NCBI GenBank assembly: GCA_947500385.1
Contig: CANMSA010000001.1
Span: forward strand, 620,001 to 684,000
Direction: 5' to 3'
DNA: 64,000 nt
DNA from: an uncultured Flavobacteriaceae bacterium
GTDB taxonomy: Bacteria > Bacteroidota > Bacteroidia > Flavobacteriales > Flavobacteriaceae
Part shown: positions 1 to 64,000 of the stretch, in pieces
Layout of the letters: each line of letters opens with the position of its first letter
How positions within the stretch are numbered: position 1 is the stretch's first letter
Program-made: the position numbers and the translations under genes
Notes under the pieces: generated by a model
The model's database searches: none
What the model was told of the DNA's origin: nothing
The model's input: only the letters and a program-made list of their open reading frames with translations

Positions 1-85
1 TTAGGGAACAGGCCATATTGGCCAACATCGCTTTTCTATGCGCTGTTTTTCTTCCCAAATGATTGACTTTTTTACCGTGTCTCAT
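1..85 (-). CDS. rplQ: 50S ribosomal protein L17, N-terminal part only
   Basis: The reverse strand from 85 reads [20 protein letters not shown] and then LANMACSL, the highly conserved start of L17, a large-subunit protein lining the peptide exit tunnel. Only the first 28 codons are inside the window; the rest runs off the left edge. It lies 56 nt downstream of rpoA, its usual place as last gene of the alpha operon in most bacteria. Confidence 0.95.
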
Positions 86-141
86 TTTTCTTATTATTGA
101 CTTCCTTGTCCGGGACGCTCCCTTCTAATAGAAGTAATTTA

Positions 142-1134
142 TTAGTCTTTGTCTAATTTGTATTTTGAAAGGTCCATGCCGAAGCTCAAGCCCTTATTGA
201 TTACCAATTCTTCCAACTCGGTCAATGACTTTTTACCAAAGTTTCTGAATTTCATCAAATCGTTTTTGTTGAAAGATACCAAATCTCCCAAGGTATCGAC
301 CTCTGCAGCTTTCAAACAGTTCAACGCACGTACCGAAAGATCCATATCGACTAGTTTTGTCTTCAACAACTGTCGCATGTGCAATGATTCCTCATCATAG
401 GTCTCTGTCTGTGCAATTTCATCGGCCTCCAAGGTAATACGTTCGTCAGAGAACAACATGAAGTGGTGGATCAATACTTTTGCAGCCTCGGTCAATGCGT
501 CTTTTGGGTGAATAGAACCATCGGTCTCGATTTCGAATACCAATTTTTCATAATCGGTCTTCTGCTCCACCCTAAAGTTTTCAATGCTATATTTTACGTT
601 TTTTATTGGAGTAAAGATCGAGTCAACCGCGACAGTGCCCAAAGGCATGCCCGATTTTTTGTTCTCCTCAGCGGGAACGTACCCACGTCCTTTATCCAAC
701 GTAATCTCCATATTGATGCTCACTTTGGCATCCATATTACAAATCACCAAATCTGGATTCAATACTTGGTAACCTGAGATAAATTTCTGAAAGTCACCCG
801 CGGTCATTTGATTTTTACCACTCACCGAAATCGAAACAGTCTCTGCTTCCGAATCATCTATCTGTTTTTTAAAACGAACTTGTTTTAGGTTCAAGATGAT
901 TTCGGTAACATCTTCGACTACTCCCGGAATCACAGAGAACTCATGCTCCACGGTATCTATTCGAACAGAAGTAATGGCATGGCCTTCCAAGGCGGAAAGC
1001 AATACCCTTCTTAATGCGTTCCCAACAGTTAATCCATAACCTGGTTCCAAAGGGCGGAATTCAAACTTCCCTTTGAAATCAGAGGAATCGATCATTATTA
1101 CTTTATCGGGTTTCTGAAAATTAAATAATGCCAT
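142..1134 (-). CDS. rpoA: DNA-directed RNA polymerase subunit alpha
   Basis: 330 residues, the normal length. The N-terminal domain (about 1-235) carries the dimerisation and beta/beta' contact region, including the [14 protein letters not shown] motif near residue 38. A flexible linker leads to the C-terminal domain (about 250-325) with the helix-hairpin-helix segment [20 protein letters not shown] that contacts upstream DNA and activators. It follows rpsD by 19 nt and precedes rplQ, so it is co-transcribed with the ribosomal genes. Nothing unusual is seen; the family assignment is certain. Confidence 0.98.
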
Positions 1135-1153
1135 AATTAGGATCCGTGTTGGT

Positions 1154-1759
1154 TTATTTTGAGTATAACTCGACGATTAATTGTTCTTTGATATTCTCCG
1201 GAATCTGCATACGCTCTGGAATCGAAACATAGGTACCTTCCATTTTTTCAGAATTCCATGTAATCCATTCGTACACTCTGTTGTTCGCAGCTAATGCATC
1301 CCCGATAGTCTGTAACGACTTTGACTTTTCACGTACGCCTACCACATCCCCAGCTTTAAGGCTGTAGGAGGGAATGTTGACCAACTCCCCGTTTACGGTG
1401 ATATGTCTGTGAGAAACCAATTGTCTGGCGCCCCTTCTAGAGGTAGAGATTCCCATTCTGAATACTACATTATCCAATCGAGATTCACATAATTGCAACA
1501 GCACCTCACCAGTAACACCTTTGCTACGGTTCGCCTTTGCGAATAAGTTTCTGAATTGCTTTTCCAAAATACCATAGCTGTATTTTGCTTTTTGCTTTTC
1601 CATCAACTGTACAGAATATTCCGATTGTTTTCCACGACGTCTGCTTTGGCCGTGCTGTCCGGGAGGATAGCTCTTCTTTTCGAAGGCTTTGTCGTCTCCA
1701 TAGATCGCCTCGCCAAATTTACGAGCGATTTTACTTGTTGGTCCTGTATATCTTGCCAT
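1154..1759 (-). CDS. rpsD: 30S ribosomal protein S4
   Basis: 201 residues, full length. S4 is a primary 16S rRNA binder that nucleates assembly of the small-subunit body. The RNA-binding S4 domain is visible at about 92-155 ([12 protein letters not shown], then [18 protein letters not shown]). The N-terminal region lacks the Cys cluster of zinc-binding S4 forms. It sits between rpsK (87 nt upstream) and rpoA (19 nt downstream). S4 is an autoregulator of the alpha operon in several bacteria; no convincing S4-binding pseudoknot was identified in the short gap here. Confidence 0.98.
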
Positions 1760-1846
1760 TTTCTTATAGTTTGAAGTGTGATTATGAATTAAGGCTTATC
1801 CTTCGATAATCGTTCACTACACTTCGGTTGAAATATAAATTGAATA

Positions 1847-2239
1847 TTAAACTCTTCTTCTCTTTGGAGGTCTACACCCATTGTGCGGCATTGGAGTTAC
1901 ATCGATGATTTCGGTAACTTCGATACCAGAATTGTGAATAGAACGTATTGCGGATTCCCTTCCATTACCAGGACCCTTCACATATACCTTTACTTTTCGC
2001 AATCCGGCTTCATGCGCTACTTTTGCACAATCTTCCGCGGCTATTTGCGCAGCATAGGGAGTGTTCTTTTTAGAACCTCTAAATCCCATTTTGCCGGCAG
2101 ACGACCATGAAATTACATCTCCCTTTTTGTTGGTCAAGGAAATGATGATGTTGTTGAAAGATGCAGTAACGTGTGCCTCACCGACAGATTCGATGATTAC
2201 TTTACGCTTCTTTGTCGCTTTTGCATTTGACTTTGCCAT
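1847..2239 (-). CDS. rpsK: 30S ribosomal protein S11
   Basis: 130 residues. S11 helps form the platform of the small subunit near the mRNA exit. Recognisable blocks are [15 protein letters not shown] near residue 23, [18 protein letters not shown] in the middle and the basic tail [18 protein letters not shown]. The N-terminus is Lys-rich, as in other Bacteroidota. It stands 88 nt after rpsM and 87 nt before rpsD in the alpha operon order S13-S11-S4-RpoA-L17. Confidence 0.98.
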
Positions 2240-2327
2240 ATTCTACTAGTGTTTAGTACTTCGTGCCATTTGTATGGTGATCGATACGCTTGCATCTTTA
2301 ACACCATTCAAGACCCATCGCTACTAC

Positions 2328-2702
2328 TTATTTAGTTGCCTTCTTTTTGTTGGCTACGGTTTTTCTTTTTCCTTTTCGCGTTCTAGAGTTATTCTTAGTA
2401 CGTTGTCCTCTTAAAGGCAAACCAGATCTATGACGAATACCTCGGTAACATCCGATATCCATTAAACGCTTAATGTTCAATTGTGTCTCGGAACGCAATT
2501 CCCCTTCAATGGTATAGGAACCCGCAGCCTCACGAATACGACCGATCTCTTCATCGTTCCAGTCAGACACTTTTGTATCCTCACTTACCTTTGCGGTTGC
2601 CAAAATTTCTTTGGCCCTGCTTTTACCGATGCCGAAGATGTAGGTCAAGGCAATGACGCCTCTTTTCTGTTTTGGTATATCAATACCTGCAATTCTTGCC
2701 AT
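2328..2702 (-). CDS. rpsM: 30S ribosomal protein S13
   Basis: 124 residues. S13 sits in the head of the 30S subunit and contacts the P-site tRNA and the 50S bridge. The start [20 protein letters not shown], the helix-hairpin-helix [13 protein letters not shown] and the C-terminal [19 protein letters not shown] type motif are all present (here [20 protein letters not shown]). The tail KKKATK is the usual basic extension. It begins 2 nt after the rpmJ stop codon (2705), so the two are tightly coupled. Confidence 0.98.
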
Positions 2703-2704
2703 AA

Positions 2705-2821
2705 TTATCCTTGTCTTTGTTTGAATCTAGGATTCTTTTTGTTGATTACATACAACCTGCCCTTTCTGCGAACAATCTTGCAGTCGGCACTCCTTTTCTT
2801 AACTGATGCTCTAACTTTCAT
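2705..2821 (-). CDS. rpmJ: 50S ribosomal protein L36, zinc-free form
   Basis: A 38-residue protein starting [20 protein letters not shown] and ending NPRFKQRQG, the L36 signature. L36 is the smallest large-subunit protein and stabilises domain II of 23S rRNA. Zinc-binding L36 has a C-x2-C...C...H ribbon. Here only one Cys (residue 14) is left, with Ser at 11, Asn/Lys in the third Cys area and Phe at the His position, so it cannot hold zinc. This is the so-called C-minus form. It is placed between infA (9 nt upstream) and rpsM (2 nt downstream). Confidence 0.95.
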
Positions 2822-2830
2822 CTTTGTTTC

Positions 2831-3046
2831 TTAATATCTATAAGTAATTCTAGCCTTGGATAAGTCATACGGACTCATCTCCAATTTCACCTTATCGCCA
2901 GGAAGCAGTTTGATGTAATGCATACGCATTTTTCCAGAGATGTGTGCCGTAACTACGTGCCCATTCTCTAACTCTACGCGAAACATTGCGTTGGACAATG
3001 CCTCGATGATACTTCCATCCTGTTCTATTGCTGCCTGTTTAGCCAT
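2831..3046 (-). CDS. infA: Translation initiation factor IF-1
   Basis: 71 residues forming a single S1-like OB-fold ([28 protein letters not shown]). IF-1 occupies the ribosomal A site during initiation and supports IF-2 and IF-3. Conserved block: [31 protein letters not shown], with a C-terminal ITYRY. It lies 3 nt after the secY stop and 9 nt before rpmJ, the standard spc operon order. Length and sequence are typical. Confidence 0.98.
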
Positions 3047-3049
3047 AAA

Positions 3050-4393
3050 TTATGCTACTTTTCTGTTTTTACCTGTCTTCATGAGACCATCATAATGCCT
3101 ATTCAACAAATATGCATTTACCTGTTGCACGGTATCGATCGCAACACCCACCATAATTAAGAGGGAGGTACCACCGTAAAATAATGCCCATCCTGCCTGT
3201 ATGCCCAACAACTTTACCGCTACTGCCGGCAACACCGCCAACAATGCCAAAAAGATGGAACCCGGCAATGTAATAAGGGACATAATCTTATCCAGGAAAT
3301 CTCCTGTTTCCTTTCCCGGTCGAATACCTGGTATAAAACCACCACTGCGTTTTAAATCATCGGCCATTTTATTGGTCGGTACCGTAATCGCGGTATAGAA
3401 ATAGGTGAAGATGATAATCAAGAAGGCAAACAACAAGTTATACGCCCATCCAAAAATATCACTGAACTGAACCTGAATCCATTGTCCGGCCGCCGTGTCA
3501 TCAAATGCCCCACCAATTAGGCCGGGCACGAACATGATCGCCTGTGCAAAAATGATAGGCATTACCCCCGAAGCATTTAACTTCAACGGAATATACTGTC
3601 GCGACCCCATGACGTTTTTCTCATACCCTCCCGAGGCGGTTCTGCGTGCATACTGTACCGGTATCTGTCTTGTAGCCATTACCAGCAGTACACTTGCCAA
3701 GATTACCAAAAACCAGATAATCACCTCGACCAACATAAACATAAGGCCACCTGTATTGTTCGCCGTTCTGGAAACAAACTCCTGAACAAAAGACTGTGGC
3801 ATTGTCGCGATGATCCCGATCATGATCAGCAATGAAATACCATTTCCGATTCCTTTGTCCGTTATTTTTTCTCCCAACCACATGGCCACCACACAACCGG
3901 TTACCAAAATGATTACCGAAGGCACCATAAAGTTAAGTCCCTTTCCAAGAACAAACGCAGTATCTGGCACTCCAAAAGCCTCTAAACCATATAAATAAGC
4001 CGGCGCCTGTACAATACAGATACCGATGGTCAACCATCGGGTAATTTGGTTGATCGTCTTCCGGCCACTCTCGCCTTCTTTCTGTAGCTTCTGCAAATAA
4101 GGAATGGCAATTCCCATCAACTGCACCACGATCGAAGCGGAGATATAGGGCATGATACCCAATGCAAAAATAGAAGCGTTTGAAAACGCTCCTCCCGTGA
4201 AGGCATTTAGAAGACCAAATATCCCCTGATCCGTTCCATCGGCAAGTGAACCTAACTGTGTGGAATCGATCCCTGGCAATACAATCTGGCAACCAAAACG
4301 GTATACCAATAGCAGCCCCAAGGTAATGAGGATTCTATTTCTAAGTTCTTCTATCTTCCAAATATTGGAAATGGTCTCGAAAAAGTTCTTCAT
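3050..4393 (-). CDS. secY: Preprotein translocase subunit SecY
   Basis: 447 residues with about ten hydrophobic transmembrane segments. SecY forms the protein-conducting channel of the inner membrane with SecE and SecG. Motifs seen: ILITLGLLLVYRFGCQIVLPG at the first segment, the plug region GLLNAFTGGAFSNASIFALG, the cytoplasmic loop QIPVQYARR (SecA/ribosome contact), and RPGKETGDFLDKIM near residue 365. Slightly longer than the E. coli protein, as usual for Bacteroidota. It follows rplO by 12 nt in the spc operon. Confidence 0.97.
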   Translation of the reverse strand: MKNFFETISNIWKIEELRNRILITLGLLLVYRFGCQIVLPGIDSTQLGSLADGTDQGIFGLLNAFTGGAFSNASIFALGIMPYISASIVVQLMGIAIPYLQKLQKEGESGRKTINQITRWLTIGICIVQAPAYLYGLEAFGVPDTAFVLGKGLNFMVPSVIILVTGCVVAMWLGEKITDKGIGNGISLLIMIGIIATMPQSFVQEFVSRTANNTGGLMFMLVEVIIWFLVILASVLLVMATRQIPVQYARRTASGGYEKNVMGSRQYIPLKLNASGVMPIIFAQAIMFVPGLIGGAFDDTAAGQWIQVQFSDIFGWAYNLLFAFLIIIFTYFYTAITVPTNKMADDLKRSGGFIPGIRPGKETGDFLDKIMSLITLPGSIFLALLAVLPAVAVKLLGIQAGWALFYGGTSLLIMVGVAIDTVQQVNAYLLNRHYDGLMKTGKNRKVA

Positions 4394-4405
4394 AGTATAT
4401 TTCGC

Positions 4406-4858
4406 TTACAAACTTATAGCCTCACCTCCGGCAGCCTCGATAGCCGCTTTTGCACTGGCCGTAAATTTATGTGCAGTCACTTTAAGTGCTGCTTTTAGCT
4501 CGCCACCACCCAATATTTTCACTAGGTCGTTCTTGCGCGCCAATCTGTTCTCGATCAAATCTTCAAAAGCTACCGCATCTTTCACCGCTTTCTTGTCAAC
4601 AAGCTCTTGCAGTTTATCCAGGTTGATTCCCTGATATTCCTTTCTATTGATATTGGTAAAACCAAACTTGGGTACACGTCTCTGCAAAGGCATTTGCCCA
4701 CCTTCGAATCCGATTTTCTTAGAATAACCCGATCTAGATTTAGCACCTTTATGCCCTCTGGTAGCCGTACCACCTTTCCCGGAGCCTTGTCCTCTACCTA
4801 CGATTTTTCCCGCTCTGTTGGCAGCTCCTTCGGCTGGCTTCAAATTGCTTAAATTCAT
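4406..4858 (-). CDS. rplO: 50S ribosomal protein L15
   Basis: 150 residues. L15 is a late-assembly large-subunit protein that bridges rRNA domains. The start MNLSNLKPAEGAANRAGKIV, the Gly-rich RNA-binding stretch GRGQGSGKGGTATRGHKG and GFEGGQMPLQRRVPKFGF are diagnostic. The C-terminal half carries the L15/L18e fold ending AAIEAAGGEAISL. It lies 14 nt downstream of rpmD and 12 nt upstream of secY. Confidence 0.98.
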   Translation of the reverse strand: MNLSNLKPAEGAANRAGKIVGRGQGSGKGGTATRGHKGAKSRSGYSKKIGFEGGQMPLQRRVPKFGFTNINRKEYQGINLDKLQELVDKKAVKDAVAFEDLIENRLARKNDLVKILGGGELKAALKVTAHKFTASAKAAIEAAGGEAISL

Positions 4859-4872
4859 CTCAACAATATGTA

Positions 4873-5052
4873 TTAAGCCTCTTCGGTAGAGACTAAGTGT
4901 TTAACTTTATCTATCATTCCGAGAATATTGGGAGTAGCTTCATGCTCTACTTCCTGACCGATTCTCTTTAAACCCAACGCTGTTAAGGTTCTTTTTTGGT
5001 TCTGCAGTTTTTTGATACTACTTCGAACCTGCTTTACTTTAATCTTTGCCAT
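4873..5052 (-). CDS. rpmD: 50S ribosomal protein L30
   Basis: Reading the reverse strand from 5052 gives a 59-residue protein that begins MAKIKVKQVRSSIKKLQNQK, continues RTLTALGLKRIGQ and ends VKHLVSTEEA. This is the bacterial L30 pattern: KVKQVRS start, the LxALGLKRIG helix and a C-terminal beta-strand. It lies exactly where L30 is expected, between rpsE (83 nt upstream) and rplO (14 nt downstream). Confidence 0.96.
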   Translation of the reverse strand: MAKIKVKQVRSSIKKLQNQKRTLTALGLKRIGQEVEHEATPNILGMIDKVKHLVSTEEA

Positions 5053-5135
5053 CTTTCTTTAGTATTAAGTACTAAGCAGTTTGTAATCGTTAAATTTCCT
5101 ACTGAATACTATTTACTTTATACTGTATACTACAA

Positions 5136-5660
5136 TTATCCTTTAAAAACTTTTTCCAAAGATACACCTCTTTGACGAGCTACCGTACCGGCATCTCTCA
5201 ATTGAAGCAATGCATCGAAAGTCGCTTTTACCACATTGTGTGGATTCGAAGAACCTTGGGATTTTGACAATACATCATGCACCCCCACTGATTCTAAAAC
5301 CGACCGTACGGCACCACCGGCAATTACACCTGTACCATGTGAAGCTGGTTGAATATACACCCGAGCCCCACCAAATTTTCCTTTCTGCTCATGTGGCAGC
5401 GTATGACCGTTCAACGGGATTCGAATAAGGTTCTTTTTAGCATCTTCGATCGCCTTTGCTATCGCCGTTGCCACCTCTTTTGATTTACCAAGACCGTGGC
5501 CTACCACTCCATGCTCATCACCCACAACAACAATGGCGGAAAAACCAAAGGCCCTACCCCCTTTTGTTACTTTGGTAACACGCTGTACACCTACCAATTT
5601 GTCTTTTAGATCTAAACCTCCCGGTTTAACAGTCTCTACGTTTTTATATTTCTGGTACAT
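5136..5660 (-). CDS. rpsE: 30S ribosomal protein S5
   Basis: 174 residues. S5 sits near the decoding centre and mRNA entry and influences fidelity. The N-terminal double-stranded-RNA-binding-like domain ([21 protein letters not shown], about 24-44) and the C-terminal domain with [26 protein letters not shown] (about 110-135) are both clear. It lies 9 nt after rplR and 83 nt before rpmD in the spc operon. Confidence 0.98.
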
Positions 5661-5669
5661 AAATTTTAT

Positions 5670-6026
5670 TTAGAATTGAAGTCCTGCTTCCCTTGCGCCT
5701 TCGGCCAATGCCTTTACTCTTCCATGATACAAATTACCTCCTCGATCGAAGGCAACTTTATCGATACCGGCTTTCTTCGCCTTTTCAGCTACCGCCTTAC
5801 CGACGAGGTTCGCAATCTCGCTCTTGGTTCCTTTCTCCTTTGCCAAATCCTTGTCTCTTGATGAAACCGCCAACAAGGTAGTCCCCTCCTGGTCATTGAT
5901 GATCTGCGCATATATTTCACTGTTGCTTCGGAATATAGACAACCTCGGACGTGCTTCGGTACCAAAGGAAACTTTTCTGATCCTTTTTCTAATTCTAGCT
6001 TTTCTTTGAATCTTAGATAATGCCAT
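5670..6026 (-). CDS. rplR: 50S ribosomal protein L18
   Basis: 118 residues. L18 binds 5S rRNA in the central protuberance together with L5. Basic N-terminus ([18 protein letters not shown]), [21 protein letters not shown] strand region and the C-terminal [26 protein letters not shown] are the family hallmarks. It lies 10 nt after rplF and 9 nt before rpsE. Confidence 0.98.
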
Positions 6027-6036
6027 ACTACTATTA

Positions 6037-6579
6037 TTAAGCTGATTTACCTGCTTTTCTTCTCAATTCTTCACCCACAAACTTAACTCCTTTTCCTTTG
6101 TATGGTTCAGGCTTGCGGAACGAACGTATTTTCGCCGCAATATGCCCCACCAACTGCTTATCGTGAGAAGTAAGCTTTACAATCGGATTTTTCCCTTTTT
6201 CCGAAATCGTCTCCACTTTTACTTCTGGAGCCAATTCAAAAACGATGTTGTGGGAGAAACCGAGCGCCAAGTCTAATTTTTGCCCTTGGTTGCTTGCTCT
6301 ATACCCAACACCAACCAATTCTAATTCCTTGGTCCATCCTTTGGATACACCTTCCACCATATTCAAGATCAACGAGCGGTATAGACCGTGTTTTGATTTA
6401 TGTTCCTTTGAATCGGAAGGTCTTGTCACCAACACCTCACCGTCTTCCACTTTCACCTCAACTCCCGAGAATTCTTGTTTTAACTCTCCCAATTTACCTT
6501 TTACGGTAAGTATGTTATCCTTTACATCAATGGTAACCCCCTCAGGGATTGCAATCGGATTATTACCTATTCTAGACAT
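6037..6579 (-). CDS. rplF: 50S ribosomal protein L6
   Basis: 180 residues with the two repeated L6 domains (about 1-82 and 83-175). L6 binds helix 97 of 23S rRNA next to the factor-binding site. Start [15 protein letters not shown] and the C-terminal [24 protein letters not shown] are diagnostic. It follows rpsH by 20 nt and precedes rplR by 10 nt. Confidence 0.98.
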
Positions 6580-6599
6580 TTTCTACTTCTTTCTTTCGA

Positions 6600-6998
6600 T
6601 TAGTATACGTAACACAATACTTCGCCGCCAACGTTCTCTCTTTTCGCCTGCTTACTTGTCATTACCCCATGAGAGGTTGAAACAATTGCAATACCAAGCC
6701 CGTTAAGTACTCTTGGAAGCGTAGCAGAACCAGTATACTTTCGTAGACCAGGCTTACTTACGCGTTGAATTTTTCTGATTACGGGTTCTTTGGTGGCCCG
6801 GTCGTATTTCAAGGCGATCTTAATCGTGCCCTGTACCTTGTCCTCTTCGAATTTGTAGCTTAGAATATAGCCTTGGTCGAACAAAATCTTGGTAATCTCT
6901 TTTTTAACATTGGAAGCAGGGATTTCAACCACCCTGTGTCCCGCTCTACTGGCGTTTCTAACCCTTGTTAAATAATCTGCAATAGTATCTGTAACCAT
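6600..6998 (-). CDS. rpsH: 30S ribosomal protein S8
   Basis: 132 residues. S8 is a primary 16S rRNA binder (helix 21) and in E. coli the translational repressor of the spc operon. N-terminal DTIADYLTRVRNASRAGHRVVEIP and the C-terminal RNA-binding block LPRVLNGLGIAIVSTSHGVMT with GGEVLCYVY are clear. It stands 65 nt after rpsN and 20 nt before rplF. No S8-binding mimic was looked for by folding. Confidence 0.98.
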   Translation of the reverse strand: MVTDTIADYLTRVRNASRAGHRVVEIPASNVKKEITKILFDQGYILSYKFEEDKVQGTIKIALKYDRATKEPVIRKIQRVSKPGLRKYTGSATLPRVLNGLGIAIVSTSHGVMTSKQAKRENVGGEVLCYVY

Positions 6999-7063
6999 TT
7001 TTATTAAATTCGGTAACGGTTTTTAGCAAAGTGCTAAACCTGAAACCAGTTGTTCAATTTTTT

Positions 7064-7333
7064 TTACCAGCTGGCCTTTTTAACTCCGGGAATCAACCCT
7101 TTGTTGGCCATTTCCCTGAACATTACCCTTGAGATTCCAAAAGTTCTCATATATCCTTTTGGTCTTCCGGTAAGTTTGCAGCGATTGTGCATACGAATCG
7201 GAGAGGCGTTTTTTGGAAGTTTTTGCAAACCTTCATAATCACCGGCCTCTTTCAAAGCCTTGCGTTTCTCAGCATATTTTGCAACTGTCTTCGCCCTTTT
7301 TCGCTCCCGGGCCTTCATTGATTCCTTAGCCAT
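7064..7333 (-). CDS. rpsN: 30S ribosomal protein S14, zinc-free form
   Basis: 89 residues. S14 lies in the 30S head near S3 and S10. The C-terminal signature [20 protein letters not shown] and [23 protein letters not shown] is present. Only one Cys occurs, so the short zinc-ribbon type with two CxxC pairs is excluded; this is the longer zinc-independent form. It lies 1 nt from rplE and 65 nt from rpsH. Confidence 0.98.
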
Positions 7334-7334
7334 A

Positions 7335-7886
7335 CTAGTTCTTTTTAAAGGGTAATCCCAATTCTGTTAATAATGATTTTGCTTCTTTATCGGTTTCCGC
7401 GGAGGTTACGAAAGTAATGTCCATACCGTTGATTCTGTTGATCTTGTCGATATTGATTTCCGGAAAGATAATCTGTTCGGTCACTCCCAAACTATAATTT
7501 CCCCTACCGTCGAAACCTGTGGCACGGATTCCCTGAAAGTCTCTTACCCGTGGCAACGCACTGGTCACCAAACGATCTAGGAACTCATACATACGCTCCC
7601 CGCGCAAGGTCACTTTTGCCCCAATCGGCATTCCTTTTCTTAGTTTAAAGGCAGCAACGTCTTTCTTGGAAACCGTAGGCACGGCTTTTTGTCCCGTAAT
7701 ATGCGTAAGCTCATCAACCGCATGTTCGATTAATTTCTTATCGGCAACAGCGGCACCGATACCTCTGCTCACGACAATTTTCTGGAGCCTTGGAACCTGC
7801 ATCACATTTTTGTAACCGAACTCCTGTTTGAGCGCATCAACGACACGGTCTTTATATTCTTGTTTTAATCTTGCTACGTATCCCAT
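7335..7886 (-). CDS. rplE: 50S ribosomal protein L5
   Basis: 183 residues. L5 binds 5S rRNA and contacts the P-site tRNA and S13. Recognised blocks: [46 protein letters not shown] and PRVRDFQGI followed by [20 protein letters not shown]. It is packed between rplX (2 nt) and rpsN (1 nt), which implies translational coupling. Confidence 0.98.
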
Positions 7887-7888
7887 GA

Positions 7889-8206
7889 CTAAATTACTTC
7901 GTTGGATTTTTTGGAAAACCGTACTTTCTTACCATCTCTCACTTCGAAACCTACCCGGGTAGCATCCCCGGATTTAGCGTCGATCAACGAAAGGTTCGAA
8001 ATATGGATCAAGGCTTCTTTTTTGACGATACCACCTTGCGGATTCTTGGCACTCGGCTTTTCGTGTTTGGAAACCATATTGGCACCCTCCACAATAGCTT
8101 TGTTCTTATTGATATCCACTTTCATCACCTTGCCTTCAACACCTTTATGGTCACCGGCTATGATTCTAACAGTGTCTCCTGTTTTTATTTTTAACTTTCT
8201 CATCAT
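7889..8206 (-). CDS. rplX: 50S ribosomal protein L24
   Basis: 105 residues. L24 is an assembly initiator of the large subunit located by the exit tunnel. The KOW motif [20 protein letters not shown] (about 10-29) and the [21 protein letters not shown] block identify it. Two adjacent ATG codons (8206 and 8203) could start it; the second gives the more usual MRKLKIK. It follows rplN by 6 nt and precedes rplE by 2 nt. Confidence 0.97.
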
Positions 8207-8212
8207 TCTAAA

Positions 8213-8581
8213 TTATAGTACCTCAGGGGCCAATGATACAATTTTCATGAACTGCTTGTCGCGTAGCTCTCTTGCCACGGGTCCGAAAACACGTGTACCT
8301 CTCATTTCACCTGTCGGGTTCAACAGCACACAAGCATTGTCATCGAACCGAATGTAAGAACCATCCGGCCTTCTTACCTCTTTTTTGGTCCGTACCACCA
8401 CAGCGGTAGAAACAGCGCCTTTTTTGATGCCACCGTTCGGAGTCGCCTCCTTTACCGTAACAACAATCTTATCCCCGATAGAGGCATACCTTCTTTTGGT
8501 ACCGCCCAATACACGAATGGTCAAAACTTCCTTTGCTCCAGTATTATCGGCTACTTTTAGTCTAGATTCCTGCTGTAACAT
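8213..8581 (-). CDS. rplN: 50S ribosomal protein L14
   Basis: 122 residues. L14 binds helix 95 region of 23S rRNA and forms bridges to 16S rRNA. Start [20 protein letters not shown] and the C-terminal [31 protein letters not shown] are the standard L14 pattern. Only 2 nt separate it from rpsQ and 6 nt from rplX. Confidence 0.98.
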
Positions 8582-8583
8582 AA

Positions 8584-8841
8584 TTATTTAGCTCTTTCTA
8601 AGATTTCTACTAACCTCCAACATTTGGTCTTACTCATCGGACGGGTTTCCATAATTTTTACGGTATCGCCTTCTTTGCAATCGTTCTTCTCATCATGAGC
8701 GACATATTTCTTAGTCTTCAAAACGAACTTACCGTACATCGGGTGTTTTACTCTTTTAACCTCGGCAACAACTATGGATTTCTCCATTTTGTTACTGGTT
8801 ACCACACCGATTCTCTCTTTTCTTAAGTTTCTTTTTTCCAT
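8584..8841 (-). CDS. rpsQ: 30S ribosomal protein S17
   Basis: 85 residues, an OB-fold 16S rRNA binder. [40 protein letters not shown] and the [21 protein letters not shown] tail are diagnostic. It lies 13 nt after rpmC and 2 nt before rplN. Confidence 0.98.
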
Positions 8842-8854
8842 AAAGCAGAACCAG

Positions 8855-9046
8855 TTATTGGTTTTCCCTTTTAGTTAATTCTGTTGCCAATCTTGCAGCA
8901 GTTCTTCTTACTTTTCTTATTAGAAGTGGATTTTCCAATGGCGTCACAAAATGCGCCATTTTCAAATCTGCATGCTGTTTTTTGTATTCGGCAAGCTTTT
9001 CTTTAAGCTCTTCGATAGACAATTCTTGTACTTCCTTTTTTTTCAT
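8855..9046 (-). CDS. rpmC: 50S ribosomal protein L29
   Basis: 63 residues forming the two-helix L29 fold next to the peptide exit tunnel, where signal recognition particle and trigger factor dock. [20 protein letters not shown] at the start and [18 protein letters not shown] near the end fit the family. It lies 12 nt after rplP and 13 nt before rpsQ. Confidence 0.97.
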
Positions 9047-9058
9047 GCTTCCTATCGA

Positions 9059-9484
9059 TTAAATTTCTTCAACAAAATCTCGCGCAACGATAAATTTCGT
9101 CTTAACAGGTAATTTTTGAGCTGCCAAACGCAAGGCCTCCTTGGCTACTGCCATAGGCACCCCAGCTACTTCGAACATCACTCTTCCCGGCTTTACGACC
9201 GCCACGAAATATTCGGGAGCACCTTTACCTTTACCCATACGTACCTCAAGGGGCTTTTTGGTAATCGGCTTGTCCGGAAATATCTTGATCCAAAGCTGGC
9301 CTTCCCTTTTCATATATCTTGTGGCCGCGATACGGGCCGCCTCAATTTGTCTTGAGGTAATAAATTTCGAATCCAATGATTTGATACCGAACATTCCGTT
9401 CGAAAGCTGATGCCCCCGTGAAGCAAGGCCTTTCATTCGGCCTTTCTGCATTTTACGAAACTTGGTTCTTTTTGGCTGTAACAT
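9059..9484 (-). CDS. rplP: 50S ribosomal protein L16
   Basis: 141 residues. L16 contacts the A-site tRNA elbow and is needed for late 50S assembly. [39 protein letters not shown] and the [20 protein letters not shown] loop (about 78-97) are the conserved signatures. It lies 20 nt after rpsC and 12 nt before rpmC. Confidence 0.98.
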
Positions 9485-9504
9485 TGTGCTGTGTCTTTAA
9501 AAAA

Positions 9505-10221
9505 TTACTTTCTACGACGTTTTCTTGGTCCGTCTTGCTTTCCTTTATTGCCTCCTGAACCAGTTGACATACCCACTAACGGAGAAAGCTCTCTCTTACC
9601 ATAAACCTCGCCCTTCATGATCCATACCTTAATGCCCAAACGGCCATAGGTCGTATGTGCTTCATGCAACGCATAGTCGATATCGGCCCTGAAGGTAGAC
9701 AAGGGTATACGTCCATCCTTGTACGACTCCGAACGGGCCATTTCAGCACCATTCAATCGACCGGAAATCTGAATCTTAATACCCTCGGCGTTCATTCTCA
9801 TGGCAGCCGCGATCGCCATTTTGATAGCTCTTCTGAACGAAATTCTGCTTTCAATCTGTCTTGCAACACTTGCAGCGACCAAATTGGCCTCTACTTCGGG
9901 TCGTTTGATCTCATGAATATTGATCTGTACTTCCTTCCCGGTGATTTTCTTAAGCTCTTCTTTCAGCTTATCTACTTCCTGACCTCCCTTACCAATAATG
10001 ATACCCGGTCTTGCAGTGGTCACGGTCACCGTAATCAACTTCAACGTACGCTCTATAATAATCCTGGACACACTGGCCTTTGCCAAACGTGCATGGATAT
10101 ATTTTCGAATCTTATCATCCTCAGCTAGCTTATCTCCATAATCATTGCCACCGTACCAGTTAGATTCCCATCCCCTGATAATTCCAAGACGATTTCCTAT
10201 CGGATTTGTTTTCTGTCCCAT
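9505..10221 (-). CDS. rpsC: 30S ribosomal protein S3
   Basis: 238 residues. S3 forms the mRNA entry channel and has helicase-like function with S4. Start [20 protein letters not shown], the KH domain with [20 protein letters not shown] (GxxG motif around residue 78) and the C-terminal S3 domain RISGRLNG-type block are clear. Bacteroidota-type basic tail [15 protein letters not shown]. Only 1 nt separates it from rplV. Confidence 0.98.
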
Positions 10222-10222
10222 T

Positions 10223-10630
10223 CTAGCTTTCTATATTATTGTTAGACCCCAAAACCAACGTAACGTGGTTTGAACGTTTTCTGATTCTATGTGCTCTTCC
10301 TTGAGGTGCCGGGCGCAAACGCTTCAACATGGTACCTCCGTCTACTCGAATCTCCTTGATAAAAAGATCGGCACTCTCGATATCGGCATCCTCGTTCTTC
10401 GCCTGCCAGTTGGCAATTGCTGAAAGAACCAACTTCTCCAATCTTCTAGAAGCCTCTTTGGAATTGAATTTTAAAATTGCCAACGCCTTTTCAACTTGCA
10501 CCCCTCTGATCAAATCTGCGACCAACCGCATTTTTCGAGGTGAGGTTGGACAATTGTTCAATTTGGCAAATGCTACTTGCTTCTTTTCAGCCTTGATTCT
10601 TTCGGCCATTTGTCTTTTTCGAACTCCCAT
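10223..10630 (-). CDS. rplV: 50S ribosomal protein L22
   Basis: 135 residues. L22 lines the exit tunnel constriction with L4 through an extended beta-hairpin. [24 protein letters not shown] and the hairpin with [20 protein letters not shown] (about 99-118) are diagnostic. It has a 15-residue N-terminal extension ([16 protein letters not shown]), typical in Bacteroidota. It lies 3 nt after rpsS and 1 nt before rpsC. Confidence 0.98.
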
Positions 10631-10633
10631 AGC

Positions 10634-10912
10634 TTACTTTTTACCTTTATTCTTCGCTCCTGCATGACCTCTAAAAGATCGTGTTGGCGAAAATTCTCCC
10701 AATTTATGACCTACCATGTTTTCAGTAATGTACACAGGAACAAATTGTCTCCCGTTATGCACTGCGATAGTGAATCCCACAAAATCAGGTGTTATCATTG
10801 ATGCTCGAGACCAAGTCTTGATCACCGTCTTCTTTCCGGACGAAGCGCTTTGCTGGATTTTCTTTTCCAAGCTATAATGAACGTAAGGTCCTTTTTTTAA
10901 TGAACGTGCCAT
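10634..10912 (-). CDS. rpsS: 30S ribosomal protein S19
   Basis: 92 residues. S19 is in the 30S head with S13. [41 protein letters not shown] and the [20 protein letters not shown] block identify it with certainty. It follows rplB by 11 nt and precedes rplV by 3 nt. Confidence 0.98.
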
Positions 10913-10923
10913 TGGTTTCTAGT

Positions 10924-11748
10924 TTATTTTTTTCTACGTTCTATGATATATCTATTCGTGCTCTTGGTTTTGGAACGGGTTCTAAAACCTTTTGCAGGAA
11001 TACCGTTTCGAGACCTTGGATGCCCACCGGACGCCCTACCTTCACCACCACCCATTGGGTGATCAACAGGGTTCATCGCAACAGGTCTTGTTCTTGGTCG
11101 TTTTCCTAACCATCTGCTTCTACCGGCCTTACCAGAGACCAACAGCTGATGGTCCGAATTCGACACCGCCCCGATCGTAGCCAAACAATCGGAAAGAATC
11201 AAACGTGTTTCGCCGGAAGGCATTTTCACCGTTACAAATCGCCCGTCTTTTGCCATTAACTGAGCAAAAGTACCGGCACTTCTTGCCATTACGGCTCCTT
11301 GCCCAGGTCGCAATTCTATACAAGAAATAATCGTACCCAACGGTATCTCTATCAGCGGTAACGCGTTTCCGATTTCCGGAGCAGCAGCCTTTCCTGCTGA
11401 AATCACTTGTCCGACCGCTAGGCCGTTCTGAGCAATAATATATCTCTTTTCACCATCGGTATATTCTACCATCGCGATAAAAGCGGTTCTGTTGGGATCG
11501 TACTGAATAGACACTACTGTTGCGGAAACATCTTGCTTGTCTCTCTTAAAGTCTATGATACGATACCTTCGTTTATGACCTCCACCCTTCTGGCGCATGG
11601 TCATTTTACCTTGACTGTTTCTACCTCCCGACTTTTTTAACGGAGCAAGCAAGCTTTTCTCCGGCTTATCAGTAGTAATGGCGTCAAACCCATTTACTAC
11701 TCTAAAACGCTGTCCTGGAGTGACTGGTTTTAATTTTCTAACTGACAT
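10924..11748 (-). CDS. rplB: 50S ribosomal protein L2
   Basis: 274 residues. L2 is required for subunit association and peptidyl-transferase activity. N-terminal [17 protein letters not shown], the OB/SH3 domains with [20 protein letters not shown], and the C-terminal [20 protein letters not shown] loop containing the catalytically implicated His are intact. It lies 9 nt after rplW and 11 nt before rpsS. Confidence 0.98.
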
Positions 11749-11757
11749 TTCTTGTCT

Positions 11758-12048
11758 TTATAGATTACTGTAAAAATCAATAATATCCCCTTCCGCAACA
11801 TCTACGATCGCCTTTTTGACCGCATTGGTCTTTCCATGCTGTATACCGGTTTTGGTATAGCGCATTTTTCTTTCAGGACCATAGTTCATTGTGCGAACTT
11901 TTTTTACAGAGACACCATAAGCAGCTTCTACCGCTTCTTTGATCTGAATCTTGTTTGCAGTTGTATCAACTACAAAACCATAACGATTGTACAACTCCCC
12001 CTGGGCAGTCATCTTTTCGGTTATAATTGGCTTTATCAACACACTCAT
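11758..12048 (-). CDS. rplW: 50S ribosomal protein L23
   Basis: 96 residues. L23 is the docking site for trigger factor and SRP at the exit tunnel. VLIKPIITEKMT at the start, the YGFVVDTTANKIQIKEAVEA core and VKKVRTMNYGPERKMRYTKTG loop fit the family. It lies 7 nt after rplD and 9 nt before rplB. Confidence 0.97.
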   Translation of the reverse strand: MSVLIKPIITEKMTAQGELYNRYGFVVDTTANKIQIKEAVEAAYGVSVKKVRTMNYGPERKMRYTKTGIQHGKTNAVKKAIVDVAEGDIIDFYSNL

Positions 12049-12055
12049 GCTTTCT

Positions 12056-12685
12056 CTATTTTGTTAAGTTCAACTCAAGACCCTCTAAAGAACCTTCAAG
12101 AAGTACAATATTATTCGCGTTTAATATTTTGTAAGTACTTAATTCTGAGTTAGTTACAACTTCAGAGCCTTTAAAATTACGCGAAGCCAAATATACGCTA
12201 TTATTTGTATCGCCCAACACAAACAATGATTTTTTGTTTTCAAGCCCCAAAGACTTCAAAATTTGAACAAAATCTTTTGTTTTTGGTGTTTCAAAATTGA
12301 AGTCTTCCAAAACAACGATCGCCTCTTCTTTTGTCTTGATCGTCAAGGCGGATTTCCGCGCCAAACGCTTTACATTTTTGTTAAGCTTCTGTGTATAATC
12401 CTTAGGTCGTGGGCCAAAAATTCGACCTCCGCCTCTAAAGACCGGCGATTTGATACTACCCGCACGTGCGGTACCAGTACCTTTTTGCTTTTTAATCTTC
12501 CTAGTACTACCAGCAATCTCAGCTCTTTCCTTGGATTTATGGGTTCCCTGGCGCTGATGTGCCAAATATTGCTTCACATCCAAATAAACGGCGTGATTGT
12601 TCGGCTCTATAGCGAAAACAGCATCTGAAAGCTCCACTTTCCTACCTGTTTCTTTTCCTTTGATATCTAATACGGCTACTTTCAT
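12056..12685 (-). CDS. rplD: 50S ribosomal protein L4
   Basis: 209 residues. L4 nucleates 50S assembly, lines the exit tunnel and in E. coli also represses the S10 operon by attenuation and translational control. The tunnel loop is visible as [20 protein letters not shown] and [13 protein letters not shown] (about 60-95). Its ATG overlaps the rplC stop codon (TAATG), so translation is coupled. This matters for the attenuator-like element just upstream of rplC. Confidence 0.98.
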
Positions 12686-13302
12686 TACTTCTCGATAGTT
12701 ATGTAAGCGTTGTTATGACCTGGAACACACCCTTTCACTACAATTAGGTTCTTTTCAGGTACTACTTTTAAGACCTTCAAGTTTTGAACGGTAACACGCT
12801 CACCACCCATTCGGCCAGCCATGCGCATTCCCTTAAACACTCTTGATGGATCGGAACCGGCCCCAATAGAACCCGGTGCTCTTAGTCGATTATGCTGCCC
12901 GTGAGTAGCTTGACCAACACCGCCAAAACCGTGTCTTTTAACCACCCCTTGGAAGCCTTTTCCTTTGGAAGTCCCTACAACATCCACAAATTCTCCTTCT
13001 ACAAACAAGTCTACACCAATGGCATCTCCTAATTTGTACTCTCCTTCAAAATCCCGGAACTCAACGACTTTTTTCTTGGGCGAAGTACCTGCTTTCTTGC
13101 TATGTCCCAATTCGGACTTGCTAGCACGTTTTTCTGCCTTGTCATCGAAACCAAGTTGAAGGGCACTGTACCCGTCTACCTCTTCGGTTCTGACTTGGGT
13201 AACGACACATGGGCCAGCTTGGATAACGGTACAGGGAAGATTTTTCCCATTCTCGTCAAAGATGCTGGTCATGCCTACTTTTTTTCCTATTAACCCAGAC
13301 AT
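12685..13302 (-). CDS. rplC: 50S ribosomal protein L3
   Basis: 205 residues. L3 is an early 50S assembly protein that reaches the peptidyl-transferase centre. [23 protein letters not shown], the [19 protein letters not shown] loop and [23 protein letters not shown] are the L3 signatures. It starts 231 nt after rpsJ, the longest gap in the supercluster; that gap contains hairpins and a terminator-like stem. Confidence 0.98.
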
Positions 13303-13383
13303 TTAATTTAAATTTTAGATCAAAGGCCATCACCGGACCACCTTCTCTCTGTTCATATTACATTTACTATTTCACTACTTGAC

Positions 13384-13415
13384 AAAAAAACAGGGTCAAA
13401 AACAATTCAACCCTG
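13384..13415 (-). terminator. Intercistronic terminator-like stem between rpsJ and rplC
   Basis: On the reverse strand CAGGGT (13415-13410) pairs with ACCCTG (13396-13391) across a 13-nt loop and is followed at once by seven T (13390-13384). This is the form of an intrinsic terminator or attenuator lying inside the ribosomal operon, about 80 nt before the rplC start. Part of the transcripts may stop here. The stem is only 6 bp, so it is likely inefficient or conditional. Confidence 0.6.
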
Positions 13416-13463
13416 AATTTATTTTTTTCCGTTTTTCCCTCGCACGCAGCTCAGGACATGTTC

Positions 13464-13526
13464 GTTCTCTTAAAATGAGAACCGCTCATACCAATCAAAC
13501 ATTGGCAGGATTCTCGCCTACGCGAG
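13464..13526 (-). promoter_or_regulatory. Cluster of three hairpins in the rpsJ-rplC leader
   Basis: Read 5' to 3' on the reverse strand, three perfect inverted repeats follow the rpsJ stop codon: CTCGC/GCGAG (13526-13513), CCAAT/ATTGG (13505-13491) and GTTCTC/GAGAAC (13482-13464). About 50 nt later comes the terminator-like stem at 13415-13384. Together they look like a structured leader for rplC-rplD, by analogy with r-protein autoregulation. Which protein binds, if any, is not known. Confidence 0.45.
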
Positions 13527-13533
13527 CACACTA

Positions 13534-13839
13534 CTAGACCTTGATCTCAACCTCGACGCCACTAGGAAGTTCTAACTTCATAAGCGCATCAATAGTCTTC
13601 GAAGAAGAGCTATAAATATCCAAAAGCCTTTTGTACGAACTCAACTGAAATTGTTCCCTAGACTTTTTATTCACGTGCGGCGAACGCAACACGGTAAAAA
13701 TCTTCTTATGGGTTGGCAACGGAATCGGCCCCGTTACTACCGCTCCGGTGGTCTTCACCGTTTTTACGATTTTCTCGGCAGATTTATCCACCAAGTTGTG
13801 ATCGTATGATTTTAATTTTATTCTAATCTTTTGACTCAT
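13534..13839 (-). CDS. rpsJ: 30S ribosomal protein S10 (NusE)
   Basis: 101 residues. S10 is a head protein of the small subunit and, as NusE, links NusG and RNA polymerase in antitermination. [20 protein letters not shown], the long loop [30 protein letters not shown]-type region (seen in pieces) and the C-terminal [11 protein letters not shown] fit. It follows fusA by 10 nt. A 231-nt structured gap separates it from rplC, so the S10 gene groups here with the str part of the cluster. Confidence 0.98.
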
Positions 13840-13849
13840 CTTCTTAAAA

Positions 13850-15982
13850 TTAAGCGGTTACACCTTTAGCGGCCTTAATGACCTCTTCAGAAATATTTGA
13901 TGGTGTCTCCGCATAGTGAGAGAATTCCATTGTTGATGTTGCACGACCCGATGACAATGTTCTCAAAGAGGTCACATAACCGAACATCTCAGAAAGTGGC
14001 ACCGTACCTTTGACAACCTTGGCGCCTGCTCGGTCGCTCATATCGCTGATGGTACCTCTTCTACGGTTCAAATCACCTACGATATCACCCATGTTTTCTT
14101 CTGGCGTCAGCACTTCAATTTTCATAATCGGCTCCATCACCACGGCACCGGCAGCCTTACCAGCAGCCTTATAACCTAATTTGGCGGCCAATTCAAACGA
14201 AAGTGCATCAGAATCCACCGGGTGGAAAGAACCATCTTTCAGGACAACCTTCATGGTATCCATTTCATAGCCCGCCAACGGACCGTTCTTCATGGCCATA
14301 GTGAAACCTTTCTCAACGGATGGGATAAATTCCTTCGGAATACGCCCTCCTTTGATTTCATCCACAAACTGCAACCCTGCTCCTTCGAAATCCTCATCGG
14401 CAGGACCCATTTCGAAGACAATATCACCAAACTTACCACGACCACCGGATTGCTTCTTATAGGTCTCCCTGTGTGCGGCTGTTTTGGTCAATGCCTCCTT
14501 ATACTCCACTTGAGGCTCTCCTTGGTTCACCTCTACTTTGAATTCTCTTTTTAAACGGTCTACAATAATATCCAAGTGAAGTTCACCCATACCGGAAATG
14601 ATCGTTTGACCAGAAGCTTCATCTGTTTTCACCTGAAACGTAGGATCCTCTTCAGCCAATTTGGCCAATGACATTCCCAATTTATCAACATCTGCTTTCG
14701 TTTTGGGCTCCACAGCGATACCGATTACCGGATCAGGGAAGTCCATACTCTCCAATACGATCGGGTGCTTTTCCGCAGACATGGTATCCCCTGTCTTAAT
14801 ATCCTTAAAACCAACCGCTGCTCCAATATCACCAGCTTCGATGTAATCGATCGCGTTTTGCTTATTGGAATGCATCTGATAAATACGAGAAATACGCTCT
14901 TTTTTACCAGAACGGTTGTTCAGGATATAAGAACCTGCATCCAAACGTCCCGAATAGGTTCTAAAGAAAGCCAAGCGCCCTACAAAAGGATCGGTAGCAA
15001 TTTTAAAAGCCAAAGCGGCAAAAGGCTCCTTCACGTCGGGCTTTCTGCTGATTTCCTCTCCCGTATCAGGATTGGTACCAACAATCGCCTCTTTATCCGT
15101 AGGGGAAGGCAAGTAGCGACAAACCGCATCCAATAAGAATTGAACCCCTTTATTTTTAAAGGAAGAACCGCAAATCATTGGGATAATCGCGCGGTCCATT
15201 ACCGCAGCTCTTAAGGCCGCATGTACCTCTTCCTCTGTTATGGAATCCTCATCCTCGAAGAATTTTTCCATCAATTCTTCATCATACTCCGCAACAGCTT
15301 CGATCAAGGCAGCTCTATATTCCTTGACCTCGTCCTTCATTTCATCGGGAATATCGATTACATCGAACGTAGACCCAAATCCTTCTTCATGCCATACGAT
15401 GGCCCTATTCTTCGCAAGATCCACTATTCCTTTGAAATCAGCTTCATCACCGATAGGAAGCACGATAGGAACTGCATTAGAACCCAACATTTCCTTCACC
15501 TGCTTACATACCATCAAAAAGTTAGACCCTTGACGGTCCATCTTGTTCACAAAACCGATTCGTGGAACTTTATAGTTATCGGCAAGCCTCCAGTTTGTTT
15601 CCGATTGTGGCTCCACACCATCAACGGCACTAAAAAGGAACACCAACCCGTCCAAGACGCGTAAAGATCGGTTTACTTCCACGGTAAAATCAACGTGCCC
15701 TGGGGTATCGATAATATTAAAGTGATATCCTTTTGCATCGGCTGTCGGCTTTCCATTTTCGGTAGGGAAATGCCATTCGCAAGTTGTTGCGGCAGAGGTA
15801 ATTGTAATACCTCGCTCCTGCTCTTGCTCCATCCAATCCATTGTCGCGGCACCGTCATGCACCTCTCCAATTTTATGGCTTACACCTGTATAAAAAAGAA
15901 TACGTTCCGTAGTCGTCGTTTTACCGGCATCAATATGAGCGGCAATACCTATATTTCTTGTGTATTTTAAATCTCTAGCCAT
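13850..15982 (-). CDS. fusA: Elongation factor G
   Basis: 710 residues. EF-G is the GTPase that drives translocation and, with RRF, ribosome recycling. GTP-binding motifs: [15 protein letters not shown] (P-loop, residues 15-29), [11 protein letters not shown] (switch I), DTPGHVDF (G3) and NKMDRQG (G4). Domains II to V follow, with domain IV containing [14 protein letters not shown]. The length matches canonical EF-G rather than the mitochondrial-like second copy. It sits between rpsG (5 nt upstream) and rpsJ (10 nt downstream). Confidence 0.98.
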
Positions 15983-15987
15983 TTTGC

Positions 15988-16464
15988 TTAAAATCTAAAG
16001 TGAGAGAATGCTTTGTTGGCCTCGGCCATTTTGTGGGTGTCAAGTCGCTTTTTAACGGCAGCACCTTCTTCTTTGGCAGCCGCTAGTACTTCCGCGGCCA
16101 ATTTAGCGGCCATCCCTTTCTCGTTTCTTTTTCGAGCAAAGCTGATCAACCATTTCATGGCTGTAGAAATTTTTCTATCGGGACGAATTTGCATCGGAAT
16201 CTGAAAGGTAGCCCCACCTACACGCCTACTTCTTACCTCTACATGAGGCATCACGTTTGAAAGTGCGTCTTTCCATAATTCCAACGCGGACTTTTCCTCA
16301 TCGGTCTTTTTTTCCTCTACGATATCCATCGCGTCGTAAAAAACACTAAATGCTACTGATTTTTTACCATCCCACATCATCATATTGACGAATCGGGTTA
16401 CCAACTGATCCTTGTATCTTGGATCTGGCAACAATGGCCTTTTTTTTGCCTGCTTTTTTCTCAT
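15988..16464 (-). CDS. rpsG: 30S ribosomal protein S7
   Basis: 158 residues. S7 initiates folding of the 30S head and contacts the E-site t[27 protein letters not shown] and [20 protein letters not shown] are diagnostic, and [15 protein letters not shown] is the usual C-terminal tail. It lies 66 nt after rpsL and 5 nt before fusA. In E. coli S7 represses the str operon; no binding site was tested here. Confidence 0.98.
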
Positions 16465-16530
16465 TGCTTCTTTCTAAGAATTCTAGTTGCTCAAAAAACC
16501 TCTTTTCAGAAGGCTCCGAACGAACTTAAT

Positions 16531-16905
16531 TTACTTTTTTGGGCGTTTTGCCCCGTACTTAGATCTTCGTTGGGTCCTACCAGCCACACCTGCTGTGTCT
16601 AGCGCGCCTCGAACAATATGATATCTAACTCCCGGCAAATCTTTCACCCTTCCTCCCCTTACTAATACTATCGAGTGCTCTTGGAGGTTATGTCCTTCTC
16701 CGGGAATGTAGGCGTTCACTTCCTTACCGTTCGTCAAACGAACCCTGGCCACTTTTCTCATGGCAGAGTTTGGTTTTTTAGGCGTGGTCGTATAAACACG
16801 TGTACATACTCCTCTTCTCTGAGGACATGAATCCAAAGCAGCCGATTTACTCTTCTTAGTAATCGTGGTTCTTCCTTTTCGTACTAATTGTGAAATTGTT
16901 GGCAT
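16531..16905 (-). CDS. rpsL: 30S ribosomal protein S12
   Basis: 124 residues. S12 lies at the decoding centre and sets fidelity; it is the streptomycin-target protein. [41 protein letters not shown] and [20 protein letters not shown] are intact, with the usual Lys residues at the two streptomycin-sensitive loops. It is the first gene of the supercluster, 45-75 nt downstream of a perfect Bacteroidota promoter. Confidence 0.98.
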
Positions 16906-16929
16906 ACTATATTATATGTATAAAAACTT

Positions 16930-16980
16930 ACCCCTCATTTAAGGGGTGGCAAATGTAGTAATATTTCACTATAATTCAAA
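16930..16980 (-). promoter_or_regulatory. Main promoter of the str-S10-spc-alpha supercluster with a +1 hairpin
   Basis: On the reverse strand TTTG (16980-16977) is followed after exactly 19 nt by TACATTTG (16957-16950). This is a perfect match to the Bacteroidota consensus TTTG-N19-TAnnTTTG. The predicted transcript start is near 16945. There an inverted repeat, ACCCCT (16947-16942) and AGGGGT (16935-16930) with a 6-nt loop, would put a stem-loop at the very 5' end of the mRNA. The rpsL start codon is about 40 nt further. Confidence 0.75.
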
Positions 16981-17280
16981 CCCCGATTAACAAATATTTT
17001 TAGAATTTTAAAAATTAGTTAAAAAAGTATCTAAACCACCTGAAACACCCTTGGCCTATAAAGCCCCTTCGACCACCCCGCAACCACATAAAAAACAACG
17101 TTCATCCGTTCAACGGCGATATTCATCGGCCAAAAGAATAAAAAAAAGCGTCCATGTTACGGAATGGTTGTCAAATCGTTAAAATTCGCATTTGTTATAT
17201 AAAAGGTATACAATGGGCACATTTGTTTATTGTGTAACCAATAATTAACACCGTTAGTCTTAAAATTTTATTAAAAAAGG

Positions 17281-17312
17281 TTTGGATAATTAACTTCCTT
17301 TTGTGATTTTTG
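17281..17312 (+). promoter_or_regulatory. Putative promoter of the SusC/SusD locus
   Basis: TTTG at 17281-17284 is followed after 20 nt by GATTTTTG at 17305-17312, one mismatch from TAnnTTTG. The predicted start is near 17317, giving a 5' leader of only about 20 nt that is A/T rich and ends AATTAAAAA before the ATG. Confidence 0.5.
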
Positions 17313-17339
17313 CCGCTAGCTAATTCAAATAATTAAAAA

Positions 17340-20300
17340 ATGAGAACAAAACTAAATGGATTCTTAACGCTATTGCTGGCGTTTGTTGTGCACTTATCGT
17401 TTGCACAGGACAAAACGATCACTGGTACGGTGACAGACCAAGATGGTCTTCCGTTGCCAGGGGTTAACATTGTGGTTGAAGGTACTACAACCGGTACTCA
17501 GACCGATTTCGACGGTAACTACGCTATTAAGGGTAGTGAAGGTCAAACCTTATTATTCTCCTATATTGGACAGAAAGAGGTACGACAGGCCATTGGTTCG
17601 TCGGACACTATAAACGTCCAGATGCAGGAGGATGCCGAAGCTTTGGAAGAAGTGGTGGTAACTGCACAGGGTATTAAAAGGGAGAAAAAAGCCCTTGGAT
17701 ACGCAGTGAGTTCCGTTGGCGAAGAGTCTTTGGAGTCAAGATCCGAGGGGGATGTCGCCAGGGTACTGGCAGGTAAAGCTTCCGGTGTCCAGATTACGGC
17801 CGCTGGTGGTATGTCTGGTTCTGCAACAAGTGTTACCATTCGTGGTCTCAGTTCCTTTAGTGGTAGTAACCAAGCCCTTTTCATTGTGGATGGTGTTCCC
17901 TTCAGTAATGATACGAATGACCAAAACGGAGGAAACTTCCTTAACGGTAACACCGGGTCATCACGTTTCTTGGACATCGACCCGAACAACATCGCAAAAG
18001 TGGAAGTACTTAAAGGTCTTGCCGCGACAACGCTTTACGGAACCTTGGGTAAAAACGGGGTAATCCTTATTACCACCAAAGCAGGAGCGGGTAAAAGCGG
18101 TGTTAAGAAAAACGAGATTACCGTTAATCAATCTTACTTTATTAACGAGTTCGCCTCTCTCCCAGACTACCAACAGCAGTATGGTGGTGGTTTTGACCAG
18201 TCATTCGGATGGTTCTTCAGTAACTGGGGACCAAGTTTCGACAGAGATGGTGTTGCAGGTTGGGGAAATCAAGCCTTGATCGACGACAATGGTACGCTTG
18301 CCCACCCTTACTCCACTACCAGTGTACAGGGTACTAGAGATGCGTTTCCTGAATTACAAAATGCACGGTATCCATTTAGACCTTATAACTCAGTTGAAAA
18401 CTTCTTCCGTGATGGATATGTATCTAACACTTCTATCAACTTCTCAGGAGGTTCTGACGATGGAGAAACTACCTATAACGCGAACATGGGATATTTGAAC
18501 GATGTAGGGTTTACACCTGGTAACAAACTTCAAAGATTCAACTTATCTGTTGGTGGACGTTCCAAGCTAAGTAATAAGTTTACCATTACTGGAACAATGA
18601 ACTACGCCAGAACCGATTATGATACACCTCCTGTTGCACCGAGTAGAGGTAACGGTGGTATTAGCTCTAACTCGATCTACGGAGCAGTTCTCTTTACACC
18701 GATCAGTGTGGATTTAATGGGACTTCCTTTTGAAAACCCAATTACCGGTGGCAGTGTTTACTATCGTGATGGTAACGATATCATCAACCCACGTTGGGTA
18801 GGTGAGCACATCAAATTCAACCAGTTGACCAATCGTTTTTATTGGAATGCTTCTTTGAACTACGCGCTTTCCGAGAACTTAGGAATTACTTGGAGAACCG
18901 GTCTCGATTTCTATAACGAGCGTAACACTCAATACTCAGATAGAGGTGGGGTGGAATTTAACTTTGATATATTTGGTTTCTTAAATACTTTTGATAACAA
19001 CAACACGATTTGGGATCACTTCCTATCCGTTAATGGTAACTATGACCTTTCCGAGAAAATCGGGATGACGTTCAACGTGGGTGCCAATGCCCGTTCTGAC
19101 AATTTTGATCTTCAGGGTGTGGCCAGTACCGGACAAATCGTATTTGGTGTTAGAAGACACTTTAACTACGCAAACCAGTCACCAATTCAGTTCACTCGTA
19201 AGCGTAACATTACAGGTGTATTTGGCGAGGTTAGTTTCGATTACGACAACATGTTGTTCTTGAACGTTAGTAGTAGAACTGACTGGGTATCGAACTTGCT
19301 TAGAGAAAATAGAAGTTTGACCTATCCTGGTGCTAGTATCTCTTTCTTGCCAACAGCTGCCTTTAGCGGTATCAAATCCGAAAACGGATTGAACTACTTG
19401 AAGTTAAGAGCTAGTTACGGTACTTCTGCAAACTTCCCAACTCTTTATCCTACTGTAAATACTGTAAACCAGTTTACACAGGTATTTGGTGAAGGTGGTG
19501 AAATTACTACGAACTCTCTTAGTAACTTCCAAGCGAATCCTGATTTGAAGCCTGAACTTCTAAAAGAATTTGAAGTAGGTTTGGAAACGAGATTCTGGAA
19601 GAACAGAGTTTCTCTAGATGTTACCTATTATGACAGAAGAACGGATGATTTGATCGTAACCGAGCCATTGTCCCCCTCTACTGGTTTTAGCTTTACGCAA
19701 AGTAACATTGGGCAAATCAGTAACAAAGGTTTTGAGGCTGATTTAGGAATCGATCTTTTCCAAAGCGACAACGGTTTCAACTGGAACTCTAGCGTGAATT
19801 TCTTTACAAACAAAGAAGTGGTTGAGGAGCAAGAGCAAGACATCATTATCTACTCTGGTAACCAAGCATTGTTCATTGGTGGTAATGCCGCAATCAAAGG
19901 AGAGTCTTTGGGTAGTATCGTTGGTACCGCTTTCTTAAGAGATGCCGATGGGAACCTTTTGACCAATGACGCTGGTAACTACATTTCTACTGGAGCGGAC
20001 ATTGACGGTAATGTGCCGATCATTGGTGATGCAGTACCTGATTATGTAATGAACTTCATCAACACCCTTTCGTACAAGAATTGGAACCTTGGTTTCCAAA
20101 TCAGCCACACCAAAGGTGGTGATATCGTATCAAGTACCGTTGCAACCCTTTTAGGTAGGGGATTGATCGTAGAGACACAAGATAGAGAGAACACGTACGT
20201 GTTGGCTGGTATCAATCAAAATACCGGGCAGCCTAACGATATCCAGATCAACAACTCTACGTACTACTTCAGTAACTTGTTGTTCGGCCCGGTTGAGGCT

Positions 20301-20567
20301 AAAGTGTACGACGCATCTGTTATTCGTCTTCAAGAGCTTTCCTTGGGATATCGATTCCCACAGAAGTTCTTAGAAAGAACCCCGTTTGGTTCTTTAACAT
20401 TTACCTTGCAAGGTTTCAACCTTTGGTATGACGCTTACAATACACCCGATGGAGCGAACTTCGATCCTAACGTTGCCGGTGTAGGTGTGGGTAATGGTCG
20501 TGGATTCGATTTCTTGAACGGACCGAGTACGAGAAGATATGGTTTCAGTTTAAAAGCATCATTCTAA
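17340..20567 (+). CDS. SusC/RagA-family TonB-dependent outer-membrane transporter
   Basis: 1075 residues. Signal peptide 1-22 (cleavage SFA-QD). A carboxypeptidase-regulatory-like beta-sandwich follows (about 24-95, ITGTVTDQDGLPLPGVNIVV). Then comes a TonB-box-like ALEEVVVTA (101-109), a plug domain with VTIRGLSSFSGSNQALFIVDG and ATTLYGTLGKNGVILITTK, and a 22-strand barrel ending in FSLKASF with terminal Phe. Such proteins import large substrates with a SusD lid, driven by TonB-ExbBD. The SusD-like gene follows after 30 nt. The cargo cannot be told from sequence: no glycoside hydrolase, lyase, sulfatase or peptidase is in the locus. The family is certain, the substrate unknown. Confidence 0.93.
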   Translation: MRTKLNGFLTLLLAFVVHLSFAQDKTITGTVTDQDGLPLPGVNIVVEGTTTGTQTDFDGNYAIKGSEGQTLLFSYIGQKEVRQAIGSSDTINVQMQEDAEALEEVVVTAQGIKREKKALGYAVSSVGEESLESRSEGDVARVLAGKASGVQITAAGGMSGSATSVTIRGLSSFSGSNQALFIVDGVPFSNDTNDQNGGNFLNGNTGSSRFLDIDPNNIAKVEVLKGLAATTLYGTLGKNGVILITTKAGAGKSGVKKNEITVNQSYFINEFASLPDYQQQYGGGFDQSFGWFFSNWGPSFDRDGVAGWGNQALIDDNGTLAHPYSTTSVQGTRDAFPELQNARYPFRPYNSVENFFRDGYVSNTSINFSGGSDDGETTYNANMGYLNDVGFTPGNKLQRFNLSVGGRSKLSNKFTITGTMNYARTDYDTPPVAPSRGNGGISSNSIYGAVLFTPISVDLMGLPFENPITGGSVYYRDGNDIINPRWVGEHIKFNQLTNRFYWNASLNYALSENLGITWRTGLDFYNERNTQYSDRGGVEFNFDIFGFLNTFDNNNTIWDHFLSVNGNYDLSEKIGMTFNVGANARSDNFDLQGVASTGQIVFGVRRHFNYANQSPIQFTRKRNITGVFGEVSFDYDNMLFLNVSSRTDWVSNLLRENRSLTYPGASISFLPTAAFSGIKSENGLNYLKLRASYGTSANFPTLYPTVNTVNQFTQVFGEGGEITTNSLSNFQANPDLKPELLKEFEVGLETRFWKNRVSLDVTYYDRRTDDLIVTEPLSPSTGFSFTQSNIGQISNKGFEADLGIDLFQSDNGFNWNSSVNFFTNKEVVEEQEQDIIIYSGNQALFIGGNAAIKGESLGSIVGTAFLRDADGNLLTNDAGNYISTGADIDGNVPIIGDAVPDYVMNFINTLSYKNWNLGFQISHTKGGDIVSSTVATLLGRGLIVETQDRENTYVLAGINQNTGQPNDIQINNSTYYFSNLLFGPVEAKVYDASVIRLQELSLGYRFPQKFLERTPFGSLTFTLQGFNLWYDAYNTPDGANFDPNVAGVGVGNGRGFDFLNGPSTRRYGFSLKASF

Positions 20568-20597
20568 AAATTGCACATCTAAATTTATATAGATATT

Positions 20598-22226
20598 ATG
20601 AAAAAAATTATAAAATACACAATGGTTGTCTTCGCGATGGGCTTGATGCTTAATTCATGCGAGACCACTAACCTAGAACTTAGGGACAACCCTAATGCAT
20701 TAACTTCGGCAGACCCTAACCTGTTATTGAACCAAATTCAGTTCAATTACAACAACATCATGACCAACTACAATAACCTTAGTAGTAATATTACTAGGAT
20801 TACATACATGTTCGGCCGTGATTACTTTAACAACTTTCAAGGACCCACTTTGAACGGTGTTTGGACCAACACCTATGTGGGACTCGGGACTAGTTTACAA
20901 GAATTAGAGCGCATTGATGCTGAAAGCACCATCGATTATAGCTTTCATATTGGTGTTACCAAGGCAATGTATGCCCACTCCTTGTTTCAATTAGTAGACT
21001 ATATGGGAGAAGCTGCTTTCTCACAAGCCAACAATGCGGCTGAGTTCCCTGCTCCAACACTTGATTCCGGACAGGATGTATATGCCGCGGCATTCAACCT
21101 TTTAACGGAGGCCGAAGCACTGTTAGCAAGTAACCCTTCCGCACAGGGAGCTACTGATTTCTTTTACGCAGGTGATGCCTCGCAGTGGGTCAAAATGATT
21201 AACTCTGTTCGCTTAAAGGCATATGTAACCACGAGTAATTCTGCTGGATTCAACTCGGTAATCGCCGGAGGAAACTTTATTAGTGACACTGCTGACGATT
21301 TACAGTTTCAGTATGGCACGCGTCAGTTACAGCCAGATACACGGCATCCTGATTACATAGCTGATTATACACCGGCTGGTGCGAACATCTACCAATCGAA
21401 CTGGTTGATGGAATACATGTTGGATAATAACGATCCTCGTATTCGATACTATTTTTATCGTCAAGAAGATGCTACTCCTGGTGCGGATGCCCCCGCAAAC
21501 GAGGAAACATTGGTTTGTTCATTGGTTGTTCCTCCACAGCATTACCTAGACGGTGGCTTTACCTACTGTTCGGTTCCTAACGGTTACTGGGGAAGGTCAC
21601 ACGGAAATGATGAAGGTACACCTCCTGACAATTTCAGAAGAGCTGCTGTTGGGGTATATCCTTCAGGTGGTCGTTTTGACGACAATAGCTTCGACGTTGT
21701 AGGTCTTGGTCTTGGCGGCGGTGGTGCCGGTATTGAACCGATTATCCTTGCTTCTTATGTTGATTTCTGGAGAGCGGATATGGCAACTTCTGATGCCGAT
21801 AAGTCGACTTTCCTAAGAGCAGCTATCGAGAAGTCTATAGCGAAAGTCCAGTCTTTTGGAGCATTGGACGGACCATCTGATAAATCTTTTGAACCATCTG
21901 CGGCTGATGTAACAACATATGTTGATGATGTAATTGCGGCTTACGATGCGGCAACTGGCGATGCCAAAGAAAACATCTTTGCAGAACAGTATTGGGTAGC
22001 ATTATACGGTGGAGCTGCGGAAGCGTTTAACTTTTACAGAAAGACAGGCTTCCCTAACACCTTATTACCCAACTGGGAACCAAACCCAGGGCCGTTCCCA
22101 AGAACGTTCTTGTACCCGCAAAATGAGGTTATCACGAACCCTAACTTGACGCAAAAGGCAACTTTGACCGATCAAGTATTCTGGGATACGAACCCTGCAA
22201 GCCCGGCTTTCCCGCCAGCGAATTAA
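20598..22226 (+). CDS. SusD/RagB-family nutrient-binding lipoprotein
   Basis: 542 residues. Lipoprotein signal with lipobox LMLNSC (Cys21) followed by ETTN, consistent with surface export. The rest is helical/TPR-like as in the SusD superfamily: NPNALTSADPNLLLNQIQFNYNN after the anchor, WTNTYVGLGTSLQELERI and an AAEAFNFYRKTGFPNTLLPN block near the C-terminus. It forms the lid over the SusC partner encoded 30 nt upstream and captures substrate. The next gene starts 12 nt downstream, so the operon continues. It resembles the SusD_like_2 subgroup in its Asn-rich start; this subgroup call is less certain. Confidence 0.88.
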   Translation: MKKIIKYTMVVFAMGLMLNSCETTNLELRDNPNALTSADPNLLLNQIQFNYNNIMTNYNNLSSNITRITYMFGRDYFNNFQGPTLNGVWTNTYVGLGTSLQELERIDAESTIDYSFHIGVTKAMYAHSLFQLVDYMGEAAFSQANNAAEFPAPTLDSGQDVYAAAFNLLTEAEALLASNPSAQGATDFFYAGDASQWVKMINSVRLKAYVTTSNSAGFNSVIAGGNFISDTADDLQFQYGTRQLQPDTRHPDYIADYTPAGANIYQSNWLMEYMLDNNDPRIRYYFYRQEDATPGADAPANEETLVCSLVVPPQHYLDGGFTYCSVPNGYWGRSHGNDEGTPPDNFRRAAVGVYPSGGRFDDNSFDVVGLGLGGGGAGIEPIILASYVDFWRADMATSDADKSTFLRAAIEKSIAKVQSFGALDGPSDKSFEPSAADVTTYVDDVIAAYDAATGDAKENIFAEQYWVALYGGAAEAFNFYRKTGFPNTLLPNWEPNPGPFPRTFLYPQNEVITNPNLTQKATLTDQVFWDTNPASPAFPPAN

Positions 22227-22238
22227 TTTAAAAAAAAA

Positions 22239-23225
22239 ATGATGAAAATTAGATATAGAATTTTTACTGTTTTGGCACTCACTTCGCTCATGTTCACTTC
22301 ATGTGATGATGGAGATGCCGTAGTTGATGATGTAACTGCAAATGTTACAAGAGGTGCTATTTTGAGAACTGTTAACCTTATCTCAAATGAATTGCCTATT
22401 GGTAAATCGGATGCCAACTTTTCCGTCGAATTAGAGGTGCAAGATGCTGAAAACGGTGCTTTGTCACAAAGTGTTGAGGTATACCTAGGTTTTCGTGACA
22501 ATACTGTTGCAATGGGCGGTACCGATTTGGACAAAGATGAGGTTTTGATCGAAACCCTCGACGTAGCCTCTTTCTCCATTGGTGAGTTTGGCTTCCCAAG
22601 AACCCCTTACATGATTACGCTTCCTGAAATGCTAGCAGAATTTGGTTTAACCGATGCTGACTTAGATGGCGGGGATCAATTTAGCATTCGTTTTGAATTG
22701 GTAATGAAAGATGGGAGAAGATTTTCCTTTGCCCAGAACTCTGGTACATTGACCGGATCCTTCTTTAGCTCACCTTTCTTATATACACCAACCGTTATCT
22801 GTGAAGTTCCTGCCGATAAATTCGTAGGTACCTATCTATTGGATAACGATGATTCTACCAACAGTCCTGCTGGTGGTGGTGCTGTATGGACCGAAGGTGG
22901 TGTTGAAGTAGAGTTAGCTGTTGGTGAAACCAGCTCTCAAAGAGTATTTGAAGCGGTTTATCTGGCCGACTTTGGAATTGGTAACGGGCCCCGTGCCTTT
23001 ACCATGGATCTTGTTTGTGGTGAGGTAATCATCCCTGCTGGTCAGGCAAGTGGTCTTCAGTGTTCTGCTGGTATTACCTTTGGCCCACCACGTGATGGTC
23101 AAGCCAATGGTACTTACGACATCTTTGCTGTAGATGATAGTATCATTACTTTCTGGTTCTACGAAGATGAAGACGATGATTGTGGTGGCGGAGCGAACGT
23201 ACTCGCTACACTGGTTAAACAATAG
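22239..23225 (+). CDS. Surface lipoprotein, first of a tandem paralogous pair
   Basis: 328 residues; no family recognised. Lipoprotein signal peptide with Cys22 (LMFTSC) followed by DDGDAVVDD, an acidic flavobacterial surface-export signal. The region 23-190 is nearly the same as in the next gene at 23350, including VVDDVTANVTRGAILRTVN and DGRRFSFAQNSGTLTGSFF. The C-terminal part (190-328) is related but much more divergent, with LVCGEV shared. It starts 12 nt after SusD and ends before a strong terminator, so it is the last gene of the SusCD transcript. By position it could play a SusE/SusF-like accessory binding role; this is inference. Confidence 0.8.
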   Translation: MMKIRYRIFTVLALTSLMFTSCDDGDAVVDDVTANVTRGAILRTVNLISNELPIGKSDANFSVELEVQDAENGALSQSVEVYLGFRDNTVAMGGTDLDKDEVLIETLDVASFSIGEFGFPRTPYMITLPEMLAEFGLTDADLDGGDQFSIRFELVMKDGRRFSFAQNSGTLTGSFFSSPFLYTPTVICEVPADKFVGTYLLDNDDSTNSPAGGGAVWTEGGVEVELAVGETSSQRVFEAVYLADFGIGNGPRAFTMDLVCGEVIIPAGQASGLQCSAGITFGPPRDGQANGTYDIFAVDDSIITFWFYEDEDDDCGGGANVLATLVKQ

Positions 23226-23261
23226 TATGTGATATAGTATAATACATCACAATATTTTATA

Positions 23262-23305
23262 AAGAATCCATTTTCAACTCGTTGAAAATGGATTCTTATT
23301 TTTAT
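23262..23305 (+). terminator. Strong terminator after the SusCD-lipoprotein operon
   Basis: AAGAATCCATTTTCAAC (23262-23278) is perfectly complementary to 23281-23297 with only two bases between (effective loop about 6 nt). The sequence then runs into ATTTTTAT. It lies 37 nt after the stop of the first lipoprotein gene. Confidence 0.85.
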
Positions 23306-23315
23306 AACAATCCGC

Positions 23316-23323
23316 TAAATTTG
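23316..23323 (+). promoter_or_regulatory. -7 promoter element for the second lipoprotein gene
   Basis: TAAATTTG matches TAnnTTTG exactly and lies 27 nt before the ATG at 23350, directly after the terminator. The upstream -33 region overlaps the terminator stem and has no TTTG, so the promoter may be weak or need an activator. Confidence 0.45.
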
Positions 23324-23349
23324 TAGTACTTTTAAGAAAACATTCGACT

Positions 23350-24303
23350 ATGAAAGTAAAAAATACCCTATTTGCCCTTTTCATTTCAATTCTTTGCCCA
23401 ATACTATTTAATTCATGTGATGAAGGTGACGCGGTTGTTGATGATGTAACGGCAAATGTTACCAGAGGTGCCATCCTGAGAACCGTAAATGTTATTTCGA
23501 ATGAAATACCACTTGGCACAGCCGATGCCCAGTTCGCGGTTGAACTGGAAGTGCAAGATGTAGAATATGGTGCGCTTGTAAATAGTATTGAGGTGTATGT
23601 TGGTTTTAGGGATAATACCGTAGAAACCGGTGCCACCGACTTGGATAAAGAAGAAGTATTGGTAACCACCTTGGATGTTGCTTCTTTTAGTACCGGTGAA
23701 TTTGGTTTTCCCCGTACGACGTATTCCATCACCGCTCCCGACCTTCTAACTACACTTGGTCTTTCCGAAGATAATTTAGATGGTGGTGACCAATTCACCA
23801 TTCGCTTTGAACTGGTACTAAAAGATGGTAGAAGGTTCTCTTTTGCCCAAAATTCGGGCACATTGACCGGTTCTTTCTTTAGTTCACCTTTTCTCTATAC
23901 CCCTACGGTAACCTGTCCGGTAGAGGCAACCCAGTTTGTTGGAGATTATTTGATCACGCAAACAACTCCCGAAGTTGACGGCCCTACCCTATCTACAGGG
24001 ACCGTAGTAACTTTGGAAGTAGGCGAAACCTCGACACAACGTGTTTTCCAAACTGCCAACTATCCTTTGTATTGTGCAGCTTTACGTCCGTTTACAATCG
24101 ATTTGGTATGTGGAGAAGTAGTAGTGCCCAGCCAAAGCAGCGGATGTGCATGCTCTAGTGGTGGAGATTGGTTTACGGATCCAGAAGTGCGAGCATCCTA
24201 TGACCCGGCCGATGATAGTGTGTTTAATGTGACCTTTACAGACGATGCGCAATCCGATTGTGCCTCGCCAGCTCAAACATCTTACAGTTTTACCAAGCAA
24301 TAA
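23350..24303 (+). CDS. Surface lipoprotein, second of a tandem paralogous pair
   Basis: 317 residues; no family recognised. Lipoprotein signal ILFNSC (Cys23) followed by DEGDAVVDD. Residues 24-190 align almost throughout with the preceding gene product (same GFRDNTVxxGxTDLDK, FGFPRT and FSSPFLYTPTV blocks), while 190-317 has diverged, is Cys-richer (CACSSGGDW) and ends in FTKQ where the paralogue ends in VKQ. This shows a tandem duplication with a conserved first half and a fast-evolving second half. It has its own -7 element and its own terminator, so it can be expressed apart from the SusCD operon. Confidence 0.8.
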   Translation: MKVKNTLFALFISILCPILFNSCDEGDAVVDDVTANVTRGAILRTVNVISNEIPLGTADAQFAVELEVQDVEYGALVNSIEVYVGFRDNTVETGATDLDKEEVLVTTLDVASFSTGEFGFPRTTYSITAPDLLTTLGLSEDNLDGGDQFTIRFELVLKDGRRFSFAQNSGTLTGSFFSSPFLYTPTVTCPVEATQFVGDYLITQTTPEVDGPTLSTGTVVTLEVGETSTQRVFQTANYPLYCAALRPFTIDLVCGEVVVPSQSSGCACSSGGDWFTDPEVRASYDPADDSVFNVTFTDDAQSDCASPAQTSYSFTKQ

Positions 24304-24326
24304 TACCGTTTGGGATACTTAAAAAG

Positions 24327-24359
24327 AAAACCATTCCATGTCATTGGGATGGTTTTTTT
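24327..24359 (+). terminator. Terminator after the second lipoprotein gene
   Basis: AAAACCATTCC (24327-24337) pairs with GGGATGGTTTT (24346-24356) with one T-G wobble and an 8-nt loop, and is followed by a T run. It lies 23 nt after the stop codon. Confidence 0.85.
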
Positions 24360-24382
24360 CTTCGTAGTATATCCTGTTACTA

Positions 24383-24413
24383 TTGACGAGCGCGGCCCTT
24401 TTCGCTAACTTTG
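24383..24413 (+). promoter_or_regulatory. Promoter of the ASPIC/UnbV gene
   Basis: TTG (24383-24385), 20 nt spacer, TAACTTTG (24406-24413), an exact TAnnTTTG. The predicted start is near 24418, leaving a leader of about 28 nt before the ATG at 24446. Confidence 0.65.
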
Positions 24414-24445
24414 CAACACCAAAATATCTGCAATAAACACGACAA

Positions 24446-27400
24446 ATGGTTTCATTAAAAAAAATTTGTTTTCTGCTACTTCCGCTTCTTTCTATTGGCT
24501 GTGGTGAGGACAAGGCCAACAATACAAGTACTAGCACTGAAAAAGAAACCGTTTCCAATAGTGCTTCACCGGTCTTTAAGAAAATTGACCCGTCACAAAG
24601 TAATCTTGTATTTGAAAACACCATCACCGAAAACCTAGAAACGCTCCACAATCTTTTTAGTTTTGATTATTTCTATAACGGTGCAGGTGTAGGCATTGAA
24701 GACTTGAACAACGACGGCCTGCAAGATATTTTTTTCTGTGGCAATCAGGTAACCAACAAGTTATTCCTCAATAAGGGAAACTTGCAGTTTGAAGACATTT
24801 CGGAAAAAGCGAACATCAATCAAGGTAAAAATTGGGCCAACGGCATTACTTTTGTCGATATTAACAATGATGGGTTTAAAGATATTTATGTCTCACAGGG
24901 CGGTCCCAATACGCGATTTAACCGTAAAAATCTGCTTTTTATCAATAATGGCGACCTTACCTTCGATGAAAAAGCGGAAGCGTACGGCCTGGCCGATCTT
25001 GGGATCAGCACTCAATCGGTCTTTTTTGACTTCGATAAAGACGGCGATCTCGATTGCCTGGTCATGAATGAAAATGAACTGTATGGCCTTGACCCTATAA
25101 GCCTGTATAAAATGATCGGTAACGATCGTGAGAAAGTCTATTTTAACAGTTCTCACCTGTATCAAAACAATCAAGGTACTTTTGTAGATATTACCGAAAA
25201 AGCAGGGCTTCAACGCCCATTTTTCGGCCTTGGGCTGTGTGTTAGCGATATCAACAACGATGGTTGGCTCGATATCTATATGGCGAGCGACTATTTTATC
25301 CCCGATGCCCTATTTACCAATAACGGTGATGGTACGTTCAGCGATACTATCAAAGAGGCTACCCAGCATACCTCTTTCTTTGGTATGGGCCTGGATATTG
25401 CAGACATCAATAGCGATGGCCTTCAAGACATCTTTGTCCTCGATATGTCGTCTAGTGATCATGTACGCTCAAAAACCCTGATGGCCTCCATGAGCACAGG
25501 GAGGTTTGATTATCTAGTAAATAAGGCCGACTTTCATTATCAATACATGTTCAACTCCCTTCATCTGAACTTGGGCAACGAAAAGTTCAACAATGTTTCC
25601 CAATTGACCAATACTGCCAACACAGATTGGAGTTGGTCCGTACTATTGTCAGACTACGACCATGATGAAGACGCAGATATCTTTATCACCAATGGATATC
25701 GTAGATATGCGCTAGACAATGATTTGCAGAACAAAGTATTCCAGGCCAGAAAAAGATACGGGTCAAACATACCATTGGAAGTAAAAAAACAGCTGTATGC
25801 GGCAATGCCCTCCGAAAAATTACCGAATATTTTGTTTCGTAACGATGCAGCGCTTGAGTTTAATGAAAAAGCCCAATCATGGGGGCTGGATGATTTTTCC
25901 TTTAGCAATGGTGCGGCCCAAGCAGATTTGGACAACGATGGTGATTTGGATCTGGTCGTCAACAATATAGACGAAAACGCCTTTCTATACCAAAACACGA
26001 CCACCGAACAGCAGCTGGGGAATTTTTTGACCATCAAACCGATGGGTTCCCACTCCGAAAGTTTTGCAAAAGTAAAGCTCTCCTATAACGGAAAGTCCCA
26101 GTTTCAAGAACTGAAACGGGTACGGGGTTATATGTCGGCCCAAGAGAGCAGTCTACATTTTGGCCTAGGCAACACCGCTGTATTAGACACTGTAACGGTT
26201 ATCTGGCCAAGTGGAAAAACAGAACAGAAGTACCAAGTCGCCGCAAATACCATCCTTACCTTTGAGGAAAACAATGCCATCGATCCTAAGAATACTTCTA
26301 GCCCTGCCGGACCTTATTTGTTTAATGCCATCACAAGTAACGCCCTAGGAATCGACTACCGTCATAAAGAGAATTATTTCGACGATTTCGACACCGAAAT
26401 ACTGTTACCCTATAAGCAATCCAATCTCGGCCCTTTTATTACCAAAGCGGATGTAAACGGCGATGGTAAGGAAGACGTTTTTCTAGGGGGAGCGTCGGGG
26501 CAGTCAGCGGCCTTGTACGTACAAACCGAAAACGGTTTTAAGCTGACCGATAATCCCGTTTTTGAGGCCGACAAGCGCTTTGAGGACATGGAAGCCGTGT
26601 TTTTTGACTTTGACAACGATACCGATATGGATTTGTTCCTCGTAAGTGGGGGAAACGAATTTGAAGAACATTCTTCCTATTATACCGATCGCATGTACCT
26701 CAACGACGGAAAAGGAACCTTTTCCCGTTTTGAAAGTGATGTGCTGAGCGCGTACCCCAAAAGTGGAAAATCGGTCACGGTGTTGGATTTTGACAACGAC
26801 GGAGACAGCGATCTCCTAATCGGAAACCGGATCATACCAAAAAATTACCCCAACGCTCCCGCTTCTACCCTCTATGAAAATGTAGGAGGTACGCTTCGCG
26901 ATGTTACGGCAGACAAAGCTCCCGGACTCCAGAATTTTGGGATAATAAACGATATTATTGCAACCGATTTTGACAACGACGGCTGGGTAGATTTTATGGC
27001 AGTTGGTGAATGGACTCCGGTGGGCGCCTTTAAAAACCACAAGGGAACCTTTACACGGCTAACGGCTTCGGAAACTCCCTTAAACGACAAAGGATGGTGG
27101 TTTTCAATTGCCGAAACCGATGTAAATAATGATGGGTTAAAAGACTATATCGTTGGTAATGCAGGTTTAAACCTAAAATTTACGGCCAGTCGTGAAAAAC
27201 CCTTTAAAATTTTCGCCAATGATTTTGATGGCAATGGGGTAAACGACATCGTTTTAAGCAAAAAATACAATGGGGAGTACGTTCCGGTGCGAGGGAAGGA
27301 ATGTTCCTCCCAACAAATGCCCTTTATCAAGGAAAAGTTCGGGTCCTATACTGATTTTGCCAACGCCACTTTAACCGATATTTATGGTGAAAAGCTTTCC

Positions 27401-27799
27401 GAATCGTATCGTAATGAAGTGACCACATTCGAATCTATATTGCTTATCAACCAAGGTGAGGGTATTTTTAAAAAACAAAATCTGCCCATATATGCGCAAC
27501 AGTTCCCCCTCTTGAAAACCATTGTTACGGACATCGACAACGATGGTTTTGACGATTGCATTTTAGCCGGTAATATATATGAAACCGAGGTAGAAACACC
27601 CCGGCTCGATGCCAAATCGGGGGTTGTACTCCTTTCGAATACTAAAGACGGCTATACCGCACTTCCCTATACGAAAACGGGCCTTTATTTATCTGGAAAC
27701 GTAAAAGATCTGGAACTGGTAGAAACTTCCCAAGGGCGCGTACTGCTGTCAACCACTAATAATGATCGATTAAATGCATATAAAATAGTACCAAATTAA
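24446..27799 (+). CDS. FG-GAP/VCBS repeat lipoprotein with ASPIC/UnbV domain (CRTAC1-like)
   Basis: 1117 residues. Lipoprotein signal LSIGC with Cys19 followed by GED. At least ten Asp-rich calcium-binding FG-GAP/VCBS repeats of the type DLNNDGLQDIF, DINNDGFKDIY and DFDNDGDSDLL form two beta-propeller blocks (about 65-490 and 650-1090). Between them is an ASPIC/UnbV domain with FLTIKPMG, RGYMSAQESSLHFGLG and VTVIWPSGKTEQ (about 525-605). Proteins of this type commonly lie next to SusC/SusD pairs in Bacteroidota and are thought to be surface exposed; their exact role is not established. It has its own promoter after a terminator. Confidence 0.88.
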   Translation: MVSLKKICFLLLPLLSIGCGEDKANNTSTSTEKETVSNSASPVFKKIDPSQSNLVFENTITENLETLHNLFSFDYFYNGAGVGIEDLNNDGLQDIFFCGNQVTNKLFLNKGNLQFEDISEKANINQGKNWANGITFVDINNDGFKDIYVSQGGPNTRFNRKNLLFINNGDLTFDEKAEAYGLADLGISTQSVFFDFDKDGDLDCLVMNENELYGLDPISLYKMIGNDREKVYFNSSHLYQNNQGTFVDITEKAGLQRPFFGLGLCVSDINNDGWLDIYMASDYFIPDALFTNNGDGTFSDTIKEATQHTSFFGMGLDIADINSDGLQDIFVLDMSSSDHVRSKTLMASMSTGRFDYLVNKADFHYQYMFNSLHLNLGNEKFNNVSQLTNTANTDWSWSVLLSDYDHDEDADIFITNGYRRYALDNDLQNKVFQARKRYGSNIPLEVKKQLYAAMPSEKLPNILFRNDAALEFNEKAQSWGLDDFSFSNGAAQADLDNDGDLDLVVNNIDENAFLYQNTTTEQQLGNFLTIKPMGSHSESFAKVKLSYNGKSQFQELKRVRGYMSAQESSLHFGLGNTAVLDTVTVIWPSGKTEQKYQVAANTILTFEENNAIDPKNTSSPAGPYLFNAITSNALGIDYRHKENYFDDFDTEILLPYKQSNLGPFITKADVNGDGKEDVFLGGASGQSAALYVQTENGFKLTDNPVFEADKRFEDMEAVFFDFDNDTDMDLFLVSGGNEFEEHSSYYTDRMYLNDGKGTFSRFESDVLSAYPKSGKSVTVLDFDNDGDSDLLIGNRIIPKNYPNAPASTLYENVGGTLRDVTADKAPGLQNFGIINDIIATDFDNDGWVDFMAVGEWTPVGAFKNHKGTFTRLTASETPLNDKGWWFSIAETDVNNDGLKDYIVGNAGLNLKFTASREKPFKIFANDFDGNGVNDIVLSKKYNGEYVPVRGKECSSQQMPFIKEKFGSYTDFANATLTDIYGEKLSESYRNEVTTFESILLINQGEGIFKKQNLPIYAQQFPLLKTIVTDIDNDGFDDCILAGNIYETEVETPRLDAKSGVVLLSNTKDGYTALPYTKTGLYLSGNVKDLELVETSQGRVLLSTTNNDRLNAYKIVPN

Positions 27800-27861
27800 C
27801 TTTAAATTAAGGCAGGTTGTTCCGAAATTTTATATTTTTACCACTTAACAAAAAAACTATT

Positions 27862-28611
27862 ATGAAAAAATTAATGTACGCAGTACTTTTTGTAGCAGTA
27901 GGCAGTTTTTCTTTTGGCCAATATTCTGGTCAGGTCGCCTCCAATTTATCTGCAGGAGGGTCTAACGAGGCAGGCATCAGTGCACAAATAAATACGCTTT
28001 TAGGACCTACTAGCGAACGAAAAAATAAACTCAAGGATGATTATGCCGATTTTCAGGGATCTCCTTATCTATCCAATATTTTTCTTCCTACCACCATGTT
28101 CTACAAAGAGGAAAATTTAGGATCTATCTATTACCGTTACAACGCCCTGAACGAAGAGGTGGAAATCAAAAAAACGAATCTGGACGAAGAAGGCATCAAA
28201 AGCCTTGCCAGGGATAAGGAAATAAGTGTCTTGGTCGATGGTAAGAAAATGAGTTTTAAAACCTTTGTTACTTCCAAGAAAAAAACCTTGAACGGCTATT
28301 TGATTTCACTTGCAGAGGGAAAAACATACGACTTATACAAAAGAACACATGTGAAGTTTACCGAAGGAAAAGCAGCTACTAGCTCTTTTACGAAAGCGGT
28401 TCCCGCACGTTTTTCTAAATTTACCGAGTATTACTTCCAGAAAGAAGGCGTCAATCGAATGGATGAAATTCCTTTGAAAAATGGTAGACTTCTAAAGTTG
28501 CTTGATGGGGAAGCAAAAGAAAAGCTAAAAGTGTATCTAAAAGAGAACAATTTAAGCATCAAAGACGAGGCGGATTTGATTAAAGCCTTCCAGTTCTTGA
28601 ACAACCTCTAA
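27862..28611 (+). CDS. Secreted protein of unknown function
   Basis: 249 residues from the ATG at 27862, chosen because it starts a clear signal peptide (MKKLMYAVLFVAVGSFSFGQ); an upstream ATG at 27817 would add 15 residues with no signal. I do not recognise the mature part. It is Lys-rich, mixed alpha/beta, with KKMSFKTFVTSKKKTLNG and RTHVKFTEGKAA in the middle and a helical C-terminus. No Cys in the mature protein. It stands between the ASPIC gene and a strong terminator. Length and composition suggest a periplasmic or outer-membrane-associated soluble protein. Confidence 0.7.
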   Translation: MKKLMYAVLFVAVGSFSFGQYSGQVASNLSAGGSNEAGISAQINTLLGPTSERKNKLKDDYADFQGSPYLSNIFLPTTMFYKEENLGSIYYRYNALNEEVEIKKTNLDEEGIKSLARDKEISVLVDGKKMSFKTFVTSKKKTLNGYLISLAEGKTYDLYKRTHVKFTEGKAATSSFTKAVPARFSKFTEYYFQKEGVNRMDEIPLKNGRLLKLLDGEAKEKLKVYLKENNLSIKDEADLIKAFQFLNNL

Positions 28612-28632
28612 GAAATAGGATCGACTATTCTT

Positions 28633-28661
28633 AAAACCACCTCTGACGAGGTGGTTTTTTT
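28633..28661 (+). terminator. Terminator after the secreted protein gene
   Basis: AAAACCACCTC (28633-28643) pairs perfectly with GAGGTGGTTTT (28648-28658) across a TGAC loop and is followed by more T. It lies 21 nt after the stop codon. Confidence 0.9.
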
Positions 28662-28730
28662 ATTCCCCTCCATTTACAGCGTCCTACTTGAAACAAGCAC
28701 GGTTTTAGCAGGCTTTTTTTGTTCAAAGTA

Positions 28731-28760
28731 TTGAAAGCAGTGATTAAAAGTTTACTTTTG
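28731..28760 (+). promoter_or_regulatory. Promoter of the rlmB-like gene, almost leaderless
   Basis: TTG (28731-28733), 19 nt spacer, TACTTTTG (28753-28760), exact TAnnTTTG. Only four bases separate the -7 element from the ATG at 28765, so the transcript start should fall at or next to the start codon. Confidence 0.65.
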
Positions 28761-28764
28761 ACCG

Positions 28765-29499
28765 ATGAGCAAAACCACACAGATTTACGGGATTCGGGCG
28801 ATCATTGAAGCCATTAATGCCAAGGAACCTATAGACAAGGTTTTTATTCAAAGAGGACTCAAGGGAGACCTTTATAAAGAGCTAGAGGGTTTGATTCGTA
28901 AAAATGGCATAAATGTTTCGTATGTGCCTGTCGAAAAACTCAATAGACTTACTCAAAACAACCATCAAGGGGCCGTAGCGCAAATATCCCCGATTACCTT
29001 TTACGAACTAGAGCAATTGGTTGAGACGGTCTTGGAAACGAAAAAAACGCCGCTGTTTTTACTGCTAGACCAGCTTTCGGACGTGCGTAATTTCGGCGCC
29101 ATCATTCGAACCGCCGAATGTTCGGGCGTAGACGGTATTATCATACAAAAAAAGGGTGCGGCACCTGTTACCGCCGACACGATAAAAACATCGGCGGGCG
29201 CTGCTTTTATGGTTCCGATTGCCAAGGTCGACCATATTAAAGATGCCGTCTTTTATTTACAAGCGAGTGGAATTTCCGTAATTGCCGCCACCGAAAAGAC
29301 CGAAAATACCATTTATGATGTATCCTTCACGGAGGCCTGCGCCATTATTATGGGATCGGAAGATAGAGGCATTGCTCCTTCGACTTTAAAAGCGGCCGAT
29401 CAAGCGGCCAAACTACCCTTACTGGGACAAATTGGATCTTTGAACGTTTCTGTGGCCTGTGCCGTGTTTTTATACGAAGCAGTTCGCCAACGCCGTTAA
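28765..29499 (+). CDS. rlmB: 23S rRNA 2'-O-ribose methyltransferase, TrmH/RlmB family
   Basis: 244 residues. The N-terminal substrate-binding domain (about 5-80, IYGIRAIIEAINAKEPIDKV) is followed by a SPOUT methyltransferase domain with the three SAM-knot motifs: LLLDQLSDVRNFGAIIRTAE (about 92-111), IIMGSEDRGI (about 193-202) and LGQIGSLNVSVACAVFLYEA near the end. RlmB methylates G2251 of 23S rRNA; other TrmH members have other targets, so the exact nucleotide is inferred. It has its own near-leaderless promoter and faces the rhomboid gene convergently. Confidence 0.85.
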   Translation: MSKTTQIYGIRAIIEAINAKEPIDKVFIQRGLKGDLYKELEGLIRKNGINVSYVPVEKLNRLTQNNHQGAVAQISPITFYELEQLVETVLETKKTPLFLLLDQLSDVRNFGAIIRTAECSGVDGIIIQKKGAAPVTADTIKTSAGAAFMVPIAKVDHIKDAVFYLQASGISVIAATEKTENTIYDVSFTEACAIIMGSEDRGIAPSTLKAADQAAKLPLLGQIGSLNVSVACAVFLYEAVRQRR

Positions 29500-29535
29500 G
29501 AGCGCCGTAAGCATTCGCGAGCACTTAGTTCACTC

Positions 29536-30288
29536 CTAGGTCTCCGGCTTCTTATTCTTCGGTGCCTCCTTAAAGTGATAGGTTATTTTAACCGGCTTAT
29601 TGGCCTCTGGCAAATCGTCTTCAGCAATCGATTCGATAAAATTGCCGTTTTCATCAAAATGCTGAAGAAAGGCATCGTCTTCCTCCACATAATCATCTTT
29701 TTCCCAATCGTATTTTTTAGCTGCCGGCATTTTAGACTTTATCAAAAATGCCAAGGCCAAACCGCTCAAAAAACCTCCAAGATGACCTTCCCAAGAAATA
29801 CCATCCTTTACAGGAAAAATATACCAGAGCATACTCCCATAAATAAAAACGACCACCAAAGAAAGTGCTATCAATCGATAGTACTTTGTAAAAATACCCT
29901 TAAAGAAAACAAAACTTGCCAAGAGATAAATGACGCCGCTGGCACCTATATGATACGAAGGCCGCCCAATTGCCCAAGTAATTGCGCCAGATAGCAATAC
30001 GCCCAACAAAAGTACTTTCCACGCATGCTTTCGATAAAAGTAAAACAACGCGGCCATTAGCACCGCCAGGGGAATGGTATTGTTGTACAAATGCTCTACG
30101 GAACCGTGTACAAAAGGGCTGAATAGAATACCTTTCAAGCCCGAAATCGTTTTGGGGTAAATGCCAAAGTCATTGAAGTTGGTCTTTGAGCGGAGTTCCA
30201 ACCAAAAAACGGTCCAAATCGCAAGCACCGAAAGTAAAGGGGCAATTACTACTGCGTTGGTAAACTTAAAATAATGATTCTCCGACAT
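29536..30288 (-). CDS. Rhomboid-family intramembrane serine protease
   Basis: 250 residues with six or more transmembrane helices. Rhomboids cut substrates inside the inner membrane. The catalytic Ser117 is in GASG (HIGASGVIYLL), the catalytic His169 in WEGHLGGFLSGLALAF, and an HxxxN motif (His66, Asn70) in HGSVEHLYNN matches the oxyanion-hole side chains of GlpG. The C-terminal 65 residues are a cytosolic acidic tail (DYVEEDDAFLQHFDENGNF) followed by a Lys/Pro-rich end. It is convergent with rlmB (36 nt gap) and divergent from rarA. The active site is complete. Confidence 0.9.
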   Translation of the reverse strand: MSENHYFKFTNAVVIAPLLSVLAIWTVFWLELRSKTNFNDFGIYPKTISGLKGILFSPFVHGSVEHLYNNTIPLAVLMAALFYFYRKHAWKVLLLGVLLSGAITWAIGRPSYHIGASGVIYLLASFVFFKGIFTKYYRLIALSLVVVFIYGSMLWYIFPVKDGISWEGHLGGFLSGLALAFLIKSKMPAAKKYDWEKDDYVEEDDAFLQHFDENGNFIESIAEDDLPEANKPVKITYHFKEAPKNKKPET

Positions 30289-30430
30289 GTATTAAAAGTT
30301 TGCAATAAACCGGCCATAGCTGTTCGGCCTGAAATATTGTCACCTTTTGAAAACGAAGACAAAATCATAAAAATTGTTCAAGACCGTGATCGGCCGGAGA
30401 ATTCTAGTCCCGTTTTTATATTTTTACGGA

Positions 30431-31702
30431 ATGAACGAGCCTTTAGCCGAAAGAATACGCCCCAAAACCTTGGAGGATTACATAAGCCAACGGCACCTGA
30501 TCGGTGAAGAGGGCTCATTGACCAATCAGATAAAGAAAGGCATCATTCCCTCGCTTATTCTGTGGGGGCCACCCGGTACGGGAAAGACCACCTTGGCGAA
30601 TATCATCGCGAATGAAAGCAATAGACCTTTCTACACCTTAAGTGCTATTAATAGTGGTGTAAAGGATATCCGTGAGGTCATCGACAAGGCCAAGCAAAGT
30701 GGTGGCCTCTTCACGACTAAAAACCCGATTCTTTTTATCGATGAGATTCATCGTTTTAGCAAATCACAGCAAGATTCGCTCCTTGCGGCGGTAGAAAAGG
30801 GATGGGTTACCTTAATCGGTGCCACTACGGAGAATCCCAGTTTTGAAGTTATTCCCGCCTTGTTGTCCCGTTGTCAAATATACGTGCTAAATCCGTTCGG
30901 GAAAGCCGATTTAGAAGCCCTGCTTGCACGGGCAATGAAAGAAGATACCCTCTTAAGGTCTAAAAAAATCACCTTGAAAGAAACAGAAGCTTTGCTGCGG
31001 CTGTCCGGAGGTGATGGGAGAAAACTATTGAACATATTTGAGTTGGTCGTCAATTCAGAGGAGACCGATAGTGTTACGATTACGGACAAGCTTGTGAAGG
31101 GCAAGATTCAAAAAAATACCGTGCTGTATGACAAAACGGGCGAACAACATTATGATATCATCTCGGCTTTTATAAAATCTATAAGAGGTAGCGACCCCAA
31201 CGCGGCGGTATATTGGCTCGCCAGAATGATCGAAGGTGGCGAAGATGTGAAATTCATTGCGCGCAGAATGCTCATTTCGGCCTCTGAGGATATTGGTCTG
31301 GCAAACCCTACGGCCCTGGTACTTGCCAATACCACTTTTCAAGCGGTTACCACGATCGGATATCCGGAGGCGCGCATTATTCTGAGCCAGTGCGCGATTT
31401 ATTTGGCCACTTCGCCAAAAAGCAATGCGAGTTACATGGCCGTCAAAAAAGCGCAACAGAAAGTAAAAGAAACGGGGGACCTATCGGTACCCCTTCCCTT
31501 GCGCAACGCCCCTACCAAATTAATGAAAGACCTTGGTTACGGTGAGGAATATAAATATGCACATGACTACCAAAATAATTTTGTGCCCGTAGAATTTTTA
31601 CCGGAGGAAATTTCGGGGACCGCTTTTTACGAACCAAGCGATAACCAACGCGAAAAAGCGATCAAAACGTTTTTAAAGAACCGCTGGAAAGATAAATACT
31701 AA
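30431..31702 (+). CDS. rarA: Replication-associated recombination protein A (AAA+ ATPase)
   Basis: 423 residues from the ATG at 30431; an upstream in-frame start would add 19 residues lacking similarity. RarA/MgsA acts at stalled replication forks and is related to clamp-loader subunits. Walker [13 protein letters not shown] (about 45-56), Walker [18 protein letters not shown] (about 99-115), sensor 1 [11 protein letters not shown], and the C-terminal MgsA tetramerisation part with [20 protein letters not shown] are clear. TATTTTTA lies four bases before the ATG, again suggesting an almost leaderless mRNA. Its stop codon overlaps that of the convergent gene at 31699. Confidence 0.92.
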
Positions 31703-32652
31703 AATTTGATATTCAATTCTTGTACGGTAAGATCTTCGCCCTTATAGAATTCATAGTACCACTTCTCATTTTTTTGATAAACGACACCATTTCCTTTTTC
31801 ACCCTTGGCCGTAAAAACGTTTGGTACGGAGGTCCTATACATCTTCAACACAATTTTTGGGGTGCTATCCACTAGTTGAAACCCATTTTGTATCTCTTGG
31901 GCATATAAGGTTTTGATACCACTTGCCCCCCCTTCTTCGACCTTGTTTGCTTTCCCAATATCGGAAGCCACGGGAGTGTTGGTTTCATACCTTTGTACTT
32001 CTTGCGTAGCGACTTGCTCGGTCACCTCTTTTTTTGGAGCCGCCTTCGTATAGTTTGAATCTACCGGCTCCAGATTTTTATAGGATTGATTTTCTATGGT
32101 AGCTTCTTGCTGTTCCATTGGATTGTTATCCAACCCAGGCTTCTCGGTCACAGTTCCCTCTTTTAGTTGCTTCACATCGTTCTTAAAGCTCACGGTTATC
32201 GGTTCCTCCTCTTTTTTTGCATCCCCTTTTCCATTATAACCATAGTCTAAGGAACCAAATGACTCAAACGCCCTTGAAATCGCCTCGTTGTATGCATCTT
32301 TATATTGCTTCTTTTTGCTTTTCCCCTCTTGGGTCATAAATAGTTCCTTTCCTTTACAATCGACCAAAACCAAGGTGGCCTTTGTTGTAAACATAGAGGA
32401 GTTATCATCGAGACGCACGTTCAACCCCAAACACAAATTACCATTCAAATCATCAGGAAACTGATCGTCATATACGGTTAAATATCCTTTTTGGGTAAAC
32501 AGGTGTTTTACCAAAGTACTGGTCAAGTGCTGGTTATCCTGCTTAAACGCATCAAACCTTTTTGGAACGATAATGTATTTGTAATCATTCAACTGTGCCT
32601 GTATCACACTACTGAAGGTGGTCATCAAAAATATGGATAGAAAAATACGCAT
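31699..32652 (-). CDS. Secreted protein of unknown function
   Basis: 317 residues; no family recognised. Signal peptide MRIFLSIFLMTTFSSVIQAQ. The first part (about 21-150) has the pattern DYKYIIVPKRFDAFKQDNQH, then a possible beta-domain with LVLVDCKGKELF and a helix YKDAYNEAISRAFESFG. The middle (about 155-245) is low-complexity, Glu/Thr/Pro-rich and probably disordered. The end is a small beta-rich domain that contains [21 protein letters not shown]. Its last 4 nt overlap the rarA stop region. It is separated by 88 nt from the outer-membrane-barrel gene upstream. Confidence 0.7.
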   Translation of the reverse strand: MRIFLSIFLMTTFSSVIQAQLNDYKYIIVPKRFDAFKQDNQHLTSTLVKHLFTQKGYLTVYDDQFPDDLNGNLCLGLNVRLDDNSSMFTTKATLVLVDCKGKELFMTQEGKSKKKQYKDAYNEAISRAFESFGSLDYGYNGKGDAKKEEEPITVSFKNDVKQLKEGTVTEKPGLDNNPMEQQEATIENQSYKNLEPVDSNYTKAAPKKEVTEQVATQEVQRYETNTPVASDIGKANKVEEGGASGIKTLYAQEIQNGFQLVDSTPKIVLKMYRTSVPNVFTAKGEKGNGVVYQKNEKWYYEFYKGEDLTVQELNIKF

Positions 32653-32740
32653 TATCGGGCTGTTATAAGTTTATAGTACATTACTATGAAAAAAACGTGC
32701 CAAACAATGATTTAGTCAAAGGCGACCGTATAGAGCATCG

Positions 32741-34171
32741 TTATTTCTTGCCCCAAGATATAATATTTAATCCTAACTGAAAAGAGGCGTAGCGGCTGGC
32801 TGCAATGTTACGATAGGCCAGCAGATTATCGGCCAGAATGTACATGTTTACAGGTCCGGCCTGTAGATTAAGGCCAAGGCCTACATTGGAAGTGGAGAAT
32901 TTATCAATGGTATAAGTCGCTTTTATGGCGGCCACATTTCCTAACCTTCGTAAATAAAAGGCGGTAAGTGCCGCCTGCGGACCCCTTGGTCGGTTGATCA
33001 TATAGAGCTGCCCCCCCACACTATTCGCATATTTGGCCCTTAGATTTCCACCCCGTATGGCCGTACCACAATCACAATCTACTCTTGAGGGGAGACGCTC
33101 CCCAAAGTCATACCGCACAGATCCGTAAAGTTTAGTGGGTCTAAAGTTGATATAGCTCTTCGTATTGTCCTCAAAAGGTACAAAAGCCTCCACCTCATCT
33201 ACCAGGTCTTGCCAAAAATCCCGATCTGGGTCAGAAAGGGCGTCCGGGAGTATCACCTCTACTCCTTCAATTGTGGCATTCCCGTCCAAAGTATAACTCT
33301 TTACATCGTTGGTATGATAGATAAAACCTAGGTCCAACAAGCTGGCGGTTATCACTGTTTGTTCGTTCAAATGATACGTGAAGCCAAGGTCTAGGCCGAG
33401 GCCTAAATTACCTCCAAAAAAACCTCTTTTTAAGAAAGTAGACCCAATGGTACCATCTTCTTCTGCATCGCTTAGTTCGTTTAGGCCGGAGGTGCGCAAG
33501 CGCATATCGGCATCCAAAGTAGTGGCCAATATGTTATTCTGGCCTTCGGTGGTTACGAAAAAACCTTTGTTCTTTGTAGAATTGAAATCGAAAATACTGG
33601 AATAGATTTTGGCCCGGGCCCCCACCGTCATTTTGTCCCCCATACGTTTGTTTGCACCAAAGTGGAATACATTCATGGCCTCTCCTCGTGTCTTTAAATG
33701 ACCCAAATCGAACTCTTGGTTCAAACGATCCGCATTGCCTTCGTATGCCAGTATCGCATAATCCTGAAACCAATAACCAATAGCATCCCCTTCGTGGTAG
33801 ATTCCCATTGAATAAAACAAATCGGGATCCGCTCCCCGGAACCCGATATTCAATAATTCTATTTGATACGTACCGCTTAGTTCATCTCTCGGATTCATTC
33901 CGAAAATGGCGCGATCTCGAATCTTATCATTGATATCAAGACCATCATCGGCAAAAATATCATTGGCAGATATACCGCTAGAGCCCGCCTGAAGGGAAAC
34001 ACCCGAGAGCATGGGCACACCCGTATACCATTTAAAATCGGACTCAACGCCCGGATTGATTATGAGTGATTGGGGAATTTCCGCAAAATCATATAGTAGT
34101 TGTTTGTTTTGACCAAGCACATAGGTGCTTAGCCCTAAAAGGGTTACGACAAGTAGGAGGCGTTTTCTCAT
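32741..34171 (-). CDS. Predicted outer-membrane beta-barrel protein (DUF5723-like)
   Basis: 476 residues. Signal peptide MRKRLLLVVTLLGLSTYVLGQ, then alternating amphipathic beta-strands throughout, typical of an outer-membrane barrel: GVSLQAGSSGISANDIFADDG, FFGGNLGLGLDLGFTYHLNEQ and LGLNLQAGPVNMYILADNLL. The pattern resembles the DUF5723 family and, more distantly, PorV/FadL-like barrels. Its ATG overlaps the stop of the lipoprotein gene upstream (4 nt), so the two are translationally coupled and probably work together in the outer membrane. No function can be assigned. Confidence 0.7.
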   Translation of the reverse strand: MRKRLLLVVTLLGLSTYVLGQNKQLLYDFAEIPQSLIINPGVESDFKWYTGVPMLSGVSLQAGSSGISANDIFADDGLDINDKIRDRAIFGMNPRDELSGTYQIELLNIGFRGADPDLFYSMGIYHEGDAIGYWFQDYAILAYEGNADRLNQEFDLGHLKTRGEAMNVFHFGANKRMGDKMTVGARAKIYSSIFDFNSTKNKGFFVTTEGQNNILATTLDADMRLRTSGLNELSDAEEDGTIGSTFLKRGFFGGNLGLGLDLGFTYHLNEQTVITASLLDLGFIYHTNDVKSYTLDGNATIEGVEVILPDALSDPDRDFWQDLVDEVEAFVPFEDNTKSYINFRPTKLYGSVRYDFGERLPSRVDCDCGTAIRGGNLRAKYANSVGGQLYMINRPRGPQAALTAFYLRRLGNVAAIKATYTIDKFSTSNVGLGLNLQAGPVNMYILADNLLAYRNIAASRYASFQLGLNIISWGKK

Positions 34172-34716
34172 CGTAGTCGCACTCTAAATTTACCACTAGA
34201 CTTTAGGGTGACCATTGGGTCCGGCAGCGTTGAAACACTTGTATCGTCCCCGAGATTTACCGCAGTTACCCGAATTCCAGAACTGTTTCTAATAATATCG
34301 ATGGGCCGTCCTCCAGGACCGTATACAATCTCTCGCTCCAAAATCATGGAAGGTGCGGCTTGCACGGGAAAGGTTTCGGTATCGAGTACGGCATTATTTT
34401 CATCTAGGAATTCAACGGTTATGTTCAAATCCTTGCTAGTGGTATTTTCTACGAGATAGGTAATGCTCCCGTCTTCTACCCTATCAGAAAAAATACTGGA
34501 GCTAAAGCCATCAAAATTGAAGTCTTGGCCAAAGAAATTACCGCTTGGCACCAAATTGATGACGCGTTCGGGCGCCTCTACATATAGAATACTGGCCTCA
34601 ACGGTCGGTAGGAGTTCCAAGTCGTCTATTTGATCAAAATTCTGTTCTTCGATGCAGGAGGAAACCACCAATAGCATCAATACAGGAAGTACTACTATTT
34701 TCTTAAATCGAACCAT
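34168..34716 (-). CDS. Lipoprotein of unknown function
   Basis: 182 residues; no family recognised. Lipobox VVSSC (Cys21) followed by IEEQN. The mature protein is beta-rich with a pattern like an immunoglobulin-type fold (SILYVEAPERVINLVPSGNF, ITYLVENTTSKDLNITVEFL). Its last 4 nt overlap the start of the barrel gene at 34171. Small outer-membrane lipoprotein partners coupled to barrels are common in Bacteroidota; the pairing here is inferred from the overlap. Confidence 0.7.
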   Translation of the reverse strand: MVRFKKIVVLPVLMLLVVSSCIEEQNFDQIDDLELLPTVEASILYVEAPERVINLVPSGNFFGQDFNFDGFSSSIFSDRVEDGSITYLVENTTSKDLNITVEFLDENNAVLDTETFPVQAAPSMILEREIVYGPGGRPIDIIRNSSGIRVTAVNLGDDTSVSTLPDPMVTLKSSGKFRVRLR

Positions 34717-34771
34717 TCAAAACCTGTCTATAGTGCTTAATGAACAACTTCTTGCTGCTGCTATAATAACT

Positions 34772-35461
34772 CTATAAATAGATTTTTATTTCATTCAAAT
34801 CCTGAATCATGGCGCAGAGATCGTGGACCGGTCCGTTATCCGAGTTGAAATGCAAGGCATGGAAACCAACATTCAAAGCCCCCTGTATATCCGCTTCAAG
34901 ACTATCCCCGATCATGATTGATTTTTCAGGGGCGACCCCGGCCATTTCCAAAGCAAGTTCAAAAATGTGTGGATTCGGTTTCTTGACCCCTGCCATTTCC
35001 GAATTGATTACCTGATCAAAATAAGTGTGGATATTGGCATTTTGTAATTTTTTATCCTGAATCTCCTGAAAACCATTGGTGATAATGTGCAATCTATACT
35101 TCGGCCTTAGATAGGCCAAAATTTCCATGGTATTCGGGAATAAGTGATTGTGAGATGACAAATGATGAATGTACTCATCGGCCAACAGGTTGATCGTAGC
35201 ATCCTCTATGGGATACCCCAAAGTATCAAAGACCGTTCGCAAACGTTGGTAACGCAACTGTTCTTTGGTTATCTTTTCTTCCCTATACAATTTCCAAAAA
35301 GCAAAATTGGCCGGCACGTATACCTTCAGAAACTCTTGTAGATCGACTCCTGGAGTATGTTCGGCAAGTATTTGTTTAAAGGTCAGGGCGGAATTTTTCT
35401 CAAAATCCCATAAGGTATGGTCCAAATCAAAAAAAACATCGGTCACAAGGTTCTTATACAT
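34772..35461 (-). CDS. YjjG-family noncanonical pyrimidine nucleotidase (HAD superfamily)
   Basis: 229 residues. YjjG dephosphorylates nucleoside monophosphates, including noncanonical pyrimidines, as housecleaning. HAD motif I is FFDLDHTLWDF (Asp12, Asp14), motif II HIITNGFQE, motif III Lys in AGVKKPNPHIF, and motif IV MIGDSLEADIQGA. The cap domain (about 20-100) is helical. The length fits YjjG. It overlaps the end of the polysaccharide deacetylase-like gene by 8 nt, so they are coupled, although a functional link is not evident. Confidence 0.85.
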   Translation of the reverse strand: MYKNLVTDVFFDLDHTLWDFEKNSALTFKQILAEHTPGVDLQEFLKVYVPANFAFWKLYREEKITKEQLRYQRLRTVFDTLGYPIEDATINLLADEYIHHLSSHNHLFPNTMEILAYLRPKYRLHIITNGFQEIQDKKLQNANIHTYFDQVINSEMAGVKKPNPHIFELALEMAGVAPEKSIMIGDSLEADIQGALNVGFHALHFNSDNGPVHDLCAMIQDLNEIKIYL

Positions 35462-36749
35462 GATATTGCGCTATCGTATTTTGGTATAGTCTCATCCAAT
35501 CCATTTTTTGTGACCCTCCCAAGAGCTCATTGGAAAAAATGGTGATGAAGGTACCGTTTACTTTTTTTACTTCCTTGTAAAGCGTTCCTATCTCTTCCAA
35601 AATGGTTGCCTCGTCCGCACTCTGTACCACTGCATAGTCATGAATGGCAAAAGGATGCACTCGAATAGGTTGCTGAATCTCCAGATTAATGTCATAGAAA
35701 TGAAAGGGGGTACAGGTACCTGCCCTAAACCCTACTTCATGCGTATAGCCCATGGTATAGTCATCCGTGAATTCGGCATCTACCAAATTGCGGTATGTTT
35801 CTGGTACATCTACCCGATTGTAACGCATTCTCGAAAAGTTTACCGGTCTATTAATAACCGTTGAAAGCCGCTTTTTTTCTTTTCGCAACATTTCGATATC
35901 GCTGAAAGAGCCGTAGGACGCCGCAAGGGAGACCGCGCTGTAATCCGCAATAGATTTGATCAAAAATTTAAAGCGGTTGCTGTTGGGCGAAACATTCTTA
36001 TCATAGGTCGAATAGTCGGCAAACTGAAAAAAGAACATGCTGTTGATCTGATACTTTTTATGGAAATCGATCAGCTCGGAAAAGTTGTCGTAGGGGTCTT
36101 TTTTAGGATCGAACCACACTCCTATACGTTTAGATACCCGTCGTAATTTTAAGCTGAAAAAATCTAACAAAAAGCCGGCAATCCCCCTTACAAAACCCCT
36201 ATATGCAAAGCAGTGGGAAGTAGTCACATCGATCACCGACGTGTATTTATAAGGGCGTTTTGCATAAGTCATGTCAGGAAACTTGCGTAATAACGCACTC
36301 AATAATTTAAAAGCCCACAAATCTACCACAGGGCGCTTTAGAAAACCATGTTTAAAGGCAAGACTCTCCTTTGGGGGAAACCGTCCGTGCAGGTCTTTTA
36401 CATGGGGAAGGTATTCCTCATAACGGCTCAACAAATAAAAACTTGCAGAGAAGATGTCAAAGGGAATATTGCTGCGTTCCCCTGTGCTAAAAAAGCAGGG
36501 TACCCCCTCCCAATCATCCATAATCACTTGAATATCATTGATTCCCTGTTCGAACAACAGGTCATTGCTTCGAATAAAGAATTCATTCTGAAGTGGCTGC
36601 TTTGTATAGGTGATTTTTGGCCCTTTATGCTTAATAAAGTCTTCGACCGTAGTGGTAAAACCAATTTCGATACCCAAAACACGTGTAAACAACTGCTTCA
36701 TGACAAAGCTAAATCGCGGTGTTATTTTATGCGTGTAAATGAGCAGCAT
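35454..36749 (-). CDS. Polysaccharide deacetylase-family-like protein
   Basis: 431 residues. The overall sequence (LLIYTHKITPRFSFVMKQLF start, NEFFIRSNDLLFEQGI, GFRAGTCTPFHFYDI, VHPFAIHDYAVVQSADEA) is that of a family annotated in flavobacteria as polysaccharide deacetylase-like. No signal peptide is present, so it is cytoplasmic. The segment VIDVTTSHCFAYRG (about 177-190) sits where relatives, as I recall them, have a metal-binding D-x-D; here the second Asp is Thr. Deacetylase activity is therefore doubtful. It overlaps yjjG by 8 nt. Confidence 0.65.
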   Translation of the reverse strand: MLLIYTHKITPRFSFVMKQLFTRVLGIEIGFTTTVEDFIKHKGPKITYTKQPLQNEFFIRSNDLLFEQGINDIQVIMDDWEGVPCFFSTGERSNIPFDIFSASFYLLSRYEEYLPHVKDLHGRFPPKESLAFKHGFLKRPVVDLWAFKLLSALLRKFPDMTYAKRPYKYTSVIDVTTSHCFAYRGFVRGIAGFLLDFFSLKLRRVSKRIGVWFDPKKDPYDNFSELIDFHKKYQINSMFFFQFADYSTYDKNVSPNSNRFKFLIKSIADYSAVSLAASYGSFSDIEMLRKEKKRLSTVINRPVNFSRMRYNRVDVPETYRNLVDAEFTDDYTMGYTHEVGFRAGTCTPFHFYDINLEIQQPIRVHPFAIHDYAVVQSADEATILEEIGTLYKEVKKVNGTFITIFSNELLGGSQKMDWMRLYQNTIAQYHV

Positions 36750-36829
36750 TCGCCTATCGGTATATTTTAAGCCATGTATTTATGGCTATAAAGATAGCGG
36801 AGTATAACTATGAATACAACCTTAGGCAT

Positions 36830-37025
36830 CTAAACCTCTTCAAGAACATCGGAAACGGTTATGGTATCTCCATTTTGTCCCGATACCGCAATGGAATCGA
36901 TCATCCATCTCACAAACCAGCACACAGCTGCAGTTATATAAGGGGCTTGATTGGCATTCATAAGTGCCATAGGCAAATAGTAAGAAGAGAGCAGAAAGGG
37001 CTACCCATCCCAGAATCTTACGCAT
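36830..37025 (-). pseudogene. Probable frameshifted remnant of a small membrane-protein gene
   Basis: On the reverse strand an ATG at 37025, 8-9 nt after GGGAGG, opens MRKILGWVALSALFLLFAYG, a transmembrane helix, then continues as a Cys-rich tail to 36840 that looks out of frame. A second frame starting ATG at 36970 gives 46 residues that look like real protein (NANQAPYITAAVCWFVRWMI, then DSIAVSGQNGDTITVSDVLE) and stops at 36830. One coding sequence with a single frameshift near 36965-36975 explains both. The alternative is two short overlapping genes. No homologue is recognised. Confidence 0.35.
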
Positions 37026-37125
37026 TTTTTTCGTCCTCCCTGTATTTGGTAGCAAGCCGGTTCACCGCACAAAACACCTCGCACAGTACTAGTGCAGGGG
37101 AAAAGCGGATGTTTTGGCACCTATC
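37018..37125 (-). other. Short open frame that looks like a C-terminal gene fragment
   Basis: The reverse strand between 37125 and the TAA at 37020-37018 is open and coding-like (RFSPALVLCEVFCAVNRLAT, KYREDEKNA) but has no ATG and is preceded by TAG. Its stop overlaps the ATG at 37025 in the pattern ATGCGTAA, which is how coupled genes usually meet. It may be the end of a broken upstream gene or start at a GTG. The rest of the 36750-37163 gap shows only AGCCAT/ATGGCT, a 6-bp hairpin at 36770-36787. Confidence 0.25.
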
Positions 37126-37163
37126 CTATATACTATTATGATGTTAGGTACTTCTTTAGCCAT

Positions 37164-37556
37164 TCAATGGCCATTACCTCCTAAAAACCGACGCCTCAAT
37201 GAAACTGCCAGGTTGATCACAAAAATGACATTGGTCAACACCACCAACCCTGGCCCCCACGACGGATCAAAACTATAAAATCTTAAAAAAAACAACGAAC
37301 CAATAAATGTAATCAACTGAATACTAGAAAGCACCAAATCGGTAGCAATTCTAAATACCGCCAACAACGCATATCCTAGTATAAACCCTATCCACACCAG
37401 TACTCCCCACCACCACTGTAAGTTGCTCAAATCCCAAGCCCAACCAACCGTTTTATTAAGTCCCCAAGTTCCTTGAAGGTCGCTTGCTACCAAAACAAAT
37501 ACCAACAAAATAAGAAGGAGTAGCAGAATTGTTCTGTGTGTAACCCATTTCTTCAT
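37164..37556 (-). CDS. Small integral membrane protein of unknown function
   Basis: 130 residues; not recognised. Four predicted transmembrane helices: TILLLLLILLVFVLVAS, LQWWWGVLVWIGFILGYALL, VLSSIQLITFIGSLFFLRFY and PGLVVLTNVIFVINLAVSL, with a basic C-terminus RRRFLGGNGH. It is Trp-rich in the first extracytoplasmic loop. A TACTTTTG element (reverse strand 37583-37576) lies 19 nt before its ATG and may be its promoter. Confidence 0.7.
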   Translation of the reverse strand: MKKWVTHRTILLLLLILLVFVLVASDLQGTWGLNKTVGWAWDLSNLQWWWGVLVWIGFILGYALLAVFRIATDLVLSSIQLITFIGSLFFLRFYSFDPSWGPGLVVLTNVIFVINLAVSLRRRFLGGNGH

Positions 37557-37595
37557 AGGCAGTTACTATCGGCCTCAAAAGTAAGCGCCCTGTTT

Positions 37596-38048
37596 TTAAT
37601 GATCTTCTGAATCGTTAAACTGCCAAAGCACATTTACAATCTGCCATTTTCCGTTGAGTTTTACAATGTGCATATAATCGATCCAAGCATCGGCTATTAG
37701 TTTTACCGAAGCCGTTTTGTCGTAGACATCTAGAATAATTACTTCCTTTTTTGGGTTTTCCGGAAATTTATCACCTTCTGCATTATAGGTTTCCGCCAAT
37801 AAGGTCATGGCATCGGTGAAGGTTTCCCTTAAATACTCCTTACCCGTTTTTTTATGGGTCCAAAAGGTTCGCTTTACCATTCTCGGATGGGCGGAGCGCT
37901 CAAACTGCTCCGGCTTTAACTGATGTTGGGATTCAATATAATCAAGGGCAGCTTGTTTAATTTCCAAGGAGTCTTGCCGGGTTTGTCCCTGAAGAGATAG
38001 CGTAAGCATTAGAAAGAAGGATGTAGTAAGAATACAAATGCGTTTCAT
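37596..38048 (-). CDS. Secreted NTF2-like / putative lumazine-binding family protein
   Basis: 150 residues from the ATG at 38048, chosen because it starts a signal peptide (MKRICILTTSFFLMLTLSLQGQ); the longer frame adds 27 unlikely residues. The mature part is a single cone-shaped alpha+beta domain: EIKQAALDYIESQHQLKPE, HPRMVKRTFW, FTDAMTLLAETYNA, EVIILDVYDKTASVKLIADA and the last strand HIVKLNGKWQIVNVLWQF. This matches the putative lumazine-binding (NTF2-like) family, whose members lack known function in most cases. It stands 39 nt before the four-helix membrane protein. Confidence 0.75.
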   Translation of the reverse strand: MKRICILTTSFFLMLTLSLQGQTRQDSLEIKQAALDYIESQHQLKPEQFERSAHPRMVKRTFWTHKKTGKEYLRETFTDAMTLLAETYNAEGDKFPENPKKEVIILDVYDKTASVKLIADAWIDYMHIVKLNGKWQIVNVLWQFNDSEDH

Positions 38049-38172
38049 GATGGATGCGTTTCTGGAAGAACGGTTCCTAAGGTGGGGGCCACCCTTACAA
38101 GCCGCTGTAATTTGTATAAAAGTAGCCAAAAGAACACTGTTTACTTAAGTCGCTAGCAGTTTTAGCACTTTT

Positions 38173-38799
38173 TTAAGTCTTTAGGGATTCCCATTCTTTT
38201 CGAATAGTATTCAGTTTGTTCACAAAAGGAATCAGCAAGACCAGCTCCAGTCGAACCACTAGATGAAATGGGTCTTGTAGAAAGGGAAGTACGACCATTG
38301 AAACGAGACACAGCACCATACCCGTAATCCCGTCTATTTTTCCAATTTCAATGGCATAATCCTTTTCGAACCAAAGCGCGAAGGCCGTAACGCCTTTTAG
38401 AATCCCAACCACGATTACGAGCAATCCTACTGGTGAAAAGGGCTCATTAGTTTCAAAACCGTAAAAGGCCAAAGCAGGTTTTACATTGGTTAAACCTAAA
38501 AACAAACAGACAATCGCCATAATTCCAAAAAACATAAAGAACCAACAAAAAACCTTGATCCACCAAGGTAGCAGTGTACGTCTCCGTTTACTTGGCTTTT
38601 CTATTACCTCCAGAGAAGCCGTGGTCAAGTATGTTTCCTTGGTCATGTTCTGAGGTTCTTCGCCCATATTCGCTAGATTATTGTTTATGCCATAAATCCA
38701 AGCCAGTCCCGCACTTAAATAGGTCAAAAAATACTGCCATCGATACAACCCGGGATGACCATCAAAAGGAGCTAAAATACCAAGCCCAAATAATGCCAT
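38173..38799 (-). CDS. Polytopic membrane protein, possibly TM2-like at the N-terminus
   Basis: 208 residues; not firmly recognised. The first 45 residues (LFGLGILAPFDGHPGLYRWQ followed by YFLTYLSAGLAWIYGINN) resemble a TM2 domain, although the usual Gly/Asp/Tyr pattern is only partly kept. After a hydrophilic Lys/Arg linker (KPSKRRRTLLPWW) come four more helices, including WIKVFCWFFMFFGIMAIVCL and GLLVIVVGILKGVTAFALW. It lies 35 nt after radC in the direction of the minus strand. Confidence 0.6.
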   Translation of the reverse strand: MALFGLGILAPFDGHPGLYRWQYFLTYLSAGLAWIYGINNNLANMGEEPQNMTKETYLTTASLEVIEKPSKRRRTLLPWWIKVFCWFFMFFGIMAIVCLFLGLTNVKPALAFYGFETNEPFSPVGLLVIVVGILKGVTAFALWFEKDYAIEIGKIDGITGMVLCLVSMVVLPFLQDPFHLVVRLELVLLIPFVNKLNTIRKEWESLKT

Positions 38800-38834
38800 T
38801 TTAGTAATTGCGCTTGTTCAGTGATGCTTAATCA

Positions 38835-39533
38835 CTACAACATCTGCCCATCGGCAAAACTAAAATAGTCTTTTTGGGTCACGATCAAATGATCTAGAAT
38901 TTTGATATCCAAGGCCGCCCCGGCATTCTGTAGTTTTTGAGTCACCTCTCTATCGGCCTTACTTGGCTTTAGTGTACCCGATGGGTGGTTGTGGGCCAAG
39001 ATCAGCGCAACGGCTCCTAGTTCCAAAGCCTGTTTCATCACCACCCGCACATCTACCAAGGTGCCGGTAAGGCCGCCCTTGCTCAATTGAGAACGCAACA
39101 GAACCTTGTTCGCATTGTTTAAATATAAAATCCAAAACTCTTCATGGGGCAAATCACCCAAGGTTGGCAGCAATAGTTCAAAAGCATCCCTACTACTACT
39201 GATCTTATTGATGCGCAAGGCTTCCTCTCCCCTTCTACGCCGTCCAATTTCCAAAGCGGCAGAAATAGCAACGGCCTTGGCCTCCCCAATGCCCTTAAAC
39301 TGGGTGAGCTGCTGAATTGAAAGCTTTCCCAACTCGTTTAGGTTGTTGCCCACCGACGCCAAAATGCGTTTGGAAAGTTCCACTGCGCTTTCCTCCTTAC
39401 TACCAGAACCTATGAGAATAGCCACCAGTTCGGCGTCCGACAAAACCGATTTACCCTTGTGTACCAGTTTTTCACGGGGTTTGTCATCTTCTGACCAGTG
39501 TTTTATAGAAAAGGAAAACGCTTTGTCTTGCAT
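38835..39533 (-). CDS. radC: RadC-family JAB/MPN domain protein
   Basis: 232 residues. N-terminal helix-hairpin-helix region (PREKLVHKGKSVLSDAELVA and FKGIGEAKAVAISAALEIGRR) followed by the JAB1/MPN domain with the metal motif AHNHPSG and Asp of SKADREVT (about 173-190), catalytic Glu further upstream. Despite the name, a repair role is not supported for most RadC proteins; the MPN fold suggests a metallo-hydrolase. TATTTTTA lies four bases before the ATG, as in rarA and rlmB. Confidence 0.88.
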   Translation of the reverse strand: MQDKAFSFSIKHWSEDDKPREKLVHKGKSVLSDAELVAILIGSGSKEESAVELSKRILASVGNNLNELGKLSIQQLTQFKGIGEAKAVAISAALEIGRRRRGEEALRINKISSSRDAFELLLPTLGDLPHEEFWILYLNNANKVLLRSQLSKGGLTGTLVDVRVVMKQALELGAVALILAHNHPSGTLKPSKADREVTQKLQNAGAALDIKILDHLIVTQKDYFSFADGQML

Positions 39534-39620
39534 CTCCTAAAAATAGGAATTTGTACCTTGCCGTGGAAACAACTCCCTGCTATTTTTATTGTATTTTCAA
39601 CCTTATAAACACTCAATAGC

Positions 39621-40064
39621 ATGAAATCGATCTTTGAGGAAGTCGCGTATCACGAATTGCTGGACCGCATCGATGCCCTAAACAAAAATTCCGATCCTAT
39701 ATGGGGCAAAATGACCGTGGGCCAAATGGTATGGCATTGCCAAATTCCCCTCGGCGTAGCCATCAAAAACAAAAAATACAAGAAGAAAGGCAACCCCTTG
39801 ATCAAGTTTTTCTTTAAAAAATCACTCTATAGTGACAAACCGTTGCGCAAGCATCTCCCAACCTCACCTTTGGCCAAGGCCACAGCGCAAAAGGACTTTT
39901 CGATAGAAGTTAAAAAGCTTCGGTCTATGGTCGATGAAGTGCACCAATTAAAGACGCGCACCGTATGGGAGGCACACCCCCTATTCGGGGAATTCACTCA
40001 TGAACAATGGGGCCAATTGGAGTACAAACACCTCGACCATCACCTGCAACAATTTGGTGTATAA
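39621..40064 (+). CDS. DinB-like / DUF1569 family protein
   Basis: 147 residues. A four-helix-bundle protein: ELLDRIDALNKNSDPIWGKM, TVGQMVWHCQIPLGVAI with the first His, and the C-terminal EQWGQLEYKHLDHHLQQFGV that carries the other metal ligands. This fits DUF1569, a branch of the DinB/YfiT metal-dependent thiol-transferase-like superfamily. The substrate is unknown. It is followed after 30 nt by the PaiB-like gene, so the two are probably co-transcribed. Confidence 0.8.
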   Translation: MKSIFEEVAYHELLDRIDALNKNSDPIWGKMTVGQMVWHCQIPLGVAIKNKKYKKKGNPLIKFFFKKSLYSDKPLRKHLPTSPLAKATAQKDFSIEVKKLRSMVDEVHQLKTRTVWEAHPLFGEFTHEQWGQLEYKHLDHHLQQFGV

Positions 40065-40094
40065 CCCAGTGCCGAAACCTGTTTTATAATCCCT

Positions 40095-40733
40095 ATGAAG
40101 TACCCACCACCACACCATCAAGAACGCAACTTTGACAGTGTTATAACAGTTGCCAAAAACTACCCTTTTGCCACCATGGTCACCGTGCACAAGAACCTGC
40201 CTTTGATTACCCATATCCCCATGATCTATGAGGCCGATGGGAGCAAATACGGCAAGCTTGTAGCGCATATCGACAAATATAACCCCCAGGCGAGCGCTTT
40301 AAAAGATGGCACTGTCGCCACTAGTATTTTCTATGGGCCCGATTGTTACATTTCCCCATCGGTATATTCTACCAAGCAACTGCCCACCTGGAATTACATT
40401 TTTGCCCACCTTACGGGAACGGTACGTCTCCTTACCGAAAAGGAAATGGTAAAACAGACGATGGTGCGTATGACCGCTTTCCTAGAAGGTGAAAATCCAA
40501 AATATGTATTGGAACAGGACGATCCGCGTATGGAGCGATTAGTAGATTACATCCTTGGTTATGAGATTGAAATCACCGAATGGGAAGGGAAGTTTAAGTT
40601 TTCGCAAGACAAACTAAAAAAGGACCAAGAGCTTGCAAAACAAACATTGATCAAAAGCCAAAAAAGAGATGTGAGTCAATTTGTAGAGCGTATTTTTCAA
40701 AACCATGAGAACGCTCAACACAGGTCTTCATAG
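40095..40733 (+). CDS. PaiB-like FMN-binding protein
   Basis: 212 residues with the FMN-binding split-barrel of the PaiB family: YPPPHHQERNFDSVITVAKN, FATMVTVHKNLPLITHIPMI, GKLVAHIDKYNPQA, PDCYISPSVYSTKQLPTWNY (a family hallmark) and a helical C-terminus. In Bacillus, PaiB is linked to negative control of sporulation and protease genes; in flavobacteria a redox or stress role is possible but not shown. Its last 19 nt overlap the convergent small gene at 40715. Confidence 0.85.
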   Translation: MKYPPPHHQERNFDSVITVAKNYPFATMVTVHKNLPLITHIPMIYEADGSKYGKLVAHIDKYNPQASALKDGTVATSIFYGPDCYISPSVYSTKQLPTWNYIFAHLTGTVRLLTEKEMVKQTMVRMTAFLEGENPKYVLEQDDPRMERLVDYILGYEIEITEWEGKFKFSQDKLKKDQELAKQTLIKSQKRDVSQFVERIFQNHENAQHRSS

Positions 40734-40930
40734 AACGCCGCGTCCAACAGATCGTCATCGGGGGTTTCTTCTTGCTGTTCAAGCACTGCTCTGGTATCGT
40801 TGACCATCCGATCTTCCTCCAAGATGACATTGCTCATCCCCAACATAAAGGCCACCAGTACCACGGCCATCTTACGCACCATATAGCTACTTAGCAATTG
40901 AAAGAGATGTCTTATTTTTTCCCAAAACAT
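40715..40930 (-). CDS. Small membrane-anchored protein of unknown function
   Basis: 71 residues from the ATG at 40930 (FWEKIRHLFQLLSSYMVRKM start); a later in-frame ATG at 40882 would give 55. One hydrophobic segment (MAVVLVAFMLGMSNVIL) is followed by an acidic tail (EEDRMVNDTRAVLEQQEETP, DDDLLDAAFYEDLC). It stands 75 nt after mpl on the same strand and overlaps the end of the PaiB-like gene by 19 nt on the other strand. Codon pattern and position make it a plausible real gene, but I do not recognise a family. Confidence 0.5.
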   Translation of the reverse strand: MFWEKIRHLFQLLSSYMVRKMAVVLVAFMLGMSNVILEEDRMVNDTRAVLEQQEETPDDDLLDAAFYEDLC

Positions 40931-41005
40931 AATACGGTAATTACAAAATACGTTCCAGCTCGCAAAACCTGACAAATCTTCCGAACCATACTGTATTTCA
41001 ACAGG

Positions 41006-42364
41006 TTAGCCGTTCACTTTCGCCTTGACCGTCTCCAGGTCCAAACCACCGTAATTCCCCGAACTCATTAGCAACAAGGCCGAATTGTTCAAATTTCTGT
41101 TCATTACAAACGCTCGAAACGCTTGGGCATCGGTGTAAATCTGCAAATCGTCCCGTTCAAAGGCCGTTGCGATCTGTTCTGGACTTACCGGGGCGAGTTT
41201 TTTAATAGCCACCGACTCGGGGAGGTAAAAAACGATTGCCTGATCGGCATGGGCCAGCGCCCCTCGGTACTCCTTTAAAAATTCCGGATTGAAACTGCTA
41301 TAGGTATGAAGTTCCAAGCAGGCGATTACGGTACGCTCAGGATATTGTTCTTTTACGGCCTTTGTCGTAGCGGCCACCTTGCTAGGGGAATGGGCAAAAT
41401 CTTTATACACCACACTTTTTCCGTTTTCGGCCAGTTTCTCCAAACGTTTCGAAGCCCCTTTGAAAGTTGTAATCGCTTCATAGAAATCGGCCTCATCAAC
41501 TCCCATATGTTGGCAAATCCATTTAGCACCCGCCAAATTGTTCAAGTTGTGCCGTCCAAATACCTCGATCGGCATAGGGCCTTCTTCGGTAGCGAGTAAG
41601 GTTTGGCCTGCTTCCACCGAATAATCAGGAGTTTTATAGGGCAGCTTGCGAATTGTATTTTCGGAAGCTTCGACCACTTTTAACACCTCCGGGTCTTCTT
41701 CATTGTATGTAATGCTCCCCCCTTTTACGATACTATCTACAAAAATGCGGAATTGGGATACGTAGTTTTCAAAGGTGGGAAACACATTGATATGGTCCCA
41801 AGCGATACCGCTCAGCAAGGCTAAGTTGGGTTGGTATAAGTGAAACTTTGGGCGTCGGTCAATTGGGGAGGACAGGTACTCATCACCCTCCAATACCATA
41901 AAATCGTTCTCTTCGGTAAGGTGCACCATGCGATCAAAACCCTCAAGTTGCGCCCCCACCATGTAATCAACGGCGATGTCGTGATAATTGAGCACATGAA
42001 GTATCATCGAGGTAATCGTGGTCTTGCCATGGCTACCGCCAATGACTACCCTTGTCTTATGTTTGGACTGCTCATATAGGAATTCGGGATACGAATAGAT
42101 CGCAATACCCAATTCTTGCGCCTTTAACAATTCTGGATTGTCTAGTTTCGCATGCATTCCTAGAATAATCGCATCCAGTTCCTTGTGTATTTTTTCAGGG
42201 AACCAACCAAAGGTTTCTGGAAAAAGACCTTTCGCCTGTAAGCGGCTTGCCGAAGGTTCAAAGATAACATCATCGCTTCCGGTTATTTGATACCCCTTGT
42301 GGTGCAGGGCCAAGGCCAAATTGTGCATGGCGCTTCCGCCAATGGCAATAAAATGAATTTGCAT
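41006..42364 (-). CDS. mpl: UDP-N-acetylmuramate:L-alanyl-gamma-D-glutamyl-meso-diaminopimelate ligase
   Basis: 452 residues. Mpl joins the recycled murein tripeptide to UDP-MurNAc, linking wall turnover to synthesis. The N-terminal Mur ligase domain starts IHFIAIGGSAMHNLALALH, the central ATPase has the P-loop GGSHGKTT (109-116) and DHINVFPTFENYV, and the C-terminal domain contains KDFAHSPSKVAATTKAV and the LELHTYSSFNPEFL block typical of Mpl rather than MurC. The Flavobacteriaceae copy is often called peptidoglycan synthetase. It is a single gene divergent from the adhesin-like gene at 42648. Confidence 0.9.
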   Translation of the reverse strand: MQIHFIAIGGSAMHNLALALHHKGYQITGSDDVIFEPSASRLQAKGLFPETFGWFPEKIHKELDAIILGMHAKLDNPELLKAQELGIAIYSYPEFLYEQSKHKTRVVIGGSHGKTTITSMILHVLNYHDIAVDYMVGAQLEGFDRMVHLTEENDFMVLEGDEYLSSPIDRRPKFHLYQPNLALLSGIAWDHINVFPTFENYVSQFRIFVDSIVKGGSITYNEEDPEVLKVVEASENTIRKLPYKTPDYSVEAGQTLLATEEGPMPIEVFGRHNLNNLAGAKWICQHMGVDEADFYEAITTFKGASKRLEKLAENGKSVVYKDFAHSPSKVAATTKAVKEQYPERTVIACLELHTYSSFNPEFLKEYRGALAHADQAIVFYLPESVAIKKLAPVSPEQIATAFERDDLQIYTDAQAFRAFVMNRNLNNSALLLMSSGNYGGLDLETVKAKVNG

Positions 42365-42462
42365 CGCATATGATTAGGGGTTAAAGATAGCCAATGTTCT
42401 AAAAAAAGGGTCTATAACTGTGCCAAATTAACCGCTCTTGGGTATCCTATAAACAACAGGCT

Positions 42463-42502
42463 CATCGATAAAATGCAAAAAAATGATCGATGAAATGCAT
42501 CG
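42463..42502. repeat. Cluster of inverted CATCG repeats in the mpl / T9SS-substrate divergent region
   Basis: CATCGAT (42463-42469), ATCGATG (42486-42492) and CATCG (42498-42502) form overlapping inverted repeats. The last two make CGATG-AAATG-CATCG followed by TTTTT, terminator-like on the plus strand; the first two could be an operator. The remainder of the 283-nt gap (42365-42647) is A/T rich without an assignable element apart from a weak TATAATTG near 42617. Confidence 0.35.
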
Positions 42503-42647
42503 TTTTTGAAAGATTTTTATCACAAATCTTGAAGTTCACACCCGTTTAAGCTCATTTCACAACATTCTTTTCTCCACGATGTAATACAAAAATACTTTTA
42601 TCGCTTTATAGCTTACCTATAATTGTGTTTAACCTAAAAACCACCCA

Positions 42648-45600
42648 ATGCCTAACATAAGAATTAAAAGCGACTATTTTAAGTGGCTATTTTATCTTGC
42701 ACTGTTCAGCATGTCCTATCAAGCGGTCGCCCAATGTCCGACCGTGGCTACTCCTAACCAGGCGTTCTGTGATGCCGACAACCCACGAATCCAAGACTTG
42801 GTCGCTACAGACGAAGGGGGCGGAATCGCATGGTATGCCACCCCTGCCGGTGGTGCACCCTTCACCAGCAATATTGTCTTACAGGATGGAGTAACCTACT
42901 ATGCGGATGATTTGATAGAATCTTGTGCCGTGCGTCCATCGGTTACCGTTAGTATTTCTGGCGAACCCCCTACGAACGTGGATGTCGCCGTATCTAGATG
43001 TTCTTCTGATATCAACACCATTTCGCAACTCAATGCCAATGGCACCAATATAGAATGGTATACCGATCAGAACGGAGGCACCCTTTTATCGGGAGTAGAG
43101 CCGTTGGTAGACGGCGTCACCTACTGGGTACAACAAACCGAAGGGCTCTGTACGAGTATTCGACTGCCAACAACGGTCACTATCATCGATCCGGGAGAAC
43201 CTACCGGTCCAGCGGAACAATTCTTTTGTTTTGACCCGAACAACCCCGTAACTTTTACCGTAGGAGATTTAGCTGCAACAGGTACCAATATTAATTGGTA
43301 CAACAGTGCTACTTCGAATTCTCCTTTGGACCCCACCACCCCATTGGTTGATAATACTTCTTATTTTGCGACGCAAACGACCTTTCCCTGCGAAAGTACC
43401 GGACGCTACGAAACCATCGCCCGTATTGACGATCTTCCCGACCCGGGAACGGATGGTGCCTTAAGTTTATGTGATGATACTACGGCAAGTATCGATCTCT
43501 TTACCGAACTTGGCGGCACCCCTGACAATGGCGGGGTTTGGACCGGTCCTGAAGCCACCACGAATGGTGACCAGGGAACGTTGGATACTTCTTTGTTAGG
43601 ACCAGGAGCCGCCATCTTTACCTATACGATTGCCGGTGTAAATGCCTGTCCCGATGTAACGGCCAACGTGACGATCACGATACAAGAGGAACCTGAAGCG
43701 GGAGATGATGATGTGTTGGAGATTTGTAGCAATGAACCTACGGTAGATCTTTTCACCTTGTTGGGCGGCACGCCCGATGCAGGCGGTACCTGGTCGCCGG
43801 TACTTGCAAGCGGCACCGGTGTTTTTAATCCGGCCGTTGACGCTTCAGGCGTATATACCTATACAGTAGCGGCTACAGCACCTTGCACCACACCGGATAC
43901 CGCAACCATTACCGTAACCGTCACCCAGGCACCTGATGCCGGGGCAGATGCCAACCAAGCTTTTTGTGAAAGTGACCCTGCCTTGGATTTGTTTACGCTC
44001 TTGGGGCCCGGAGCCGATGCGGGAGGTACCTGGTCGCCCGCATTGACGAGCGGCACCGGGGTGTTTGATCCGGGAGTAGACCCTGCAGGGACCTATACCT
44101 ACACCTTAGATCCTTCGGCAACTTGCCCCGGAGATGAAGCTAACGTAACCGTAACCGTAGCCAACCAATTGTCGGCCGGTGATGACGGTAACTTGGAACT
44201 CTGTACAAATGATCCTATAACTGATTTATTTGCTTCCCTAGGAGGCACCCCGGATACCGGAGGAGTTTGGGCCCCCGCATTGGCGAGTGGTACCGGGCTC
44301 TTTGAACCTGGAGTAGATGTTGCTGGGGTGTATACCTACACGGTAGGGGGCACCAGTGCTTGCCCTAGCGACAGTGCCACCATCACCGTTGGTGTGAATA
44401 TCGAACGAATCGCAGGGACCAACGCAACCACAACCGTTTGCGGTAGTGATGCTGCCTTTGACCTATTCCCTTTATTAGGGGTAACGGCCAATGCAGGGGG
44501 AACCTGGACAGGTCCCAGTACCTTGGCCAATGCAGACACAGGTACCTTTGACCCGGCAACCAATGCTGAAGGTACCTACACTTATACAGTGGTCGGTTCA
44601 GGCGCCTGTGAAGATGTGAACGCTACGGTAGAAGTAACCGTTATCAATCCGACACCTAGCTTGGATACCGATGGAAATATCTTCTGTACCTTAGACAATC
44701 CCGTAATCAACGATTTGATTGCAAACATCATTCCCGAGAATGGTGGCACCATTCAAGTATATGCGACCGCTACCGGCGGAACGCCTTTAAACGGTACAGA
44801 TGCCCTTGTAGACGGCAGCACTTATCATGTTAGTGAGACCGATGTCCCTTCCGGTTGTGAAGGTACCAATCGTCTTGCGGTGACCATACAAATCAATGAC
44901 CCGGCGATTCCGCTGCTGTCGGAGACCGCTGTAGAATTCTGTTTGATCGATGCCCCGACCATAGCCGAACTAAATGCGTTTATCACTTCTGGTGATAATG
45001 TACTTTGGTTCGATGCAGCGACCAGCGGCAACGTCTTTGCCGATACAGATGCCCTTATAAGTGGCGATTACTTCGCTTTCGAAGAGGATATTAACGGCTG
45101 TAGAAGTTTGGCATCTATTGCCATCAACGTGACGATCAACGATAATCCACCTCCGACTTTGAACCCGATGGGGAACGAGTTATGCGGGGTAGAACGCCCA
45201 ACCATTGCAGTATTGGAAACCAACCTTACCGTTCCAGCCGGCCTAAGTGTTATCTGGTACGATACCGCCGCGGCGGGCAATGTGCTCAATACCAGCGATC
45301 TGTTATTGGACAATACTATGTATTACGCTGCGACTTTCAATGCCACTACCGGATGTGAAAGCAACGAGCGTCTTGAAATTACGGTTGATTTAACCGCATG
45401 TGACCTTAGTGTGTACACCTTACTGATTCCCGACGGATTCTCCCCGAACGGCGACGGCATCAACGATGCCTATGACCTTAGGGACGTAGAATTCTTATTT
45501 GAAGATTACACCATAGAGATCTATAACAGATACGGAAATCTTGTTTACATGGGGAACAACTCAGTTGCTCCGTGGGACGGAACCTCTAACCAAGCCGGCG

Positions 45601-45704
45601 TAGCAGGAGACAACGTAATGCCAAACGGCGTTTACTTCTACATATTCAATTTCAACAGGGACAACCTACCAGCACAACAGGGTAGAATATATCTAAATCG
45701 ATAA
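42648..45704 (+). CDS. Repeat-containing T9SS type-B secreted protein with gliding-motility CTD
   Basis: 1018 residues. Signal peptide about 1-28. Three N-terminal Ig-like modules (each with WY...L..G..Y, such as IEWYTDQNGG) are followed by five repeats of about 80 residues (about 267-667; for example LFTLLGGTPDAGGTWSP, then SGTGVF.P.VD..G.YTYTV), each with a Cys near either end. Three more Ig-like modules follow. The C-terminal ~95 residues are a CHU_C/type-B sorting domain (LIPDGFSPNGDGINDAYDLR, IEIYNRYGNLVYMG, PNGVYFYIFNF). It should be exported by the type IX system and is likely an adhesin. PorP/SprF-like and OmpA genes follow directly. Confidence 0.88.
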   Translation: MPNIRIKSDYFKWLFYLALFSMSYQAVAQCPTVATPNQAFCDADNPRIQDLVATDEGGGIAWYATPAGGAPFTSNIVLQDGVTYYADDLIESCAVRPSVTVSISGEPPTNVDVAVSRCSSDINTISQLNANGTNIEWYTDQNGGTLLSGVEPLVDGVTYWVQQTEGLCTSIRLPTTVTIIDPGEPTGPAEQFFCFDPNNPVTFTVGDLAATGTNINWYNSATSNSPLDPTTPLVDNTSYFATQTTFPCESTGRYETIARIDDLPDPGTDGALSLCDDTTASIDLFTELGGTPDNGGVWTGPEATTNGDQGTLDTSLLGPGAAIFTYTIAGVNACPDVTANVTITIQEEPEAGDDDVLEICSNEPTVDLFTLLGGTPDAGGTWSPVLASGTGVFNPAVDASGVYTYTVAATAPCTTPDTATITVTVTQAPDAGADANQAFCESDPALDLFTLLGPGADAGGTWSPALTSGTGVFDPGVDPAGTYTYTLDPSATCPGDEANVTVTVANQLSAGDDGNLELCTNDPITDLFASLGGTPDTGGVWAPALASGTGLFEPGVDVAGVYTYTVGGTSACPSDSATITVGVNIERIAGTNATTTVCGSDAAFDLFPLLGVTANAGGTWTGPSTLANADTGTFDPATNAEGTYTYTVVGSGACEDVNATVEVTVINPTPSLDTDGNIFCTLDNPVINDLIANIIPENGGTIQVYATATGGTPLNGTDALVDGSTYHVSETDVPSGCEGTNRLAVTIQINDPAIPLLSETAVEFCLIDAPTIAELNAFITSGDNVLWFDAATSGNVFADTDALISGDYFAFEEDINGCRSLASIAINVTINDNPPPTLNPMGNELCGVERPTIAVLETNLTVPAGLSVIWYDTAAAGNVLNTSDLLLDNTMYYAATFNATTGCESNERLEITVDLTACDLSVYTLLIPDGFSPNGDGINDAYDLRDVEFLFEDYTIEIYNRYGNLVYMGNNSVAPWDGTSNQAGVAGDNVMPNGVYFYIFNFNRDNLPAQQGRIYLNR

Positions 45705-45745
45705 AGAAGATGAAAATGAATATTCGCACCCAAAAAACCAAATTC

Positions 45746-46684
45746 ATGAAAAAAGTAACAATATTACTTTTTCTTGGCCTCGTACACAGCATGTACCTAC
45801 AGGCACAACAAGATCCTGAATACACTCAATATATGTACAATATGAGTGTTATTAACCCAGCGTATGCGACCTCTGACGTAGGGGTGGCCAATGCCGGATT
45901 GCTCTATCGAACCCAGTGGGTAGGAGCCGTAGGCGCTCCCAAAACAGGTACCGCTTTTTTACGTACGCCGATCAACGAGCGGATCGAAGCCGGTATTTCG
46001 TTTATCAATGACGAAATTGGCGATGGTGCCCTGAACGAAAACAACATTTATGGCGATTTCGCCTATGTACTACAATTGAATGATAAAATACGATTGTCCT
46101 TAGGATTAAAGGCCGGTGTCACCTTGTTCGATACCAGTTTCAGCGATTTTCAATTGAACAGTGGGGACTTTACCAGTGACCCTGCATTTTCTCAAAACGT
46201 TAATGAGACCTTTTTCAATATCGGATCCGGGGCCTACCTGTACGGGGATAATTTCTATGTAGGTATTTCTGCTCCCAACTTTTTGAAAAATAAGCATATT
46301 TCGGAACAAAGCGGTATCTCAGCCCTGGGCAGTGAAAGCCTGCACTTATTCGCGACCGCGGGATACGTTTTCGCGATCAATGATAACTTAGATCTGAAAC
46401 CTTCCGTATTGGTTAAAAGTGTGCAAGGGGCGCCCCTATCTATGGACTTTAACGCCAATGTACGCATCAATGGGAATTTTGAGGTTGGTGTATCGTACCG
46501 ATTGGACGATGCCATCAGTGGCCTCTTCAATATCGGTATTACTCCAGACCTTCGCGTGGGCTACGCCTATGACTATACGACCAGCAATTTAGGGGACTTT
46601 AATTCTGGAACCCATGAAATAATGCTGTTATACAATTTCCGTTTTTCAGGAGCCAAACGCTATTCCTCACCTAGATTCTTTTAA
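45746..46684 (+). CDS. PorP/SprF-family type IX secretion outer-membrane protein
   Basis: 312 residues from the ATG at 45746, which starts the signal peptide MKKVTILLFLGLVHSMYLQA; another ATG at 45710 would add 12. The mature start QQDPEYTQYMYNMSVINPAY is the PorP/SprF hallmark, followed by a 14-strand-type barrel ending FRFSGAKRYSSPRFF. Such proteins are needed for secretion of particular type-B CTD substrates (known for SprF with SprB in Flavobacterium johnsoniae). The substrate gene ends 5 nt before the earlier ATG, and the OmpA gene begins 2 nt after, so this is a dedicated substrate-partner operon. Confidence 0.9.
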   Translation: MKKVTILLFLGLVHSMYLQAQQDPEYTQYMYNMSVINPAYATSDVGVANAGLLYRTQWVGAVGAPKTGTAFLRTPINERIEAGISFINDEIGDGALNENNIYGDFAYVLQLNDKIRLSLGLKAGVTLFDTSFSDFQLNSGDFTSDPAFSQNVNETFFNIGSGAYLYGDNFYVGISAPNFLKNKHISEQSGISALGSESLHLFATAGYVFAINDNLDLKPSVLVKSVQGAPLSMDFNANVRINGNFEVGVSYRLDDAISGLFNIGITPDLRVGYAYDYTTSNLGDFNSGTHEIMLLYNFRFSGAKRYSSPRFF

Positions 46685-46686
46685 TC

Positions 46687-48690
46687 ATGTCAAGAAACAA
46701 CTTCTTATTATATATTGCCTTTTTTGCTATCATAGCTGGGAACGCACAAGTATCAAAAGCCGATAGGCTCTTCAAAAAAGGCGATTTTATCAAAGCCGCA
46801 GAGCTCTACGAAAAAGCCTTGTCCAAAACCCGCACGCAGCACATTTTGCAACAATTGACCGATTGTTACTACAACACTTATCAATATGATCAAGGGATCG
46901 TTGCGATGAAAGCATTGGAAAGCGGAGATTTCACCAATCCCGAAGGCACTTATGATGCGCGGTACAATTTTATGTACTATCAATTCCTATCGGCCACCGG
47001 CGATTATGAAAAAGCCATTGACCAATTGGTGGCGTACAAACAAAAAATGGGACAACCCGCACCGGACGTTGCCGCTTCCAAAGAGATGGTGGAAACCTTT
47101 CGACTGAAAAAAGCGGATTTCGAGATTGAAAAAGTAGATTTTAACTCGGATGCATCGGACTATGCCGCAGTACAACAGAACGATTTAGTCTACTTTTCCT
47201 CTGACAGGGAAAACGGGGACAGCTCCTTTAAAAACACCTTTAAAAAAGATTATAAATGGACACATCGTCCTTTCTTAGATCTTTACGCTATTGCAGTAGA
47301 TGCCGAAGGCAAAGGAGTTGGTGAGGCAAGTGCATTGAAAAGTATCAATTCGGCTTTACATGAAGGGGCCGTATGCTTTAGCAATGATGGAAAAACCATG
47401 TACATCTCTAGGAGCAACCTTGTAAACGGGAAGCGTATTTTTAATGATGAGGACAAAAATCAGGTACAGCTGTATGTCTCCAAAAAATCCGGAGACAGTT
47501 GGTCAGAGCCTAAAAAATTATCGTTTTGTTCGGATGCATACAACTATCAGCACCCCTCGTTGAGCCAAGATGGTCGTACCTTGTTCTATTCCTCGGATGC
47601 GCAAGGGTCTTTGGGGAGCTATGATATTTTCAGTGTTGCACTTGATGAGAACGGCGGTTTTGGGACGCCTCAAAACTTAGGCGCCGTTGTGAATACTCCG
47701 GAAAGGGAACAATACCCCTATATCTCCGCAGAAGGACATCTGTTCTTCGCGTCGAACGGACATCTCGGGCTGGGCCTGTTGGATATTTTTGTAGCACGCT
47801 TGGAAGATGGTGCCTACAGCACTCCCATCAACTTGGGAGCGCCGATCAACTCGCAGTACGATGATATTTCACTTTCATATAGTTCGGCAGAAAACGGGTT
47901 CTTTAGCTCAAATAGGGACTCCGGAAACGATGACATCTTTGCTTTTAAGCAAATAGCGGAGATTTTTACAAGAGAATATGTAAACCTTTTTGAGATCAAA
48001 GACTCCATTAACGGTGCTCCGGTACCCAACGCAACGGTAAAACTCATGAATGCCGACGGGGAAGTGGAATACGAAAACACCTTGGACGAGGAAGGCCAAT
48101 TCACCGCCAATTTGATTCCTGGGGAGTATACGCTTGAAATTGAATCGGTAGGGTTTGGTACTACAACTCAAAAAATCACCATCGATGCCGTGAACAATGA
48201 TAAACACGATATCGCGGTCAAAAAACTGTTCGACGCCGATCAAATTGTACAGGACAATACGGAGGAATCAAAGAAAATTATTGCCGACCTCCTACAAGAT
48301 CAACGCGATCCAAAAATATCCTCTGTTGATGGAAAGCTCTATTTCGATATTCCGTACATTTATTTTGATTTTGATCGTTGGGAGATACGGGCCGACTCAA
48401 AAATTTTGCTGGACAATCTTATTGCAAAGTTAAAAGACTATCCTACGCTTAAAATACGTATCAATTCGCATACCGACAATCGCGGTACAGACCGATACAA
48501 TCAGGTGCTTTCTGAAAAAAGAGCCCAATCGAGTCGTGATTACCTCGTGAAAATTGGCGGCCTTGATGCCAGTAGAATCAGTTTTAAAGGATACGGAGAG
48601 GCCAAACCTCTAATAGTATGTGATGACGAATGTAGCAAAGAACAACACCAGAAAAACCGTAGAAGCGAATTTCAGCTAGTGGAATACTAA
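46687..48690 (+). CDS. OmpA-family protein with TPR, PD40 propeller and peptidoglycan-binding domain
   Basis: 667 residues. Signal peptide about 1-20, TPR-like helices (about 22-130, RLFKKGDFIKAAELYEKALS), a WD40-like PD40 propeller (about 150-420; YQHPSLSQDGRTLFYSSDAQ and YPYISAEGHLFFASNG), a carboxypeptidase-regulatory-like beta domain (about 430-515), and a C-terminal OmpA domain (about 555-665; YFDFDRWEIRADSK, SHTDNRGTDRYNQVLSEKRA) with the Asp and Arg that bind peptidoglycan. The layout resembles PorE of the T9SS. It probably anchors the PorP-like barrel and secreted substrate to the cell wall. Confidence 0.88.
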   Translation: MSRNNFLLYIAFFAIIAGNAQVSKADRLFKKGDFIKAAELYEKALSKTRTQHILQQLTDCYYNTYQYDQGIVAMKALESGDFTNPEGTYDARYNFMYYQFLSATGDYEKAIDQLVAYKQKMGQPAPDVAASKEMVETFRLKKADFEIEKVDFNSDASDYAAVQQNDLVYFSSDRENGDSSFKNTFKKDYKWTHRPFLDLYAIAVDAEGKGVGEASALKSINSALHEGAVCFSNDGKTMYISRSNLVNGKRIFNDEDKNQVQLYVSKKSGDSWSEPKKLSFCSDAYNYQHPSLSQDGRTLFYSSDAQGSLGSYDIFSVALDENGGFGTPQNLGAVVNTPEREQYPYISAEGHLFFASNGHLGLGLLDIFVARLEDGAYSTPINLGAPINSQYDDISLSYSSAENGFFSSNRDSGNDDIFAFKQIAEIFTREYVNLFEIKDSINGAPVPNATVKLMNADGEVEYENTLDEEGQFTANLIPGEYTLEIESVGFGTTTQKITIDAVNNDKHDIAVKKLFDADQIVQDNTEESKKIIADLLQDQRDPKISSVDGKLYFDIPYIYFDFDRWEIRADSKILLDNLIAKLKDYPTLKIRINSHTDNRGTDRYNQVLSEKRAQSSRDYLVKIGGLDASRISFKGYGEAKPLIVCDDECSKEQHQKNRRSEFQLVEY

Positions 48691-48717
48691 ACAACACCCG
48701 CATAAATACCAACCAAC

Positions 48718-48759
48718 AAGTCCCTATAGGCGTTACAACCTGTAGGGACTTTTCTTTTT
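48718..48759 (+). terminator. Terminator after the PorP-OmpA operon
   Basis: AAGTCCCTATAGG (48718-48730) pairs with CCTGTAGGGACTT (48739-48751), one T-G wobble, 8-nt loop, followed by TTCTTTTT. It lies 27 nt after the OmpA stop codon. Confidence 0.9.
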
Positions 48760-48801
48760 AGGTCTCGATTCTTTTTATCTTAGCATTAAAAAATCAAATC
48801 A

Positions 48802-49119
48802 ATGAACCTTACACTTGCAACCATCCCTTCCAAAGAAATCATGCCTGGTTACCATGGTAAACTAGTGCATTCCGAAACCATGAGCCTTGTCTTTTGGGAA
48901 GTGGAAAAAGAAGCGATCGTACCAGAACATTCACATGTCAACGAGCAGATTATGCATGTCATCGAAGGGGAATTCGAATTTACCCTTAGTGGAAAAACCA
49001 AGGTATACCACCCTGGGGATATTGTGGTCATCGCCTCTCACGAAAAACATAGTGGAAAAGCGTTGACCCCCTGTAAATTAATGGATGTCTTTAGTCCGGC
49101 CAGGGACGAGTATCGATAG
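48802..49119 (+). CDS. Small cupin-domain protein
   Basis: 105 residues forming one cupin barrel. Metal-site motifs: PEHSHVNEQIMHVIEGEFEF (two His and Glu of cupin motif 1, about 36-55) and HPGDIVVIASHEKHSG (motif 2, about 70-85, with the third His). Small stand-alone cupins of this kind bind metals and may be isomerases, dioxygenases or sugar-binding proteins; no substrate can be assigned. It is monocistronic, after a strong terminator. Confidence 0.85.
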   Translation: MNLTLATIPSKEIMPGYHGKLVHSETMSLVFWEVEKEAIVPEHSHVNEQIMHVIEGEFEFTLSGKTKVYHPGDIVVIASHEKHSGKALTPCKLMDVFSPARDEYR

Positions 49120-49256
49120 TTTGGATCGTATTTAAACCAACACTTTTCGTTAGTACCCTTACTATGCGCCTGCCTGCCAATTCATTGGTACACACAGCCC
49201 ATACTTCGAGAATGTGCTTATTCCCTCAGTGGTATAAGGGGTTCCCTCACTTATAA

Positions 49257-49287
49257 TTGTGCACGAGGGTTATTGGAACCATATTTG
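49257..49287 (+). promoter_or_regulatory. Putative promoter of the alpha-2-macroglobulin gene
   Basis: TTG (49257-49259), 20 nt spacer, CATATTTG (49280-49287), one mismatch from TAnnTTTG. GGAAC/GTTCC (49276-49280 and 49288-49292 area) and TATAAG/CTTATA inverted repeats surround it and may be operators. The rest of the 236-nt gap (49120-49355) has no recognisable element. Confidence 0.4.
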
Positions 49288-49355
49288 TTCCGTAATTTTA
49301 TACGAATACCGCTAAAAGGGACCTGTTTCTTTTCATGCGGTACTAAAATTGACAT

Positions 49356-52300
49356 ATGAAACAGTTCATAAACATAGCGATCCTTATCCTATTTTCAACT
49401 ATGACCCAGGCACAAGATACAAACGATTCTTTTGATTCTCTTTGGAAGCAAGTACAACAACTTGAGGACAAAGCTTTGACGAAATCTGCCCTTAAAATGG
49501 TACAGACCATCTCCGAAAAAGCCAAAAAGACAAACAATTCGGCCCAAGTCGTCAAGTCGTTGATCTATACCTCCAAATACGCGTTGACCTTGGAGGAAGA
49601 CGCGCAATTAAAGATTGTAAATGCCTTCAAAACCGAAATCGAGAAAGCGCCATTCCCGACCAAAAATGTGTTGGAAAGTTATATGGCCAATTTGTACTGG
49701 CAGTATTTTCAGCAGAATCGCTATAAATTCTACAATCGCACCAAAACGGAAACAAAGGTAGACGCTACCGATTTTCGCACATGGGACCTTACTACGATTT
49801 TTCAAGAAATAACACTCCACTTTGAGCGTTCGTTGAAAAATGAAGACGGTTTAAGAAATAGCCCTATTGACGACTTTGAACCTATTTTGAACAAGCAGAA
49901 AGGTTCCTCGGAATTTCGGCCCTCACTGTTAGACCTGTTGGGCCATGCAGCCCTTGATTTTTATAAAACCGGTGAAAACAACATCACCAGACCCGCTGAC
50001 AAATTTGAAATTAACGACCCGGAACTCTTGTGCGAGGCAGTGCCCTTCTTGAACAAGGAGATTACGACTACAGATGCGACATCATTGCAGGCAAAGGCCT
50101 TGCATTTGTATCAAATACTCTTGAACAACCACGTTCCCGATGCGAATTACAATGCGTTTGTAGAAATTGATATTGAACGCTTAAAATATATTTACCAGAA
50201 CGCAACTTTTCAGAACAAAGACCAGCATTATTTAGAGGTCTTGAACAACACGGCATCGGCAAAAAAGGGAACCGAAGCCGAAGGGCTCTATCGCTACGAA
50301 ATTGCTAGCTTGTACCAGCAACAGGGCGCAGGCTACTCACCAACGACCAACACGGAAGTACGTTGGAAATTGAAAGACGCCTTACAAATTTGTGAGGAAG
50401 TCATGGCCGCCTATCCAAAAGCAAAGGCAGGTGAAAAGTGTATGGCCTTGAAATCCCAGATTCTTGACAATAACCTATACCTTACCACCGAACGGCACCT
50501 GCCATTAAACAAACAGGCACGCCTGCTTGTCAACTATAAAAACTACCATTCACTTGAATTAAGTGCTTATAGCATTACTCTTAAGCAGCTTGAACAATTG
50601 GAGAAACTATACAAAAAACCACAAAAACAGGCGTTTATTGAAAAATTACCCTTGGTCACCAAATGGCAGGCCGTCTTAAAAAATGAAGGGGATCATCAAA
50701 CCCATACCACCGAAGTAAGCGTGCCCCCTTTAGGCAACGGGCACTATCTATTGATGGCCAAACCCTCCGAAACGAATCAAAAAGATACTAGGGGTACTTT
50801 TGCCTATAGCCCTGTTCAGGTAACCGACCTGACCGTCTTGGAAACCAAGACAAATACCCATCACCAATTCCAAATCGTGGACCGCAACAATGGTTCACCG
50901 ATTTTAGGCGCTACGGTAAAAATTCGGTACCAGGTGAACTATGATAGGGGTTTCCTAGAAAAAACCATGTCGACCGATAAAAACGGAATGGTACGCATTC
51001 CACTATCAAAGCAATATTGGAACAACGTAACACTACGCATCCGCAGAAATAAAGAAACGGCCCATTTCGGGGAATTCTATGTCAACCAAAAATATGATCA
51101 AAGCAAGTCGTATCGTGACCAGGTCGCTTTTCTATTTACCGACCGCAGTATTTATCGACCCGGCCAGCCCTTGTACTTTAAAGGCATTGCGGTAGCCCGT
51201 TCCGAGGCCAGTTCTTCGGTACTTACCAACGCCTCCGTCAACGTAATTCTTAAAGATGTCAACTATCAAGAAGTAGGCAGACAGGAATTTAAAACCAATG
51301 AATATGGTTCCTTTTCGGGGGAGTTTATCCTACCCAGTAACGGACTTACCGGTAATTTTACCTTAGAAGTTCAGGGAAGCGATCACTTAAGAGGCAGTAC
51401 ATCTTTTTCTGTGGAGGAGTACAAACGCCCAAAATTCAGCACCTTTTTTAAGCCCGTTATGGAGACCTACAAGGTAAATGATAGTGTCACCGTAACCGGA
51501 AACGCAATGGCCTATGCCGGGAGTGCCATTACCGAAGCCAAGGTCAGTTATACCGTTCGAAGGGTCGTGTACTACCCGCGTTGGTATTCTTGGTACCGCC
51601 CATACTTTAATAGTAGTCCGCAAGAAATAGCACACGGGCAAACCATTACCGATGATAACGGGGACTATACAATACCCTTCAAGGCGCTTCCCGATGCCAG
51701 TGCGGAAAGAAAAAGCCTGCCCATTTTCAACTATGAGATCACCGCCGATGTGACCGATATTAATGGGGAAACCCATAGTGCCACCACTACCGTACGTGTG
51801 GGGTACCATAGCTTAACGGCAAGTATGTATGTGAGCAACCTGATCAACAAGGAAGAGGACGCAAAATTAACCGTATCGACCAGCAATTTAAACGGGCAAT
51901 TCGTCGCGGCAAAAGGCAACCTGAAAATGTACAAGCTCAAGGCCCCCGAATACGTTTTGCGAAAGCGACCGTGGCCTGCTCCGGATTATGAGGGTTTTAC
52001 CAAGCAGGAGTTCAAGAAACAGTATCCGCATGATGCTTATGGGAATGAGCACGACACAAGCCAATGGGAGAAAGGTGCATTGGTTTGGGAGTCACAGTTC
52101 GATACCGGAAAATCAGCAGAAATACCCTTCGGAACCTTAAAAAAATGGCGTTCGGGAAAATATATTATTGAGCTCGAGGCAAAGGATAAATTTGGACAAT
52201 TGGTACAAGACAGAACCCAAACAACACTTTATAGTCCCAAGGACAAAACCCTTTCGGACAATCAACTCTTCTTCGCCAAAACGGACAAAACCTCCTATAA

Positions 52301-55300
52301 AATTGGGGAAAAGGCAAAGGTGACCCTTTCGAGCAGTGCCGAAGATGTAACGGTGACGGTATTCATCGAGAAGAAAAATGAGCTCGTGGAAACCCGTTTG
52401 ATCGAACTGAATAACAACTCAAAATCCTTCAGTATTCCCATAACCAAGACGGAAGAAGGCGGTTTTAGTGTAAGCTACAGTTTTACGGTATACAATTCCT
52501 ATCAGGTAGGCAGCTTGCCCATCAATGTGCCGTATCCACAGAATGACCTGACGATAGAAACCCGTACCTTTAGGGATAAGCTTAGACCGGGCACCGACGA
52601 GAGCTGGTCGTTTAAGATCAAAGGGGCCAAAGGGGAAAAAGTTACTGCGGAACTATTGGCCAGTATGTACGATGCTTCTCTGGATAGTTTTCGTGGACAC
52701 TATTGGAGTTTCGACCCTATATACAGACCTTATTATTATACCAACCTTTACATTCAGGGGCAATACGGTTTTGGCACCAATTCGTTTGATGTGCAATACG
52801 GCGATCGCAACCTATACAGCTACCCCACGCAATATTTTGATTCGTTCAATTGGTTTGGATTCTACTTTGGACATGGGTCTCAGTACCGGGGACGCACAAA
52901 AAAACTGGCACGCATGTCATCACCACAAACCGTTATGGCGGCAGGTGCCAATGAAATGAATTTGGAAGAATCCGCAGAAGATGCCGTCGCGGGATTCGCG
53001 TTGGGTGCGGCCATAGACAAAGACCAAGCTTCTGGACTCGAAAACAAAGCGGACCAACGAGCAGAAAACCAACCTACGGAAAAAGAAAAGGACGCAACCG
53101 ATTTAGATGCTGTTAAAATTAGAAAGAATCTACAGGAGAATGCCTTTTTCTTTCCCCAGTTACAAACCGATGCCGAAGGAAATGTTTCGTTTCGTTTTAC
53201 CACACCAGAGGCACTTACCAAATGGAATTTACAGCTATTGGCACATACCAAAACCTTGGAAAGTGGGTATAGCACCTTACAAACGGTCACCCAAAAGGAG
53301 CTAATGGTCATCCCCAACGCGCCCCGGTTCTTGCGAGAAGGCGATGAAATCGTCGTCAGCGCCAAAATTGCCAATCTTACCGGCAAAAAACTGAATGGGC
53401 AGGCGCAGTTGGAATTGATCGATGCGGTTTCAGGAAAAGAAGTTTCGGCCCGTTTGAAAATGGTCGAAAACGACCCACAAGATTTCCTTGTAGATTCACT
53501 GGGAAATACACAGGTATCGTGGCGCTTAAAAATACCGGAGGCCCTACAGGCCGTGCAGTACAAAGTGATTGCCAAGGCAGGCGACCATAGCGATGGGGAG
53601 CAAAACCTGCTGCCGGTGCTCACCAATCGTATGTTGGTTACCGAAACCCTACCGATGTGGGTGCGCAGCAACCAGCGTAAAACATTTGTCTTGGATAAGT
53701 TAAAAACAACTACTTCGACATCGCTCAAACATCACAAGCTTAGCTTGGAGATTACGTCAAACCCCGCATGGTATGCCGTACAGGCCCTCCCCTATTTGAT
53801 GGAGTACCCACATGAATGCAGCGAACAATTGTTTTCCAGGTATTATGCCAATAGTTTGGCAAGCCATATTGCCAATGGCAACCCTCGTATACAAGAGGTT
53901 TTTGACCAATGGCGTAATTCAGACGCATTATTGAGCAACCTTGAAAAGAATCAAGAATTGAAATCCCTTTTGATTCAGGAAACGCCATGGCTGCGTGATG
54001 CACAATCCGAGACCGAGCAGAAGAAAAGAATTGCACTGCTTTTCAATCTGGATAAAATGAAAAACGAACAGGTGAACGCCCTTCGGAAATTGCAACGCAA
54101 TCAAAAATCAGATGGTGCGTGGTCCTGGTTTTCGGGAGGCCCCTCTAATAGGTTCATTACACAACATATCGCTTCCGGCATGGGGCACCTGAAGAAATTA
54201 TCGGTTACCACCGGTTTAGATAAGGAGCAAGCCCAAATGCTTAAAAAGGCCGTGGCTTATTTGGATCAGGAATTCCTAAAAGAGTACGACCTAATGAAGC
54301 GCCATGCCTCAAATATTAACGATGACCACCTTAGCAGCACGCAGATTCACTATCTCTATATGCGTAGTTTCTTTAAGGAACTAAAAACATCTTCCAGGGT
54401 GGATACAGTTACCGCCTATTACAAAGGGCAGGCTCAAAAATACTGGATGAACAAAAAGCTGTATTCCCAGGGAATGCTCGGGTTGATCCTACACCGTATG
54501 GGAGATACCAAAACGGCCAACCTCATTATACGGTCATTAGAAGAAAACAGCATCAATTCAGAGGAATTGGGGATGTACTGGAAAGAAAATACAGCTTCTT
54601 GGTATTGGTATCAGGCACCAATAGAAACTCAGGCCCTTCTTATTGAAGCTTTTTCTGAAATTCAGAACAAAATCGAAACGATTGATAATCTTAAAATTTG
54701 GCTGCTAAAAAATAAGCAGACCAATCAATGGCAAACTACGAAGGCAACTACCGAGGCCGTATATGCCTTGCTGTTACAAGGAAGTGACTGGCTCTCTGTG
54801 AGCGAAGCGGTAGCAGTCTTGGTCGGAGGAGAAAAAATAACCCCGTCAACGCTTGAAAATGTGCAGGTAGAAGCGGGTACGGGCTACTATAAAACGGCTT
54901 GGAACGGAAACGAGATACAGCCTGCCATGGCCGAAGTGCAGTTAGATAAAAAAGGGGAGGGTATTGCCTGGGGTGCGCTTTACTGGCAGTATTTTGAGGA
55001 CCTTGATAAGATTAGCAGTGCAGAGACACCTTTACAATTGAAAAAGAAATTGTTTTTAAAGAAGAACACTCCTACCGGTGAACAAATCAAGGAAATTACA
55101 GACAAAACAACCGTAAAGGTAGGTGACCTGATTCGTGTACGTATTGAACTGAGATCTGATCGCGCCATGGAGTTTGTACATATGAAAGATATGCGCGCAG
55201 CCGGTTTTGAGCCCATCAATGTAATTTCAAAATACAAATGGCAAGATGGCCTCGGGTACTACGAAAGTACGAAGGATGCAAGTACCAATTTCTTCTTCGA

Positions 55301-55454
55301 CTACTTACCCAAGGGAGTATACATCTTCGAGTACGATGTTCGGGCAAACAACGCCGGTACGTTCAGCAATGGCATTACCACGATTCAAAGCATGTACGCA
55401 CCAGAATTCAGCAGCCATAGTGAAGGGGTGCGTGTAGCGGTCTTCGAATTATAG
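49356..55454 (+). CDS. Alpha-2-macroglobulin family protein with thioester motif
   Basis: 2032 residues. Signal peptide MKQFINIAILILFSTMTQAQ with no lipobox. A helical N-terminal region (about 25-480) is followed by MG domains, with the MG2 signature FTDRSIYRPGQPLYFKG near residue 593, a Tyr-rich insertion with linker (about 1105-1240), the A2M domain at about 1260 (FFFPQLQTDAEGNVSFRFTT), and a helical thioester domain with ECSEQ (Cys1488, Gln1491), the intact CxEQ. The C-terminal receptor-binding-like domain contains YAPEFSSHSEGVRV. Such proteins trap proteases that attack the envelope. No PBP1c partner is present, unlike in proteobacteria. Confidence 0.92.
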   Translation: MKQFINIAILILFSTMTQAQDTNDSFDSLWKQVQQLEDKALTKSALKMVQTISEKAKKTNNSAQVVKSLIYTSKYALTLEEDAQLKIVNAFKTEIEKAPFPTKNVLESYMANLYWQYFQQNRYKFYNRTKTETKVDATDFRTWDLTTIFQEITLHFERSLKNEDGLRNSPIDDFEPILNKQKGSSEFRPSLLDLLGHAALDFYKTGENNITRPADKFEINDPELLCEAVPFLNKEITTTDATSLQAKALHLYQILLNNHVPDANYNAFVEIDIERLKYIYQNATFQNKDQHYLEVLNNTASAKKGTEAEGLYRYEIASLYQQQGAGYSPTTNTEVRWKLKDALQICEEVMAAYPKAKAGEKCMALKSQILDNNLYLTTERHLPLNKQARLLVNYKNYHSLELSAYSITLKQLEQLEKLYKKPQKQAFIEKLPLVTKWQAVLKNEGDHQTHTTEVSVPPLGNGHYLLMAKPSETNQKDTRGTFAYSPVQVTDLTVLETKTNTHHQFQIVDRNNGSPILGATVKIRYQVNYDRGFLEKTMSTDKNGMVRIPLSKQYWNNVTLRIRRNKETAHFGEFYVNQKYDQSKSYRDQVAFLFTDRSIYRPGQPLYFKGIAVARSEASSSVLTNASVNVILKDVNYQEVGRQEFKTNEYGSFSGEFILPSNGLTGNFTLEVQGSDHLRGSTSFSVEEYKRPKFSTFFKPVMETYKVNDSVTVTGNAMAYAGSAITEAKVSYTVRRVVYYPRWYSWYRPYFNSSPQEIAHGQTITDDNGDYTIPFKALPDASAERKSLPIFNYEITADVTDINGETHSATTTVRVGYHSLTASMYVSNLINKEEDAKLTVSTSNLNGQFVAAKGNLKMYKLKAPEYVLRKRPWPAPDYEGFTKQEFKKQYPHDAYGNEHDTSQWEKGALVWESQFDTGKSAEIPFGTLKKWRSGKYIIELEAKDKFGQLVQDRTQTTLYSPKDKTLSDNQLFFAKTDKTSYKIGEKAKVTLSSSAEDVTVTVFIEKKNELVETRLIELNNNSKSFSIPITKTEEGGFSVSYSFTVYNSYQVGSLPINVPYPQNDLTIETRTFRDKLRPGTDESWSFKIKGAKGEKVTAELLASMYDASLDSFRGHYWSFDPIYRPYYYTNLYIQGQYGFGTNSFDVQYGDRNLYSYPTQYFDSFNWFGFYFGHGSQYRGRTKKLARMSSPQTVMAAGANEMNLEESAEDAVAGFALGAAIDKDQASGLENKADQRAENQPTEKEKDATDLDAVKIRKNLQENAFFFPQLQTDAEGNVSFRFTTPEALTKWNLQLLAHTKTLESGYSTLQTVTQKELMVIPNAPRFLREGDEIVVSAKIANLTGKKLNGQAQLELIDAVSGKEVSARLKMVENDPQDFLVDSLGNTQVSWRLKIPEALQAVQYKVIAKAGDHSDGEQNLLPVLTNRMLVTETLPMWVRSNQRKTFVLDKLKTTTSTSLKHHKLSLEITSNPAWYAVQALPYLMEYPHECSEQLFSRYYANSLASHIANGNPRIQEVFDQWRNSDALLSNLEKNQELKSLLIQETPWLRDAQSETEQKKRIALLFNLDKMKNEQVNALRKLQRNQKSDGAWSWFSGGPSNRFITQHIASGMGHLKKLSVTTGLDKEQAQMLKKAVAYLDQEFLKEYDLMKRHASNINDDHLSSTQIHYLYMRSFFKELKTSSRVDTVTAYYKGQAQKYWMNKKLYSQGMLGLILHRMGDTKTANLIIRSLEENSINSEELGMYWKENTASWYWYQAPIETQALLIEAFSEIQNKIETIDNLKIWLLKNKQTNQWQTTKATTEAVYALLLQGSDWLSVSEAVAVLVGGEKITPSTLENVQVEAGTGYYKTAWNGNEIQPAMAEVQLDKKGEGIAWGALYWQYFEDLDKISSAETPLQLKKKLFLKKNTPTGEQIKEITDKTTVKVGDLIRVRIELRSDRAMEFVHMKDMRAAGFEPINVISKYKWQDGLGYYESTKDASTNFFFDYLPKGVYIFEYDVRANNAGTFSNGITTIQSMYAPEFSSHSEGVRVAVFEL

Positions 55455-55466
55455 TAAAGATATAAG

Positions 55467-55856
55467 CTAGGAGGATAGAGATTGCATAAACTGGTACACA
55501 CCACTTAAATCTACCGGATACCATTGGTACAACAGGCTCCCGAAAACATACCCAAAACCCAGGCCCAATACAATGGTCAAAAACAACAATGCTTTTGAAT
55601 TTTGAGATTTAAAATTGACGAGTGAAACGGCAGACCCATTTTTAAAAATTTCAAAATCGCGACCCGAGGGGCCGGCAATATCCAATTTTGAAAAAATATC
55701 ATAGCTGTTTTGACCCAGCATAAAACGATGGGGCTTTTTTCTGCTAAAACGATGTTCAGAGATTTTTCTTCCGTTGACAAGGATGCATTCTGTTCCTAAA
55801 AAAGAGTAATGGATTTCAATTTTGTGGTTGTCCAAATAGTATTCTGCGCACTTCAT
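55467..55856 (-). CDS. Membrane protein paralogous to the 59734-60111 product
   Basis: 129 residues; no family recognised. The N-terminal ~85 residues form a beta-rich soluble part (MKCAEYYLDNHKIEIHYSFL, ECILVNGRKISEHRFS) and the C-terminal end is a transmembrane hairpin (LLFLTIVLGLGFGYVFGSLL). The pattern MKxAExxxxNxxIE, a conserved xNGxxIS, FEIxKNG-type segment and a Gly-rich membrane end is shared with the gene at 59734. These two paralogues flank the LytTR/kinase operon. It is convergent with the alpha-2-macroglobulin gene (12 nt). Confidence 0.7.
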   Translation of the reverse strand: MKCAEYYLDNHKIEIHYSFLGTECILVNGRKISEHRFSRKKPHRFMLGQNSYDIFSKLDIAGPSGRDFEIFKNGSAVSLVNFKSQNSKALLFLTIVLGLGFGYVFGSLLYQWYPVDLSGVYQFMQSLSS

Positions 55857-56196
55857 GCTTTAATAATGTATATAAATAAATATGTAACTGCCGTGGGGGA
55901 ACACTAGCCTTTTCATATAGCTGAAGAAACGCACAGATCGTTCTCAGGAATCTGCTCGTTTGGACATCGAAAATCAGATGTTTTTCAAATATCCATAGCG
56001 AAAATAAGGAAAGTAAAAGTAATGGAAAACAAAAGTTTTTAACAATCGAAGTATTCTTACAAACAGCTTATGTTTTGTTTGAGCTTGTACCTGTTTCATT
56101 CAACAAAAAAATGAGGGAAACCCCATCATTACTGGCATTCCCAAGGGTTTAAGGTACAAGTTTTTGTCGAACAAAAGCCCCTTAAAAAACTGATTA
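55857..56196. other. 340-nt intergenic region downstream of the LytTR operon
   Basis: The right end holds the terminator of the response-regulator operon (56104-56130). The remainder is A/T rich and should contain the promoter of the gene at 55467, but only weak GATATTTG-like elements are seen (reverse strand near 55994). No LytTR half-site of the CCGTT type was found here. Confidence 0.4.
56104..56130 (-). terminator. Terminator of the LytTR two-component operon
   Basis: On the reverse strand ATGATGGGG (56129-56121) pairs with CCCTCAT (56117-56111) with one bulged base and a short T loop, followed by seven T. It lies about 70 nt after the response-regulator stop codon. Confidence 0.6.
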
Positions 56197-56928
56197 CTAA
56201 AGACTCATCCTATCTTTGAACAGATACGATTGTCTTCGCGACACTTCAATTTCTTCACCATTCTGCATTTCAAGTTTCAACGTACCATTAAACCATGGAA
56301 TTACCTTGGCAATAAAATTTGTGTTGACAATTTGCTGCCGGTTTGGTCGAAAGAAATAGTTGGCTGGCAACTTTTCCTCAACCTGGTTCAAAGATTTGTA
56401 GAGCAATGGCTTTTCATTTTGAAAAAACACTCGGGTATAGTTCCCTACTATTTCGAAATGTGAAATATCCCCCACTTTTACCAACCAGCATTTTTCACCA
56501 TCCTTGATAAAAATCTGACTGTTTCCCGTAAGCCGTTTTTCGGCGGGTACTTCTTCTTGTTGATTGCCTGCAAGTTTCTCTTTTACCTTTTCAACAGCCA
56601 AGGAGAAGCGTTTTTCATTTATAGGTTTTAAGAGGTAATCCAAGGCATTGTATTCAAAGGATTTTATGGCGTATTCATCATAGGCAGTCGTAAATACGGT
56701 TATAGGTACCTCATCGAGCATCTCCAATAAGTCAAAGCCATCTTTTTCGGGCATATTAATGTCTAGCAACAATAGATCAGGTCTATTTTTTTGAATCAGT
56801 TCAAAACCGTCATCCACGTTTTCCGCCTCTCCGATAAGCTCCAATGCTGAATGGCCTTTGATCAACTCCTTTAATTCGTTTCTTGCCAAACGGGAATCTT
56901 CTACGATTACAGTCTTAATAGTGCTCAT
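56197..56928 (-). CDS. LytTR-family response regulator
   Basis: 243 residues. Receiver domain 1-120 with the phospho-acceptor Asp56 (DLLLLDINMPEKDGF), the acidic pair near residue 10 (VIVEDSRLARNEL) and Thr/Lys switch residues (FTTAYDEYAIKSFEYNALDYLLKPI). The C-terminal LytTR DNA-binding domain spans about 140-240 (IFIKDGEKCWLVKVGDISHF, NYFFRPNRQQIVNTNFI). Such regulators bind direct repeats about 21 bp apart, which are found at three promoters nearby. It overlaps the upstream kinase gene by 4 nt (ATGA), so synthesis is coupled. Confidence 0.93.
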   Translation of the reverse strand: MSTIKTVIVEDSRLARNELKELIKGHSALELIGEAENVDDGFELIQKNRPDLLLLDINMPEKDGFDLLEMLDEVPITVFTTAYDEYAIKSFEYNALDYLLKPINEKRFSLAVEKVKEKLAGNQQEEVPAEKRLTGNSQIFIKDGEKCWLVKVGDISHFEIVGNYTRVFFQNEKPLLYKSLNQVEEKLPANYFFRPNRQQIVNTNFIAKVIPWFNGTLKLEMQNGEEIEVSRRQSYLFKDRMSL

Positions 56929-57977
56929 GATATAGGTATTTTAATAGTCGCGACCACCTCGGATTCCACTTCTTCCAGTAAAAAGGTGGCCTTTGTTCCG
57001 TACAGTAATCGCAACCGTTGTCGAATGTTTTGCAGTCCCAATTGGGTAGAATCCTTGTTAATCTGTAGTTTTCCAGTGTTGGTTACTTTGATCTTAAGGG
57101 TATTTTCATCTTGCGAAGTGACCAAGGAAATGACACCTCCCGCTTTTAGATTAGAAATACCATGTTTCGCGGCATTTTCTACCAACAACTGAATGATCAT
57201 CGGAGGAATCATCATACCTTCCGTGCCTTTTTCGATGTCTTTTACGTACTGTAAACGGTCCTCCATTTGGATTTTTGACAGCGCAATATAGTTTTCTACC
57301 ATTTCCAATTCTTCTTCTAGGGGAATAGCGTCGACCGTGTTCTTTACCAACGCATATTGCAGCATCTCGGAGAGTTTCGTAATCATATCGCGCGATTTGG
57401 AAACATCCTCGAGCATTAAGCCCCGAATATTGTTTAGGCTATTGAACATAAAATGAGGGTTCACCTGCCCTTTCAAAGTATTTAGTTGGGCTTCCCGTAA
57501 GGTGGCGTTCAGTTCGAGTTCTTCCAATTTGTTTTGGTTGTATTTAAAGAGAAACTTTACTGAGAAATAAATGGCCGTCCACCCGAAAATACTCAAAAAG
57601 GTTCCTAAAACGGTAGATATCCAACTTACTTTTTCTTCGATAAATGCAATCTCCCCCGGGGTGCGCTCCCAAACTGTTTCATATACGAATTCACTAAAAT
57701 AATTCAGTCCAAAATACAGAAAACCTGTAACCAACAGGCCAATGAATATCTTGATCAGGCTATGTTTGATCAAGATATTTTCCAAACGTTTCAAAAGCAA
57801 ATATCGATAGAGGCTCGTGACCAGAATACCATTGACAGAAGCCATTACAAACGAAAATAATTTGTACTGAAAGCTAAAATCAAAAGGGAGAATAAAAACC
57901 GTTACATTCACTACGCCCCACCCTACCAATTGCAGAAGCCAAAACAAGCGCGTTCTATTTCTTTTTTCAATCTGCAT
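56925..57977 (-). CDS. LytS-type sensor histidine kinase, intact
   Basis: 350 residues. Four transmembrane helices in about 10-150 (GWGVVNVTVFILPF, YKLFSFVMASVNGILVTSL, LIKIFIGLLVTGFLYFGL, STVLGTFLSIFGWTAIYF) without a large external sensor domain. The HisKA_5-type region has the phospho-acceptor His175 in QVNPHFMFNSLNNI. The ATPase domain keeps the N-box Asn268 (LLVENAAKHG), an NTGK segment (300-303) and the G-box-like GLQNIRQRL (314-322). It is the catalytically complete partner of the coupled response regulator. Its first 11 nt overlap the paralogous upstream kinase-like gene. Confidence 0.92.
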   Translation of the reverse strand: MQIEKRNRTRLFWLLQLVGWGVVNVTVFILPFDFSFQYKLFSFVMASVNGILVTSLYRYLLLKRLENILIKHSLIKIFIGLLVTGFLYFGLNYFSEFVYETVWERTPGEIAFIEEKVSWISTVLGTFLSIFGWTAIYFSVKFLFKYNQNKLEELELNATLREAQLNTLKGQVNPHFMFNSLNNIRGLMLEDVSKSRDMITKLSEMLQYALVKNTVDAIPLEEELEMVENYIALSKIQMEDRLQYVKDIEKGTEGMMIPPMIIQLLVENAAKHGISNLKAGGVISLVTSQDENTLKIKVTNTGKLQINKDSTQLGLQNIRQRLRLLYGTKATFLLEEVESEVVATIKIPIS

Positions 57978-59085
57978 GTTCCTGGTCTTTGGGAGCAGCG
58001 CTCGTTACGATGTTCAAGGGTTTAAACGGTAAGGTCACCAAATAACGAGTACCGGTATGTGCGAAGTCCTCTATAAACTGTGCCCTATCACCATACATCA
58101 GTCGCAGCCGATGGGTGATTTTATTTTTTAGTCGATCGGTTTCCTTTGAACCGCCGGTACTACCCGAGTGGCCCACAGAAATTTGAATGGCCTCTTTTTC
58201 TTTCACCACTTTTAGTTGAATCTCTCCCCCTTCACGTCGCAACAAAATGCCGTTTTTAGAAGTGTGTTCGACAAGGTTGTGCACCAGCATGGGCGGTATC
58301 TCCATTTTTAGGGCCTCTTTTTGAATGTCGTATCGTATTTGAAATCTATCCTGGTATTGAATCTGAACGAGCGCAACGTAATTTTCTATCATCTCGAGTT
58401 CCTCTTCCAACAAGACCGTATTTACATTGTTCTTCGTTAACGAATACCGTAGCATCTCCGATAATTTGGTGAGCATGGTGCGGGACTTTGGAACATCTTC
58501 CAACATTAAGCCTTTGATATTGTTTAGGGAGGTGAACATGAACTGAGGATTCATATGCCCTTTAAGCGTATTCAACTGTGCTTGCTTTACCTTTTGCTTA
58601 AGCTCTAAACGATGTACGCGCTGGTTGTTTGCTTGTCGTATGACCTTAATGACGAAGTAAAAAACCGTCCAGCCCGTAACTATGATCATATAACCTACAT
58701 ACTGGCGAATATCGTTCCAACGGTAGCGTTCCTTGGGTTCATTGAAAAACTCCGTTTTATCTTCGATTATCAAACGCATCATCTTCCCAAGGGCGTATCC
58801 CGACCAATACGAAATGTAAGGGAACAGGAGCGACGTGCATACCACAATCAACACAATCTTTAGGATATCAACTGCCTTGAATTCCTCTAGGTTCACAAAA
58901 CGTCGTAAAAACCATCGGGTCAACGAAGTAACAAAAATACCTACGACCATAAAGCCAAGAAGGGTTATGAAGAGCCCTATGCTGTTCTTGGCAATTTTAT
59001 TCACGGTGATCACGAATAAACCGAAGCTACCCCATCCTACCGTCTGTAGGACCCAAAAAATATGTTTGGTTAAAAATTTATTCAT
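57967..59085 (-). CDS. Degenerate LytS-type kinase paralogue (predicted pseudokinase)
   Basis: 372 residues, clearly homologous over its full length to the next gene product (shared LNTLKG..NP.FMF.SLNNI, GLMLEDV.KSR, TKLSEML.Y, LEEELEM.ENY.AL). Four N-terminal transmembrane helices. The phospho-acceptor His is Gln181 (MNPQFMFTSLNNI; codon CAG against CAT in the paralogue). The N-box Asn is His274 (LVEHTSKNG), the NTGK turn has become GHSGS and the G-box is RLKNKITHRL. It therefore should neither bind ATP normally nor phosphorylate. The open frame is intact, so the protein is likely kept for another role, such as dimerising with or sensing for the active kinase. It overlaps that gene by 11 nt. 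Confidence 0.88.
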   Translation of the reverse strand: MNKFLTKHIFWVLQTVGWGSFGLFVITVNKIAKNSIGLFITLLGFMVVGIFVTSLTRWFLRRFVNLEEFKAVDILKIVLIVVCTSLLFPYISYWSGYALGKMMRLIIEDKTEFFNEPKERYRWNDIRQYVGYMIIVTGWTVFYFVIKVIRQANNQRVHRLELKQKVKQAQLNTLKGHMNPQFMFTSLNNIKGLMLEDVPKSRTMLTKLSEMLRYSLTKNNVNTVLLEEELEMIENYVALVQIQYQDRFQIRYDIQKEALKMEIPPMLVHNLVEHTSKNGILLRREGGEIQLKVVKEKEAIQISVGHSGSTGGSKETDRLKNKITHRLRLMYGDRAQFIEDFAHTGTRYLVTLPFKPLNIVTSAAPKDQEHAD

Positions 59086-59105
59086 TATTAGCTATCAACT
59101 CAATT

Positions 59106-59135
59106 CAAATATAACAGAATTCCCAGCCGGAATTC
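59106..59135 (-). promoter_or_regulatory. Promoter of the kinase-regulator operon with palindromic operator
   Basis: Reverse-strand TATATTTG (59113-59106) is an exact TAnnTTTG, 21 nt before the ATG at 59085. Directly upstream, GAATTCC (59117-59123) and GGAATTC (59129-59135) form a perfect 7-bp inverted repeat with a 5-nt centre in the -33 region, a good position for a repressor. A degenerate CCATTGG near 59152 is the closest thing to a LytTR half-site. Confidence 0.5.
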
Positions 59136-59180
59136 CTCATTACCGCCAATGGATTAAAATCATTCTCTTTGGTTCTAGGT

Positions 59181-59237
59181 TTATTGTAGTAATAATGTAA
59201 AAACGATGGCGATCAGTAATTTTAGCAGTGTAATCAT
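59181..59237 (-). CDS. Very small hydrophobic open reading frame (18 residues)
   Basis: The reverse strand reads MITLLKLLIAIVFTLLLQ then TAA, a single membrane-spanning helix with one Lys. It lies between the small membrane protein gene at 59281 and the kinase operon promoter. The A-rich sequence AATAAACAAA before the ATG resembles flavobacterial start regions. It could be a real small membrane peptide or chance; nothing else supports it. Confidence 0.25.
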   Translation of the reverse strand: MITLLKLLIAIVFTLLLQ

Positions 59238-59280
59238 TTTGTTTATTCTTACGAGGTTCTTATTCGCTTTTAAGTTGAAT

Positions 59281-59631
59281 TTATCTATTGTCGGCAGCTT
59301 TTCGGGTAATTACGAAATACAGCACATATCCCCAACCAAAAATAGCATGTAATAGTACCCATCTGATCGATTTATTCCGTTCCCACGAGGCCAACATGGC
59401 AATTACCGTACCGATACCAAGGCCTTTTTTTATGGAGAAGTGACCAAACATCCCCTTGAGCATTCGCCCCAGTTCAAAACCGGTACTATATGCGCTACCA
59501 TCTCCAAATTTCTGGGCGACAATGGTTAATAACATGCCGGCAAAGAGCACAAAAATCAGTACGATACTTAGGGTTCCCAGGAACAACCTATGGTTGCTTT
59601 TTTGACGTGGGTTTGGAAATGAACTGGTCAT
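59281..59631 (-). CDS. Small membrane protein under the predicted LytTR operator
   Basis: 116 residues; no family recognised. Hydrophilic start TSSFPNPRQKSNHR, then three hydrophobic segments: LFLGTLSIVLIFVLFAGMLL, GLGIGTVIAMLAS and WVLLHAIFGWGYVLYFVI, and a basic end TRKAADNR. Between the first two is a polar loop with GSAYSTGFELGRMLKGMFG. The promoter 24 nt before its ATG carries the shared 21-bp-spaced operator, so it is a predicted target of the adjacent LytTR regulator. Confidence 0.7.
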   Translation of the reverse strand: MTSSFPNPRQKSNHRLFLGTLSIVLIFVLFAGMLLTIVAQKFGDGSAYSTGFELGRMLKGMFGHFSIKKGLGIGTVIAMLASWERNKSIRWVLLHAIFGWGYVLYFVITRKAADNR

Positions 59632-59654
59632 AATAATAGTGTGTTTTGATGGTT

Positions 59655-59727
59655 TAAAAATAAGGTATGGTGTGCGTATTTGAAATGGATTTATGGCGAA
59701 CGGTAGATTCTACCCATTGGACGGCAA
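59655..59727 (-). promoter_or_regulatory. Promoter with LytTR-type double operator (gene at 59281)
   Basis: Reverse strand: half-site TGCCGTCCAAT (CCGT starts at 59724), second half-site TACCGTTCGCCAT (CCGTT starts at 59703), exactly 21 bp apart. TTTCA at the -33 position and TATTTTTA (59662-59655) as the -7 element follow; the -7 element starts 41 bp after the second half-site. This is the same layout as at 60313-60384 and 62915-62988. Confidence 0.65.
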
Positions 59728-59733
59728 CATGGC

Positions 59734-60111
59734 TTAAACTACTGTACCAAGCCATTGTATAAACTTGGTCAAGGTATAGCCGAATATAAACCCGCCCACC
59801 AAACCAACGACCAAACCTACAATGATCGTGGCGATTCGGTTTTTTGACCGTAGTGTTTTTGAAAATTTGTTTTCCAAGGTTAACGGCAAACCGTTCTTGT
59901 AGAGTAAAATGCTCATACCCGTATTATTTTTGAAAGATATTGTTGGGCGTATTATGTAATTGTCATTCCCTATTTGAAAGAAATGGTCCCTGCCAAAAAA
60001 GGAATACCCCTTTGAAATCTCTTCCCCGTTCATATGAACCGATTCAACTCCCGTTGCAGCGTTAAATACTTCTACAATTTGGTTTTCGATATGAAATTCT
60101 GCGTACTTCAT
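59734..60111 (-). CDS. Membrane protein paralogous to the 55467-55856 product
   Basis: 125 residues from the ATG at 60111, chosen because MKYAEFHIENQIVEVFNAAT aligns with the MKCAEYYLDNHKIEIHYSFL start of the paralogue; the longer frame adds 23 residues with no counterpart. A beta-rich N-terminal part (SVHMNGEEISKGYSFFGRDH, ISFKNNTGMSILLYKNGLPL) is followed by Lys/Arg-rich linker and a Gly-rich membrane hairpin (IATIIVGLVVGLVGGFIFGY). No family recognised. It begins 28 nt after the 46-residue membrane protein gene and is probably co-transcribed from the LytTR-type promoter. Confidence 0.7.
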   Translation of the reverse strand: MKYAEFHIENQIVEVFNAATGVESVHMNGEEISKGYSFFGRDHFFQIGNDNYIIRPTISFKNNTGMSILLYKNGLPLTLENKFSKTLRSKNRIATIIVGLVVGLVGGFIFGYTLTKFIQWLGTVV

Positions 60112-60139
60112 GGTGTTGACTTTAAACCTGTTTATTGTA

Positions 60140-60280
60140 TTAATGGGCAATATGAAAGAGGAAAGCGCCCAGAGAAGCACCGGCCTTGAACAATAGCACC
60201 GACCCTATTACGGAACAAAGAATGGTTGCTTTAATGATTTCAGTTTTTTTACGTAATTCGTTTTTATAGCTCGTTTTCAT
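60140..60280 (-). CDS. 46-residue membrane protein
   Basis: From the ATG at 60280 the protein starts MKTSYKNELRKKTEIIKATI and has one membrane helix (TILCSVIGSVLLFKAGASLG) with a short end AFLFHIAH. The longer frame from 60385 would run through the promoter and operator and is rejected. It is the first gene after the LytTR-type operator at 60313-60384 and precedes the 59734 gene by 28 nt. No family recognised. Confidence 0.6.
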   Translation of the reverse strand: MKTSYKNELRKKTEIIKATILCSVIGSVLLFKAGASLGAFLFHIAH

Positions 60281-60312
60281 GATATAAGATTTTATGTTGT
60301 TATTATTTGATA

Positions 60313-60384
60313 TAAAAGTACGGTGAAACAGCCTCCTGTGAAACGACATTATGACCAACGGTACATTTGGCCGGCCGAACGGCA
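60313..60384 (-). promoter_or_regulatory. Promoter with LytTR-type double operator (small membrane gene pair)
   Basis: Reverse strand: TGCCGTTCGG (CCGTT starts at 60382) and TGTACCGTTGGTCATA (CCGTT starts at 60361), exactly 21 bp apart. TTTCA at the -33 position and TACTTTTA (60320-60313) as -7 element; the -7 element starts 41 bp after the second half-site. The 16-bp block TGTACCGTTGGTCATA recurs identically before the S9 peptidase gene. Confidence 0.7.
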
Positions 60385-60392
60385 AACCAACC

Positions 60393-60405
60393 GTTAATCA
60401 TTAAC
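60393..60405. repeat. 13-bp palindrome next to the LytTR operator
   Basis: GTTAAT-C-ATTAAC is a perfect palindrome, 9 bp upstream of the double operator and about 25 bp from the terminator of the S9 peptidase gene. It may be an additional operator; it can also be chance in A/T-rich DNA. Confidence 0.3.
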
Positions 60406-60430
60406 AATCAAATATTTACGAACTATGATT

Positions 60431-60462
60431 CACAAAAAAAGGGCGCTGTTCAGCGCCCTTTT
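60431..60462 (-). terminator. Terminator of the S9 peptidase gene
   Basis: On the reverse strand AAAAGGGCGCTG (60462-60451) pairs perfectly with CAGCGCCCTTTT (60448-60437), with a T tract of seven at 60440-60434. It lies 26 nt after the stop codon. Confidence 0.9.
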
Positions 60463-60487
60463 CTCTCTAATAAAATGGTGGTATGTG

Positions 60488-62809
60488 CTAGTCTTTTATC
60501 GGCGCTCCTTTTTCCTGTGCGCCTAAATGTTTTGCGTAAAAGCCCATCATTGATTTGTAGAGTGCAATCGAATTTTCTTCTTTCGCGAAGCCATGGCCTT
60601 CATCGTATTTTACCATATAGGGCACATCAAAACCTTTTTTACGGAGTGCACTAACGATTTGATCTGATTCGTCTATGTTTACTCTAGGGTCATTGGCACC
60701 TTGCACCACGAACAAGGGTTTCTTGATCTTGTCTATTTGAAATACGGGAGATACTTCTTCCATAATGGCTTTCTCTTCCGCGATATCCTCATCATACCAA
60801 ATTTCCTTGATAATTTTCAAATAAGGTTTCCAATAAGGAGGAATGGTTTGCATAAAGGTGAAAAGGTTGGAAACCCCTACATAGTCTACCCCACAAGCAT
60901 ACAAATCGGGGGTTTTTGTTAGGCCTCGTAAAACGGCATACCCGCCATGGCTTCCGCCATAGATCGCCGCTTTGTCCTTATCTACCCAGCCTTGGTCTAC
61001 AACATACTGTAGCCCATCTTCCACATCGTCCATTGCTTTTCTTCCAATTTGTTTAAAACCAGATTCCAAAAACTCTTTTCCATACCCTCCCGAGATTCGA
61101 AAGTTTACCTGTAGTGTCGCATAGCCTCTACTGGCAAAAAGTTGGGCCTCGGGGTTAAAACCCCATGAGTCCCGTATGCCTTGCGGACCACCGTGTGGGT
61201 TCACGATAACAGGAACCTTTTGCCCCTCTTGGGCCGCTTTTGGCAAGGTAATGTACCCATGCAAAGTAAGCCCATCTCTACTCTTGAAAGTAATGGGTCG
61301 CATTTCGGCCATATCACCCTCTTTAAGTTGTGGCATTAAATTAAACAGCTCTTTGAACTCGTCTTTCGCCACATCGTAAGAGAAGTATTTCCCGTACAGT
61401 TTATCACTAGTGGTATAAATGAGGTAATTGTTTTCATCATCGGTATAATCGGCAATGCTGTATTGCTTGTTACCGAATTGTTTTTGAAATTTAGCATGTA
61501 GCTCCTTATAATAGTCACTTACCGGTACAATATGCCGTTTTTCACCCTCATAACTATAGTAGTCTAGTTCATACCCCCGCTTTCGCGAAACCGCAATATT
61601 GGATACATCGTAGTTATCATTCGAAAACAGTTTTTCTATGATTTTATCTTCTTTTAAATCATATAGCAGTACCTCGCTCTTATCCCCGTCCAAATTCGAA
61701 ACGACATAAGCATCATGCTCGTATTCAGTTGCGTAGTTGAATCGGATGATGGAAAAAGCGTCCTTCCAGTTTAAACTTTTCAATAGTGTATAATTAACCC
61801 CGTCCTTGGCATAATACATATCTTGTTCGACACCGTCCCGAAGTCTTGTAAATCCTTTTAACGCGCCATTTTTATCGAAATCGTATCCCATAATCGGATT
61901 CGCAACGTCTTCATTCTTATATAGTTGCTCCATTTCTCCAGTAACCACATTTATCTTGTAAGGCTCAAATACCTGGGGATTGTTTTTATTCATTTGCACT
62001 ACAATGTGATCTTTATCTTCCTTCAACAACTCACTGAATTGCGCTTGCACCCCTTCAAAAGGTGTCAAATCTTTTTGATCGGAACCATCTAGGTTTACGG
62101 CGTACACATGGTAGTTTTCATCACCCCCTTGGTCCATAACAAAAACCAAACGCTCACTATTGATCCATCCGTAGCCGCGAATCAACTCTTCTTTTTCCTC
62201 GATGGCACGCTTTACGGTACCCGTAGCAATTTCTTTTACAAAAATATGGCGCTTCCCCTTGTCATCTTTTTCTCGGTACGACATGTACTTGCCATCTGGT
62301 GAAAAACGAAAGGTAGACGCTTTGGGCTTTGCAAAATAATCTTCGACCGTATAGTCAAAATCACCATCGGCCAAGGAGGATAGTTTTACCAGTTCTTCTT
62401 CCGAACTAGGCAGTTCCGTATTCCCGGGAATGGTTTTTATGGTCTTTTCCAACGCAAGAGGCAGTTCCATACCACCTTGGTAAAAAGTACCTTCCATTTT
62501 CTCCCCGTTCAAAGTTCCCACATACTTGATACCTGCTTGTTTGTATTGTATGGTAAGGGTATTATCGTCATAAGTAGTGACATCCATAGGTATGTCCGTA
62601 GCCCCTTGTGAAGGGCTATCCATGGTGCTAGTGAGTTCCCCATCGGTTTCGTTCACGTTAAATATTAGAGGCATTTCCGTGCCCTGAACCGCAAGGGTCC
62701 CTTTCCAAGAGCCAGCAACTTCCTGCGCATGGGATTGAAAAGCCATTAACAAAAAGGCCATTGTAAGTAATTGGCCCAGCATTTTTTTCATCGTTTTCAT
62801 TGTTTTCAT
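60488..62809 (-). CDS. S9-family (prolyl oligopeptidase-like) secreted peptidase
   Basis: 773 residues. Signal peptide ends near QSHAQ (about residue 28); three close ATG codons (MKTMKTMKKM) make the exact start uncertain. A 95-residue N-terminal beta domain (VAGSWKGTLAVQGTEMPLIF) precedes the seven-bladed propeller (about 150-490). The alpha/beta-hydrolase domain has the catalytic triad Ser620 (YGGSHGGY), Asp707 (GANDPRVN) and His739 (DEGHGF). It should cleave short peptides in the periplasm. Its promoter carries the same 21-bp-spaced operator as two small membrane-protein genes, so it is a predicted target of the LytTR regulator. Confidence 0.9.
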   Translation of the reverse strand: MKTMKTMKKMLGQLLTMAFLLMAFQSHAQEVAGSWKGTLAVQGTEMPLIFNVNETDGELTSTMDSPSQGATDIPMDVTTYDDNTLTIQYKQAGIKYVGTLNGEKMEGTFYQGGMELPLALEKTIKTIPGNTELPSSEEELVKLSSLADGDFDYTVEDYFAKPKASTFRFSPDGKYMSYREKDDKGKRHIFVKEIATGTVKRAIEEKEELIRGYGWINSERLVFVMDQGGDENYHVYAVNLDGSDQKDLTPFEGVQAQFSELLKEDKDHIVVQMNKNNPQVFEPYKINVVTGEMEQLYKNEDVANPIMGYDFDKNGALKGFTRLRDGVEQDMYYAKDGVNYTLLKSLNWKDAFSIIRFNYATEYEHDAYVVSNLDGDKSEVLLYDLKEDKIIEKLFSNDNYDVSNIAVSRKRGYELDYYSYEGEKRHIVPVSDYYKELHAKFQKQFGNKQYSIADYTDDENNYLIYTTSDKLYGKYFSYDVAKDEFKELFNLMPQLKEGDMAEMRPITFKSRDGLTLHGYITLPKAAQEGQKVPVIVNPHGGPQGIRDSWGFNPEAQLFASRGYATLQVNFRISGGYGKEFLESGFKQIGRKAMDDVEDGLQYVVDQGWVDKDKAAIYGGSHGGYAVLRGLTKTPDLYACGVDYVGVSNLFTFMQTIPPYWKPYLKIIKEIWYDEDIAEEKAIMEEVSPVFQIDKIKKPLFVVQGANDPRVNIDESDQIVSALRKKGFDVPYMVKYDEGHGFAKEENSIALYKSMMGFYAKHLGAQEKGAPIKD

Positions 62810-62914
62810 TGTTTCTTTTTTAGCGGTTTACATTTTTTTAAATCGTGTTCCCCCTATTTAGTAGTCGAAAACCTTGATTTTGTTACAGATGGAGTACACA
62901 AACTTAAATTTTAA

Positions 62915-62988
62915 CAAATATAACGGTGCCCGCATGGCCTTTTGTGAAAAATATGACCAACGGTACAAATGAAGTTGTGAGCGGTAAA
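62915..62988 (-). promoter_or_regulatory. Promoter with LytTR-type double operator (S9 peptidase)
   Basis: Reverse strand: TACCGCTCA (CCGC starts at 62985) and TGTACCGTTGGTCATA (CCGTT starts at 62964), exactly 21 bp apart. TATATTTG (62922-62915), an exact TAnnTTTG, begins 42 bp after the second half-site. The leader to the peptidase ATG is about 100 nt. Confidence 0.65.
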
Positions 62989-63008
62989 CGGATACTTTTT
63001 AAAGGGAG

Positions 63009-64000
63009 TTATTCCAATTTCGTACTGTCTTGATCGGTATTCAGCATGGCCCATAGGCGGTCTTTTAGCGCTGTAATACCCAACTGGGCAACAGAGGAAA
63101 TGAACATATACGGAACGTCTTTAAAATCTTTATCGAGTTCAATACGCATTTCTTCCATCAATTCTTCATCGAGCATATCGCTCTTTGAGATGACCACCAA
63201 GCGATCTTTATCGATCAACTCAGGGTTGTACCTACGAAGTTCATCTAACAAAATTTGATATTCCTTACTAATATCATTGCTGTCGGCAGGGACTAGGAAC
63301 AATAAGGTAGCGTTGCGCTCTATGTGGCGTAGGAAGTAATGTCCTAGGCCTTTCCCCTCGGCGGCACCCTCTATAATACCAGGTATATCGGCCATTACAA
63401 AACTTTGAAAATCACGATACTCGACAATTCCCAAATTGGGTTTTAAGGTGGTGAATTCGTAATCGCCAATCTTCGGCTTGGCGGAGGTGATGACCGATAG
63501 TAACGTCGATTTCCCTGCATTTGGGAACCCTACCAAGCCCACATCGGCCAATACCTTTAATTCCAAAATAACCGAAGTTTCCTTGCCCTCAACTCCTGGT
63601 TGGGCATATCGCGGGGTTTGATTGGTAGCCGTGCGAAAGTGCCAATTGCCTCTGCCGCCCATCCCGCCTTCTACCAATACCTTTTCTTCTCTATCTTCCG
63701 TAATTTCGAAAAGCACATCGAGGGTCTCGGCGTCTTTTACCACCGTTCCCAGCGGTACATCCATATAGATGTCCTGGCCGTCCGCTCCTGAACTACGGCT
63801 TTTACTCCCGTGTTCGCCGTGCCCCGCTTTGAAGTGTTTTTTAAATTTGAACCCGACCAATGTCCATAAGTTTTTATTCCCCCTTATAATCACATGCCCT
63901 CCGCGACCGCCATCTCCCCCATCGGGACCTCCCTTGGTAATATATTTTTCACGATGTAAATGCACCGACCCCTTTCCTCCTTTACCAGATTCGGCAAAGA
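63009..64000 (-). CDS. obg: Obg-family GTPase, 5' end missing at window edge
   Basis: At least 330 codons; the frame stays open to the right edge, where [20 protein letters not shown] continues the Obg N-terminal domain, so the true start lies outside. Obg is an essential GTPase for large-subunit assembly and stress responses. The Gly-rich Obg domain ([20 protein letters not shown]), P-loop [12 protein letters not shown], switch [13 protein letters not shown]3 DIPGIIEGA and SKSD (G4) are all visible. The C-terminal OCT domain of some Obg proteins is absent, as usual in Bacteroidota. Confidence 0.95.

Follow-up and report, generated by a model that had tools for sequence, protein, structure and literature searches.

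A LytTR-type paired operator at three promoters beside a two-component regulator in an uncultured Flavobacteriaceae bacterium

Which promoters does a LytTR response regulator control, and can its binding sites be recognized from the layout of a single locus? The question arises on the reverse strand of the window (the whole stretch of 64,000 nucleotides that was analysed), where a LytTR regulator lies close to three promoters, each preceded by a pair of similar direct repeats (Table 1). A literature search at the level of titles and the openings of abstracts found no description of a LytTR operator or regulon in Flavobacteriaceae. Based on the comparisons below, we propose that these repeats are very probably the binding sites of the adjacent regulator, which would activate all three promoters. 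From a conserved operator of fixed geometry, a probable binding site can be named and both start sites and a regulon predicted.

Three paired sites and their conservation

The coordinates bear out the initial annotation in that half-site pairs with 21-bp spacing stand at three reverse-strand promoters, the direct-repeat arrangement of LytTR-type autoregulated promoters, and the identical 16-mer that it reported in two operators (TGTACCGTTGGTCATA) is present. The third pair had been placed one base too high, at 62985/62964 rather than 62984/62963; of the proposed distances to the -7 element (41, 41 and 42 bp), the first two stand and the third becomes 41 bp after correction, so that the position just 5' of the core promoter is constant (41 bp, 3/3). 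The -33 region is T-rich and G-poor where TTTG is expected, and the -33 element looks weak.

Table 1. Features of the locus, in coordinates of the window.
Feature	Coordinates	Strand	Basis or detail
Operator A	59695..59724	-	half-sites CCGTCCAAT (59724-59716) and CCGTTCGCC (59703-59695), period 21 bp; 35.4 bits, relatives-only matrix
Operator B	60353..60382	-	half-sites CCGTTCGGC (60382-60374) and CCGTTGGTC (60361-60353); 42.5 bits, relatives-only matrix
Operator C	62955..62984	-	half-sites CCGCTCACA (62984-62976) and CCGTTGGTC (62963-62955); 37.8 bits, relatives-only matrix
-7 element A, TATTTTTA	59655..59662	-	41 bp from start of operator A second half-site
-7 element B, TACTTTTA	60313..60320	-	offset 41 bp from operator B second half-site
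-7 element C, TATATTTG	62915..62922	-	offset 41 bp from operator C second half-site
129-aa protein 3' of the regulator gene, paralogous to the 125-aa protein	55467..55856	-	29% identity
Response regulator (receiver and LytTR), presumed operator binder	56197..56928	-	Pfam PF00072 and PF04397
HK2, LytS-type histidine kinase, intact NPHFMFN and N-box	56925..57977	-	PF06580; motif columns
HK1, HK2 paralog, predicted pseudokinase (phospho-His to Gln, N-box Asn to His)	57967..59085	-	PF06580
Hydrophobic 116-aa protein; its gene is the first to follow operator A	59281..59631	-	ORF; one relative in 80 loci, 38% identity
125-aa protein following operator B, predicted to have a beta domain and one long helix	59734..60111	-	
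Small hydrophobic 46-aa protein; its gene is the first to follow operator B	60140..60280	-	ORF; ATG 60280 chosen within longer open frame
Peptidase of the S9 (prolyl oligopeptidase) family, following operator C	60488..62809	-	PF00326

A matrix learned from the sites of relatives, with the window left out, gives the three operators the scores in Table 1 and the next best place in the window 11.2 bits; a matrix from 41 distant sites only gives 34.4, 32.6 and 29.0 bits, with the next best at 17.2. No LytTR-like repeat pair at this layout occurs in 21 upstream regions of window positions 1-55000 or in 154 far-flank regions of relatives. Plain pattern counts say less. At up to two mismatches the window holds 4 matches against a shuffle mean of 0.79 (4 was reached in 1 of 100 shuffles), a weak test because the pattern was written from the three sites themselves. 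Across the whole genome, up to one mismatch gives 4 matches against 3 for the backward control, namely operators A, B and C and a place in a coding frame (C6:29484), while a loose consensus at up to two mismatches is uninformative (79 against 66). The shuffling and genome scan suggested by the initial annotation thus yielded an excess over shuffles and recovered the three sites, respectively, the former by a weak test and the latter at a count scarcely above its control; the case therefore depends on matrix scores, geometry and conservation. Two further matches were rejected as operators: C6:29484 has no -7 element and falls within an open frame encoding 799 aa, and 31735 (+) in the window, at 11-17 bits with no -7 element at 41 bp, was put down to chance.

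The comparison with related genomes, also suggested at the outset, found the half-sites conserved, the second better than the first. Matches above 13 bits number 110 in 75 of 80 relative loci (reversed-matrix control, 1), and are not independent because the relatives share ancestry. All 110 are on the same strand as the regulator (within about 6.1 kb, for loci longer than 20 kb), and TAnnTT follows at exactly 41 bp in 103, and at 40 or 42 bp in five of the seven exceptions. By a simple ORF caller, the first open frame 3' of these operators encodes a small protein in 57 cases, an S9 or similar hydrolase in 30, a kinase in 20 and a member of a GldB-like lipoprotein group in 3; many relatives keep the operator in front of the S9 peptidase. 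No operator was found in five of the 80 loci, three with little upstream sequence (L050, L065 and L110) and two unexplained (L107 and L116).

The adjacent regulator and its rivals

The regulator carries a receiver domain (PF00072, 73.7 bits) and adjoins a PF06580 kinase, as in LytS/LytTR two-component systems. It scores 160.1 bits against the BtsR equivalog model (NCBIfam NF008677), below the curated cut-off of 246, and, with PF00072 present, falls outside the LytTR Regulatory Systems (LRS), which pair a receiver-less regulator with a membrane inhibitor. Operator A heads the regulator's operon, in relatives as well, as at LytTR-type autoregulated promoters; with operon membership taken from gene order and strand, this placement predicts an autoregulatory circuit.

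Operator and regulator also occur together. Among 119 genomes, exact operator matches are present in 8 of 11 with a regulator ortholog (at least 67% identity) and in 4 of 108 others (Fisher p 9e-8), a test that is not fully independent because the set includes the source genome and at least two genomes (G003 and G006) with contigs among the 80 loci. The three regulator-bearing genomes without a match (G008, G064 and G067) were covered by exact search only. The four matching genomes that lack a close ortholog have one match each; three score 6.7, 14.5 and 24.6 bits without a -7 element at 41 bp, and the fourth is below 5 bits. Within the source genome, which has 46 LytTR matches, a matrix scan of 48 stretches (427 kb), among them the regions around the remaining 45 LytTR genes, found no comparable site; those regions yield only two weak matches, of 12.7 and 6.2 bits, both in L178 and neither with a -7 element at 41 bp. 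Genome G003, however, has a 35-bit site on a different contig, before an ABC-transporter-like gene pair and without TA at the -7 position, so that the regulon is not strictly local everywhere.

Domains, co-occurrence and shared strand support the earlier proposal that the adjacent regulator controls the small-protein sets and the S9 peptidase, although binding itself is a prediction. Two refinements apply: the predicted targets include the regulator's own operon, and the geometry had already been published for Firmicutes.

Three other readings deserve weighing. Chance, or a generic promoter feature, would account for genome pattern counts so close to their backward controls, but the relatives-only scores, the constant 41-bp geometry and the placement by strand and gene speak strongly against it, as does the absence of the layout from the window upstream and relatives' far-flank regions, and we consider it scarcely credible. 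It is also very unlikely that another LytTR protein of the genome binds the sites, with the neighbouring regulator one of several users. The many LytTR matches in the genome, and the resemblance between candidate half-sites of different members, would allow this; against it, the operator heads the neighbouring regulator's operon in relatives and co-occurs with that regulator, and the surroundings of other LytTR genes yield only the two weak matches described above. Moreover, no fewer than 66 of 80 regulators, counting 79 from relatives and that of the window (which reads FRPNRQQ), conserve the stretch FR[AVT]NRQQ, whereas the two paralogs compared have HNSY and HRSY at this place.

Repression of the three promoters, in a closed, autorepressed loop, is unlikely as well. 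Position alone does not prove activation, and some LytTR proteins repress, for example PlnD (PMC2714321), but the site ends 5' of the -33 region, at a distance typical of known LytTR activators, and the -33 element appears weak.

A predicted circuit with a pseudokinase

If the adjacent regulator activates the promoters, HK2, the active kinase, would read a membrane signal, perhaps with modulation by HK1. The phosphorylated regulator would bind as a dimer, one monomer per half-site, two helical turns apart, and from just 5' of the weak -33 region would help RNA polymerase start at the -7 element. Promoter A would then turn on its own operon (116-aa protein, HK1, HK2 and regulator), promoter B the small-protein operon (46-aa and 125-aa) and promoter C the S9 peptidase. 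We infer phosphorylation, binding, activation over repression, positive feedback and operon structure, together with any tuning by HK1 or the small proteins. The three-promoter layout, kept in many relatives, looks like a small self-amplifying switch.

HK1, the first kinase of the operon, is a conserved predicted pseudokinase, both catalytic-motif residues being lost within a conserved, intact frame (codon-position differences of 0.34/0.18/0.65 from one ortholog). In tandem-kinase loci, the upstream kinase has lost the phospho-acceptor His and the N-box Asn in 6 of 6 cases, against none of 75 other aligned kinases. Such a protein raises a second question, namely how a loop of this kind is tuned.

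A solved-structure search with the 125-aa family returned only two weak Rad50 matches (E 0.08). The beta domain of the 125-aa protein may resemble the eukaryotic FAIM fold. A matrix scan found no operator before its 129-aa paralog, and PADLOC gave no match for six proteins. A phage-shock connection for the LytTR context was dropped, with no match to the published phage-shock description in the portion available. Among the small hydrophobic proteins of the operons, 11 of 71 carry a glycine motif, G[FY]xx[GT][KR], near a hydrophobic stretch, as do 7 of 79 kinases; for the remaining hydrophobic proteins the figure is 6 of 322, or 10 of 472 if kinase-like ones are counted. The motif was selected once the sequences had been inspected, and homology links some of its members, which makes it no more than a lead.

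A wider layout rule and known LytTR systems

A further LytTR gene of the genome has a different operator, which its orthologs conserve and whose layout is almost identical; weaker candidates at other LytTR genes suggest a wider layout rule. Read jointly, a 21-bp repeat followed at 40-41 bp by TAnnTTTG might be common to Flavobacteriaceae LytTR activators whatever their half-site sequence, with the tuning of the three-promoter closed loop falling to the pseudokinase paralog and to small membrane proteins in which G[FY]xx[GT][KR] recurs as in a membrane helix of the pseudokinase; we offer this combination tentatively, as possible rather than probable. Several tests weaken the layout rule. Counted over all sequence, coding or not, that lies 5' of the remaining 45 LytTR genes, repeat spacings show no preference for 21 bp (21 places, against 33 for 24, 20 for 15 and 20 for 27). 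The preference appears in non-coding sequence and with a filter for LytTR-like half-sites, and is partly post hoc because the filter was written after the focal and L142 operators had been viewed. With L142 left out, two target cells of 352 take 4 of 15 matches (counted from the list). Two looser filter settings (half-site score 5) leave cell (21,31) fuller than (21,40), with 7/118 and 8/282 observed against shuffle maxima of 3 and 6. With the pattern expression used, the L160 candidate was found in the source genome only, and not in four orthologs or one source-genome paralog. If the rule is true, the operators of dozens of LytTR regulators per genome could be read straight from sequence; its extension to other members would open a route to predicting many regulons in Flavobacteriaceae.

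In HdrRM, BrsRM and their relatives, the LRS, the regulator's own operon is headed by a pair of 9-bp direct repeats (for example ACCACTTAT/ACCGCTTAT), usually separated by 12 bp (a period of 21 bp) and usually lying 10 bp 5' of the -35 element (PMC6193735). With 10 bp, a 6-bp -35 element and a 17-bp spacer, CC to -10 measures 41 bp, as at our three operators, and other rows of the same table give values somewhat off 41 bp (computed; PMC6193735). Binding depends on the repeats at published LytTR promoters with this geometry, as does reporter activity in the case of hdrRM (PMC6193735, PMC2714321). LRS regulators lack a receiver domain and are held by a membrane inhibitor (PMC6193735), whereas the present locus encodes a complete two-component system and its -7 element is of the Bacteroidota type. 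Closer in phylum, LRS-like operons of B. thetaiotaomicron and B. ovatus, which are predictions only, also have direct repeats of the CC type preceding a TATCTTTG -7 element, but the repeats are 11 bp long at a period of 22 bp, CC and -7 lie about 44 bp apart (computed), and the regulator is membrane-bound (PMC6193735, Table 3).

PlnC/PlnD, which bind co-operatively as dimers, likewise use 9-bp tandem repeats with a 12-bp spacer directly 5' of the promoter, and their right repeat is better conserved, like the second half-site here; they differ in serving bacteriocin quorum sensing in a Firmicute (PMC2714321). The geometry is thus not new, as it equals that of published Firmicutes LytTR promoters (PMC6193735, PMC2714321). 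For HK1, the repurposed Caulobacter kinase (PMC4211667) and the ChrS variant (PMC9491836) are comparable cases of a histidine kinase turned non-kinase regulator. Unlike them, HK1 sits beside its active paralog. Its PF06580 type is presumably a different family from both. Finally, BtsS/BtsR and YpdA/YpdB resemble the locus in joining a LytS-type kinase to a LytTR response regulator with few known targets named, and differ in that those targets are pyruvate-related transport genes (PMC5552118).

Conservation and geometry of the operators

On the reverse strand between 59655 and 62984, sequence inspection finds three promoters, each with two CCG-type half-sites at a period of 21 bp, as the initial annotation had described. 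The third pair, which it placed one base too high, is tabulated at its correct position; with this shift the -7 elements (TATTTTTA, TACTTTTA and TATATTTG) start 41 bp past the second half-site in all three promoters, so the claimed fixed distance stands and its third value changes from 42 to 41. TACCGTTSGYCATA encloses the second half-site, and the 16-bp block noted as identical in two sites is present as TGTACCGTTGGTCATA, common to operators B and C.

Operators, genes and related features
Feature	Position	Strand	Context
Operator C (half-site starts)	62984/62963	-	
S9 peptidase		-	First in transcription order; operator C in front; PF00326, 158.7 bits
Operator B (half-site starts)	60382/60361	-	
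46-aa and 125-aa small proteins		-	After S9 peptidase; operator B in front
Operator A (half-site starts)	59724/59703	-	
116-aa hydrophobic protein, two LytS-type kinases, receiver-LytTR regulator		-	Last in transcription order; operator A in front
Kinase HK1	57967-59085	-	
Kinase HK2	56925-57977	-	
Regulator	56197-56928	-	
Paralogous small proteins	59734-60111; 55467-55856		Flank the system
Operator region of L142, another LytTR gene of this genome	L142:6411-6512 (about G000:C2:437910 onwards)		Conserved in 14 of the 16 close ortholog loci L215-L230

A search with the regulator matched 575 encoding stretches, and the best 80 of these (63-82% identity) served as relatives; they come mostly from flavobacterial genera, which we take to belong to the flavobacterial family, and include one Saprospiraceae bin. 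Among these best 80 of 575 loci, tblastn found HK2 in all 80 and obg in 55. A 45-column operator matrix built solely from seeds in these loci gave 110 matches exceeding 13 bits, the weakest scoring about 25, spread over 75 of the 80 loci and all on the regulator's strand; the reversed matrix gave one. Applied to the window, this relatives-only matrix scored the three operators at 42.5, 37.8 and 35.4 bits (next 11.2), and the same three led with a matrix from 41 sites of more distant loci (34.4, 32.6 and 29.0; next 17.2). The operator is real and conserved.

Of the relatives' sites, 95% have the T and 95% the A at offset 41 from the second CC, and the two T further on are present in 100% and 99%. 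TAnnTT lies at exactly 41 bp in 103 of the 110 sites, at 40 in four and at 42 in one; five of the seven exceptions are displaced by a single base. The -33 position is rich in T and lacks the G, and PMC9723704 gives TAnnTTTG as the -7 consensus of Flavobacterium psychrophilum. The fixed 41-bp placement and the G-less -33 position fit an activator directly upstream of a weak core promoter, a reading inferred from the known promoter type. In three Tenacibaculum loci (L089, L090 and L101) the operator stands in front of genes from a single cluster; Pfam, run on the L089 protein, gave a match to the GldB lipoprotein family.

The regulator and its predicted regulon

Both kinases match PF06580 and the regulator matches PF00072 and PF04397; family profile searches gave no match above the cut-off for the small proteins. 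The model of the 59734-60111 protein consists of eight strands and a single long helix, with a mean pLDDT of 79 and a pTM of 0.54. Small hydrophobic proteins encoded in these operons, and some kinases as well, share a short glycine motif, G[FY]xx[GT][KR]: it is found in HK1, in the products of 59281-59631 and 59734-60111, and in small operon proteins of L054, L062, L072, L074 and L106.

With at most one mismatch, the pattern occurs in this genome at the three operators and at one coding-frame match (control, three). Exact operator matches are present in 12 of 119 genomes, this one included, and eight of the 12 are among the 11 with a regulator ortholog of at least 67% identity; leaving out our own genome, the operator is found in 7 of 10 genomes with the ortholog versus 4 of 108 others. 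On shared contigs, no more than about 7 kb separates the site from the regulator. They are on separate contigs in one fragmented assembly (G007), and G003 has one extra strong site on a contig other than the regulator's (L140:1498; G003:C5:93360), preceding a gene pair judged by eye to be ABC-transporter-like and with no TA at the -7 position. The few matches in the genome itself, the co-occurrence and this nearness support the compact regulon suggested initially, predicted here to be mostly local.

The surroundings of the 45 other LytTR genes contain only two weak matrix matches (12.7 and 6.2 bits), both at L178 and neither with a -7 element at 41 bp. This scarcity, the co-occurrence and the position at the head of the regulator's own operon make the adjacent regulator, the controller originally predicted, very probably the reader of the operators; the initial finding is right. 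At least 66 of 80 regulators (79 from relatives and the window's own) retain the stretch FR[AVT]NRQQ.

The paralogous kinase HK1

HK1 and HK2 are paralogs (38% identity) that differ at NPQFMF versus NPHFMF and at EHTSKNG versus ENAAKHG, respectively. In an alignment of 81 kinases (79 relatives longer than 300 aa plus the window's two; five shorter cluster members were dropped), the phospho-His is kept in 75, and the six kinases without it are precisely the upstream members of the six tandem loci (the window, L045, L050, L052, L053 and L077), all six of which also lack the N-box Asn. Codon-position differences between HK1 and its L045 ortholog (59% identity) are 0.34/0.18/0.65, close to the HK2 values of 0.27/0.18/0.56; this favours selection at the protein level. 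HK1 is predicted to be a conserved pseudo-histidine kinase beside its active paralog.

Possible wider layout and known LytTR systems

The operator of L142 has other half-sites, CCAATCATAC and CCATTGATACATC at period 21, with TATTTTTG 40 bp past the CC. A consensus hand-written from the same ortholog loci (maximum 22) scores at least 17, with TAnnTT at exactly 40, in 14 of the 16 loci from L215 to L230; L222 has no TAnnTT at 40 and L227 has no site. Among the 14 more diverged loci L231-L244, eight have TAnnTT at 40 (six loci) or 41 (two loci) behind a poorer best match of 14-18 of 22; the other six have it at neither distance.

Repeat pairs were then counted in 58 upstream non-coding regions of the 45 LytTR loci, allowing any spacing between 14 and 29 and any distance between 30 and 51. 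The strictest filter placed 6 of 19 matches in cells (21,40) and (21,41) combined; over 200 shuffles these cells averaged 0.03 and never exceeded 1. Other genes of the same neighbourhoods contributed 4 of 23, so this control is not clean; these genes may themselves be targets. Independent controls gave 0 of 1 in window positions 1-55000 (21 regions) and 0 of 20 in the relatives' far flanks (154 regions). Because the half-site filter was written after two of the operators were known, looser filters blurred the pattern, and a count including coding sequence had no preference for the 21-bp period, a general 21/40-41 rule is plausible but not settled. Further single candidates with this layout occur in our genome at L148, L155, L160, L177 and L143, the first three preceding kinase-like membrane proteins (by eye, from first residues).

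A literature search covering titles and the opening of abstracts found no LytTR operator from flavobacteria, and as far as such searches reach, novelty lies in this particular member and its regulon, in the pseudokinase and in the possible wider rule. The kind of operator is already known. PMC6193735 describes LytTR Regulatory Systems in which 9-bp repeats, usually separated by 12 bp and usually 10 bp ahead of -35, drive positive feedback; for hdrRM, binding requires the repeats, and reporter activity drops when they are mutated. By our arithmetic, 10 bp plus a 17-bp spacer sets the CC 41 bp before -10, the distance in the window. The PlnC/PlnD repeats (PMC2714321) have the same period as our operators, and that period is required for dimer binding. 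For Bacteroidota, two Bacteroides operons given in PMC6193735 have a period of 22 and a longer distance, compared with 21 and 41 bp here.
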